The notes beneath the pieces are model-generated. The model was given only the letters and a program-made list of their open reading frames with translations. It was not told the DNA's origin and did no database searches. A program made the translations under genes and the position numbers. Positions 1 through 64,000 of a DNA stretch of 64,000 nt are shown here, one piece after another. The stretch covers positions 4,340,001 through 4,404,000 of the forward strand of contig NC_060017.1 in the NCBI RefSeq assembly GCF_021134715.1, given 5' to 3'. Source of the DNA: Daphnia pulex (lineage: Eukaryota; Arthropoda; Branchiopoda; Diplostraca; Daphniidae). Every line of letters starts with the position of its first letter. Positions within the stretch are counted from its first letter, which is position 1.

Positions 1-27
1 TTGATATTCTTCCTCTGAAGCTTCCAT
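1..27 (-). CDS. Possible 5' end of a gene running off the left edge
   Basis: On the minus strand an ATG at 27-25 opens a frame of nine codons reading MEASEEEYQ before the window ends. An acidic stretch ending in EEEY is the kind of sequence that precedes a chromodomain in HP1/CBX proteins, but nine residues cannot establish that. A second upstream ATG at 68-66 opens a different frame. This is a guess about a truncated gene; sequence left of the window would decide it. Confidence 0.15.
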
Positions 28-68
28 TTGTTTTGTTCTTGACCCTGGGCCTCTGCCCCTCTGGGCAT

Positions 69-1357
69 GGTAGTGGGCGATGGACAAGGAGGAGTTTATG
101 CGTGAGCGTACTCTTACGTGCTCAAATATAAACTTCCATGTAGTTGTTTACGTGGTGACCTCCAAGTCCTCAACCGATAGCTTTGACTTACAAATGAGTT
201 AATCATTCAATCCGGTTTGAGCGTATGTTTGCGTTATTTGTGCTTTGAGGAGAGTTGAATGACCAATTATGTTTTTTTTTTTCGTATGCATTTGAAATGT
301 CACCGTATCGTATACATCAACATGTCGAGAATTTTTGGCTTTGATACAATACAACGTCTTCCTGATTTCACGGTCAAGAATGAACAAGCTGGTTTGCCAA
401 ACTAGTTTTGGATACTGCTGCGCTTTTTAATGTAAGCAATGCATATTTTCTAAAATCAAGCACGCACGTTTGCGCAGGTGAATGAACGAAAAATCTTGAT
501 TTGCATGACAAGAAGAATCCATCCATCCTACTCAAACTTGGGCCAACTCATCTGTTCAAAAGAAAAGAAAAGGTCAAAAATAAAATAAATAAAAGGTGAT
601 GTCATAAAAATAAAAATGATTTGTCTTAAAAAAAACACATCAACTGCTGCTTCAAATTTCAATGGAAAATGTATTAAATGACAAGATACGAGCGGTTCTT
701 GACTCCTCAGAGTGTGTGGATTAGGGGGAATTTCTTAAATTGATTCTTGGTGAGTAATTTTACAATTACCTTTGGCCAAATGTACGGGGAATATTTTTAG
801 AACAAAGTAGAACCAATAGCGATCGAATGAAATTCAGAAAAAAAATTATAAAAAGTTAAAAACTGACTGAAGATTGCTTGAAACTGATTTGAAAATGCTA
901 ATTTTCTTTGAGAAAAAAACTGGAATTTGAACATTCATGTTTTTTTTATTTGCTTTTTTTTTTTTTTGCTTTTGCATTTTTGATTCTTCATTGTCTTGTT
1001 ACCAAATGTTGACAGCCGCGGAGTTGTTAAACCGGAAAAGCTTGTCCGCTAGAAAACGAATGAATAGTCACGCAGCATTGCAGTACAAGAACAATTCTTA
1101 TGGCAAAGATAGATGATCCTCCTACGTGGTTCGGACCACCGAAGGAAATATCCTTTCTGAACAAGAAGGACTGAAACTATCCGCCAATACAACATAAAAA
1201 TGTTAGAAGTGAAGAAGGAAGTGCAAAAAAAAAAAAAAAAATGGGCATCCGCGGCTATATTAATGCGTGACTCGGTAATTCCTGATCAAGTAACCAGTAA
1301 TCTTCGTTCGAGAAAACAACTCCTTTTCATCGGCAGCTAGAAGAAAAATTCAACACA
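69..1357. other. Intergenic, no gene recognised
   Basis: AT-rich sequence with short A and T runs. The 62-codon open frame on the minus strand at 199-387 has no recognisable domain and no splice context, so it is not called. The right end, around 1254-1262, holds a TATA-like stretch (GGCTATATT) about 100 bp upstream of the next start codon. It may be the promoter of the small secreted repeat protein. Confidence 0.5.
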
Positions 1358-2040
1358 ATGAAGTACTTATTGGTATGATCACTGTTACATTTACTTTGTA
1401 TCTGTTACACCTGTATTATATTTAGACATAGGCCGTAGAATCAATTTAAATGGAATTCATTTGGGATGTAGTGCAGCGATTTATTGAAATAGTATTTCAT
1501 GTATTCTATTTCCTGAATGATTTTTAAAAATTCGTATTTAAAGCCTTGCCTCTAAGCTACCAAGCGGCCAAAAGCACGGCGAAAGTGATTTTACCAATAA
1601 CAAATTATGACTGTGTATACTCTTTGATAAATATTTAATGAAAATGCGTTTGATTTCAATAGGTGAAGATTTTTATTGTGGTAGCCATCATTTCGCTGGC
1701 TAATTCCCAGCAGAGTGCTTCAAAAACAACGCCCAAAACTGTTAAACAGGTATCGACGACGGCTAAGCCCATGGCTGGTGCTGCTACGACTGTTAAGCGT
1801 TCATCGACAACGGTTAAGCGCGCAGGAACAACAGCTAAACCGAGAACAACTACTGTCAAGCGGGCAGGAACAACAGCTAAACCGAGAACCACTACTGTTA
1901 GGCGTGGACCTGCACCCACAACTGCCAAGCGCGCATCTACAACACCTAGACCTAGGACCACTACTGTCAAGCGCGCACCTACAACTGCTAAGCGCGCGTC
2001 CACTACGGTTAAGCGCACAGCCACGACCAAGAAAGTTTAA
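1358..2040 (+). CDS. Small secreted Thr/Lys/Arg-rich repeat protein
   Basis: Two-exon model: 1358-1372 (MKYLL), a 290-bp intron beginning GTATGA and ending AATAG, then 1663-2040. It gives about 130 residues. The N-terminus is a clear signal peptide (a Lys followed by a hydrophobic stretch to about residue 20, ending ANSQQ). The rest is almost only Thr, Lys, Arg, Ala, Val and Pro in tandem short units such as TTVKRA, TTAKP and TTAKRAS. The mature chain is strongly basic and Thr-dense, so O-glycosylation like a mini-mucin or binding to acidic polymers are both possible. It has no Cys and no known domain. The splice is chosen because it alone supplies an ATG and completes the signal peptide; the second exon has only a GTG in frame. 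An AATAAA lies near 2378. Function unknown. Confidence 0.7.
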
Positions 2041-2959
2041 ATGATTCAATTCCGGCCATCATTTTCTTTGTTGTTTCTTCAATCTTTACATATCTATAGG
2101 CCCACAGTTAAACATTCCATCGTTGTTTCGAATATGAGCAGGCCGTCTCTTTCTGAGTAATACGACTCAATTTGCTATTCTTATTTAATTGGCAGTGATA
2201 TTTAGTAAATATAATATGCAGAAATCGTTTGTTATCAATATTATTTCATTTACGATTTTATTTCCGTACAACCAAATACTATTTGCTTGTGTTTTATAGG
2301 GATTTGAAGATTTACGTAAGCTTTGGCAATCAAGCGTAAATCTTGAGACGGTTGTTAAAAATTTTTGGAAAGGAAATAAAATAAAATTAACAGAAATGCT
2401 TTACAAATTTATATGTAAAAAAAAATGTTTGGGAACTTCTGTGTTCAACAGTAGAATTACACATGAGTACACTTTTCTAAGTGTGCATTATAATATTGTT
2501 TTGGTCTTCCCTCGCTAGCAATGAAAACGGCTTTTCCTAAATAAAAAAAAATAAATTGAGATGAAAACATAATTTTGATTGGTATGACGCGGGAACGATG
2601 GAGAACCTAGTACGTAAGTCATACTTCTCTTAGGAGGAATTTGCGACATTTAAAGCAAACCAACATTGTAGAAAGATAAAGTCTATACATAGTAATTAAT
2701 AATAGTAATTGATAAAGCTGGATAAAGGTTAAAATAAAATGATAAATATTGAACTTTATACAGTAGATAATTAACGTTGGCAACGTTGGGAATTACGGCT
2801 AATGTTTGGTATTTTTTCGTCTGCACACACTCTGCAGACAACCCTTAATATGACGTGGCATTCGGTATAGTTTCTTGTCGCAAAATATCTGGCGTTCCCG
2901 ATTATTTGGATTTCAAAGACGAAAACGGATGAATTTTTCGAGAGATAAATTTTTGACGG
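2041..2959. other. 3' region and intergenic spacer
   Basis: Holds the likely 3' UTR of the small repeat protein, with AATAAA-type signals at about 2377-2390. AT-rich spacer follows, and then the presumed 5' UTR of syntaxin 5. The minus-strand frame 2771-3034 is antisense to the syntaxin 5 first exon and is not called. Confidence 0.5.
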
Positions 2960-4521
2960 ATGATTACTCGAAGACGCCGGCAAGGCTCTGAATCGGAGCA
3001 TCAGCCGCTTGCTGAAACCCAACTGCAAAACCAAGTCCTGAAAGGCTCTTCATCCGTTTTACTGTGGTCGGGAGAAAGTCCTCAACAGCAGCCATCCTTT
3101 TTCATTGTTCCGCAGGGTGAAATAGGTGCATTTGTTGCACCAAATTATTCAACAGATAAATTTGTAGATGTTCAAGCAAAAACCAACAGCGCTGACATGA
3201 TGGCCCTAGCATCTAATTCGAGTTCATCAGTTCTGTCTTCCACCAATGCTTCTTCACGTGATCGGACTGCAGAGTTTCTCTCTGCAGTCAGAAGCTTCCA
3301 GAGTAGGCCAGTTAACGGAGTAGTTGGGAGGCCGAGTCAATCACATCCATCTAAGAATACAGATCAACATCAACAGTACTCTGAATTCATGAAAGTGGCA
3401 AAGTAAGTTGTCGACTTTTAAGAAAATATTTGCAACTATTGAAAATATTCAAATTTTTTTCTGTACAGAGTTATTAGTAAGGATTTGAGCAACACATATG
3501 CAAAACTGGAAAAACTAACTCTATGTAATTAGCTTTGTTTTTAATTTCTACTGTTCAACCAATCATTTCATGGTTTCACATTTATGCTTGCAGTGGCGAA
3601 AAAACGAACGCTATTTGATGATCGTCCTCAAGAGATCCAAGAACTGACTTACATCATCCGTGAAGATATCACAAATCTGAACAAACAGATTGCTCATCTG
3701 CAAGGATTCATGAAAAAGCAACAGAATCAACAACAAAATACCAAGGCCCATTCAGCAAATGTCGTTGTAGCTCTTCAGTCGAAGCTAGCCAATATGTCTT
3801 CTGAATTCAAACAAGTCCTTGAAGTCCGCACTGAGGTACACGCCTTTCCTAGTTTAAAAAATAACTACTAGATTTTATTATCTAGGATATTCAGTAAAAT
3901 GAATGTTTTGAAAATATTTTAGAATCTTAAAGCCCAGAGAAGCCGTCGAGAACAGTTTTCTGGCTCCGTCCCAGTCGTTTCTGATTTACCGGCTGCAGCC
4001 TTGACAGGAGGACCGTTTGGATCCTCTCAAAATGGTTCTAAAGGATCTGTTCTACTCCGTGATGCTGCCTATCAAGCCCATGGAGGAGAAGCAGTAGCTA
4101 TCGACATGGGTGCCGCTGACAACAGAACCAACAGGAATCAAATTCAGCAGCAAGTGTTTGCCGACGAAACAGAATCTTACCTGCAAAGTCGTTCTGACGC
4201 AGTCCAAAGTATAGAATCCACTATCGTGGAGTTGGGCGGAATTTTCCAGCAACTGGCTCTCATGGTTCGCGAACAAGAAGAAATGGTTCAGCGGTAATAA
4301 TATTAATTATTTTAGAATATGTTATAACAAAGAATTTATGGAAATATTTTTCTTCGTGTAGGATTGACTCGAATGTCGACGATGCCCAACTTAATGTGGA
4401 AGCCGCTCATGACGAACTCTTGCGTTACTTTCGTTCCGTCTCTTCTAATAGGTGGCTGATGCTAAAAGTCTTTGGGGTTGTCCTTGTGTTTGTTGTAATA
4501 TTCGCCATCTTTTTTGCTTGA
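2960..4521 (+). CDS. Stx5: Syntaxin 5 (Golgi Qa-SNARE)
   Basis: Five exons (2960-3402, 3469-3524, 3594-3835, 3923-4293, 4362-4521) join in frame to 423 residues. Syntaxin 5 is the Qa-SNARE of ER-Golgi and intra-Golgi vesicle fusion. The chain starts MITRRRRQG, matching the long syntaxin-5 form, whose N-terminal Arg cluster acts in ER retrieval. The hallmark SSRDRTAEFLSAVRS follows. The Habc region has LSNTYAKLEKL, then LFDDRPQEIQELTYII. The SNARE helix runs through the SRSDAVQSIESTIVELGGIF and QLALMVREQEEMVQRID segments. A C-terminal membrane anchor rich in Val, Phe and Ile ends at the stop. Length and domain order match the family. An AATAAA lies near 4738. Confidence 0.95.
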
Positions 4522-4951
4522 AAATTATCTAAAGTACGATTTCCAATTCATTTACCAATACAATTTTCGATCCTAATGAATTTAAAACTCACGGTTCGTT
4601 TCTCCATTGTGCTTGATTAACGAATGTAGATGTGCCCTCTGACGAAAATGTTGCCCAGCAGACTTCTGGTGATTTTCATGATGAAGTTATAAACTGTGAT
4701 GTATTAAGAATAAAATTCAATAGTAAAATATCAGAAGAATAAATAAATTCTAATCTATATTTGACATCTTCAATATTATAGCTAGCCAGCTAGTATTTTT
4801 TTAAATTGCATTCCAATTCCATTCATTTCCGTCAGCTGTATTTTGAAAGGTTGTTTAGAATCACCCTCTGATCTAAAAAAATACCGCAACAATTTTCCCA
4901 AAGTTTAGTACTAGCCCGCAGTTCTGAATCTTCGAGTGTGTGCTCTCTTAC
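4522..4951. other. Syntaxin 5 3' UTR and left flank of the transposon
   Basis: Contains AATAAA signals near 4738-4745 for syntaxin 5. The segment 4900-4960 probably holds the original promoter or 5' UTR of the LRPPRC-like gene, now separated from its start codon by the inserted element. Confidence 0.4.
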
Positions 4952-4960
4952 TCCGAAGAG
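4952..4960. repeat. 9-bp target-site duplication, left copy
   Basis: TCCGAAGAG here is repeated exactly at 5901-5909, directly flanking the inverted-repeat element. This is the signature of a transposition event. Confidence 0.9.
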
Positions 4961-5900
4961 GGGCGTCCCTAAACTGCGAAAGCGAAACGCGAAACGCGAA
5001 ACGCCTAAAATGCGAAACAGCTGTGCGAAACGGACCCAAAAGTTGAGACCCTGTTTCGCATTTTAGTCTTTGGGTCCGTACTAAACTGCGAAATCGGTGT
5101 GTGCGAAACGTCGCAGTGTAAACGTCTTGGTAGCAGACGACAATGGACGCCGTCAACAAACAAATTGTTAAGAGTTTCAAATTTTCGAGTTTCGCGCACC
5201 TTATGGCTGGTCTATTTGTGTGTTGACCATGAATACGAAATACCTTGAATGCAATATGTAATAGGTGTTTTAATTAGAAGATTGGTATAAAAAAATTAAT
5301 GGAACTTCTCGTTTCCATACTGTATCAGTATCAATCAGATTAACATTCTTAATTTTAAGGAAAGTTTTAGCTGATTAAATTTTAGCTTGATTTGGAACAT
5401 GGTAGCTTTGACTTTTAGCTTGATATAAGGCACTCATACTGTTATGGCCGATTCTTTCTTTGTGCACGTACCTACTGGTTGATTTAAATTATTTAATGTA
5501 ATCCGATGTAATCCCTGGGCCATTACCTAATATTTTATTATTTAAAAATATCACCATAACGTGCTGCTCTATGTCTTTCATTAGTTTAATAATCGTAAAA
5601 TGCGCATCAAAACATACAGGGGTAGTGGCGAAGAAATCGAATTTGATTGCCCCCCTTCCTCCTTTAATGCCTCATCATAGCAGACAATGAAAAATGGCGG
5701 CAATTTCCGTCAATTTGGACCTCTGTGCCTCTGTGGAGAATAGGAAAACTTTTTGTTTCGCAAGATGTTTCGCTCTTTAGTATGCCCTCCGGCATTTGGT
5801 CCCGCGAAACGGTCCCAAAATTTTGGTCCGTTTCGCACAGCTTTTCCGCATTTTAGGCGTTTCGCGTTTCGCGTTTCGCTTTCGCAGTTTAGGGACGCCC
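4961..5900. mobile_element. Non-autonomous TIR transposon (Mutator-like MITE)
   Basis: A 940-bp element bounded by terminal inverted repeats beginning GGGCGTCCCTAAACTGCG. The two ends are identical (as inverted copies) for the first 54 bp and continue imperfectly for at least another 30 bp. Each end contains short tandem CGAAACG units, and related TTTCGCA/TGCGAAA words recur further in. A perfect 9-bp target duplication flanks it. Long inverted repeats plus a 9-bp duplication fit the Mutator superfamily (9-11 bp); Merlin-type elements (8-9 bp) are the alternative. The interior has no open frame resembling a transposase, so it must be mobilised in trans. It lies between syntaxin 5 and the LRPPRC-like gene, ending 23 bp before the latter's ATG. 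Confidence 0.85.
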
Positions 5901-5909
5901 TCCGAAGAG
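5901..5909. repeat. 9-bp target-site duplication, right copy
   Basis: TCCGAAGAG, the exact partner of 4952-4960. The host sequence resumes here and reaches the start codon of the LRPPRC-like gene at 5924. Confidence 0.9.
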
Positions 5910-5923
5910 TGGAAAACTGAAAA

Positions 5924-8900
5924 ATGGCTTCAATGTTACGTTCGGGAAAGTTTTTTCGGTTATTCTCTAATTTAACAAGAAGTTTTGATTTAAATAATGG
6001 TGGAAGGAGTAATAATGAATTACTGCTTGGTGCACGTAGAGGAGAATGGGAAACTAATATTCAGAGGTTTGTTGTTTTTCAACTTATTATCGTGTCCGTA
6101 AAACACCGGTACCCACGTGACTCGATAATGTTAAATACCGCTAAATTGTATTTTATTTCTAGATCCTTTTCTGCTGCCCAGCTACCATTAAAGAACTTAA
6201 ATGATAATACTGTTCAGCAACCTCCGATTTCCACAATAAATGATAGTGTAGACAAGGCCATTGAGAAAGCTGAGTTGGATGCAAAAAAATCTGGTCGCAT
6301 CACAAAAGATGATATTCTTGATATCATTCAAAAGATTAAAAAACAAAGTATTATCTTGTTTCAGCACCTTTAAAACTGACAAAATGTTTAGTGCTTGATT
6401 TATGTTTGTTTATCCAGAAACTGCTTCAACTACTCAGAGCTTGCTGCTCATACGGTGTTGTGGAAATCTTGTGCCTGAAGAACCACCTATTTCAAGAACA
6501 AAATTAGTTGAAGAAGTATGGAAAATGTTTGAGGGATTTGGTGTTCCACTTGACATTAGCCACTATAATGCTTTGCTCAGAGTATATTTAGAGAATGAGC
6601 ATTCATTTGATCCCATGAAGTTTATCCACCTTTTGGAAGGGAAGGAAATTCAACCTAATAGAGTAATTTTACCTCAATCAAAATTACTATTGCTTTTGTA
6701 ATCCTAATTTTTTTATTTTCTAGGTGACTTATCAGAGACTGTTGTCAGCATATTGTCAAAAAGGAGATATTGATGGTGCATCACAAATTTTGGAAATAAT
6801 GAAAAGTAAAGATCTCCCTATTGGTGAACAAGTATTTAATTCACTTGTTATGGGCCATGCAAACACTGGGTAAACATATTTACAACAGATTGTACATTTT
6901 AAAAAATTACAATTAATAAATATAGACTAAAATTAACTTTGTGAAAATGACACAGAGATCTAGAAAGTGCAAAGGGTGTTATTAAAGTCATGTCCCAAGC
7001 TGGTCTTGAACCTGATGGCGAAACTTACCGTGCTTTACTCTGTGGCTACGCAAAACATGGACACTTACAAGATGTCACTTCTGCCTTAAGTATTTCATCT
7101 TGAAAAAAACTCCGTCACTTTTCTTCTTTAATTATTCTTCTTATTTCATTAGGTGAATGCAAATCTAAGGAAATTGCTATTCATGACAGAAGCTTAATGG
7201 AAGTCTTGTACACTGCAGCGGTTCACGGTCACTCGGAAATTGTTGATTATTTGCTGAGTCAAATGAGTAGATTTTCTGGCTACAATCAGGACTGTTTCAA
7301 CGTTATCCTTCGTTTAATCAATCTTCAACAAGTAGATCAGGCCTTTAAAGTGCTAAAAACCATGAAACCTATTCAGTTAACCAATGGTCAAGTATGATGG
7401 TATAAATTTAAAAGATTAATGAACCATAATTAATAAAGTTTATTTGGTAGATGAGTCCGCAAGGGAATTTTTTCATTAAACAAATTATCAAGTCCAATAT
7501 TCCACCTCAAAAGGTCATTTCATTGTGTGACCAAATTGTGGAAACTGGTTTAAACACCAGAGCTTACTTCACGGCTCTTGAGCTGTCTAACACACTTGGA
7601 AAATCAGAAATGTCTAATCTTCTTCTCAAGCAGATTCAGAAACAGAAGGAAATGTTAAGACCTTCAGCATTTTGGCCACTTTTGGTAATTCAATTCTTAA
7701 CCTTTTTTTCTATACACTTCGAGATAAAATACTTTATTGGCTTTACTGATTTACTTCTTTAGACCGCACAGTCAAAAGTTAGCGGCGAAAAGGGAATCTT
7801 GGATGCTCTGCGTCAAATGGCGGCAATACAGGTTATGCCGAATGTAGACACCATAAGCCAACGTGTACTACCTTTTATGGCCGATGAAGAAGTTGGTACA
7901 CTTATCCGGAAATTACGAGCAGTTGATGTTCCGCCGAGTGTTGTAGCCACTTCCTTAATTGTACGAAGTCTAAACAATCAGGACTTCACAACTGCAATTA
8001 ACGTTGCTTCAAAGATCTTGTAAGCGAGAAATGAAATGACACTTTTGTTTTTAAAATTGATGCTAAACTCCCTGTTACTCCCAATCACTTCTTTTTCTCT
8101 AGTATCCGTAATGAAAGCATGCAAATTCGCTATGCAGCTCGCGAGGCTTACCTTAAGACGCGAGATGCGTCTTCTACAGCAAAACTTCTTAAATCTATGC
8201 TTCGCGTACTTGAAACACCCGATGCCGAAAACAATGTAACTGATCAAGCTGCTGGGTTGGCCGGACCACTTATAATGGAAATTTTTGATCGCGCACCAAA
8301 GTAAGCCTTTTTCACCTATTCACTTAGTTGAAATCCACAAATAATTCAATGTGAACTACATACATTTTTTTTTTAAGTCCAAAGTTAGAAGTTGTTGAAC
8401 CTCTTTTGAAAGCCATGCACGAAAACGGAATAAGTTTGCCAACAAGTGCTATTCAGCACATCCAAGAAAAAGCTAGTGAAGAAATGACGGATTCGGTTGC
8501 ACAGCTTCTTGTCGAGCTTGGTTCCGGAAAGTTGGCACCAACAGATGTCTTTGCTTATCCATCAGATAAGAGTAAAAGAAATGAAGGTTACCAGTTTAAA
8601 TCTGTGGCTGCATTTATTGAATTTGCCAAACAGAACAATCTCGAACAAGCATTGAAAGAGAAGGAGGTTGGTTCTTTTTTATTATTTATTTAACGTTTGA
8701 ACCGTTATTAACGTTTTTTGAGAATTATTATTTTACAGCGATTGGAATCCAACAAATTCGTTTTCTCAAATAACTTGAATGTCTTGTTGATGGATTTATA
8801 TGCGCAACATGAGCGTTTGGATGATGCATTAGCCATTTTGAATGCCATTTATGCCAGTACTCCAGATTTCAATTTGACGGCATCAAAGTTGTTTCGTCTG

Positions 8901-11188
8901 GCCACAAGCTTGCTAAAAGACAATCGAACAGAAGACATGTTTAAAGTTCTTGAACGTTTGAATATAGCGTCTGGTGAGAAACAAGAAAACGTGCGCTTCG
9001 ATATATACAGTTCGCGCCTTTTGGACGTGGCTGTCACTAAAGGAGACGTGGAACTAACTTCCAAACTATTCGAAATTTTTGAGAAATCTGGATTGAAAAT
9101 TACTGGTTTGGTTGCTAGTTCGCTCGTCAAGGTGCACGTTGTCAGGTATGGCACAATTGAGGTCTTACTTGTTAATTACTAATCACTCTTTAACGATTCG
9201 TTCATTTTTTTTCTTGTAGGAAAGACATCGAAACTGCTCTGAAAGTGTTCCTTGAATGTGTTGAAAAATATCGTATCACCCCCTACAAAAGCGCATTGGT
9301 CACTCAATTGATTGAAACGGAAGACGCTCAGCGTCTCCAGCAAATTATGGATGCCAGTATTAAAGTTCACGGCGAGATGAACAGTCTGTACGATTTAATA
9401 TTTTCGTTTTTAGAATGCGGTCGAATTCGACAAGCGAAAAAAGTGCTAGAGGTATGATTGTGAAGAAGCATTTCTTTCTTGGTTTAATTTACCTTAATTT
9501 CATCCTCCCTCTTCTTTAATCATAGACTCCTGGTCTTCGTGCTATGATGAATCGTTTTGAGATGGCTTGTCGTCGTTACGTTGAAGACAACAGGATCACA
9601 GAGCTAGAAAATCTTATCAAAATTACTAAAGATGTGTATGGTGTTGATCGACTCATGATGTTCCAGCACATGTTATCGGCCTGCATAAAGACAAACGATA
9701 TCGCTCGCGCTACTGCTCTGTGGACGCAAATGCAAGAAGAAGACGTTCAAGCCAACCCAGAATTTCTAGAGAAGTTGGGGAAATTTCTGAAAGAAAATAA
9801 CGAGCCTGTACCTTTCGCAGTTCCTGATTTACCGAAAGAAGTGACGGCACCTATTCCAACTTCATCGAGTCCTTCGACCTCAAAATCAGCCGTTTCCGCC
9901 GTCGTTGGAAAGAAAAGTGTAATTGAACCTCATCCTCTCATGACAGAATTTGCAGCAGCACTTAAAAATGGGGACATCAATGCTGCTGTCGAGCTAAAGA
10001 AAACGTGAGTAAATCTCTCTTCCCCTCTCCTACTCTCAATATTCATGGTATTTGATCTTATAGGTATGAAAGCCAGGGAAACGCTCTCAGCAAAAGCAAT
10101 GTGAACAATTTGATTGAAGCTGCCGTGAAAGGAGGAGTTCTTGATGTTGCTACCCAGCTTTATGTAGAGGCTGAACAGAAAGGGAAGTTGATCTTTCTAC
10201 GCGTCTTTAGGTTTTTAATGAGCGCACTGGTCGCGTCTGGCGACCATAAAGCCATCCGTGCTCTTGGCGAATGTATAAGTGAAGTAAGTTTGGAATTGTG
10301 TCTGAATTTTATTTTATAACTCCCATAATTTTTTGTTTATGATATTCAGCAAAGAAAACCAATGCTGAGCTTTGAAAATCATCTTGCTTCCGCCATCGCA
10401 TGCGACCCTGTCGCTGCGGTAGAGTACGTTGATGTTCTATTGAATAATGTAAAGACCGCTTCAGCCGAAAGCAACCTGAAAGAAGAACAATTGAATGCAT
10501 TGAAAAGTGCATTTCCTGAAGGAGGCATAATGGCTATTATTGAAAAGAACCCAAATGTCATACCAAAATGTAAGTGTTGTATTTTTTACAACGAATGAAA
10601 TCACAATAATCGAAAACTTTTTTGTTTTCTTAATCTAGGCCAAGAAATAGCCAATTTAAGTTTGAAATTAGGACTGTATGGCCCAACAAACTCTCTTTGG
10701 TCCTATTTTGTTAACAATGGAAACACTACAGAGGCACAATCAACATGGGAAATACTCAAGTCTTCCCCTGGCGCTATTAAATTTCAATCAATCTGTCGCA
10801 AGATCAGAAAAACTAACGACGTTGATTTGGCTGAAACTCTTGTTAAAACGCTGGCGTCCGCTGAACATGTAAAGCCGACTGCTTTTGGCGTTGCCTATTC
10901 TGCCTGGATTGATGCCCTTCGTAATTATTGAATCGGACATTGAATTCATTAAAACATTTAATTCAATATATGTTTTTTTTTGTTTACCTAGGCTCCAAAA
11001 ACGATTTAGATGCAGCTATAGTTATAATAAATAAAGCATTGAGCGAAGGCGTTGAACTGTCGCATTTGAACTCCTCAGCCCTTCACTCTTTACAAGACGA
11101 ATGTAAAAAAGCCGGAAAAAGTTTTCCTTTTTCTATACCAAAAGTGGTAACTCGTGACGTCACTTTTAAGTTCTTGGGTTTACATTAA
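5924..11188 (+). CDS. bsf: LRPPRC / bicoid stability factor-like PPR protein
   Basis: Seventeen exons (5924-6066, 6163-6347, 6418-6662, 6724-6869, 6956-7089, 7153-7391, 7451-7684, 7763-8019, 8103-8300, 8378-8666, 8739-9145, 9220-9451, 9526-10004, 10064-10283, 10350-10569, 10639-10920, 10992-11188) sum to 1,368 residues in frame. This is the animal LRPPRC family: a mitochondrial pentatricopeptide-repeat protein that binds and stabilises mitochondrial mRNAs, usually with SLIRP. The N-terminus is basic and hydroxylated with few acids, as in a mitochondrial presequence. Helical-hairpin PPR motifs follow, e.g. [33 protein letters not shown] and [16 protein letters not shown]. An alternative last intron (donor 11147, acceptor before 11212, stop 11244) would give 1,365 residues with a different tail. 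The start codon sits 23 bp after the inserted MITE, so the 5' UTR or promoter must have been changed. Confidence 0.92.
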
Positions 11189-11533
11189 TTTTCTTTATTA
11201 TTTGTTTACAGAGTGAAAATTCTGTCCAGTCAAACGCCGATTAGCGCATTTTTGATCTAGACCCGCACCTTGTTTTCAAAATTCCAGTCAGTTGTAGTAA
11301 GTCGCGAATTACTTTTTGTTGAAAATAAAACTAGAATTGATTTCGTCATTGGAGTTTGTTTATTGGCCAAAGTAAACATCCATAATTTACGGTAAATAAT
11401 AATAAAATTTTTTAAGTTTTTGAATTTTGCAGTTTTAAGTATTTTGCACGTTGACAGGCGAAACGTTGAGTAAAGCGACGCAAAAGCGAGAAAATTTATC
11501 TGTAGATAAAATTGGTTGGAAATAATGAATTCA
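11189..11533. other. Convergent 3' region between LRPPRC-like gene and SLC7 transporter
   Basis: Holds the LRPPRC-like 3' UTR (possible extra exon 11212-11244; AATAAA near 11324) and the 3' end of the opposite-strand transporter. No other gene seen. Confidence 0.5.
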
Positions 11534-13872
11534 TCAACGAAAATGGTAAAAGTCAGTAAAACTAGTACCTGAATATTTTTGAACGGTACTTGAAGACGAG
11601 CTTTTTTGAATTAAGAAGTGAACAGGAACACCAGCCAAGACGATGATCACTCCTATTCCTGTTGACGAGCCATTTTTTTAAGTAAATATTTGTTTGCGTA
11701 ACCACTCATAATTTAGGAGGTGTTTTTACCTGTGTCCAGAGGAGTTACGATAGCGGGAACCAACACGAGAAATATGCAACAAATAAGAAAGGTGACTGGC
11801 AAAACCAGAGGGACTTTTATGGGTCTCTCAATGTCAGGTAACTTCCAACGTAGATATAAGAGGCCTGTCACACTTGCGCCGGATACCAACCACAATGCGA
11901 AGCTCAGATAGTTTATCAGCGAGAAAACGTCAGGGAAAAGGAGCAGTGTCAAAGCCAGGAAGCACTGGAATGCAAGTGTTATTTTGTTACTGATTAGGAT
12001 TTCCTTGTTAAGTAAAAAGAACATGAATGGACTTAGTTCCTAGTTATTTACCTCCCACATGAGAGCTGGTATTGGTGTTAATAACTTTTGGTGAAGGAAC
12101 CCACACGCGGCCGGAAACTGACCTTCGTTAGCTCCGGTAGCCACAATTCGCGCCGCTGTGAACGTGATCCCATTCAAACTGCCGAAAGTTGAGATCGAGA
12201 CGAATAAAGGTATGACCCATTTTAACCAGCTATAAAGCTTTAATCCGAAAGTCTGATTTCATCCAATAGGTCGTGATTAGGGATGGGGAATCCATTTAAT
12301 ACGTTTGTTTTTTAAACATACCACGGCCACAGCATGAGAGGCGATGATTTCAGTCGGTGATATCACAACGAAGTAGCTCAAATTGGCCAAAACATAGAAC
12401 AGCGTGACTATGGGCATTGCTATAAATATAGCTAATGGCAGGTTCCTACAATATGTGAAAAAAAAAATCGATATCAAAAATCAATTTGGCAGAACAAACG
12501 TCACATCAGCATTGGAAATGTAATCCACTACAGTCGAAGACGCTGTTGCTTCGTGTCCAATCTTATCGATCCGACAAATAAATAAAAAATGAACGAGATT
12601 GGTTTCGTCGGAAAGAGGCACGCCATTCTCCATGGCACTACCATTAAGGCTGAGATTTCCCATTCTCATAATGTAGGTGTTTATTTTTTATTTTATTTTT
12701 TACAAAAATGTTATTTAACTTAAAACGTATACTTATATATTATTATTTTTTTACTACCTGTATGGATCTTGGAGCTCATCGATCACGAAGTTAAGGTAAT
12801 TCCAACCACCGAAAGCAAACAAGCCTAAATGGTCAGCGTCAATGGTATTATTTTCAAATATTTCTGTGTAACTGAATTTATAATCTTTACCCGAATAGAA
12901 TGCCAATGACAGTTTGCCAATATTAAGGGGTGCGTCTTCCAAATAAGGAGTGAAGGTTAAATTTTCCGTTTTACCTGAAGAATGTTGTAAGTGCTTAAAA
13001 CTAGCTTCTCTTTAACTCTTTGACAGTAACTCAAAACGAAACCTGCAAAAAGCTCAGCCAAGCCAAGAACGATGACGATGAATAACGCCATTAATTTAGC
13101 CACCGTGAAAACGTTCTGGACACGCATGGCTCCCCGTACACTGGCGCAGCTAATACCGGTCAAAAGGCCTTTAGTATGTTCAATTCAAAATAATTAATAA
13201 TTAAATTATGATTAACTTAATAGAATTAAATGTTCGTTTTTTAATTACAGAGACAACAGGCAGCAAGGAGACGAACTGCCGTGTAAGGTACGGGACAGTC
13301 ACCGAAGATGGGTTGTAGCATATAGGTGGCGAAAGTGAGAGCAACAACTGCTTGCGATGCTGGCTTTATGATCAGTGTAATAACCCAAAGTGTGAGAAAA
13401 GCGGGTAGTGACCCAAACGCCTCTAAAATGTAGGCGTAATCACCACCACTTCTGGATATGATTGTGCCCAATTCCGCGTAACAAAGTGCTCCACCGGCAG
13501 AAAAGATTCCCGACAGTGCCCATACTACTAACGCCGCCCCAGTCGATCCAGCATTGGCCAATACTCCTTTAGGAGAGATAAATATCCCTGAACCTATGAT
13601 ACTTCCCACTATGATGGCAACACCGTTGGCTAAGGTAATCTTTCGACGTTTATCCTTTTTCCGAGTGAAAGTAGAAATTTACAATTAGTGGATTAATTAA
13701 GATCTTTGATTTCAAAGCGGTACCATTTTATTCATTGATTTCCACTTACTTGTACCGTTTCCGTAACTTCATCCTTAGTTTCTTCTGGCTTTTGACGTTT
13801 TTTGGTGAAGCGCTGAATTAAATTTTGACATGAAATGGTGTTGGCATCTTCCTCGCACTCGTCAGAATCCAT
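11534..13872 (-). CDS. SLC7 family amino-acid transporter (LAT/y+LAT light chain)
   Basis: Minus-strand model from ATG at 13872: exons 13750-13872, 13249-13654, 13043-13168, 12891-12974, 12758-12824, 12322-12445, 12052-12252, 11730-11964, 11534-11658, giving about 496 residues. It is a 12-TM exchanger of the heteromeric amino-acid transporter family, which pairs with an SLC3 heavy chain at the plasma membrane. TM1 carries the substrate motif [11 protein letters not shown]3 has the SGGDYAYI loop. TM6 reads [17 protein letters not shown] once a 66-bp intron (12825-12890) is removed. Later come the [14 protein letters not shown] and PIPALM segments. The 66-bp intron has no stop and keeps frame; if retained it would add 22 residues inside TM6. 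Exact substrate (large neutral or cationic/neutral) cannot be read from sequence alone. Confidence 0.9.
12481..12669 (-). other. Unexplained 62-codon open frame inside an SLC7 intron
   Basis: Same strand as the transporter, within the intron between the TM6 exon and the exon beginning at 12445. It reads [16 protein letters not shown] and ends in a stop. No family is recognised. Splicing it in would introduce the stop before the later transmembrane segments, so it is not part of the main product. It may be chance, or the end of a truncated isoform. Confidence 0.2.
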
Positions 13873-15669
13873 TTAGAAAAAAAAGGTGGTTAGCAGCGTA
13901 GACACGTCTTTACCCTTTCGAACCAAGTTGAAGACTAAAAGCAACAGACAGACGCCACCCCTAGCTCTATGGTGTTAGTTTCACCACCAACACCAAGACA
14001 CGGTGAAGGCGTAGATAGGACGGAATATAAAAGAAGCCGTGTAAGTTTTTTGCTTGTTGCTATCATGTAATGAAGAAAGGAGACAGTGTACAGATAGGGT
14101 AACAATATATTTGCAGATAGGGCTTCATTTCGGAGGTTTTTCAATGCTTTTTTCTAAGTTTTTAAAATTCATTTTTACATCAATAAATTTTAATTAATAA
14201 TCGTTGAATTATTTAAAAGCGTAGTTTCATTTCCGCAATTGCTGCTCATCAACAAAAGTATGTCATATCTTTCCCGTTAAAATCAATTTTAAACCAAGAT
14301 GATATTTGAATCATATTCCGAATAGGTAAACTTAAACTGCGCCCTCCAAGCACGAAGCCCCTAAGATGGTGATTCCCGATTGTTATCAAACACTTCTTAG
14401 CTTTTTTTTTCTCCCCAGTTTTGTGTAGCTACGGTATACTTATTTTTTCAAAGGAGCCCATTGAGTGTAGGATTTTGTCTATGGAAAAGCTCAGGAGAAG
14501 CCTTACAAATCAGTAAGTAATAACCCTTTCATATTGCCACGATTGTCCCACGAGAGGTGTTGGAGCATCATTGAATTGCTTAATCATCTGTCTTTTCAGG
14601 CATACCTAATTCTTTTAAAAGAGTCGCACATCAGCGATATCAGAGTTTCAGAATGCAACTGGGCAAATTACGCCTGCAACAAGTGATAGGTTACAAACTT
14701 TGAAATTACTTCGAATGATAATAGGGCATGCTAACAAGCTATATAAATGTTATAAGCCGTTCCGAATCATATTGGATTAGCAGAACAAAAAATGCATTTT
14801 CCCGAACATGTAATGACTCACGAAAAATAAAACAATATTGTCACAAATGAAAGTAGATATACTCTTTTCTGTAAATAAGTACAGCATTAACGTTGTGAGG
14901 CTTCGTTATTCAAATTCTTAAATCAGTCTGGATTGTATGGGACCTTAAGGTTCCTTAGGTCGATGTGTTTCATGTTGAGCTCGGTTATTATTTTGTGCTA
15001 TCTCGCCTTTCTAGCTGTTAAAAAAATTAAAATTGTTGTTGGTACAAACTGAAATAACGCATGATTGTACAATTTATTATTGCATCAGTGAGCTGCCCAC
15101 TGTCTTCTCACCTCAGTGCTTTTCTTTTTGTTTGACTCATGTGGAATAAACGATGACAATTTCCCGTTTGAATTCTGTACAGATTTTTTTTATTACAATA
15201 TATTAAAGTAATACTTTCTCTGGAAACCCAAGGGGATGCGCCAGCATAAAAATTTAGTGAAATTCCATCAACCTGAATAAATATAACTAGCTATATAATT
15301 TAACATTTTAAATGTTACACACAAAAAAAGAAGCGGAACAGAAGAACTTCAGGTCTTCAGCAGACAAGAATCATCTCCCCGCTCCTTCCCACAAAATAGT
15401 CACAACGTAGCATTCCCAATAAGTTGTCTGCATATGTCTGTAGTGTTGATGTGTGTTTTGTTCCTTCGTTTTGATTGTTAAGAGTGGCTGTTCAACACAA
15501 ATTAATCTACGAGAAGAAAGAACTTCAACTGAATATCGGGAGGAGTTTCGCGCAGTTCATCTAAAGTGCATTATGGCTGAGCTTAACATGCAACCGACAG
15601 TTTCTCTTCAACGTCCTTCAGGAAGAATAACGCGTTTTTCTCTGTTGATTTGCAGGAACTCAATCAAAA
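13873..15669. other. Spacer between SLC7 transporter and AGGF1-like gene
   Basis: No recognisable protein. A TATA-like TATAAAAG at about 14026-14033 reads on the plus strand. A possible 13-codon two-exon frame starts at about 14480 with a good GTAAGT donor but stops at once after the splice. 5' UTR of the AGGF1-like gene probably begins near 15450, with a pyrimidine-rich acceptor (TTGATTTGCAG) ending at 15657, so a short upstream non-coding exon is likely. Confidence 0.4.
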
Positions 15670-17202
15670 ATGGATGTTAATGAAGAACCGTCGACGTCGA
15701 CAGAAGAGGTCGGTTGGGCTTCAGGACTTTCTATTGCAGATCAAGTGAAAGCTGCTGCCGAAGAAGCTCAAGCTCAATCGGGATTTGAATACCATGAAGA
15801 GACAGGCCTCTACTATGACTCCACAACACAGATGTATTATAACTCTGAAACTGGCCTCTACTACAATGGTTTTACAGGAACTTGGTACCAATATGATGAA
15901 GCCATTTGTGAATATGTGGTGCATCACCAAGTAGAAGGGTTTACTTTTGAAAATGCTGTTGCCGAACATGTTCTACAAAGTATTGATAACTACACATCAG
16001 AATTGTCTAAAAAGGTTGAGGCTGAAATAAAGGCTACTAAGCCAGAAGGTGAGTTATCAGAAGAAGAAGTGGATGACACAGACTCCAAACACAAAAAAAG
16101 CAAATGTGAAGCTCACAAACTTGCTGAGAAATTACCCCCCTGTGCTCGTTTTCTTGTTGTAAGTTCCTGCATTGATAGAGTAAGTATTCATATTGTTTCT
16201 TTGTTTTTTTAATTTATTACTATAGTGCTATTCAGTACCTAACAGTTCATTTTAATTTTTCAAGGTGCAAGTTGGTTCCTTATTTGTTGTACCTTACACT
16301 GGTGGGACTATTGGAAGGTTACCAGAATGTGAAGTTTACTTGGATGATGTTAATGTTAGCAAGAAACATGCCAAATTCGGCTACAATCAGGATGAAAAAT
16401 CGTTCACAATCATTGACATGGGAAGTAGAAACGGTACTTTCATTCATTTGGTAAGTTTTCCTTATAGAACAATATTCAGATCAATCATCGTCAATAGGAT
16501 ATTTTGTTGCAGGAGCGTCTGTCTGCATCCAAAGAAACGAGTGACGAATACATTTTAGCTCATGATTCGCAAGTACAAGTTGGAAGCGTCACGTTGTTAT
16601 GCCACATTCATGCTGGCTTGGAAACATGCGACGGTTGTGAACCTGGTTTGGTGATCAAAGAACAGGCTAACAAAGAGAGCAGCATTTCCACGTCCGTGAC
16701 CAAAGAAGACTTGGAAAAAGCTCGCAAAAGAGAGCTAAAGAAAATACGACAAAAGTTTGGATTGAAACTTCATGATTCCGAAGAGACCGTCTCGTTAAAA
16801 CCAGGTTACCAAGACAGGGCAGAAGTTCGACGTCAGACGGTCGGTATTGATCCTGTCGGCGCAAAGACGGAACAAGCTTCTACCCTCGTGCCAATAGCAA
16901 AGAAGAATAAAGGTTTCCAGATGCTGGCGAAAATGGGCTGGAATGAAGGTCAAGCTTTGGGTAAAACTGAATCTGCTGATGCCATCACCGAACCAGTAAT
17001 TATGAAACATGACATTTTCTTTCGAAGTAGCCTTGTTAACGCTTTCCTAATCCTATAGATATCGGTTGATATGAGAGCAGGAAGAGAAGGATTAGGAGCC
17101 GATGCAGTTCCTTCAATCAGTTCGTTTCATTCGGACGCGTCAAGGAAACGACGAGCGGATGTCCTAGAAAAGACACGACAGCGATACTCACAGGCACAAT
17201 AA
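15670..17202 (+). CDS. Aggf1: AGGF1-like protein (OCRE, FHA and G-patch domains)
   Basis: Four exons (15670-16179, 16265-16450, 16513-16995, 17059-17202) give 440 residues. An aromatic OCRE repeat near residues 35-80 has Tyr-rich units such as GLYYDSTTQMYYNSETGLYY. An FHA phosphopeptide-binding domain includes GGTIGRLPECEVYL, SKKHAKF and GSRNGTFIH. The family-specific DTCDGCEPG equivalent reads ETCDGCEPG. A G-patch follows, with KGFQMLAKMGWNEGQALG and a later GREGLGAD. Human AGGF1 has the same order with a longer N-terminal coiled coil that is missing here. The combination suggests a nuclear RNA-processing role; the angiogenic activity described in vertebrates need not apply. The last intron was placed so that the G-patch runs into ISVDMRAGREG. 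The start could lie in an upstream exon. Confidence 0.92.
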
Positions 17203-17736
17203 CACTAGAGTGCTGTTTTCCTTTTGTTCCATCGTAATCGCCTACCAAATATATATTTATTTGGTGGGTAATACAAGGCGTTTATTGTATACATAGTGAT
17301 ATCATTTCTTTTTAAATAATAAAGGAAGGGAACATCTACAGCTGGCTAGGTAGAAGGGAAGCAAAGGAATGTCAACAGGACGAGCAAATTGATTAACATT
17401 AATCATGGGACACATAAAGGGCTGCAAAACATACGGGCCGATTAGAGGGGACACATGTGGGCTCCAACACATCAGGGCCCAACCAGCTGAGGGAGAAAAC
17501 CTTCAAATAGTGTTCTTTCTAAGAGGAAAAATATCTTGACTTGTTAAGGATAAGACTTCTCTGGTCGGAAATCTTCGACCAGTCGACTGAGACCATCAAA
17601 TTTCCATATACAATTACACCTAAAATAAGTTTTTTTTTTTCATCCAAAAGAAAGTAGACACCAATGTGGCCGTTGCGAACGATTAAAAGGGCGGAAAAGT
17701 TTGCAGCCTTAAAGTGAAAACACAAAAATATGGTTG
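17203..17736. other. Convergent 3' region of AGGF1-like and TOM1-like genes
   Basis: An AATAAA near 17322 fits the AGGF1-like transcript, and the 3' UTR of the minus-strand TOM1-like gene enters from the right. No coding signal. Confidence 0.5.
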
Positions 17737-20159
17737 TTAGAGTGAAAATAGATTATCGTTGTTAGAACGGCGAGTAGATCCTTCTTCGCCAGCAGCGCCC
17801 GACGCTGGAGCGGAACGTTTTTTTATGTATTCTTTCATAGCAGGGGTTAGTGTAGCATCTTCTGCAAGGTGGGGCTGCATCAAATATTTTTCAAAATTAT
17901 GAAAATGCGTTAATGTATTAAATTTGACTAGCGCCATAATAAGTTTTGTCACCTCCTTTTCAAGCCAGGCTTCCATTTCTTCAATATCTTCGTCTTTCAC
18001 TCCCTAAAAAAGAATACTTATTAGCACGACGAATTAGAACAAATTAAAAAAAACAAGGCAAAGTAAAATACAGTTAATATACAGAAAACAAAATAAATCA
18101 GTAAAGACAAAAAGATTAAAAGAGATAAACGAAGGTTTTAAGTATTGAACAGACAGAGAGGCAAATTACCTGAAAGACATCATCACCTTCAAAGATACCT
18201 CCCTGAAGACAACCACACCCAGCCACAGAAAGACAGAAGCATTAACAAACGTAATCAACATTTGCAGCCATGAACCACAATTTAAAAAAGATGTTGACTA
18301 TTAAAACGGATAAGTACCTCTTGTTGACGTTGTTGAGTCAACGTGCCTAAACTAGCATCCACCAGATCAGGATCTCCATAAGGACTACCCACACTGTTTG
18401 GGAAAGCAAATCGAATCACAATAGCAAGTTTCATTTCGTGCCATGCGCCAAGTCCAGGACAAAGAGTATCCATAAAAGACATTATTTAAAGAACGAACAA
18501 TTTGATCAGGAAAAAAAGTTTTAAAGAAAAGACATAACATACTATTTCAAATCAGATTCGTACCTAGGTTTTGATGATTCATAAGTTACGTTGCGTGACT
18601 GGGCAAACATATCAAATTCGCTTTCATCTTGATTTTTTAAACCTGTAAATTTAAGTTGTTTTACTCAGTATTACAGACTAATACGTTTAGATGATAATTT
18701 ACCTAAACCTTGAAGTTGAGTAGTGATCGTGGGAAGCGCGGCAGCCGCTGCGCTTGCAGATGGTTGGTAATGATCTGAAAGATTAACCAATTCATTGGGC
18801 TTGATTGGTGGAGCTGAATTTTTTTGCAGAGTCTCAGTACCCTGAGTTACCGCCTGCCTATTCTTCTCGTAACGCTCGTATCTACACAGAAAATCATACA
18901 AGAGAATCGTGATTATTTTGTGTTTTGAGTTTCTGAAATCACTTTTATCTGATGACAACTGATAGTTACCTCAGAAAAAGGTTGTTTAGGTCATCATTTA
19001 TTTTCAAAAGATGAGCTGTAATTTCGTCATTTGCAACACGATCCACCAACTCTACCAAACGCTGCTGCATATTGCGACATGTAGAATACAATTCACGGAG
19101 TAATTCCAAATCAGCGGGTTTTTCCTGCCCGGGACTCATCTCTGCCAACATTTCCGACAGGACGGACATGTTACCTTCGACCATACTCAACTCATGCTGG
19201 AGCTTCGCTAGCTGAGGACCACTCACAGTAATCGCAGATAGAGTGGAAACATCAACAGGAGCTGCATGTTGAGGATCAGCTGGAGGCGGGCGCTGATAAA
19301 CTGACTGACTGACTGAAGCAGAATTACTGCGACTTTTGGAAAGACCTTCGGCATGACTGAACGTCTAAATTGATACTGACAATAAAGTAGTGCTTCAAGA
19401 TTTTTAGAGTTTTAAATTAGTTACCTTCTGTGGTGTTATAATTGGTGCCATTAAATCCATGTTAGTCATTGGAAACTCAATGCCTTTGGATTTTAACTCC
19501 TGATAGACTTGAGTTACTCCTTGCAGTTCTGGATATTGTTGAAATGCATCTGACCAACTCTGAATTAGAGTTAAGACTTTCTCTTGAAGGTCTGTTGGTG
19601 GATCATTTCTTGGTCCTGTGTTATTAAATAAATATTCAGATTTGTCAGTGAACTTTTAGGTAGTATTGTAAACTATTGAAATTCATACCAATCAATTTCA
19701 CCAATTCTTGAACAAAATCCTTGCTGCATACCAATATATGGAATCGACGCCCACAGTTCTTGACAGCAGTCTCTAGAACCTTAAATTGTTGCCAATTAGA
19801 TAGTTCTCACAAATAATTAATTTTAATGAATTCATACTATTAGAGTGTGCATGACAACTGTATGGTTTTTTCCAGCATTCAGTTGTAAACGTTTCTTGAT
19901 TGCTCTAACAGCATCTCTTGGCCCATCATCCTGCTCATTGACCATGTCACAAATTTCAATGTTGAGTGCCCAGTTCTCATCGGATAACGAAGCATCAGTG
20001 GCTCGTTCTATTAGCCCCCACGGATATATAACATAAACAGACTTTTACACAGAGGGAAAGCAAAAGTTTTCAACATCACTCAACAAGTTGCTTACCAATT
20101 AATTGTCCGATAGGTGTGGCGAAAGGGTTGCCCCCAAAAAAAGCAGCTACTGTCTCCAT
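17737..20159 (-). CDS. Tom1: TOM1-like endosomal sorting adaptor (VHS and GAT domains)
   Basis: Minus-strand exons 20096-20159, 19838-20007, 19689-19779, 19425-19615, 18970-19364, 18703-18881, 18564-18642, 18318-18393, 18170-18202 and 17737-18003 join in frame to 514 residues, or 488 if a 78-bp stop-free GT-AG segment (17875-17952) in the last exon is spliced. TOM1 proteins bind ubiquitinated cargo, Tollip, clathrin and myosin VI on endosomes. The VHS domain starts [11 protein letters not shown] and has [14 protein letters not shown] and the [14 protein letters not shown] helix. The GAT domain starts near [12 protein letters not shown] and ends in [14 protein letters not shown]. The C-terminus has a [12 protein letters not shown] clathrin-like box and the DIEEMEAWL motif of TOM1, and ends NNDNLFSL. 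Domain order and length match TOM1/TOM1L2. Confidence 0.92.
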
Positions 20160-21642
20160 TATGAGGAACCAAATGAATAATACTCTTTCTTAGATATGAC
20201 AAATATATAGAAGCCTTAGTATTGGAGTTACAAGTAAACAATATCCTCTTGCGACAGGCTTAGAGTAATCAGCTGACAAACATTAGACTAGTGTAGAGTA
20301 CACACGCTTATTGATATTGGGTTCACGATTTCTCCGCAGCGCCGTGCTGTGTCTGAAGCACTCAACTAGTGAGAGCGCCTGCATATTGTGAATCCTTTTG
20401 CCCACCAACCTGTGTTTGAGCTTCAGACACGGGATGGAGATGATAGTAAAAATTGGTACAAAACCGTGTAAATCTATATTTTCTATGCTGAAAAGATTAT
20501 TACATACAAACGTTGACAAGTTGATTCATTACCAACGTTATTGCACGATTGATGATTGTTTACTTAGTGTGTTATCTTATCTTATCATTTTTGTAATAAT
20601 TTGAAGCATGTATTAATTACGTGGACCTAGGCCGATATTTATATTCATGCGTGTCACAATTAGGACAATGTTTTATTATAGCAGTACTTTCCATTGATTT
20701 GCGTGGGCTTTTATCTTGCAAGGTTAATTAATAGCCAACATAACAAGCATTCAATAAATAGTTAAATACTTTTTTAAGAGAGGGCGAAATGTTTATTCCT
20801 ATAATGTTTCTGTTTGTTTAACTAAAAATTGGAGAAACCTAAAAAATAGAGTAAAAGAAGGAGATTAATTTTACTAATGAATACCACAGGAATCGATTTC
20901 CCTCCAAAATTTCCTGTCTGGAAATAAAAAAATTTCGAAATAATTTATTTTTATTTTTTTACATTTAGATATTTCAAAACATGGTACACATTCTTAAAAT
21001 ACACTAACGCAGTCTGAGCCAATAGAAATTGAACACAACAACGGTGATGGGTTGGGTATTTTCCCTAAACAAAGCGATTCTTAAGTTCGTTGATCGATTT
21101 ATAAGATTTGAAATGTTACGCAATTAAAGACACATCGTGATACCATTTAACTGTAAAATTTACGGAGATATGGATTTCGTACTCATGAAAAACATTTTTA
21201 ACTCATTCTAACATTTTTAATCAATATTATTAGGGGGCTTTGAACATTTACTTTAAATGTAATCCCGATATCGATTATCAGTCCAAGTTCACTCCTATCA
21301 TATCGATGTTAACATATCGATGTAAGTTTTGATGCAACGTCAGCAGAACTTTTTTGGGTAGCCTTTATACCGGGAGGAAAGAGACCGTGTTTCGTCTCTT
21401 TCAGTTTTAGACCGGCGACCGATTTCAACGTGTTCTTGAGGTACTGGAACTAATTTCCAATTGACAATTTCTGTTTTCAGTTTTCTCTTCCCTTTGCTTA
21501 AATGTACCATGCATATCACTCACAAATGTATACCTAATCTTAATCTGTCAAACTGTGATGTCATAAATGTTTTTGTCTCCATAGATCAGAGCAGCGCCAA
21601 TTGTCAAATAATCATTCATCTAGACGAGAGATTATTGCCACA
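20160..21642. other. Divergent intergenic region between TOM1-like gene and PDI
   Basis: No protein gene. The right half is the PDI promoter. A likely 5' UTR starts near the CTTTCAGTTTT initiator-like sequence at about 21397-21407. A possible 5' UTR intron runs from a GTACTGG donor near 21440 to an acceptor just before about 21585. Confidence 0.4.
21296..21325. promoter_or_regulatory. Paired TATCGATG (DRE-like) sites upstream of PDI
   Basis: Two copies of ATATCGATG within about 16 bp, around a GTTAACAT core, plus a further ATATCGAT near 21270. They resemble the TATCGATA element bound by DREF at arthropod housekeeping promoters. They lie about 80 bp upstream of the likely PDI transcription start. 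Binding is inferred from motif similarity only. Confidence 0.35.
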
Positions 21643-24438
21643 ATGAAATTCCTTTTGCTGTTAGCGTTCGCCGTCTTGGTGAGGACTGATGACATAAAAA
21701 AGGACCAAGGAGTCCTGGTTTTAGAGAAAGACACCTTCCAGTCTGCCATTACTGACAACAAGTTCATCTTGGTTGAATTCTGTAAGTATTCTTCCATGTC
21801 GCTCTCTTATTAAATACATAATTCATGAGAAAACTAAAATTGGTAGCTGAGTGATATTTTTGTAACTACACGAGCTAGTCTTTAATCATGTTAACAGCAG
21901 ATTGACAAGAGGCTGAAGCAACAGGTTTTAAAATAAGTTTAGTCATATTTTTCATATTCATACTCCCCAGATAAACATGTTATAGAATAGCTTAAGATAT
22001 TTTGAACTGTTTGCCATCTGAAGTAGATAACATGCGTGAATGCCGTTTAATGTCCGACGAATACGTGTGAGATAGCCTCGGGCTTTCTGACCTTGACGCG
22101 ATTCAAAGACCCCACTTTCATCAACCTTGAATCTTTAAGGAAACTAGACGGAAGTTTAACAAACTTGTACTTGAATTTCGTCAACCGTCAATTTTCCATA
22201 TATTGGACTTCTATTTTTAATTACACTTTTTCATTGCTTTTTAGATGCCCCATGGTGTGGTCACTGTAAAGCATTGGAGCCGGAGTACATCAAGGCCGCC
22301 CAGAAGCTGAGAGATATCAATTCTGACATTCAGTTGGGCAAAGTTGATGCAACTGAGCAAGCCGAACTCGCTGAAGAGAACAAAATTCGCGGTTACCCCA
22401 CTCTTAAATTCTACCGCGACGGAAAGCCTTCAGACTACAATGGTATTAATTCAAACAAGCTATATTTAGTCCTTAACCGTATTAAGCAACCGTCACATTT
22501 CCATATTAGGCGGTCGTACGGCTGATGAAATCGTCAACTGGTTGCTGAAGAAAACTGGCCCTGCTGCCAAAGCTATTGCCACCGTTGATGAGGCCAAGGA
22601 GTTTGCTTCAGCCAGCGATGTTGCCGTTCTCGGTCTCTTCAAGGTAGAACTTGATTAATAAATTATCATATGATTATTTTTTCTAATGTTTTAATTTTGT
22701 TTGATTAGGATCTTGAATCTGATGCCGCTAAGCAATACCTAGCCGCTGCTCAGGAAGTCGACGATTTCCGATTTGCCATCTCTGCTGATGCTGATGTCCT
22801 TAAGGAGTACGAAGTTTCTTCCGATGCTGCTGTCTTCCTCCTCAAGAAGGTCGATGATCCCAAAGTTGCTTTCGATGGTGAATTCACTTCAGAAGCTATC
22901 GTCAAGTTTGTCAAGACCGAATCTTTGCCTTTGGTTATTGAATTCAACCACGAAAGCGCACAGAAGATCTTCGGCGGAGAGATCAAGAACCACTTGCTCA
23001 TCTTCGTTGGCAAGAGCCACGCTGATGCCGAGAAAATCACCCAGGCTGCCCGTGATGTTGCCAAGCTCTTCAAGGGCAAGGTGAGTGCAGAGCATAGTTA
23101 GACAAAAGCTCATTTTAATTATTGTTTTTTTTTTTTTTTAATTTAATTCTTTGAATTCCGCATTTATAGGTCTTGTTCGTCACAGTCGACACCGATGAGG
23201 ATGATCACCAACGTATCCTCGAATTCTTCGGCATGAAGAAGAGCGAACTCCCCGCTATGCGTCTGATCCATTTGGAAGAGGAGATGACCAAATACAAGCC
23301 TTCCTCCGAGGAACTCACCTTGGACGCCATGAAGGACTTCGTTCAGGACTTTATCGATGGCAAAGTCAAGCCCCATTTGCTCTCTGAAGACATTCCGGAA
23401 GACTGGGATAAGACTCCCGTCAAAACCCTCGTTTCCAAGAACTTTGATTCCGTCGCATTCAACAAGGATAAGGATGTTTTGGTCGAATTTTACGCTCCAT
23501 GGTAATTTTTGAATTCATTTCCATCTATCTTTCTTCCGTCTAAATGTATTTTTTTAAATTTTATTTTAGGTGCGGACACTGCAAGCAATTGGTCCCCATC
23601 TACGACGAACTTGGTGAGAAGTACAAGGACCATGAAAGCATTGTCATCGCCAAGATGGATTCAACAGCCAACGAATTGGAACACACAAAGATCCAATCTT
23701 TCCCCACAATTAAGCTTTACCAGAAGGGAGACAACAAGGTATTTTGGGTGCTTCCGGGCTACCTATTATCATAAATAAGATACATTAGTGTTAAGTAACT
23801 ATTCATCGTCGAGTCTTATATTCGAGGTTAACTAGTAGATATATATTTCGATTATCGTTATAACGCATTTTGTGACATATCAAGGTTGTCGAGTATAATG
23901 GTGAGCGAACTTTGGCCGGCTTGAGCAAGTTCTTGGAAACCGGTGGTACTTATGGGCAGGCCGCTCCCGAGGAGGTATTGTATTATTTGAAAAAAAGAAG
24001 GATGATCGGGAAAGCTCGCCACCAAAACTCGCTCACAGCCACACATATTCTCTTCTTTTTTAACCTGCATTTGGTTTGCAATGGATAACATTTGCATGTT
24101 TTTATAAATGTGCTCGTCCTTACTGCATGGCCTATTTCTCATCAGTAGCTGACTTGCCATCTGTTTCTCTTCTTTTTCTATTCGAGGTGATCCCTTACAC
24201 GGGTGCACGCACTTTGGACGGCTTTGTAGAGTTTCTAGAGCAGAGTCTTAAGACACCATCCACAGTGAGTTTTATAACTTTTCTTCCTAACCTTTCAACC
24301 TTTGCTTTGAGCTTTTTGGGTGGCGAGTTTTCAATGGATTTCGCGATTGATTGGATCTGATTATTAATTCTATTTAATTTTGTCTTCTAGGATGAGGAAG
24401 AAGAAGAGAAGGATGTTCCAGCCAAGGATGAATTATAA
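21643..24438 (+). CDS. Pdi: Protein disulfide isomerase (P4HB type), KDEL-terminated
   Basis: Exons 21643-21781, 22245-22442, 22510-22643, 22709-23080, 23170-23501, 23570-23738, one of 23885-23974 or 24187-24264, and 24391-24438. The chain is about 493 or 489 residues. A signal peptide ([13 protein letters not shown]) leads into the classical a-b-b'-a' fold. Both thioredoxin domains keep an APWCGHCK active site, each split by or next to an intron. The b' domain contains [20 protein letters not shown]. The C-terminus is an acidic run ending AKDEL, so the protein is kept in the ER. It makes, breaks and rearranges disulfides and can serve as the beta subunit of prolyl 4-hydroxylase. The late exon exists in two forms (see the separate entries). 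Confidence 0.96.
23885..23974 (+). other. PDI alternative exon, copy A (30 residues)
   Basis: Begins [20 protein letters not shown] and ends before a GTATTG donor. This is the end of the a' domain. It enters and leaves in phase 0, exactly like copy B, so either copy can link exon 23570-23738 to the final KDEL exon. Confidence 0.8.
24187..24264 (+). other. PDI alternative exon, copy B (26 residues)
   Basis: Begins [20 protein letters not shown] and ends before a GTGAGT donor; its acceptor is TATTCGAG. It aligns with copy A (V-x-Y-x-G-x-RTL-x-G-x-x-x-FLE), indicating a duplicated exon. Phase 0 on both sides. Confidence 0.75.
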
Positions 24439-25855
24439 AATGTATTGGGGTTTGAATCACTATTTGGGGAAAGGGTGCGGGTCTGTTGTGTTGCGATGTT
24501 TTTCTTAAATGTACGTGATTAACGAACACCTAAAAAAAAAGATTTAAAAAAATATTGTCTGTTTTTCCCTTTCTTTGAATACTGAAAGGGACACTTTACT
24601 TAACAAAGCACTAAATCATTTTTGAATCTTCAAATAAGTTTTTTACATGAATTTTTTTCTGGTATACATGAACTCATGTTTTTTTTTTGGTTAAACAAAA
24701 AGAAAAGTGTTATCCATTGATAAAATTCCCGGGGTGCTCGTCCCATCATTTTTCCTCTTTCCGTTCTGGCAAACGCCCACTTCTTGATAGGACGTAAGTG
24801 CAATTATTAGCCCACACGTCTCATCCTACTTCCACAGTGAAAGGTTGAATGAATTACACGATGTAACAAAAAGTTGGAAACGATGACTGAAATTTATTTA
24901 GCAAATAAAATGTGTTGGTGCTTTCTCATTGTGTGTCAATTGGCATTAATAAACGTTGACACTATCTATCTAGTATCTGGTGATCGGGCAAATTGATCAA
25001 AATAAAGCTCATCGCACGCGCACTCCGAAGAGCTGCTGCAGTATATTGGTTTATGGCGAAGCATTTGAGTAAATTTGTTATCTTTGAACAACTGATCAAA
25101 TATACTTGTGAGCTTATGGCACCAGGCAGCGGTTTTGTTATCGTCGGGAATATTATTATCAGCTTATCGTGCAATGGGCATAGTTCAAGGGGTTAACTAA
25201 ATTGCTGACCGCGTAGCATCATGTAACATAAATATTGCGGGTGGCATCAAACAATTCATGAGTTTCCTCATTTTTTAGAATTCAGAAGAACAACTGAAAA
25301 GATCAGTAACATTTTTCACGGGAGGTGTGAGTAGCACGATCCGAGGGGCGCATTCTTGCGATATTAAATATCACAAAAACCTGAAGCGTAATAAACCTTG
25401 CGACGTAACACTTGTAATTTTACGGTTGGGACAAGCCCAGAAGGCCAGAAAGTTGCTTACTATACTAATATTCCACATATTTTTAGACTCATGCTCTTTG
25501 ACTTTGGCCAGATGTAACGTTACTCCTAATCATTACTTCATTACCAGTTAGGCTACTAACGATCCCGCTCTTAGGAGTTTAAGGCGTCTCAGAGGAGAGA
25601 ACTCAGAGAAGAACTATAAAAACTGTTTGATATTGATAGATGGAGTGGTTTTTCTAGTTTTTCTTGCTTATTAATAAATAGATACAGTTTTATTTCATTT
25701 AGAACATAGAATTCAAAATAAAGCAAAAAAAAAAAAATTGGAAATGTATTTTCTCATTTATGCGGTATTTGGCAACGCCGATGCTGTATAAGAGTTCGAT
25801 TCGATAGAAAACATTAAATCTTGCAACGCCCCAAATTCATTCAGTCAAAAACAAA
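24439..25855. other. PDI 3' UTR and LUC7L3 promoter
   Basis: PDI 3' UTR with AATAAA-type signals near 24902-24908 and 24947. The plus-strand frames at 24993-25196 and 25327-25551 show no domain and are not called. LUC7L3-like 5' UTR ends at 25855. Confidence 0.5.
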
Positions 25856-27261
25856 ATGGCTTCCATGGCTGCGCAACTTCTCGATGAATTAATGGGGCGA
25901 AATAGAAATGCCCTTCCAACAGATCGAACGAAAGAATTATCTTACAATGACGCCGAGGTAGGAAATGTTAGAAATCTTATTTTGAATGAAAATTGTATAA
26001 AGGTATTGTCTGTTTATGTAGGTGTGTAGGTACTATATGGTTAGGTTTTGCCCACATGATTTGTTCCATAACACGAAAGCAGATTTAGGTCCATGTCCAA
26101 ATCTTCATGACGAAGCTGTGAGACAGAAATACCTTAACGAGGCACCTTCATACACAAAGACAAAATTTGAGGATGAGTTTCTCAAGTACTGTCGATCTAT
26201 GCTAAATGAAGTTGAGCGCAAAATTCAAAAGGGTGAACAACGACTTGCCCAATCACAATTGGCCAAACAAGAAGCTGGTGCTAATCCCAAATCTAAAGCA
26301 GAAGAACAGATTGCTTTGCTAACTGACAAGATTAGTCATCTGGTGAAGGAAGCTGAACGTCTAGGATTTGAAGGCAACATTGAACAAGCTCAAGGACTGT
26401 TGAAACTTAGTGACCAATTCAAGAGTGAACGAGAAGCTCTAAAGAAAGGGGAAGGCCTTTCATTTGTAAGTGAACGCATACTTTTTTTGTTCTTATCTCA
26501 GTTTTTTAATGTCTTTTCAACTTTTGTTTCTTAGGCAACAGAACTGATGCTAGAAAAACAAATGGAAGTCTGCAAAGTCTGTGGTGCTTTTTTAATTGTT
26601 GGTGATGCCCCAGCTCGACTTGATGATCACATGCAAGGAAAACAACACGTTGGTTACCAGAAATTGCGTTCGGCAGTAGACGAGATTACGGTATTGTTCA
26701 GTAAACATTGTAAACATCGGCTACGATTTTATTTACAAGTTTGATGCAAACTGTAGGAGAGTCGCGAGAAGGCTCGCCAGGATCGAGAAATGCAACGCCA
26801 GAAAGAAGCTGAAGACCGACGCGGCCGGCGCCACGACGACGATTCACGACGTCATCATGGAAAAGAGCGCGAAAGTGGTAGCCGCAAGCGCTCTCGTTCC
26901 CGCTCACCTAAACATCGCACCTCAAGTCACCACGGCGATCGACGGGATAGAGGCGAAAGAAGTGACCGCGGTCGAGGCGAGCACGATCGCCACCGAGATA
27001 AAGATCGGGGGTTAGTAATTTTTGTAATTATTTCAATTAAATTGATTCTCTTGTATCAAACCACTTATATTGCGCAGTCATAGCAGAGATCACCGAGACA
27101 GAAAGCGAGACGACAGACCGCGCGACCGAGATCGCTCAGCACACAACGGTTGGTTAATTATTTTTTTTTTTTTCTTTTTCCTTATATTATTCGTTACATT
27201 TATATTGTGTATTCGTTCATTGAAATCAGGTTCAAAGGAGAATGGGGCAGGGATTCAATAG
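25856..27261 (+). CDS. Luc7l3: LUC7-like 3 splicing factor (CROP)
   Basis: Exons 25856-25957, 26022-26465, 26535-26690, 26757-27010, 27078-27148 and 27230-27261 give 352 residues in frame. The start MASMAAQLLDELMGRNRN is typical of the family. The first LUC7 zinc finger (CCCH) lies in VCRYYMVRFCPHDLF...GPCPNLHD. The second (C2H2) is CKVCGAFLIVGDAPARLDDH...GKQH. Between them runs a charged coiled coil. The C-terminus is an RS/RD/RE-rich tail (SRKRSRSRSPKH and many RDRD units) typical of nuclear-speckle proteins. LUC7 proteins belong to or bind U1 snRNP and help select 5' splice sites. The tail is much shorter than in human LUC7L3. Confidence 0.93.
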
Positions 27262-28787
27262 TTATAACAGTGTAGGAGAAGGAGCAGCAGTACGAAGTCA
27301 AAAAAGTCATCTAAGATGAGGTAGCTTCATCGTATTTCAGGTAAGTGGTTTCACTTCATGAAGTGAGTTAATGGTTATCCACTTGCCCCCTCATGGTTTA
27401 GCGAAACCGCGCCAGGTAAGTGTCGTTGGGGCTGTGTATTTCGATGACGGAGCATAAAGAGCTACTACAATGCGCCGGATTTTCTTTCCTTTTTTTTCCT
27501 TAACGGGCGAATAAATTGGGGTGGTCCGGTAAAGAGGGAAGGGAAGAACTCGTGATTTGCTTTTGTGTTGTTCGACATCCAGAGTGTTGTGTGTGTGTGT
27601 GAGTGAAACTGTGAGAGGGGATCGTACACAATCGCAGAGGCACAATCAATCGCTTCGGACTGTCAAAAAGCTGGGAAAATTGATTCAATTGCAGGTGACC
27701 TTTTGATCCAAATTGTTATTGATTAACTGCAACTCGGAGAGCCTCGATACAAATAAAAAAAGAGAAAAATAAGAAATCTGGCTTCGTGGTGGTGGGTAAT
27801 CGGAAAATTAATTCCCATTTTATTGTAGGTCCGGACTAAAAAAAAAAAAATGTTGAAGCCTTGTTGTCAGACGCTCATTTACGGATCCCTTTGGGCGTCT
27901 CAGTTTGTTCTCTTCGCCTCAAGTCGCTGCTGCTGTCAAGCAAGGTGACACGTTATTTGTATTCCTTTTTTTTCTTGTTTTTCTTCCTCGAAATTCTTTT
28001 CGTGCTCCCACGATTTTGAACTTTTTCATTATCATCAAAACCATTCATTTCTTTTGTCCCTTTACAGTTTTTTTTTTTCATTTTTATTTTGGAATGTTGG
28101 TATCTTTCTTTACGTATCCTATGATTGCATTATACCACAACACATTCCTCAGTTTGAATTTAAAACTTGCTGCTGTGTGAGAAGATAATGCATTAGTGTG
28201 AAGTTGCTTGGAAATACATGTTAGTCTTCAACAAGAATTTTTGTTTATTTGAACAAAACCAAAATTGTGACCTATATCTTTTTAAAAAGGCTATTACGGT
28301 AGTGTATCAGGTACAACATTTTAGAGCGTGTCCTGCTAACCCAGCGGATGCGGTCGAAATATTATATTTAAGGTGCTGCCGAGTTTTATTTCAGCTTTAG
28401 AATTACAGAGACAAATAGATAGCCTTGATTTCTCAAAAAGTCTATGACAAAACAAAAATAGAACAAATGGTCTCATACTCTCAATTGAAATAGATAAGAA
28501 ATCCATTGAAATGAATAAAAAATGTACTGTTACATTGTTACTAGATTTTCATTTACACTTTTAAAAATCGACGAGATTATCGTCACGTCACGAAATGTAT
28601 TGCCGATAGTTGAGATTTTCCCCGCTAGAAGGCGCTTTCCGCAGACCACAATGGCGTCTTATTGTTGACGATTAACGGTCCAAACAATCTGCCACATTCT
28701 CTTTTTTAAGTTAATAAATCTCAAATCAGTGCATTGCCTTCCACGTAAACTGTAATCAGTGATTGAAGCTTCGTTATCGTTGCTATC
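27262..28787. other. Spacer, LUC7L3 3' region to cytohesin upstream region
   Basis: Contains LUC7L3-like 3' UTR, a short TG run near 27588-27600 and poly-pyrimidine stretches. A frame from an ATG at 27850 is followed by a weak donor but has no recognisable product and the wrong phase for the cytohesin acceptor. Confidence 0.35.
28622..28635 (+). promoter_or_regulatory. CTCF-like motif
   Basis: CCGCTAGAAGGCGC closely resembles the conserved CTCF core (CC-A-S-Y-AG-R-K-GGC-R-S) with two mismatches. It lies about 150 bp upstream of a candidate cytohesin first exon. Motif-level evidence only. Confidence 0.25.
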
Positions 28788-28833
28788 ATGCAGACCCAGA
28801 CTGTTTCTTCCGCCGAGATATTCAAAATTGCAG
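28788..28833 (+). CDS. Candidate alternative first coding exon of cytohesin
   Basis: ATG at 28788 opens MQTQTVSSAEIFKIA and ends at a strong GTAAGA donor in phase 1. That is the phase required by the cytohesin exon at 36475. The junction codon would be Asp, giving DLTPAEQ, which matches the DLT-start of the vertebrate cytohesin coiled coil. It predicts a short cytohesin form. No transcript evidence. Confidence 0.4.
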
Positions 28834-30940
28834 GTAAGAAATCTTGAAGATGGATAAAGGTGTACGTGTTCTCGGATGCAAATGAGGACAAGGATGTAGC
28901 AACTTGTACTCTGTCAAAGAGTTGTACGCATGATTTTGTCAATTCAACTCTCAAGTTATTAGATGCTGGCAAGGCTCCAAACAGAGGCCTTCATGAGATG
29001 TATACCTCCCCCTGCTGTTTGACTCTTTCATGAGCATGGTGTCTCGTTTTGGGAACAAAGCCCACTTCAAAACTGTCATTGGCCTTTTCCCAGTCTTTTC
29101 TCTTAGATGAGAGTTTTATTTGTGTGAACCACACATGAGTGGCTATAGGTTTCTAAAACTATCCCGTTGAGTAAGCTTTGGCTGAGAAAGATGGCACACT
29201 ATGCCATTCTGTCTTCGTTACTCTTCTGACTTGATGGTCACTGCTCACCAGGAGTGTGTGTGTGCGTACTACTGGATGCTCTCTCTAAGCTGCTCTTCTC
29301 CTTGCTAAACTCAACTGGCATTTCAAGTCCGTGTACTGTACACACGTTCCAGGCTATTGGACGTCGTTTCTGGCTAGCATGGATTTGACCAAAAATAAAG
29401 CTGGACTTTGCTGGTTGGCTGAGTGTCGGTAACACGAGACCGACCACAACCCTTGAGGCAGCCACTGTGCTTCGATAGACTCAGCAGCAGATGAAAGAGA
29501 AAAGAACAATAATCAAAGAAAGAAAAGAAAAAACAACAAGAACATTGGGGTAATGAGATGAGAACGGAAATGCCGGGCTGTTCCCCCCACTGGTTTTTCC
29601 ACCGTTCACCTTTTAACCCTTAAAAGAAAAAAGAAGGCCGAGAGCGAATCCGAACCTGAACCCCCTCTCTCTCTCTCTCTTACGTCGAGCTCATCCGCTC
29701 TTAAATGTCCCTCATTCCGCACAAGCCTTCCGGGCTCTCCAAAGGGAAAAAAGGGGGGAAAGAAAAAAAAAAGATACAAAAGGGAGGAATACAGGTTTTA
29801 TTTTTTAGAAAGCCTTTAAAGATCACATAACCCAAAGGCATTTTTCACGGCTCTCGATACACGGACGTGTTGAGCGTGCCTAGTTAGTTTTTTTTTGTTT
29901 TTCATTTTCATTTTCGAATGAAAAAAAAAATGACGCATTAGATTTTCTGTTGATTCAATGTTGTTTTTGTCTTCTTCTTCTTTTTTCTCCCCGCTTCTAA
30001 CCTCCCCCAACCTCCACGTACCTACCTTCCGGCGTCGTGCATACATCCATCATCCCGCACGACCCAAACTGCAAGCTCACCTTCATACCGACCGCCCATA
30101 TATGCTGATTGGTATTGTTTCGCCCCGCAGAGAGATGGTGTGTTGTTGTATACTACCATATTATTCAGAATCTCTGCATCTTTTTTTCTTCTTTTCTTTC
30201 TATTCCCTCAAATGTATAAAAGAATCAATAATGTAACTTCTCTCTCTCTCTCGTTGGACTTGAAATGATGGACGATGCTGACTGGCTAACGGATGGCTAG
30301 CGTCCGAAAAAAGAAGGGGAACCCGAAACTACTATCCAGTAAGGGGGGGGGGGGTGATGGGTTTGGGGGGGAAAGATGCTCTTTCTCTCGTCTCCCCGTT
30401 GGGTAAAAACGAGAGAGAGAGGAGAGATGGAGAGACGACAAGAAAAGAAAGAAAAGAGAGCGTAGTATACGACGTATAGTATAGTGGTGGTAGTAGTATA
30501 GTATGCACATGGAGGGTTCCGGCGCTGTAGTACGTAGATAGGCAACTCACTGGCAGCGCACCAGTCAGTGTCCAACGCTCAGGTGGAACGGTCGTGTGCA
30601 TTGAAACTCTGGTGCTCTTGTGCTAGTTGCGACAAATAGTAGGCAGAGACTCTCGAAAAGGGCTATACAAGTACAGCAGTTGAGTTGTTGTTGTTGTGCT
30701 GTGTTGTGTGTATTGTGTTACTCCTCTCCCTTTTGAAAGTTCATTGTGTTGGTGGTGTTTGTTGTTTCGGCCCCGGCTGGTCTTCGATAAGAAGATCGTC
30801 GAAATAAGAAGCACAAGAAGAATTAGAAGAAAGAGTTATTTGCTCTGGTTTCGAATTCCCCCCTCTTCATCCCTTTGATCCTTTTCATCGGAGACAGACG
30901 CGAAAAACAACAAACAACAACATTTGATTGGAATTCAGAC

Positions 30941-33900
30941 ATGGCCGTCGTCAACGGATTACAGGCGGCTACCGGGACCCAGTTGGAAAATCTCATCAAC
31001 AAGTGTGAGTGTGCGTTAGGGAGAGAGATAGAAATGCCACGGCTACTACCTGGCATCATCTATAAAGAGCTCTAAGAAGACGAGAGGATAACATAGTAGT
31101 TGTCTAGTCTCTTTTTTCTTCTTCTTTCTTGAGATGTTGCTGCCTGTTTTTGTGTGTTGGTTTTTACTTTCACAAAAACTCCGGCCGCTGGATCATCATC
31201 ATCCACTTCATCTTCCTTTTTTTTGTTGTCGTGGAATGTCCGTGCTATAAATCCCACCAAGAGGGAAATGATAGTGAGGGAGTAGTAGGAGTAGTAGTTA
31301 CATGAGGGCGATATCTTTTTTTTTTAAGGACTGGTTACACCATTCGTGGAAAAACACGCCGCAATGGTCAATCTCTTTTATATTCCACCACCCCTATCCG
31401 ACGAATAAAAAAAATAAAAAGGTTATTGTGTACAGAATAGTGAGACGGGGGGAGAGAGAGAGGGAAAAAAAAGAAACGGGAAGACATTACGGCTGATGGG
31501 CCATCAATGGACAATCATCAAACGGTAGCGCTTGTCATTAAAGGTCCTCAAAAATGTGCCGCCAAACAGCAGCAGGTCTCTCTCTCTCTCTCTCTAGCTT
31601 CTCTTTCTATCTCACGGCATTTCAGATAGAAATAGACGGAAAGAATTGCTCGATGAGCTCATCCAAAAATACGGACACTTTTTCTGGTCAGGAGCCCCCC
31701 AGTCCAGCAGTTCCGGTAGTACCCCCTCTCTGTTCTCCTTGTTCCTCCTCCTACTTTTTTTCCCGTCATTCTCTTTGATTCTTTTATTCTTTTTTACTTT
31801 CTTTCTTTCTCTTCTAAAAAGCAAATGATGAGCGTTTCGGTCGGTCTCGTTTTTCCCAGGGATCTGAACGTCCAGTGCCAAGCAGCTACACACACAAACC
31901 GTGGGCATATCTCTGGTCGAGGTGTGTGGCTGCTGTCCTTTGGACCCTTGTTCATTCTCTCGCTCGGCTCGGACGTTGTTGTTGGCATTGTTGGCACTGT
32001 CGAGATGTGTGCATTTGTGCTCACTGCTGTTCATCATTTTGAATAGATGGGGAAAAAATAGAAAGAGATACTTGAATATGTTCCAGTTTTTCTTCTTCTT
32101 CTTCTATTTTTCCCTCTTGCTCATCTTGTGAATAGAGGCCGTTACAAATTGGGTTGACGTTAAGCCAGGTGTGGTCCTTGGGACCCCCGAAAAAAGTCCC
32201 ACCGATAGGCCGGACACGCATCTAGATAGCCTCTTACACTAAAACTCACTTACTTCTTCTTTTTTTTCTCTCAGCTCTACGAGTGTCTCCTATTTTTAGG
32301 AGCCTGGAAACAACAACAAAACAAAATAAAAAAAAAAGGAGGCAGGTTATATACGTTTTGTATACGGCGAGAGAAAAGTTTCTTTCGTTTTTACTTTCGA
32401 AAGCTCTCCAATCATGTGATGAATAGCTCATCCATCTTCCATCTTTCTGGCTCTCCAGCTCTTTTCTTAGCCATCTGAAGCAGCAGTGGGTGCTGGACGT
32501 TTTTCGAGTTGTCTCCACCTGGACGACAAGTTTCCTCCTTTTGAGACATTTCTCTTTTCTCCGAAACATTTCTCTTTTTTCTCCCGAGTCCCCCCCCCCC
32601 ACCTTTCAAGTATTTGTGTGAGCGCAACCCACTCGGTTTTTTCTTGAAGAGCGCCCCATTCCTGGACCCGATGGAACGTAATTATTTATGAAAACGACAC
32701 CACAATAGGGTTCATGGGATTTTCGGGTCAAATATTGGATCAAATCGGAAAAATTGTTGAGGAGGGAGCTAGATCTCTTTTTCGACGCGGTTCATTGAAT
32801 CTCTGCGGTCTATAAAAGGCGAGGGTGGGTGGGTTGGTTGCGTCTACAAGAGCAGAGAGCAACAGATTATGTTAACAGCGAATAATGGAACGCGTAGTAG
32901 TCGTCTGTCTGTTGGTGGTGTTTGAAGAGGGCCCTCGGATTATGACACTCTGAGCATTTCGGCGCTTTGGAATGTGCCGGGGCTCTCGATGCGATCGCCC
33001 CCAGAAGAGAAGAAGTAAAAAGCAACGGTCGTGACAGAAAAGAATGGTGACAATCCCAAAAGCCGTGCCCTACTGTTCGGTAAATATTTCCGATTTCCGC
33101 CACTGCATCAAATGCAGCCCAGCGTTATGTAGTGGGTATTAGAACTAGAAAGAAAGAAAGAAGAAAAAAAAAACGACGGGAAAGTGTATATAAATACGTC
33201 AGATTGTCTGCACCAGTCCTATAACGGAGAGATAATTTCAACAATGGAGATTAGCATCGACCCCAATAGATATAATGCCGAGGTGTTTCGCGCTGCCAGT
33301 TTTCTTCTTCCAAAATAGTTTTCTTCTTCTTTTATTTTGTTTTTTTCTTGTTGTTTTGAGGCCGCGGTCGTGCGCGTATTATTTTCTTCTTCTTTCACGA
33401 GAGAGAGAGAATGAGACGATCGGAACATTTTTTCGGCGGAGGAGATGAGTCAAAAAGAAACGAAAAACGTCAAGAAAAAGATGCCACGGCGATGATATGA
33501 TGAAACGTGAGCGACGAAGGGCGAATGGAAAGGTGAGACGGATGGGTCCTTGAACTTAGCCAGCGTGTACGTATGTATGTATATGCATGTTGTAGATACG
33601 ATCGCTCTTTTACGCCAGATAATGTCTCATGGCTTTGATAGTCGTCGGAGATGGCGGATAATCAGTTGGATTCGATTAATTCTCGTTACTCGCAGAGCGG
33701 AAAAAAAACAAAACAAAACACGTTTTCTTCTTATTCTAAACTTTTTTTGGAGGTTCGGAGCTTTCCATTATTATAATTATGCAGACGCAACTATGTGTGG
33801 CTGCTATTTTGCACGTTCGGAGCCCAACCTTCCCTCCCTCCTCCTCCTTTTTGATGTTTCTATCCCGTTTTTTTTTTGGTCTCTCTCTCTTTTACTTTTC

Positions 33901-36900
33901 TCCTTGAAGAGTTGTAGCTCGCGTATGTACCTCGTCAGATTTCGCCCTGATGATTTCTTTATAAGATCTATGCGCGCATTATCGGGTGATTGAGTGCCGA
34001 GGAGAACCCGCCCGCCCGCGGGACGGACGACCTTCATGGTCGCTAGCTCAAGCGTGAACGTGCGCCGTGTGTCAGCTCTCCGTCAAAAAACGACGGTAAG
34101 AAAAAAGATAAGAAAAAGAAAAAAAGATTCCGGCAGGATGATGATGGCGGGTTCCGTTGCCGTCACTCGAAAATCGTCCTCTAATCGTCGCCTCGTGTAG
34201 ATTTAGACGTGAGACCGCTGAGGTGTGAATTCCGGGGGTGCCTATTATTTTTTCCCACTCGTTTATGACGGATGAAACGAAGCGGAAATCATTTTGTTCC
34301 ATCGTCTCTCTCTCTCTCTCTCTCTCTTATTATTATTCAACAGGGAACGCCCTGCCGTTTCGTTTCTCTCTTTATGATATCATTTTATTTCGTACGTTCT
34401 TATTTTTTTTTCATTTGTGAATTGTTTTGTTGTCTTTTTTTTTTGGTGGGGGACCCTCTCCTATTTCGGATACTTGTGTCGCCCATTATTTAAACGTCCT
34501 TGTCCCGACACTCGTTCCTGTTTTTTAGAGCTCGTCCTTATCGACTCCACCCCGTAGAAATCTTGTCCCGACCGGACGGACGGGTGAGAGAAATGTTGAG
34601 ATAGGAAGGAAAAAAAAGGGATTGATGTGGCACACGGATTGAGTTGTGTGTGTGGTCTGCATTTTGAGTTGTACGTTTCTAATTTTCCAGAATGAAATCC
34701 TAATTAAAAACGATCGCCGGTTTTTATTTTTATAAATTTGAATAAGTGAAACGATCCTGTTTTCGCAGGGAAACGTTTTCAGACGACATTTATTCAGGAA
34801 TTTGAGCAAATTTCCTCCTAATTGAAAAAATAACAAATAACATTTAAAGAAACAAACTAAAATAAAAAAAATGCGATTAATCGACTTTGAAAATAAAAAT
34901 AAAAATAAAAAAAGGAAAAACTCGCCAAGATTTTCCGACACACTGCTTTTGATTCTCACATTTCACACACGGAAGAATCCGGGTCTAGATTTCGTTTCAT
35001 GGATTCCGTCTGTGTTTTTTTTCTTCTTTTTCTTATTTTCTGACTTCTTTTTGGCTGTGTGACTTTGACTTGGCTATGGCGCCATGGCTAGATAGACCCC
35101 TCCCTTCCACTCCCACGCTGCTTTGGCTCTTCTCTCCATTCACCACCACCACCACCACCGAAATGACACCCGCAACATCGGCTTTTGTTTCACACTCCAT
35201 GTCTCTCCGAGGGTTGGAAATGCCTTTTTTTTTATTATTTGTTGTCAAGATGTGCTGCGCACAGAACCGAAAAAAATATCAAGTCGAAAAGGGAAACTTA
35301 ACGCACACCAGCAGCTGATGACGTTTCATTCCGGAAAGAGGGTGTAGAGTCTAGCTTCCGTATCTAGTCAAATTACTTGTGCTCTGTGTGTGTATCCACC
35401 AGCAACTCGAAAAAAGCCAACAGCCAACTCCCCCTCATCATGTTTTTATAAGAGAATTTGTTGGTTTTTTGTTTCTAGTTTCTCCCCCAAACTTGTTTTT
35501 TTTTTCAAAGAAATTTTGTTGTTTTTATTTAGGAAATTTAGGAAAAAGGCGCTCAGCGTATGGCCTTTTTTGGGTTGACACATTTTTTTAAGTTAGTTTT
35601 TCCCTCTGGCCTGAAGTAATAGAAGGGCCAGGCCGGGGCCGTGGCCGGGTTGGGGTGGTCGGCCGGTCCATATGGAAACGCCAGCAGAGAAAAAGTAGTT
35701 TTTAGATTCTTCCTAGTATTTTATTTTATTTTTTACCGACCGCGACCACCTGCTTCCGTTTTGCCCCAAAGGGAATGAGAGAGGAACTCTCTAACTAGCA
35801 GATTAATAAATAGTCGATGAATAGCCCCCGTGGTAGGTGGGTAGATTATTGTCCTATTGGAAGGGAGAGCTGGAAAATGAGAGAGAGAAAGAGAGAAAAG
35901 GGGTTCTCACGATCACGCTGGCGTCGTTATGTGAAATACACCGAACAGAACAGAACAACAACATCACAAAAAGAAAAAGAGAAATAATGATCGTCGTAAT
36001 CATACGCTGGGCTTCGGCTCGTCATCAGCCAGCTTTTTTTTTTCTTTTTATATATTTTATGTGTGTTTATATGTAAGAGGAACAACACAAACAGTGAAGC
36101 ACGGGAGAGAGCACACACACACAAGCGATAATTATGACTGCCAGAAAATCGTCTGAAAAAAGAAGGGGAGGGCGGTTGTGTTTCCATCATTATAAACTCG
36201 ACGCTCATTGTTCCCCTTTTGTCAACGGCCAAGCGACACGTCAATTCATCATTATATAATATTATGATGATGATTATTATAGAGTCTCCTCTCGCTCACA
36301 TACAGCCCCTGCCAGCAGCTTCTTCATGGGCTCGTTGGGGCGGTTGTAATTTTGTGATATCATATTCGTTTCGTTGGTTTTTCCGTTTTTCGCCTGTTTG
36401 ATATTCATTTTTGTCCGTTTTCTTTTTTCTTTTTTTCATAAATTTTTTCGGGGGGAATTTCCATCGCCCAACAGATCTGACGCCAGCCGAACAACAGCTG
36501 CTCGTCGAGATCCGACGCCGGAAAACGGAACTGCTGAACGAAATACAGGTATTTTATAATCCTTTCTTTCATTTACTGGGTAGTTTAGTCATTTGCATAT
36601 CTCTTTTGAATTGGAATTCGAAGCTATTTGGTTTGAAAATAAAAGAAAAAGCCGGAAATCTTTCGAGCTTAGCGGTAGGTTTTTGAAAAGAAATAAAATG
36701 GAATAAAAATGGAAAATGAAATGGATTAAACAAAAAAGTTGGAAGGGGGGAAATGAAATGCCATGCTTTAGTTAATTTTATGCTCGGCAATTTTTTCCCT
36801 TCTTTTCTTATTATATTGGACTTGGTGTGAAGTGTTGAGTATGTTGAGGTTCCCATTATACGCTACGGCGGCGGCGGCGGCGTGGGAATCGTGTGCATTA

Positions 36901-39900
36901 ATGATCGTTTAAACTAAGATCTTTTTCGTCGGCTTTTCATAGTCGCATAATGGTTGATTTCCATAATAATAGTAGTAGTGGTAGTTGTAGGTAGTTAAAA
37001 AAAGAAAAAAAGGGAAGAAGAAGAAGAACAACCCCCCGCACCCTCAACCCCCCCCCCATTCTTTTCTTCTCCTTTTTTTTCTCTCCCAATTCCTTTCATC
37101 TATTTTCTCTCCCCTCGGTTGTCCATTATGCAAGAATGCGACCCACCACAATCCACAAAAGGAATTTTTTCTCCTTCCTCTACTTTTCCAGCTTCTTCCT
37201 CAATCTTCGAATTTCAAATTCTTTTTCAACTTGACATTTTTCCGGAGGGTGCGCTGAATTCGTTCGTTATCTTATCGCTAGATGGCTTCGCGATCGAGGG
37301 GTTTCGCAGTCGACCGCTAGATGGCGTGGATGGCTTCGAATGTCCATTTATTATTTCACACTTGCCCAAATATTTTTTTTCCGGTCGATTTTTCTCGGGC
37401 GATAGCGCTGGACCCGCGGTTCCGTGAAATCGGAGACGTTGCGTTTCCTCTTGGTCGCCGACGGACTGGCTGTCATAAAAATCCGAGAAAACTATAAATA
37501 ATAAAATCAAAGCGTGATGCCCGAGGATGTGAAAAAAGAGTGTGAATACAGCCGAGAAACAAAAATGTATACAACACACACAAGACACGCGCACACGTAT
37601 ACAGCCATGGGTGCTGGGCGTTGGAGCTTTAAGAATTTCCTTTTTCTCTTTCTTTCTCCCCGAGTCAAATAGTTGAGGAAGTCTTTGAAAATGAAAAAGA
37701 AATAGGAAACGGAAACCTTAAATAGAGAAGAAGAAGAAGAAGAAAAAAATAAATGTAGAGAGAAAAGGAAATCTTTTTTGGGATCGACTGAACGAAACAA
37801 AATAACGAACGGACTCGGGGGTAAAAGTCGGAAGACCGCTTAATGGATTTTTGATGCTCGCCCTTCCATCCCACACACACACACACACTGTGGGTGTCTT
37901 TTCTATTTGTGACTCCGACGACTCCGACTTGTGTGTGTGTTTTTGTCAACGTCGTGGAAATGGTCATATCCGCTTTTTAAGTCGTTCCCATCTCTCCCAT
38001 ATTAAAAGGAAGAAGAAAAAAGAAAGAAACTAGGGAAGAAGAAGAAGAAGAAGAAGATCCCATATATTATTATTAAGTTCCCTTAAGCGTGCAAACACGG
38101 GACCCCTAGTCCGTTAGGAGTCACAAAAGCAGACACAAACAAGGCACACGTCGGTTCTAATCTTATCACCGGGGCGACCTCATCCGCGCTCAGTCGGATG
38201 AACGAACAACAACCAAACAAACAAACAAACAAACCCAACTCTCCCTCTTGATACCCCTCTACCCCAGCCCCGCTCTTCCAAGTGGTGAACCAATAAAATT
38301 GAATGAAAATAATTAATCCGGCTAGGAGATTTAAATCTATTTTGGTTTTTCAGATTTAGAAAAAACTTTTATTTATTTTTGTATTTTGATTTTTTTTACA
38401 GTTAACCGAGTCGAGATTATTTGAGTGTAAATAGAAAAGTTGAAAGAAACGACCCTTTATTTGCTTTACAAAAACCACCCACCGTTATTTCGTTTTTTTC
38501 CCAGTTTCGCCCCTTTTCTTTTTCTGTGTTCTGGGAAACTAAAACAATTAAAGAACAATACAGTTGCTTATACATATATACGTGCACACAGCACTGAGTC
38601 TAGAGTGCCATTGGGGGATACATATAGTCAAAGGACAAGAACAACTCGAGAGACAGTCAAGTGGATGGCTCTTTCCATCTCTTTTAAGCTTTTTATTTCT
38701 GTTTTTAAAAAGAAAATGTTTCGATTCCAAGTGGGGATGGCTAGCGCATATTTCGTGCGTACGTACTTGAAGGGGGGAAGGAAGAACAACTTTGGTGTGC
38801 AGATCTATTCCTTTTAATGATTCTTCTAGTGTTGCTAGCCCTTGACCGTACCAGGACCAGCGAGAGAGAGAGGGAAAACCTTTTGGGAATTTCAGTAACT
38901 TTTCCTATGAAAATTCCAGACAACTTTATCATCGCCAACGGACCCCAATGACTAGCGCACGGAGTCAAGACGATTGCCCGTCGTTTAAATTTGCTATTCT
39001 TTCGCAAAAACGGAAAAATTCCAAAGTCAAATTTTAATAGATGCGTGTTGGCGGAATTCATCATCATCGCATTTCAAACGAAAAAACCATTGCCTCAGAG
39101 ATCTTTAGCTGCCCACCACGCAAACAACCACAGCACTGGCGCTTATATGTCTAGTGTCGTCATATATTTGTGCTGTCTGGAGGACTCCGCCTACTCAAAT
39201 CCACTCAGTCCAGCAGTCCAGCAGCAGCAGCATTCTCTTTTTTCTCGGCGAAATTTATATTCCATCTCTGCGGAGATGACAAGGTCTTTCATGGCAATCC
39301 TTTTCCAGCTCCTCCCCTTTCATTTTCTGCTCTGACAGGTCGGGCGACTCTCTTTGGAAAAAGACAGAACGAAAGCCCCACCACAGCCGTTTAGTTTTTG
39401 TGTGCCTACCTATTCCTTATTCAATATCCCATCTATATGTTACGACTTTTGCTTGGTTGTAAAATCAGAAAAATACGAAGAAAAACAAATTCCAGGCGTT
39501 TGATCGTTATTCAAAATGAAGTGTTATTCTTGTCCTTCGGTGGTGGAGACCCTTGACAAATGAAGCGAACGAAAAGGAACGTGAACCAAAGGCAAGAAAA
39601 CTAGTCACGGCTGCTGTTGCTGCGCCTTTTTTTCTCCACCACCATCACCATCCACTCGGTTTCTAATTCTGTCAAACTGCAGACGACGCCACGTCTATTT
39701 TCTCTCCTCTGCCGCGCTAAACCGTTTGGCTTCTTCTCATTTTTCTTTTTCCTTCCATTTTTTTTTTGTCAATTTTTGAAGAATTTCGGTCGGAATTTAA
39801 AAATAAAAATGTGAGACAAGAATTTTTTGGCATAAGAAATTAGCCTTGATTGAGAGAGGCGACCGAAATATGGGAGGTCTAATAGAATGACACACGCCAG

Positions 39901-42900
39901 TGGTGGTGGTGGTGGGGGCCAGTAGAGATTAGGGCGACGCCATCCGATCGAGAGATTTCTCGTTCACCATTTCGGACTCTGAATCCTTTTTTTTTTTATT
40001 TTTCTAATTGGGTCGGCGACGACGTATTTTATAACTATCGGCGACAAGAAAAAACAAACTTTGGTCCACGATGGGGTAGGGCTGACAAGTTGCCGCTATC
40101 ACGCGGGAAACGCGTCCCGAAAATAAAATAGAATAAAAACAGCTCGTGCTAGATTTTTTGAGAATTTGATTTTTTTTTTAAATTTTTCTTTCTAATTTGT
40201 TTAATTCTTCCCATTATTTAGCAACACCTCATCTCTCTACATCTCCTCCTCCTACCACCCACACACAAAAGTTTGTTTGTCTCGGTTGTTTCTTCACTGT
40301 GTTTCGAGTAGATTAAAAACGAAAGAAAGAAAACGGGAGGAAACGAGAAAATAAGGAATAACGAAAAAAACAAAAGGATTGCATCACTGCGTGAGCAGAA
40401 TAATATCACGCAGCTAGCCCCAACTTCGGGTCGACTCTATCCCCCCCCCCCCCTGGGCGTTTTTTTGTTGTGCATAGTAGTAGTAGAGAGGTCCTGGGAA
40501 AACCGGTCGCACGCAACTTGCTTGCTGCTCTTTTCTCCGTGCTGTGCTTCTTTTGTCTTGCGCGCACGGGAATAACATCTCCCAGGCAAGAAATAAATAG
40601 ACCCGTCTTGAATTCTCTCCTTTGGGTTCCTAACACACACAGTCTTCGTCGTATCTTAGGTATTTTCTTCTTCTTCTTCTTCTTTGCAGGGGCAGTTATG
40701 TGGGCCCCCCTCCCGGTCTATGGCCGACTTGAATAATGAGCGAATCAAAAAGAAAACTGGCGGCGCAGGTTACTATACCCAAACTTTTTTTATTTTAAAA
40801 AAGAAAAGAAAAAAGAAGATGGTCGTCGAAGTAAATAGACATTTGTGTGTGTGCCATATAGAGGGGACACACACACACACACAGACAAGGGCCTCTTGAA
40901 AAAAGAGAGCACCGTGATTCACGGCCCGACCTTTTTTTTGTTATTTTATTTTTATTTTTCAAAAGAGGAGAGAAGAAACAAACGTCGCATTCGCAGATGC
41001 CCAGTCACGAGAAATATTTTTTTTATTATTTCATTTTGGCGCTTGGGTGCCACGGTTCAAAAATTTTCATCTCCCTTTCACGACCGCAACAGAGAGAGAG
41101 AAAAAAAAAGGCACAGGACCGTGACGTCATGAAGATAGCCCGACATGGTGCAACGCCCACACGGCCCCGCTCGCCAAGTGAAAAAATGGGCGGAGACTTT
41201 TTGATATTTCTCCTCTCCTCGTCACAAGTTTCCCCTTTAGGGGAGAGCTGCTGCTGCCGCTGCTGCTGCTGTGGTGCCCTTTAGAGAGAGAGAGAGCAGC
41301 CCCATGTATATTTTCCTAACCTACACAGTCGACTCCCGTATCAGCTGACTTGACTGGGCTAGAGTGTGTGTGGCTGGTAGTAGTAGGAGATGTTGTTGGT
41401 TGGGGGGGAATTGCGAGTCAGTCAGTCAACAGAGCCAAGAGTGTGAGGTGCGTGCGCTCTTGCGCTCTCCATTTTCTTCCAGCCCGCTCGACGTGTATGT
41501 GTGTGTCTATGTGACTCAGTGTGTGTGCGTGCCTGTGTGTGTGTGTTGGTTGGTTGGTTATCGCTTCCGTCGTTGTTGCTGTTGTGTGTACATGTCGATT
41601 AGCTTCGCCATGACGATGACATCACCCGTCGAGTTGGCCGGCAAGTCGGGATGGTTCGGCTCTTTACGGCGCAATCGACTCCCAACTACTCCGGACAAGT
41701 TGACAAAGTCGAATACCATCGACAAAAATGGAACTCTGACGAATATGACGGGCGCTAAATCCTTGTCCAGCTTGCACAAACTCAGTGTCAACCATCATTC
41801 CACCACGGTGTTGAACGAGCGGCTGGACGTGTCGTCGTCGTCGCCCAGGTCCAAGCCGAGGTGGCGGCTGGTCACAATCGAGGGGGCGGAAACTCAAAAA
41901 AGTTAAAAAAAATTACCCGAAAAGTAAAAGGTAAATCGCCAAAAGAAATTTGTTGGCGCGAAATGACAAAACATCAGATAGGGAAGAAAAATGGGGAAAA
42001 AAGTTAAAAAACAAGGAAAAGAGCAAATTTTTCTGTTTTTGATTACAAAAAGAAAAAAAAATTACCCGAAAAGTAAAAGGTAAAGCGCCAAAAGAAATTT
42101 GTTGGCGCGAAATGACAAAACATCAGATAGGGAAGAAAAATGGGGAAAAAAGTTAAAAAAACAAGGAAAAGAGCAAATTTTTCTCTTTTTGCTGACAAAA
42201 AGAGAAAAAACCAGACATTTCGGTTAAAAAACCTTTTTTTTCAGGGGGAAAACTACAAACTTATCAATGCTTAAGGGTATTTCGATTAACGCGACACCTA
42301 GAACAATTCGTCGCAGTTCATTAGTCACATCGCTACTTTCGAGTACCGATGGTTGTAATCATGGATGAAAGTGAAACAAAGTGCGTTTTTAAGTTGTTAG
42401 AAAGCTATGATGTAATTCTAGCCCCTCGACTGATTGCCTTGCTAAAAGAAGTTGATGTGAGTAATCTTAGAACTCTAAGTAAACTGGATTCGCCAGAAAG
42501 AAGAGCTAGCCTCGAAGAGGCCATTCGCGAAAGTGTTAGTGATCCCATGCGCTTTAAAACTCATGAAGAAAAGTTAGTTGTTCTGGGTGAGAAATTTGCG
42601 AGTGACCCATCAAAATTTAAATTCTCTTTTGGGGAGAAAATTACGCTAGAAGAAGTGGTAACGATGTCAAAACGTATTTTACAAGAGTACTCAAAACAGT
42701 ACACCTTTTCTCGTTCGACGTTAAAGCGGAAGAGCTCAGTCCGTCATGATGCACCGATTCAAAAGAAATCTCGCCCTGAAGTCGAGCCTGAAGTTGTGCT
42801 ATCAAATGTTTCCGGTGGCCCATCAACGGCTGCATCGGCTGCTGAAGATGAATCAGCCGTACCAGCACCGCTGATCAGGAAAGGGAGAACCCTTCACGAA

Positions 42901-45900
42901 TACGTCATGAAGTGGTTTCAAACCACAAAGATGTTGGTTGAAAAGCAAATTGCTTATCTTCCAACTGATTGTAAAATTATAGCTGAAAGCAGCTCAATAA
43001 AGTGTTTGAAGTGCGACGTAATACTTAAAACCGGTGTAGACGAATACGGCGGCTGGAAGATAAGTCACTTCGTAAGTCATCATCTTCCAAGGTTCCACAA
43101 AATCGCTCCTGAGCCGCAGGAAACAAACTCACATGAGCCTGTCGCGGATCCAACGCGTGTCCTCAACACGGTACCTTGCACGGTACCAGCACCTATTGTT
43201 GAGTATAAAAGATAAACAAACTGGACAGTGCGGCAACGCAGGATAGCCAGGAAAGAAGAGAGGGGGAGAAGGACCTACCCAGACAAAGGAATAAGAGAGG
43301 GGGACTCAGTGCTGTTGACGATTGTGGCTAGGCGAGTAGCAATACAAAGCGTTCTTTGCAGCAAACAGGTTCACGTGTTAATTTCTATATCAACAGGTTA
43401 TGGGCCCAGCTGTACGCACAGCTAACAGCTACTCTGTCTGAACAATTATTTTTTTTTGTGTGTGTCCCCGGCTAACTGTTCCCAAGAAATTAGAAATTCT
43501 TTTCTGGAGTGATGGAGAAAGATGGCCGCCGCCATGTTGTATGGTGTCTGAATGGGAAAAACTACGCGTCTTGGAAATTTGGAATGAAGCTGGCGTTACA
43601 AAGTGTTGAGCTTTGGGAAGTCGTGAACGGGACTCAACGGCAACCTGCTGAAGTAAGTTTATTGATGATTTATTGTTTTCTTTATGTGTGTGATCCGTGC
43701 CTGACAACAACGCGATATGAGATGCCTATCTGTGGCGTGGTACCAACTATTAAATTGACAAACTTAGATCCCGGCGTGAGTGCTTAATCTCTGCCACTTG
43801 ATTTTGTTTTTTGTGTGTTTGTGTTTGCTGGACATTTCTCTTTTTTGTGTTTCTTTCTCAATCTGTTTGGTCACTCTGGCTAAATTCCATCATATGATGG
43901 TGGACAAGTGTGTGCTAGAGTTGCAAGCATCTAGGAGACAGCTGAGTGTTTTTCCACATCGAGATGATGTGAGGGAGATTCCACATTGAGATAATGTGAG
44001 AGGTATTCCACATCGAGATGATGTGAGGGAGATTCCACATTGAGATAATGTGAGAGGTATTCCACATCGAGATGATGTGAGGGAGATTCCACATTGAGAT
44101 AATGTGAGGCTGCCATGGATATCACAAACCTAACCATCTTCTCGTTTTGTTACCACAATCAGAGACGCAATGCTGACCAGGTGATTGAAAATGCAGCTGA
44201 TATAACCAACTGGAACAAGAGAAATACCACGGCAATGCAGAACATATTTGGCGCCATCAAAGAAGACCAATCAAGGATCCTGATGTCTTGTAGCACAGCC
44301 CAAGAGATGTGGATGAAATTGGAGACTGAGTATGAAGAAGATGCCGCAGACAATGCACCTCTATTGTGGACAAAGTTCTATGGATGCACATTTCGACCAA
44401 GCCAAAGTGTATCAAGCTTCCTGACTGAGTTGGAACAGATAGCATTCCGTCTGAAGAGCCTCAACATAGCTATTGATGATAATCAAATAATGGCAAAGAT
44501 ACTCATGTCGCTTCCTCCAGAGTTCCGTGTTTTTGCCTTTGCATGGGACAGCACGCCTGTTGCAGAGAAAACTCTCAAGAAACTGACTACTCGCCTTATA
44601 GCATTGGACAAGAGCCTGCGCAACGACGAAGAAGCAAAATCGACATCTGATACTGCCTATCTCAGTAAGCCGAACAGAGATGAATCACAGCACAAAGAGC
44701 AAGCACTTCCTGCCCAGTACGGTCAGAACAAAGGAAAAAGCCACCCTTCCAGTCAACATGCTGGTATACCGAGAACATGCTGGGAGTGCAACTCCACTAC
44801 GCATGTTAGAGCTCAATGCCGTCAATACAAACGCCGGCGTGAGAGAGAAGGAGAAGAAGCGGACAGAAAAAGGAAGCGTTACGATCGACATGACAGAAGA
44901 GATGATAAACTATGTAAGCTCCCAGGAGCAACTGGCCGATGCACTCACGAAACCCCTGGCTGCTCCACGCTTCAAGTATCTCCGTGACAAGATTGGCGTT
45001 CGGGGTGTAGGGGAGGTGTAACTGAAGAGTTAAAGGAGGCTGATATTTCTTTTCTTATTATTTGTCTTGTGACACTGAACCTAGTATTTATGTCTGATTC
45101 AAATATGCTGTGTATTCTGTGCTCATGTTTATTTTTGGGGGTCCAGTTTGAGGGGAGGTGTTGAGTATAAAAGATAAACAAACTGGACAGTGCGGCAACG
45201 CAGGATAGCCAGGAAAGAAGAGAGGGGGAGAAGGACCTACCCAGACAAAGGAATAAGAGAGGGGGACTCAGTGCTGTTGACGATTGTGGCTAGGCGAGTA
45301 GCAATACAAAGCGTTCTTTGCAGCAAACAGGTTCACGTGTTAATTTCTATATCAACACCTATTACCAATAACGAGGCAACCACTGCCAACTTGATCAATC
45401 AAAATTTTTGAATGCCGGGAACGAAAATGCAGCTCTCGTTCCCGGCTTTGTTAAACCGACGTTGTTAAAGTGGCTGTACAAACAATTGTTGTTGAATAAA
45501 AATAAGAGAGCTAGAGGACGACGCTTCACAAATGAAGCACTTATTCGCTTTTGTGTGAACTTCTATTGTATGGCCGGTAAAAATTCGTATGAAGTTCTGT
45601 GTGCAAATTTTCACGGCGCCGTCCCTGGTCTGCGTACAGTCAAATCGAAGCTCTCTCGGTACGATAGATCCGTCCCGGAAGGTGTAGTGAACGTCAAATA
45701 TTTAAAGGATTTCCTCATTCAAAACAATTTACCTCTCATCGTGTCTATTAGTGAAGACTGTACCGCTATTGTGTCACAGAGAAATTATGACAGCGCTTCT
45801 AATTCCGTGATGGGTGTCAGTCTACCAATGGAAGCAAACGGACTAAGAAATCACAGACGCGCGGTAGTCACAGATATAAAATCAATTGTCGACGTGTTTG

Positions 45901-48900
45901 AAGAGTTCCCTCGAGCAACGCTGGTGCTTGTAGTTATGGCGCAACCCCTAGTCGACAGCATTCCGCCGATCCGTATTCTTACATTTTGTACGGACAACAA
46001 GTTCACTGCGGAGGACGTAAAGGCTCGCATGCATTCGATAATAACAGCATTAGCAGCGGAAGGGATTCTTGCCCTTGTTTGTTCCGCAGACGGAGATGCC
46101 CGCGAAATGAAATTTATGCGTGAAACGGAAGAGCTGGGTCTTCCGGTTCCAAAAAGTATATATAATTTTTTATGCATTTTTTTCTTCCAATTTTTGAGTT
46201 CGTCTTTTAATTTTTTCATGTGAAAAATTCGTTTGTAAAGGTATCCCTGTTGGCCAGGAAACGCTTTATTCCCTTAAAAAGTCATATTTTTATTTTGCTG
46301 CTATTAAAATCGGATGTGGCATATCAGTCCAGGATCCCATTCATTTAGGTATAAATTAATGAAATTGTTAAAAAATTAAAATGTAAAAGAAAGTAATAAC
46401 GAATTTTATTTATTTCAGTGGCGAAGTTGCGAATGAGACTAATTAGATCAGAAAAATTTATAGCGATTGGCAATTACATTGCTTCACCGGTCCACTTGCA
46501 AACCCTAATGAATCAATATGATAAAAGTCGACATCTGCTAAAACCTGAGGATCTCAACGCGCACGATAAAATGAACTATGGATCGGCAGAGAGATTATGT
46601 CAACCCCATGTTTCCCAACTGCTCCAGCATGTTGAAGGTAGTAGGCTATACATATGAAGGCGAATTCTTTGAAAGAGTTAGAAATTTTTTTTATTTGTGC
46701 GAATGTAAATAGGTTCGGAAGCGACGCAGTTCTATCTTAGGTTGATGAATTACTCTGCTTCAAGTTTTTTGGATAAAAATTTGTCGCCACTGGATCGAGT
46801 ATATCGAATGTGGTACGTGGTGTTCAGTCTACGACTGTGGCGCTATTGGATCACCTGTGATAAGGCGTACACTTTGGCTGCAAATTTTATGACACTAAAC
46901 GTGTATCTTTGCGCCGAGTTTAACGCTCATGCTTTGGTACTTATAGTATTAGCCTTAAAAGACAAACCAGAAGCTTTCAAACCATGGCTGTGTACCAGCC
47001 AACCATGTGAAAGTTACTTCAGAGGTGGCCGCTCTTGCACTACAAACTGCTCAACAATGGTGAACTTTACCGCTCGCGAGTTTTTCAAATCTCGATGCCG
47101 CAAAATTGATGCAACCATTCGCCTTACATCAGACGGAGTGAAGGATGGCCTGTCCTATCCTCGTTTCGAGCGCCCTTTTGACCAGCCGACAAACCAACGC
47201 GTGTGGGAAATGCCGTCGATGGCAGAGATGGACTGTAAAATCCGCGTTGCTCTCGCCGATGCCGAAAAAGATTTGAAAAAACTAGGTTGATAACCATTAT
47301 TCGATTTAAACCAACCAGCAATTCCTTTTTAAATTGTTTTCCTGTAATTAATAGGTTTGCGAGTATCCGGCAAGGACAAGTATTGCTTCAATAAGCAGCT
47401 AGCTGAGCAACTTTTCAGAATTAAAAAAACAAGAAAAAAAAATGACAATTCGACCTCGTCGGCCGATTATGAATTTCTTGACGAGAGCGATGAATCGCAT
47501 TTTGACCTAAGAGAAGATGTTTTCAGTCGAGAGGCTCAGGAAAATAACTTGGAAGAAGGAGACAGGGATTATGAGTTCGACACTCTTGGGGCTGTCATGA
47601 ATGGCACATTCCGTGATCTTTCAAAAACTCATCCCGTTCATGATAACATTAAAAACACAGCCTTTGCTACTCTTGTCCGACCTGATGGACACACCCAAGT
47701 TGTTTCCAAACAGACAATCTGTTGGTTTCTAGAGGGAATGGTGTGGAAAAATAGCAGCGACCGTAAGTGGAGATTTGCAGGTTGCCCCTCTGGTTTTTTT
47801 AAAAGAAAAAGAACAATCACAAAAGTTGAAAAAACTACCCTCAAAAACGGCCTTTGGGCAGTTTTCATTACAGCAGATGGACGAGATTATCTCCTCGGAC
47901 AAGTTCTAGCCTTAGTTGCAATGGATGGGAAAAGTATTCGTTGTGTGAATGAGTGGAATGTGGATGAAAAAACAGAAACCCGTGTTCTGTGTCAATGGTA
48001 CAATATGGTTAGAGAAAACGGGAAGCTAACGGGTAAATTGACTAGAACATTTATGTTCAGTAATGGCTATTATTCCTGCAAATACTATATATGTACTTGT
48101 CCCATCCCTAATTCTGTTCAGCTTGAAGATGAAGACGGTTTACTGTTTGATGTAGAAGTTGTCAATCAATTGTCCCGCTTCTGTCAATTTAAAGAATAAA
48201 ATCTGACAACTCTGCTGTATAACCGCCTCCGGTAAAACAAAAGTCCCAAAAAACCATTTATTTCGCTAGAAAAGTTAAAAAACACAAGAAAACCGGGAAA
48301 AGAAAATAACCTACGCATAAGCAAAAACCCTATGTCTTGTTCAGTCTTGTTGTGCTATTTGTCTAATGGCGCGGAAAACTTTCCAAAAACAACAAAAAAC
48401 TCTCACCTACAAAAAACTTTTTTTGAGTTTCCGCCCCCTCGGTCACAATTTTGGGCGGCGGTCGATCCAAGAAAAGCGACTCGTCCGTCGACATTTCCGA
48501 CCGGAACTGCGACTCGACAGTGACGGATCCGTCTAGACGTCCAGCAGCCGTCACAGTTGCACTTCCGAGTGTCAAGGAGCAACTGGGTGACGACGACCGG
48601 AATCTCTCGCAATTCTGCACTCTGCCCCGGAAGCGCTCGCCGCAGAACCACCTCCCGGATTGTGGGGAAAACAACAGCGGCAATGGCAACGGCGGCGGAT
48701 CGTCCAGTCGGGTGTTGCCTCCGCTGTCGGCTTCGACGAGCCGATCGCGAGCCCACACGAGCAGCACGGCCTCGCTGGATCGACGTAAAAAGCGATCCAC
48801 CGTCTGGTACACGATTTCCGAGAGCGAAGTCTACGGTGGTGGCGGAAGGAGCAGAGTGAGTTTATTTTCACTGGAAAACAACCTGGAACCGACCCCTCGG

Positions 48901-51900
48901 AAAAAATGGGAAAAGTTAGAGGGGATAGAGAGAGCTAGGATGGAACGAGGGAGCTGTATAGATATAGACAGGGGTTGTTGTTGTTGTTGTTGTTGTTATT
49001 GTTGATGTTAGCATCACGGCTTGTTGGTCCGTTGCGTTCGTGCCTACGCCTAGCCGTTCCGCCCTGATGAGCCTGTCATTAAGCTATGTTGCCACTACCA
49101 TCATCATAGTAGCGTGAGAGGGGCTAGGCTCGTTCCCATTGGTTTATACTGTTATCCCTCCCGTCACAAATCCATTCCCGTTGAACAATGGGCCTCCTCC
49201 GGGCCCCCGAAACTCGTTATTCAATCCATAATATTATAACACCCGTCATTCATTTGTTATATTTTTAGATTTTTATTATCTTTTTTTTCTCGAAAAATTC
49301 TAAACTATATTTTTTCTTGATTGATTTTGACAGCAACTCAAAGATGAGATCGCCGAAGTCACGGCCGAGATGGAGAGTCTGGACAATACGGGCGAAGACA
49401 GGTAAGAGGAAGAATCCGAATCATTTTCTTTTTTCTGTTTTCTTTTTAAAAATGAGTGGAAAAGCAGATCACACAAAGTGCAGAGGAGAGAAGAACTCTC
49501 TGCATTCCAAACTTGTGAGCCACCAAATCTTTTTTCCTATGGTGGTGGTGGAAAAAAAAAGTGGTTTTTATCTTATCGCCAACTTGCACAGCATAACGCC
49601 CACCACACACACAAGGGGCCCAGCTGTGTGTTTTGAACTTTGAGTCGGCGATTTGATTTTTCTTCCTGTCGTGGTTTTTCTTCTTCTTTTCCCTATCGAT
49701 TGCAGTTGTGTGTCCAGGACGATGATGATGTGTCAGCAGTTTTTCTAATTTCTTAAAATCTTCTTTTTGATTTTGACAGTAAAAATGCAGCCCGGGCTAA
49801 GCAGCTCTCGCTCGGAAGGAAGAAGTTCAACATGGACCCGAAAAAGGGCATTGAATTCTTGTTGCAACAGGGACTCTTGCAGAACACGCCTCAAGACATT
49901 GCCGCTTTCCTCTACAGGTACCCAATCTACTACTACTACTACCCCAGCCTTTGCTTCAAAGTTCAGAATTTTTGAGGCTATAAACAAGTCTTAATGATTC
50001 ACGTCCCGTCATCTACTTGAAGAAGAGTGTCGGCCTCCTCCCTCTCTCTGGCAGTGGGAGGTCAAAATGTTCATTCATCTTTTAATCCATCCGTCGGGAG
50101 GGATCATTATTGCTGTTGTTATTATCGTTGACTTGGAGCTGGGGCAAAAGTTTCTTTTAAAAGAACGTCATGAAAGAGAAAGAACATTTTTTCGGCTTTG
50201 ATAATAATAAGCCCCGTTTTTGTGTGCGCACTTTTGTCGTTGGCCTTTTTTGTGTGTTGGTTTTTCGCTAATAACACACATAGATGGATATAGTCGGTTG
50301 GTTGGTTGCTGCCCTGCTTATTTTGTGTATCTTTTTTCCTCCTCGTCGGTTTCCCACAGGGGCGAAGGACTAAGTAAGACGGCCATTGGTGATTATCTTG
50401 GCGAGAAAAGCCCCTTCCACGAGCAAGTCTTGAAAGCTTTCGTCGATCTGCATGACTTTACAGATCTCATCATCGTGCAGGCATTAAGGTGAGCTACTCT
50501 CTTTTTTCGGGGGGGTTGTTGTTTAGTTTCCAGGCCGTTCTGCTTTCGTGGATTCACATGGACTTTTTGAATGTAATCTACTTTCTCTACGTGTGTCCCA
50601 ATAGGCAATTCCTGTGGAGTTTCAGGCTGCCTGGAGAAGCCCAGAAGATTGACAGAATGATGGAGACCTTCGCTCAGCGTTACTGTCAGCTCAACCCAAA
50701 CATTTTCTCCAATCCAGGTACATACATATACCATCACCACCAGACCATTTTCTCTCCTTCCTTGCTCAGCCATGCGTCTTTTTGTTTACCCTATCCGATC
50801 CGGTCGCATCTATATCGACTGGAACTTGTTGAGGTGTGCCAAAAATTCGTAATTGGTTTCATTTGATTTCCTCCCCCTGTCAAAACACATAGATACCTGC
50901 TACGTCTTGTCGTTTTCCGTCATCATTCTCAACACGAGCCTGCACAATCCCAGCGTCAAGGAGAAGCCCACCCTGGACAAATTCATCGCCATGAATCGTG
51001 GCATCAACGACGGCAAAGATATTCCGAGAGACATTCAAGAGGTGAATTTCCTTTTCTCTTCAATTGTCCCATCCAACAATTTCTTCTCTCTTTGGGGACA
51101 CGACGAGTTATAATACAAGCGACTAACTCTCTTCTTCTTCTCCTGCCAGAGTATCTACGATAGTATCAAGGCTGAGCCTTTCAAAATACCCGAGGACGAC
51201 GGCAACGACCTGATGCACACATTCTTCAACCCGGACCGTGAAGGATGGCTATGGAAACAAGGTAAGGCTTTTCTCCCCACACACACACACACCGTGGAAA
51301 TTTTTAAAAACACTTGTGTGATTGTCTTTCGTATAGCCCACCGATTCTTATTCGCTTTTTTCTTTTTGGGTTTTTTTTTTGACAAATGTTTCAAACAAAA
51401 AAAAGGTGGCCGCTACAAATCGTGGAAGAGACGCTGGTTCATTCTGAACGACAACTGCTTATACTACTTCGAGTACACCACCGACAAAGAGCCCAGGGGC
51501 ATTATTCCGCTAGAAAACATTCAGGTATGATATATTAAACCAACAGCATTTTTTTTTTAAAGTGGCCAATTTCCTGCTTGTTTTTCTCGTTTATACCAAA
51601 GAAAAACGAATTTCGTTGTTGTTATATCGTGTCAGTCAATCATCATTATCATAAAAACCGAAATTTTTCTTCAAATCCATCAGGTCCGTGAAGTGCCGGA
51701 TAGGAACAAGCCCAACTGTTTCGAACTCTACGCCACGGGTGGCAACGACTTCATCAAAGGTGCACATATACATATAATCTATCTATCTATAATAATGCAA
51801 CTTGCTACCCACTACTGCTGGGTTAGCCTCCCGTGTTGCATGCGAAAATGGCATCGTCGACTAGATTGGGAAATGGAGAATCTACAATTCTAAAACGGTT

Positions 51901-52293
51901 ATTATTATTTTTATTTGTATTTTTTCGATTCACAACAGCCTGCAAAACGGATTCCGAGGGGAAAGTGGTCGAGGGCAAGCACACTGTTTACAGAATGTCC
52001 GCCGCCGAACAAGCTGAAAAAGACGAATGGATCGCTTGCATTAGGTAAAAATAAACAACAAAAAAATTTGTTCCCAACCAACCCACATCCGTTTCTCTTA
52101 CTTTTTATCTTTATTTACATTTGCGTAGTCTGTTGTTACTCAACTCAACTCATTTTTTTCTTTTTTCTTTCATTCGTTTTGTTTCTGTGCGGTCGAATTA
52201 TACAGGCAAAGCATAAGCCACAACCCGTTCTACGACATGCTAGCGGCCAGGAAGAAGAAAGCTCAGAAATCTGGTCATCGAACCAAACCCTGA
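30941..52293 (+). CDS. step: Cytohesin (Arf guanine-nucleotide exchange factor, steppke-type)
   Basis: Exons 30941-31004, 36475-36548, 49334-49401, 49780-49917, 50360-50488, 50605-50717, 50893-51041, 51150-51261, 51406-51524, 51684-51759, 51939-52044 and 52206-52293 sum to 411 residues. Cytohesins activate Arf GTPases at the plasma membrane and act in insulin signalling. Order: a short N-terminus, the coiled coil ([20 protein letters not shown]), a Sec7 domain with the catalytic-loop region [15 protein letters not shown] and [20 protein letters not shown], then a PH domain ([20 protein letters not shown], phosphoinositide-binding) and a polybasic tail. The first two introns are about 5.5 and 12.8 kb, full of simple sequence and transposons, while Sec7-PH introns are short. 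Several other first exons are possible (28788, 32869, 33244, and a long one from 41592). Confidence 0.94.
32811..32819 (+). promoter_or_regulatory. TATA box of a candidate internal cytohesin promoter
   Basis: TATAAAAGG is a near-perfect TATA box, 50 bp upstream of an ATG at 32869. Confidence 0.45.
32869..32917 (+). CDS. Candidate cytohesin alternative first exon behind a TATA box
   Basis: Open frame [16 protein letters not shown] ends at a weak GTGTTT donor in phase 1, compatible with the exon at 36475 and again yielding an Asp at the junction. The weak donor makes it doubtful. Confidence 0.25.
33187..33196 (+). promoter_or_regulatory. TATA box of a second candidate internal promoter
   Basis: TATATAAATA, about 57 bp upstream of an ATG in a strong start context (TCAACAATGG). 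Confidence 0.45.
33244..33298 (+). CDS. Candidate cytohesin alternative first exon
   Basis: Open frame [18 protein letters not shown] from an optimal arthropod start context. It ends at a weak GTTTTC donor in phase 1, compatible with exon 36475. Not similar to any N-terminus I recognise. Confidence 0.3.
37314..37327 (+). promoter_or_regulatory. CTCF-like motif (paired)
   Basis: CCGCTAGATGGCGT resembles the CTCF core, and a second CGCTAGATGGC lies about 40 bp upstream (37276-37286). It could be a small insulator inside the large intron. Similarity is at motif level only. Confidence 0.25.
38035..38056. repeat. (GAA)n microsatellite
   Basis: Seven uninterrupted GAA units in the cytohesin intron. 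Confidence 0.9.
41592..41878 (+). CDS. Long alternative N-terminal exon of cytohesin, left half
   Basis: Open frame from [20 protein letters not shown] (alternative ATGs at 41610 and 41616) with a basic [15 protein letters not shown] segment and a Ser-rich region. It runs straight into the left end of the DNA transposon, where the frame reads a few element-derived codons and stops at about 41906. The host frame resumes unchanged on the far side at 48450. Deleting the element and one target copy would leave a single open exon ending at 48855. Low-complexity, disorder-like N-terminal extension; function unknown. Confidence 0.65.
41871..41878. repeat. 8-bp target-site duplication, left copy
   Basis: GTCACAAT, repeated exactly at 48442-48449, flanks the DNA transposon. 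Confidence 0.9.
41912..42205. repeat. 149-bp tandem duplication in the transposon left end
   Basis: Two nearly identical copies start at 41912 and 42061 with ATTACCCGAAAAGTAAAAGG. They differ by a few substitutions and small indels. Subterminal duplications often hold transposase-binding sites. Confidence 0.85.
43197..43395 (+). repeat. 5' LTR of Copia element
   Basis: 199 bp, TG...CA ends, with a TATAAAAG promoter sequence at its very start. Identical to the 3' LTR by reading both. Confidence 0.95.
43396..43410 (+). promoter_or_regulatory. Primer-binding site (initiator tRNA-Met type)
   Basis: GGTTATGGGCCCAGC abuts the 5' LTR. The same sequence serves the Drosophila copia element, which primes from a cleaved half of initiator tRNA-Met. 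Confidence 0.85.
43512..44987 (+). pseudogene. Copia gag remnant, apparently intron-containing
   Basis: An ATG at 43512 opens a frame with the Copia gag start region ([28 protein letters not shown]) that stops being gag-like at a GTAAGT donor at 43651. Gag resumes after a CACAATCAG acceptor at 44161 ([20 protein letters not shown]), phase 0 on both sides. The later part has the gag core and one zinc knuckle ([14 protein letters not shown]), then a basic tail. At about 44908 the sequence changes to the end of pol in another frame, marking the internal deletion. It describes a decayed gag, not a full polyprotein. Confidence 0.8.
43952..44109. repeat. Palindromic 27-bp minisatellite inside the Copia element
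   Basis: Six units of 27 bp in two alternating types, TTCCACATCGAGATGATGTG and TTCCACATTGAGATAATGTG, each followed by a short spacer. Each unit is an inverted repeat (CACATC with GATGTG, or CACATT with AATGTG). The two types differ by a paired change that preserves the hairpin. Confidence 0.9.
44908..45021 (+). pseudogene. C-terminal RNase H scrap of Copia pol
   Basis: Contains [20 protein letters not shown], the characteristic end of Copia-type RNase H, and stops at 45021. It lies in a different frame from the gag tail that overlaps the junction. Confidence 0.8.
45159..45357 (+). repeat. 3' LTR of Copia element
   Basis: 199 bp, identical to 43197-43395. It is followed by the right copy of the CCTAT duplication, then by transposase sequence. 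Confidence 0.95.
48442..48449. repeat. 8-bp target-site duplication, right copy
   Basis: GTCACAAT, partner of 41871-41878. Confidence 0.9.
48450..48855 (+). CDS. Long alternative N-terminal exon of cytohesin, right half
   Basis: Starts [19 protein letters not shown], runs through Ser/Arg/Gly-rich sequence ([24 protein letters not shown]) and ends YGGGGRSR at a GTGAGT donor in phase 0. The next cytohesin exon (49334, QLKDEIAEV) is also entered in phase 0, so this exon would feed into the Sec7-PH body and skip exon 36475. The frame is in register with 41592-41878 once the transposon is removed. Confidence 0.65.
48973..49004. repeat. (TTG)n microsatellite
   Basis: About ten TTG units with one interruption (TTA), immediately downstream of the long alternative exon. 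Confidence 0.9.
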
Positions 52294-55200
52294 GATTTTT
52301 GTTTCTCTCTCCTCCCCTCCACCAGAAAATTTAGTTTCAATCAAGAATCAACAACGGGAGTGAAAGTGGGGATTCACACCCCACTTTTATTTATCATGAC
52401 TGAACAAGAGAAGGCTTCTACACCAACTTCCTCTCTTAAAATAAACCCCCCCGCCCCGCCCCCCATTCCAAGTGTAATCGTCATTCAAATGATTTTGACG
52501 TTTCAATGTAATTTTTGTTCTTTCATCAATTTCTCTCTTTTCTCTCTCCTTGTCTCTTACCATGATCGTATAAAAAACACATTTGATCTTGATTTTGTTT
52601 TCCTGCCAGAGAATATTTTAAAAAAGACATAGAAGTAAGAAAAAAGAAAAAGTTTTTTTTTTTTTTTTATTATTATTTTTTGGTGAAATGTATTTTTTTT
52701 TTCTTACCCATTACTTAAAAAAAAAAGACAAAAAATTTCTTTTTTTGTGTGTGCACGATTTACTTAATCTCAAAAAAATCCATTTTCTCCCCCCCACCCC
52801 CAACCATTGATCGGCCATGTTTTTTCGGTGCGCGCGTACATATTACACACGTCGATTTTTTTGTATAGACTCTCTAATAATACTACTTCTACTGAAATAC
52901 AAAAAAATGAAAAAAAAAAGAAAAACTAGATAAGAATGAAAAGAGAAACAAAAAAACAAATGTCTCGCTCTGAATGCTTAATGGGATTTTAGATATTTTC
53001 TATTTTTCTCTTTTTTTGGCTTGTCCTTTCTTCTTATCTCGGTTCTCCTCTACATCCGACCTCGATGACGTGATTCTCTTCCGTTGCATTGGAGATTGCC
53101 GAGTCGTTGTGGGAGCTCTCGCAAGAGTCCGGGGCCGTAGAGAACTGTGATTATCTTTTTTTCAAAAAAAGAAAATTCTCTTGTCCATTATAAATGTCTT
53201 TTCTTTCTTTATTCCACCAACGTCAGTTAATGGGTTTGCGCTGATGTTTTGAATTCGAAAAATAGAACTGGAGCTGAGAGATGTTTCAAGTGGTTGCTCA
53301 TTTGATATACATGCCATAATGGATCGCCCAGACGGAGCTATTGGCTCCTGGCGTTATTGTTGTTGCTGTTCAATAAAGGAGCATTCGAACTCCTCCGCGT
53401 TCAATAACCCAGTGAGAGGCGATCTTTTATTTCTTTTGATCGATTCCTTATTTTATTTTTATTTATTTTATTCTTTTTAAACCCCATCATTATTGTGAAA
53501 TGGAATTCAAAACCTTCGCTTTTCTTCGTCTTCTTCATTGGCTTCATTTATTTACTATTAGCATATTCGTATGCTCTGAATAAGATGGCGGTGCTACCTC
53601 ATCATTACATAACTTCCACCAAAAAAATGAATTCGTCTACACATTCAAGCCCAATGCTGGTTCCGCTATTATTATTATACACAAATGCCATTGGCTAGTT
53701 ATTATATGTATTTCTAGATATGGGTTGCCGGGCGATTCCCAAGGGTTCACGCGCCAAAAATATCGATTCTTCGAGGGGTTCCTTTTATTACATCTGGGAA
53801 AAAAATAAGATGTATAGCGCTGCCTCCCGTATAAAGTTTGAGGGTTCACGCTGTGTCCGGCCACCAGCAGTCGCATGTGAACACGACTACGAACATGTCA
53901 GCAGATTTTCATTTTTCTTTTTATGGGTCATAACCTTCGATGATATTACACGCATCTTCTTCTCAGAGAGAGAGAAAATTGAAAATTGAAAAAATACACA
54001 CACGCATAGAAATTGTACTACCGGATTTTTATAATCGAAATCCAGTTTTTTTTCCGATTTGAGAGCGGCACTTTTGTCGGAATTTTTTGATTCGGTCGCG
54101 GGAAAAAAAGTGAAGACGCGCCGCCGAGACGCGGGTCCTTGAAAGTTATTGGCCGATGTCAAGATCGGTCGTCTTCAATTTCCAGTTGTTGCTGACGGCG
54201 CGCACGGGTTTCCATTTCGTCTATCGCCTATGTGTTGAAACCCGTTTCTTTTGAGATGATTTCTCGTTATCCCGATGATATATTCTCCCGTTATTATTTG
54301 TTATTTATTCAAATGCGCGGTCGGCGTTTCCAGCAGCAGCAGCAGCAGCCTTGTGTCATTTCGGCGTGTCCGAGTCCCGAACGAATTAAAACAACACACA
54401 ACATGATAGCAGCTCACGAAATTAGATAGCGGTAATCAAAGGCTTATAATACGATGCCCAAGAAATAAAAATTGTATTGTCGATTCACAATTGCCAGAGA
54501 TCCTGATCTTGAAAATTGGATTTTTATGGCCATGCGAAAATCATTCAGACGGAAAACGGACGGGTATTATTTGTCTTTCGAATTAAATTGTTATTGCCCG
54601 CCGAAATGTTTATCAACACCATCATCTGACCATAAACGTGGTTTTTTTATGCTACGCTCTAATGCAATCAAAAGATAAAAATCATGATATTTCATTTTCA
54701 AATTTGTCTCTAAAGTCGACATGGCAGCAGTGCTGCAATTCCCCCCATTTTGGGCTCGCGCGCATTTGATTAGATTATGTGCAGTCTACGCACACGACGG
54801 CAACCTTCACTTCCGCATTTGGCCTTTTAAGGAGATATCAAAGGTGAGCATTGAGATATTGATTTTTCATGGGGCTTTTAAAGAAAGAAAGAAGGAGGAA
54901 TTAGATAGCTAGGCGAAACCTGTTGCCATATTATTATACCTCGTTTTGCTACCTCCTCCCACCTAGGTAAAATAGACACGCCGTAAACCTAAGGAAATGC
55001 GGTTATTTCTATCGGCTCCCGGACTCTCCTAATTGCGCACCTTGTCCTAAACGGGCTATAGGAATTTCGCCCAGCTATGGATATTGCAACTATTCAGCAT
55101 ATCATGGGAATGTTTGAACAAAAGCAAATTGTGTATCCCATCAGACCTTGTGACGTATATTTTGCGTGTCGCAATATTTTGTACACACGGAGATCTAACT

Positions 55201-58200
55201 GTTATCGGTTGCCAACCATCGTATATGCTCGAAGGACTGGCTCATTTCCCAGCCAGAAAAAAAGAAACCACGCAAGGTTTTTAACGAGAAAGAGAGACTC
55301 GAGCGCACTTGACTAAACAGCCGGCCAATCTTTCATCGATGTTGATCGTCCAACCGTGAGCAGCGTGAAGGGGAGGCATGTCTGCCGATTGCTGCATAAC
55401 ATGTTCTCTTCTCTCTCTCTTTGTTGCTGGCGAATGCATGTGGAATAATAGCGACACCTTGTATAGGCAAGATGACGTAAGACCAAGCGTAAGACGATAC
55501 ATCCTCTGCCGTCATTACAATAATAATAAGGTGGGTGTATAGAGAGGTAAAGGTTTCTATTTGGTTAAATGTACGGGGGAATACGAAAAAGAGAAAATGA
55601 AGAATTCTTTTTAGGGTTCCTCTTTCTTATTCATAGATATACAGTCAATCTATGCGCTCTGTATGTTAATGTCGTCGCCAATAATGCATTGCTATTCGGC
55701 TTGTTTTCCCGGTCGACTGTGCAATTGCTTTTCGATTGAAAGACGCGGAATTGCCCGTAAGCTTTTTCCTATGTTCACTTTGTGTAGCATAATAAACAGT
55801 CTCGCTTCGGCGATATTTATACGTAACAGTTGAGGTCTATGAATACAAAAGCGTTTGAAAACTGTACCGGCTGTCATTCGTATAATCCCTCGTTCTTGCT
55901 GACCTTTCTATAGTGAATATACGCATCCTGGTTTAAAGGGGCTGAAATAATCATTAGTGACAGACGACAGAAGCGATTTCACGAAAGCTTTTCACGTCAT
56001 AAAGAATCATCTTCAAATGCTAGAGACTTATGTGTATAGTCTACTTCGCCTGTCGAAGTTCATGAAAGGCTTAGCATATTTTTAAAAATTCCCTGTTGGC
56101 TTCCAAGAGGGTCCTGGACGGTTTTATTGATGGCCATTTCGCTCTAACGGTAATTATCTACGGGTTTCGTGCAATTTTTACTTTTATCTTCGACTGTGTT
56201 GGTCGATTTTTAATAGTTTCTATCGATATCTTAAGATGCATAACTAATTAGAAGATTAGTGTCGTCTGCTTTCGGTTTGTTGTTATACAAGTTTCGAAAA
56301 AGACGAAGTTCGATAAGAGTTCAAAGAAAATGGGTGCACGAAAAACAGCCGAGCAAGTAAAATTACAAAAATGTGGTCGGTGTGTCAACTCTGGTCGGGT
56401 CTTTTTATGCACTTGCCCAATAACACATAGGACTCCATGCTGTTTTTAGGTACACAATTAAGAATACAATTAGAATGCTTATGATCATTATTGAAGAATT
56501 ATATAGAGACCTTTTCCAAATTTGTGAAATGTTATTAGTACAACTAACATTTACCATGTAAGCCCCCCTGCCCTTTGCATATGGGAATTTGTTTGCACTA
56601 TAGTGTAATCTTTTCATTTGTGCAGATTTTAGGCCTGGGCCAGTCACTACAACAGCAAGATATGTAAGTTTGGCTTGTGCTGGTATTGTCCTGTCATCAG
56701 CAACAATCTAGCTACATCATTTGGGTAATGATTTTCGTTATTTTTGTTTGTGTGACCTTGCTAGATATTTTTATGATGCATGACTTCTAATCCATGTACT
56801 GCACTTTATGCCATGGTAAAGCTTTATGCAGTGGGAAACCTTAAATTCTCCTGTTAATTTAAAATCAGGGTTTACCCACTTTTCCTTACTTATTGTTTCT
56901 GTAAATATATTTTTATCGTAACCCATTTTTATTTCTTTGTTTAGATAAACAGCATCCAGTTTGATTGGGAAAACTCTGCCCTTGTGTGTACACCTATGTG
57001 AGTGTGGGACTCCCTTTTCCCGTCATTCAAATTTTCTCCGGATGGAGCACTTGTGACCTGGCTGTTTTTCCCAGGCTTAAAGGTAGGACAACTATTCTTC
57101 CTTTTTGTTTTTTTACTGTGTGATGGCGTTGATTAGAAATCGTTAGATAGTTACGGAATCAGATTATTCCTGAGCTAGGCGGTAAACTGGAACTGTTTTT
57201 CTCTTGCCGTGTTTGTTGACTCAGTTAGAGCTCATTCAATTGTAGAACGACTGCAGATCAGGCCTGTTTTTGTAACAACTTTTGTCAAATTCAAAAAAAT
57301 ATTTCAACTTTTAACACTTTCAAGCCAAGTGCAAAGTCTAGAAAACTTTATGGTCAACAGGGACCTGCCACCACAACGGCACCTCTTCGTTTTATTGAAC
57401 GATCTCAACGAGTACAAAATCGATAACTGGGAAAAATAATGATTAGAAAAGAAAAAAAGAAAAAAAGGAGTCCAGACTCTTTTGAATCCAACACGTGCGA
57501 CCTCGAGTTCCGGTTAGAGATCCCAATTGACTCTGTGATACTGGCGCATTTATATCTCATCCGCGTTTCAGATGCGCATTCGTATTTATACACAGACACG
57601 CGCGCGCGGGGCCATCATTTTATTATAACCGACCGAGTTATGGGCTCTCCGGCTCTTTCATCTGTATATATACTACCCACTAGTACTCTATATACTAGTC
57701 CGTCTAGAGTAATATTACAAGGCGGATTCATGCCATGAATCTTTCATCGACTTACATACTCGTCCCACCACCCCACAATCTCTATGGGATGCCCGAACCG
57801 TACCGTACTTGAACTGCAAAGATTGATCCAGTATATAATGTTTGCAGCAAAAAAGTCTATTCTGGTCAGACTCTCCTTTTCAGTCTTTGTGCCTTGTATA
57901 TTATACAGCCCCAGAGAATAAAGAAAAAAAGAAAAACAACAACAACTGCCTTACCAAGCTAGCAATGACGTCTATATGCGCTATATCCACCCAGCATGCG
58001 TCTATCCGAAAGTCCTGGAATACCAAAACAAGGCTCGTGCTGTGAGCTGATCTGTTTTGTCAGTTGAATTGAACTTTCGCATCACGTCGCCTACATACAC
58101 AGTCGTTGTGCTGATGGCGGAACACACAACGAAAATAATGGGGAAATGTTGGATATTATAACGACGTCCTTGGATGCTGATTTTACCTTGAGCAACGCCG

Positions 58201-59876
58201 TGAGGGACGCAAAGGAGTACAATAGCGTCGACGCGCAATTCCTGTAGTTTCCCACTGTGTGTGTCTCAGGTGTCTTGTCGTAGCTGTTAAGTTGTTTCTT
58301 TCCGGGTTATAGGGGAGGCTTGTGTGACGTCACAATAACCTCCTCACTTGTAGATTGTTATGTGTAGACGCAAACAAGATATAGCTATTTTCAATGAATA
58401 ATCTAACGAGCTTGTTATCAGATACATCATATATGACTCGGCGCATATCTTTTGAGAGACAACAGCCGACATTCGATATTATTAGTTTTCGGGCAACTGG
58501 AAAGAAAATCCCCATCCGCGTCGGATTGTTATTTCTTGGATTTAATTTGTAGTTTGTACACAATACATTTCTTATTTATTTTTAATTTTTTTAAGCTGGC
58601 CACAAAGGTTGTTTGACCACCTGCTTTATTGACAATACAGACAAGACACAAAAGATTTCACTGATTTGCAGCTTTTCCTTGTGAAGGTTATATATATACT
58701 GCTCGTCTATTTCTAGCATATTTCGTTTGTCCTTGTGCATATTGACACAAGTCACCTGACAATTAAAAATTTGTAACGTTCTAAAATTATTAAATCATTT
58801 CAGGGAAATTTCTCGTTTGTTCTGCACAAGGCCTTTTTTCGTTTTGATAATTAAACATTCGATTGTTTTAGTCATCAGCACCACTAAAGACTAAAAGGTG
58901 GCGATGAATCCCGCATCGACAACGGTATTGTTTTATCTCTGCCAGCAATCTTGGTCTTGTTACACAGCCAACGTTTACCATCACGTTTATCCATTATATT
59001 TCATTATTTTATCTTCCAACCGCCTGGTATTATTACGTGGAAAATCGTGTTCCGTACTTCCGTCTCTGTCGAAAGTAGATTTTCTTTCCGTGTTGCTTGC
59101 CAGCGGTAATCAAAGCGTAATCAGCCGTAATTGTTTTAATGGCCTTGACAAACTTGCACAAAGAAAATTGTTAGCTAAATATTGTTTTACATAGATCTCG
59201 TGAAAGCACATTCCACCCCGCTCTTTTGTTTTGTATTTTATTTATCTCCCCGCACGCTGCTGCATCAACAGCACAACTGCGTTCCACGCACTCACGCCAG
59301 GAAATAATCAAAGTCATCGGTCTCGACGGCGGAGATTTTCCACAATTCCCCCCTCCGATACAATCTCCTCTGTTGTAACATAACCTTGAAAGGAGACACA
59401 CAACTTTGCACTACCACGGTCAATTATGCAAATGTAGCGGATACCAACGCCCTTTGATATAATTATTGAACTCTTGTAAATTCCGTGAAATTTCTAACGT
59501 TGCGCTAGCAAGGAAATACAGAAATGAAAATCGATAGGCTTTTGTGATTAACAAATTTCCAGCTATTCATCAATCATCGTCGTTTCATTCAAAGTATCTT
59601 TGGTAAAAAACGTTTCAGCCGCCCATTTTTCTTACAAATATTGGACCCCAATTTACACAGTGCGACACATATACCCATTTCACGTGATTTTTTATTATTT
59701 TTTTTTCCAAATTTCTAGTTGTGTACGTCAAACGCATTTTAGTGGTTGGAACTACGACACCACAGGTGCGGTACCTGCGGTGACACATCCTTTTTTTCAA
59801 AAATCGACGTGCATACGTATACGTTTGCGTGTTGCTGCTATTAAGAACACCTGCCGAATATTCCCGAGCTCCCGTT
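52294..59876. other. Cytohesin 3' UTR and gene-poor spacer
   Basis: The first kilobase is likely cytohesin 3' UTR with A/T runs. Beyond about 53.4 kb I recognise no gene on either strand; open frames of 60-105 codons have no domains or consistent splice partners. A possible unassigned exon at 54721-54843 is listed separately. CAG units (54332-54349) and short CA runs occur. Confidence 0.4.
54721..54843 (+). other. Unassigned possible first exon
   Basis: ATG in a fair context opens 41 codons (MAAVLQFPPFWARAHLIRL...) that end exactly at a GTGAGC donor. No family recognised and no partner exon found downstream, so it may be chance. Confidence 0.15.
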
Positions 59877-59884
59877 TATATAAG
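59877..59884 (+). promoter_or_regulatory. TATA box of the small CVYCG peptide gene
   Basis: TATATAAG (within TTTATATAAGG), about 90 bp upstream of the ATG at 59974. Confidence 0.6.
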
Positions 59885-59973
59885 GTATCATGTGCTGTAA
59901 CTTCTTTCCATTCGTGAGTCGCAGGGGAAAGCAGACGAACCATCTCAGTTTCAGTCTTTGACATTTAGAGAAA

Positions 59974-60491
59974 ATGAAGAGTTTCATTTTCCTCATCTTA
60001 CTTATTGGCCTGGCCATGTCTTTGGTAAGGTAATACCTATATTAACGGGAAGCTTAGAAACATTATTTCATCCTTTTTCCTTTGGTTAATTTCTTTTGTT
60101 TATGGTGGGAATTTCCCCATTTTTTTTTTTTGCGTATATTAGCCGTTGACTTCGCCCCGGACGAAATTTGATTTAACAAAGCTTCCGCCTTCAGCCGGGT
60201 TAGACAACAATCGTCGTTCAACAGGTAGAGTTCTTTCTGAAAGAGAACCCGCAGGTCAAATTCTTCCTTTGTTGGGGGTTATCCTCTATACAAAGTGCTT
60301 TTCTTTATATTCCCTTGGTGATGGGAATGACCCAGCAGTTCCGTTACTGATTCAATTATAATATACTCTTGTTGTATTATGTTGATGCAGGCTCTAAAAC
60401 TATTCCTACCAAGGTGCCAGCCAAGCCTGAGAAACCACCAAAGAAAAAAGAAGAATACTTTTTCATTCCGCCGTGTGTTTATTGCGGATGA
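59974..60491 (+). CDS. Small secreted peptide ending Cys-Val-Tyr-Cys-Gly
   Basis: Exons 59974-60024, 60143-60224 and 60391-60491 give 77 residues in frame, all with good GT-AG introns. A signal peptide of about 16-17 residues (MKSFIFLILLIGLAMSL) is encoded exactly by exon 1. The mature part has a basic RR at about 41-42, a Lys/Pro-rich linker (PAKPEKPPKKKEEY) and the tail FFIPPCVYCG. The KKK tract is a possible convertase site, and the terminal Gly could donate a C-terminal amide. The two Cys are two residues apart. It looks like a secreted peptide precursor, perhaps a hormone or defence peptide, but no family is recognised. A TATA box upstream and AATAAA near 60605 frame the gene. It lies tail-to-tail with the astacin gene. 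Confidence 0.7.
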
Positions 60492-60846
60492 GAGAATAAC
60501 ACACACTACTGCAATCCATGGCTGATGAAGCACTTTCGTTCGTTCGAGTATATATATCAAACGGCAGTTTTATAAAATGTTTCGGTACCACCAGTTTACC
60601 TTGAATAAATCAAACAGTTTTTTTTCTTTTTCTTTGCTTTTAGTCAGAAATCTTGTGATTGCGAAAATATATTGAATACAATAATCGAATGTAGTAAAAG
60701 TTGAATAGCTAAAATCAAACTGGTGTGGGTGTGGTGGCACGGCGCGATACGTTGAGCAGCATTGATACTTTTGATAGGGAAAAGGTAGAAAATGTCATCG
60801 ACTTGATCGTCGCAGTCGAGTCCTTTTTAGGAAAGTTTCGTGTGTG

Positions 60847-63806
60847 TTAACATTCACCACACGACTTCCTGCAGTGCAGGAGCATGAATCCCGGGTTGGC
60901 CTTGCAAGTTCCCTCGGCCGCCCAAACGGGACAGTAGTGGTCGTCGTCGACGCATTCCGAATTTGCAGAAGTCGCAGCTGCAGCTGCTGTTGCATCTGTC
61001 AATCAAAGAAGCGATTAAATCGTTAGACACTTGATTTTGATGGATCGGGGTTGGCACCAGCTTCACTGGTGTACATACCGTTACAGAAAAGGCAAGACTT
61101 GCGGCAGTAAATCTTCATGTACTCCTCATTCTTCTGGCACTCCCCTCCTTTAGCCCTGCATTATCATATTTAATTTGTAATGCAACTTTAATTCGTGACA
61201 AGGACAAATGTGTCTTACCATCGGATGCAGTTGTCGTTCAAGTTGGCACATTCGCCATCTGGGCGCAAAAGAGAAATGGCAAAATGATTACGTAATTTTG
61301 TCAACCAGCGCTGTAGCAATTACTCGCTTTCTATTAATTTGATATTACGACACAGATGTATTTCATAAACGCATTGAATGATGGAACTTACCACATTGAT
61401 TACAAGATGGTCGACAGTGGGACATCATCCAAGGGTTTCGCTCGCATTCTCCTCTCTTCGCCCAGATGTTGCAATATTTATGTTCGTCCAGACATCCACT
61501 TTTGGCCGTCGCGTTTTCTGCTGTTGACACAACATTCCAACTCGCTTATTCTTAGCTTTATGCTAATCATCTAGTGTGACGCTTTGAATATCAAGTATTT
61601 TATAGTATATATACCCAGAGGTGAGTCCGTCGTAGTGACAAGAGGTGGAATGGTCGACCAAGTCGAGTTCGTTTCACATTGGTACAACCGGTTCAACTTT
61701 AAGACGTCCGACTGTTACGGAATAATAAATTCGAAATTTAGTATTTTTACCCTTTGAAAATGTTAATTTCTAACTATTTCGAATAGCTTGATCAAAGTCA
61801 AAGTATGCTGTGTACATTGCTGAAGCCTTGTCGCTGTCCAAGTTGTTGGCCGTCGTTCTTGTTGGACGTAATTGTCGGATAGCGTCGGTCTTTGGCGAAA
61901 GCGTAAGCGTCGTAGTGCATAATAGAACCTGTTCAAAGGAAAATCAACATTTTCTTTTTGAGCCAGCGCAGGTCTGATTTAATTACCTGTATCGTAGGAT
62001 TGGCCCAAGTATTGGATCCGGCCTTGGTCGTGTTTCTGGAAATTGAAAGCCATCCCTGAATATATTAAGAACCGCAGCAATAATAATTTAATTTACTAGA
62101 AACGTTGGCGATGAAAACCTATTGCGGAATATATTTAGTCTATACCTTGGATAATATTTCTCCAGTGGATTGTGACGTAATCGTCACGATCTGTACGGCT
62201 TTGCTCGTGCTGTGGAGAATAATCAATAAAAACCAAAATGTCGATCGATTATTCTAAACGTGCATAAACACACAACAAAAGAATAATAATAATAATAATA
62301 TACCCAGAAACCGACTGCGTGCATTAATTCGTGCATAACGATGCCGACGTAAATACATCCCATGCCCTGTAAATGATATGTATACCAAAGTCCGATAAAT
62401 AATTTAAAATGCTATATAGATGCGCTTTTTGTTGTTGTTGCTTATATATTTGACATGAATTATTCATACCAAGGAGACTTGCTGTTCTCCTCCTGCACGA
62501 CCGACGTTGCTGCTACATCTATATACAAAGTATAATCATATTAATAAAAACCTCAACGGGGAAAATTCGGCAATAATGTCCATCTCATGTTTTATGCAAT
62601 GATCCAGCGCGCTGACAACGAAATTCATTCAGTTGCACGCGTGCGGAATTTCTCAAGGGATCTAATCGAATTGCTCAGATTATTTGTATTATACCCATTT
62701 CCAGACTGAATGTTGAGGTAGTCATCCTGGTTGGTGCGAGGTACGAAACGGATGCACGTCTGGTTGTGAAATCCAAGAATGGCCTTGGCGATTACGCTTC
62801 GCTCGTACCTTCCTGGATGTAATAAATAGGACATCCGTGAATGAATTAGCTATAAACTGGCAGTATTGTCTATTGTGCACAAGCGCGGTAGAATGCGTGT
62901 TTAGTGTGAAATGTATACCGAAAGAGGCTGAAAGAACGTAAGGAATGGTGCCAGATGGCCAAGTGAGGGTCACGTCGACGACAGCATTATGCTGCATCTA
63001 AAAATCGAATTGTATTCATTCAGAATGGCGTCAGTGAACTGGACTGGAAGTAGATCACTTTCTAGTCGATTGGTTTCTGATAATAGAGAAAGAAATAATC
63101 TCAAAACAACTGACCTTTGTCCCTTTTTGTCGTCCTGTTACGGCAGCCGTTTCTCGGTTCAAGACACCGACAATGTCGCCCTCAAAAAGGCCATTTTGAC
63201 CACCCATCCTGGAACTAACGTCAGCCGAATCTTGGGAAAGCGGCTCCAAAACTGTAAATAAAGATTAATTTCCTTTTTGTGTTAACTTTTGAAACTGTTT
63301 TGCATATTATAGTAACTTTCGAAATAAACGAAAAAAAAGCCTGTTTGAAAATTATGGAGGCCTTTTTTTAGTTGGATAGATAAGAAGGACTAACTTGTGT
63401 GTAGCCCAATTAAGACTCAACTTAGATTGATTAGGCCTTTCGCTTTATATTGACATTGTTTAGACTATACTTTGTTGCAGGCTACTACTACTCACCCAAC
63501 AACTCTGCATTTTGGAAATCCGCTGGGCTGAGTGCTTCGCCAGGTATTTCACCAATCTGTTAATTACAAAATCAATCACATAAGCTCATTTTCTATTTTA
63601 AATACATGCACAAAAGCTGGCCAGCGTCATCGTTGAAATTTCTTTTTGTAAGTAAAATTATATACCGGATCATTGCTGCTATCAAACTTGATGAGTGTAT
63701 CGTCAATCAGATCATTATCATTATCAGGCATGGGAGCGCTAAGTGTCCCTTTGCCGTAATAATTGATTGCGATCAGCAAGAGAGTCACAAATGAAATTGG
63801 CAACAT
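60847..63806 (-). CDS. Astacin metalloprotease with three ShKT domains
   Basis: About 15 short exons on the minus strand from ATG at 63806 to TAA at 60847, about 460 residues. A signal peptide (MLPISFVTLLLIAI) leads a pro-region whose FEGDI motif carries the Asp that caps the catalytic zinc in astacin zymogens. The protease has TWPSGTIPYVLS, the zinc site HELMHAVGFW-HEQSRTDRD (split by an intron after GFW) and the Met-turn SIMHYDAYAFAKD, and ends NRLYQC. Three Cys-rich ShKT modules follow: CLDEHKYCNIWAKRGECERN..., CANLNDNCIRWAKGGECQKN... and CVDDDHYCPVWAAEGTCKAN..., the last ending CGEC-stop. Such secreted enzymes occur in arthropod gut and cuticle. Exon boundaries are approximate. Confidence 0.92.
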
Positions 63807-63983
63807 CTTGATTCAATGTTTCAGGTTGTACAATTGGTAAATTTCAAATGTAATGCAAAGTTTACAGAATTTTATGAAAATTCGATATTATGTGGACTGA
63901 AGAAAAATTGTATTACACAGAGGGGTTGATGCCCTGTTATACGAGAGAGAATTTGAACTGCCGGAGTAGCACGGATAGATGGT
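63807..63983. other. Astacin 5' flank
   Basis: Presumed 5' UTR and core promoter of the minus-strand astacin gene; nothing else seen. Confidence 0.4.
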
Positions 63984-63992
63984 CTTTTTATA
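63984..63992 (-). promoter_or_regulatory. TATA box of the astacin gene
   Basis: On the minus strand TATAAAAAG lies about 180 bp upstream of the ATG at 63806, leaving room for a short 5' UTR or intron. Confidence 0.45.
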
Positions 63993-64000
63993 CGGGGAGC

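Follow-up and report, generated by a model that had tools for sequence, protein, structure and literature searches.

Does a transposon at this locus interrupt a coding exon of cytohesin, and what would such an insertion leave of the gene's isoforms? The window, the whole stretch of 64,000 nucleotides of Daphnia pulex DNA analyzed here, covers positions 4340001-4404000 of contig C1. Probably, an alternative first coding exon of cytohesin, 693 nt long, was hit by a cut-and-paste transposon that duplicated 8 bp of its target and later received a copia-type retroelement of its own, and the long form of the protein was lost with the short forms kept.

The preliminary description had placed a transposon of about 6.6 kb with an 8-bp target duplication here, and this was borne out. 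The inserted DNA occupies 41879-48441 on the plus strand (6,563 bp including a nested LTR element). Its terminal inverted repeats are perfect, with 23 of 23 positions complementary, and the same 8 bp flank it on both sides, which together mark a cut-and-paste DNA transposon. The features of the insertion are as follows.

41871-41878: left target duplication GTCACAAT, the last bases of the left exon half
41879-41901, plus strand: left terminal inverted repeat
43197-45357, plus strand: nested copia-type LTR element, with identical LTRs and copia gag families
48419-48441, minus strand: right terminal inverted repeat
48442-48449, plus strand: right target duplication GTCACAAT

Beyond what the preliminary description contained, the element is a composite, a 4.4-kb transposon carrying a 2.2-kb copia-type element; from lengths only, the transposon without the LTR element and its duplication comes to 4,397 bp. 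The nested element shares with copia-type LTR retrotransposons its gag families (Pfam PF14223 and PF14244), its TG...CA ends and its identical LTRs (43197-43395 and 45159-45357, 199 bp each, identical at 199 of 199 positions), as well as a 5-bp duplication, CCTAT, at 43192-43196 and 45358-45362. Unlike the usual copia element, this copy is just 2,161 bp long and holds gag-type ORFs and little else. Set against the usual copia layout, it looks like an internally deleted copy.

To judge from its predicted protein, the host gene is a genuine cytohesin, for which we delineated the following exons.

28788-28833, plus strand: candidate short-isoform first exon A, with an ATG (MQTQTVSSAEIFKIA...) and a phase 1 donor (CAG/GTAAGA), in frame with the shared exon
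30941-31004, plus strand: candidate short-isoform first exon B, with an ATG and a phase 1 donor (AGT/GTGAGT), in frame with the shared exon
36475-36548, plus strand: shared short-isoform exon, first half of the coiled coil, with a phase 0 donor (CAG/GTATTT)
49334-49401, plus strand: first common cytohesin exon, second half of the coiled coil, with a phase 0 acceptor
49780-52293, plus strand: remaining cytohesin exons, encoding Sec7 and PH, with an open spliced frame to TGA (49780-49917, 50360-50488, 50605-50717, 50893-51041, 51150-51261, 51406-51524, 51684-51759, 51939-52044, 52206-52293)

The ten common exons (49334-52293) splice into a frame that is open to the stop. The first of them, preceded by ...TTTTGACAG, reads QLKDEIAEV... 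in frame 0 and is fitted in phase 0 by the shared exon; exons 28788-28833 and 36475-36548 together with the common exons give a protein of 405 residues. This protein carries a Sec7 domain (PF01369, 2.9e-76) and a C-terminal PH domain (PF00169, 3.9e-23), and it matches the solved cytohesin-3 (4.4e-176 over 16-396). The N-terminal coiled coil was recovered by a local tblastn search with the human CYTH1 N-terminus, which matched 36468-36548 (E 1.9e-5, 63% identity) and 49331-49396 (E 5.7e-4). Coiled coil, Sec7 and PH are common to this gene and the cytohesin/Steppke ARF-GEFs. Short isoforms had been proposed to arise from upstream promoters; the candidate first exons at 28788 and 30941 do lie upstream of the insertion, in frame with the shared exon, and their persistence is what this arrangement predicts. 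Since the insertion sits between 36548 and 49334, it is intronic for both candidate short forms.

The exon that the element appears to split consists of two open stretches.

41592-41878, plus strand: left half of the probable long first exon, 287 nt, open from its ATG
48450-48855, plus strand: right half of the probable long first exon, 406 nt, ending at the phase 0 donor AGA/GTGAGT

As proposed earlier, the two are in register once the element and one copy of the duplication are removed. Joined, they form 693 nt with no stop, and the frame ends at GTGAGT in phase 0, which fits the phase-0 cytohesin exon at 49334. We compared this frame with its surroundings in the empty-site host stretch (28834-49333 minus the element, 13,929 nt). 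There, 25 ORFs of at least 100 codons occur in the six frames, and this one exceeds all the others, with 361 codons from stop to stop and 280 from the ATG; the longest ORF that does not overlap it has 163 codons. The next longest overall lies on the exon's own antisense, and the fair openness of the antisense frames over the same stretch (208 and 154 codons) speaks for an alternative, namely that GC-rich 5' or enhancer DNA happens to be open in this long frame by chance. We regard such an opening as improbable. The joined frame stayed open in 30 of 5000 first-order Markov sequences and in one of 2000 mononucleotide shuffles, and the coding-type signals described below were likewise rarely or never matched by randomized sequence.

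A codon model was trained on 2897 codons, drawn from the cytohesin CDS and from the 17 PH-domain matches, among 30 loci, that are free of stops; the other 13 loci, one of which is this gene, have stops inside and were left out. In seven other window ORFs, judged coding by eye and outside the training set, the model ranked the right frame first in six. It scored the joined frame at +0.072 bits per codon, first of the six frames, and none of 2000 shuffles matched this score, either for codons or for synonymous choice alone. Scored separately, the left half reached +0.114 and the right half +0.021 bits per codon, the latter again the best of six frames, and the leader at 41349-41591 scored -0.690, such that the coding signal begins at the ATG, contrary to what a chance opening would suggest. 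The margin over one antisense frame is small, however (+0.057 for the joined stretch, the next in rank), and in the left half alone the antisense frame is slightly ahead (0.132 vs 0.114), as a chance opening would allow.

GC content by codon position shows the same register in both halves (0.38/0.53/0.74 on the left, 0.55/0.60/0.69 on the right), with no third-position (GC3) excess in the leader (0.51/0.56/0.53). The joint GC3 excess was equalled in none of 5000 shuffles (1 of 5000 for the left half, 105 of 5000 for the right) and in 2 of 5000 Markov sequences, and the cytohesin CDS shows the same bias (0.50/0.36/0.65). Against this, none of seven other window ORFs has a GC3 excess, so it is not a general coding mark here, a point that again favors a chance opening. 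The excess amounts to 0.14 for the 693-nt exon and to 0.07 for the whole stop-to-stop frame, but the latter value is exceeded by two of the 24 other empty-site ORFs (0.15 in one antisense to the exon, 0.12 in one on the minus strand at 31615-32103).

Basic and rich in serine (41 S, 22 R, pI 10.5), the predicted 231 residues of the long exon have no Pfam match. Searches of the animal's own genome (133,188,837 bases in 13 contigs) with each exon half, at E up to 0.001 and then up to 1, found it at this locus only. Neither viral contigs nor the genome contigs of bacteria and archaea contained a relative of the exon, which is unsurprising for an exon of an animal gene. Three ATGs lie upstream of 41592, all of them out of its frame. 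By the start-context rule, which weighs the base at position -3, the true start could lie a few codons after 41592, because that ATG is preceded at -3 by T, the one at 41610 by G and the one at 41616 by A. An initiator-like word, TCAGTC, stands at 41422 and is only suggestive.

Does this exon belong to cytohesin or to a gene of its own? Beyond 48855 the frame meets no stop until 49003, which makes 280 residues counted from the ATG, and a separate coding gene inside the cytohesin intron, running unspliced to the stop at 49003, would account for this, as it would for the absence of a Pfam domain in the long exon. It would also be in keeping with the weakness of the donor at 48855. This donor scores 4.0, below all 12 weight-matrix donors (5.2-12.3); among the 3555 GT sites of the window to which the matrix was applied, 7.6% do at least as well. 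Nevertheless, a GTGAGT donor does stand there, the only one among the 25 GT sites of 48600-49003, and its phase 0 fits the next cytohesin exon; GC content also falls at this point, from 0.60 to 0.46, which speaks against a gene continuing to 49003. The last exon base is not G in first exon B either (AGT/GTGAGT). We therefore consider a separate gene unlikely, though less so than a chance opening, and the link of the split exon to cytohesin likely but unproven. The preliminary claim that an alternative cytohesin exon was split, with probable loss of a long isoform, thus gains from the coding-type signal, the phase match and the genuine cytohesin downstream, and is weakened by a donor below those of the matrix.

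If the split exon is indeed a first exon of cytohesin, its uninterrupted form would encode 231 residues in place of the coiled coil's first half, which the short forms take from exon 36475-36548, and would splice in phase 0 to 49334 to give a cytohesin of about 596 residues, compared with about 405. Such an N-terminus would set the long form apart from the cytohesin/Steppke ARF-GEFs. A transcript of the sequenced allele with its promoter near 41.4 kb would instead encode 104 residues (96 from the exon and 8 from the transposon) before a stop at 41904; early termination at the AATAAA or ATTAAA words of the transposon, eight of which lie on its sense strand, would also be possible. With translation ending there and no in-frame ATG in the right exon half, this allele should no longer produce the long form. 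For transcripts that begin at either upstream first exon, the element would be part of the intron 36549-49333, which grows on its account from about 6.2 kb to 12.8 kb, and would be spliced out with it, so that the short isoforms should persist. In a diploid clone, the second allele may be intact.

An altered long isoform could survive if the exon is real and the element is itself removed as an intron. Transposon-driven intron gain is described in diverse eukaryotes (PMC9860276), as is frequent intron gain in Daphnia pulex (PMC5427498). The latter source gives medians of 72 and 76 bp for introns gained in two D. pulex genomes, a point against this reading. In the sequence, we found no convincing donor-acceptor pair for splicing the element out: at low cut-offs six pairs keep the frame, all of them weak and all six deleting part of the exon, as scored by a matrix that also rates several transposase introns poorly and can miss sites. 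We judge removal of the element as an intron to be very unlikely. We give just as little weight to the notion that the exon is real but was already dispensable, so that the insertion was neutral; the short isoforms do read complete, but both halves are still stop-free, which would not be expected of an exon long out of use.

Loss of the long form with persistence of the short ones, the outcome that we favor, would follow from an event of an ordinary kind. What could lift it above routine is that it may affect a single isoform of a conserved ARF exchange factor. In Drosophila, part of the recruitment of the cytohesin Steppke goes through its coiled coil, by way of the adaptor Sstn (PMC4640550), and for this reason an isoform with half of that coiled coil exchanged would be expected to take up a different place in the cell. 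We tentatively suggest, as a possibility on the doubtful side, that a long cytohesin isoform exists in Daphnia, or in arthropods, whose basic, serine-rich tail stands in for half of the adaptor-binding coiled coil and confers a recruitment unlike that of the short forms, and that the natural transposon allele of this clone is an isoform-specific knockout. If true, one natural allele would remove a single isoform of this exchange factor and spare the others, and isoform function could be tested in a clonal animal without engineering. We found no literature on cytohesin in Daphnia. In the portions available of the literature on Steppke isoforms and on the Drosophila cytohesin coiled coil and FRMD4, we met no long cytohesin N-terminus of this kind, and the accessible parts of the literature on cytohesin with an alternative first exon yielded nothing related.

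The transposon, for its part, carries an ORF and a transposase-like gene.

42325-43215, plus strand: transposon ORF 1 (stop to stop), which now runs into the LTR element
45372-48199, plus strand: transposase-like gene of 5 exons (45372-46155, 46241-46348, 46419-46637, 46713-47285, 47355-48199), with a splice reading open over 842 aa

ORF 1 matched no Pfam family at E 0.1; at E 10 its one match was PMBR (E 0.2), below the cut-off of that family. Neither the 842-residue reading of the transposase-like gene nor three relatives had a Pfam match up to E 10, and this family, not recognised by Pfam, is among the points that lift the case above routine. Relatives of the transposase were not found in viral contigs, and a search of the PDB gave 0 matches up to E 1; a single PDB match up to E 10 (E 1.6) was taken as chance. 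The ORF of exon 4 has at least 34 matches in this genome, its own copy included.

An 8-bp target duplication, as seen here, is found in the P superfamily and in other superfamilies as well. The allele resembles those of the P-element type in that a coding exon is broken by a DNA transposon with an 8-bp duplication, inverted ends and internally deleted, short relatives that share its ends. Such duplications, inverted ends and deleted relatives are features of P elements too (PMC7776569). Unlike the P element, the transposase-like gene lacks a Pfam P-type domain: a transposase like that of P/THAP9 (PF21787 and related) was not found, and none of the 77 matches to PF21787 in the genome falls in this window. 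An hhalign comparison of the transposase-like profile with the genome's PF21787 copies gave a probability of 0.2 of 100, a weak test with profiles of 2 and 4 sequences. Membership of the P superfamily is thus unproven.

The exact 15-base start of the terminal inverted repeat has eight occurrences in the genome, which mark the paired ends of four elements, namely this transposon and three short copies on contig C2. The short copies, 1,228-1,232 bp long, comprise an identical pair and one that is 99.7% alike to it. They are 93% alike to this transposon over 174 bases of its left end and about 82-86% alike at its right end, which indicates that they were not derived from exactly this copy. Perfect 8-bp duplications flank two of the three, the exception being L003. 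The family has probably moved recently.

The transposase-like gene of the transposon inserted in cytohesin belongs to a family recognized by exon matches in the D. pulex genome, of which there are at least 34 (counted for the open frame of exon 4).

45372-48199, with loci L009-L016 and L022: transposase-like family
L003, L004 and L005, contig C2 of the same genome (G000): three 1.23-kb internally deleted transposon copies, same 23-bp ends

The nine next best genome matches to the window's exon were 39-54% alike, and searches of Pfam, PDB and viral contigs found no relative of the family. The transposon carrying the window's copy is flanked by an 8-bp target duplication. The short copies share 99.7-100% pairwise identity; perfect 8-bp duplications flank two of the three, and the third (L003) has none, its flanks looking as if rearranged.

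At the transposon's left side, a subterminal segment of 149 bp occurs as two tandem copies (41898-42195, 85% alike). The nested copia-type element contains a tandem repeat with a 54-bp period, composed of two alternating 27-bp units (43943-44104).

Further features lie upstream of the transposon.

28788-28833 and 30941-31004: two candidates for an alternative first exon of the short cytohesin isoforms, each in phase 1
31615-32103, minus strand: open frame of 163 codons within cytohesin's 5' intron

Both candidate exons lie more than 5 kb upstream of cytohesin's shared coiled-coil exon. The minus-strand frame has a GC3 excess of 0.12 and is probably non-coding, because its score under the codon model is negative (-0.063).
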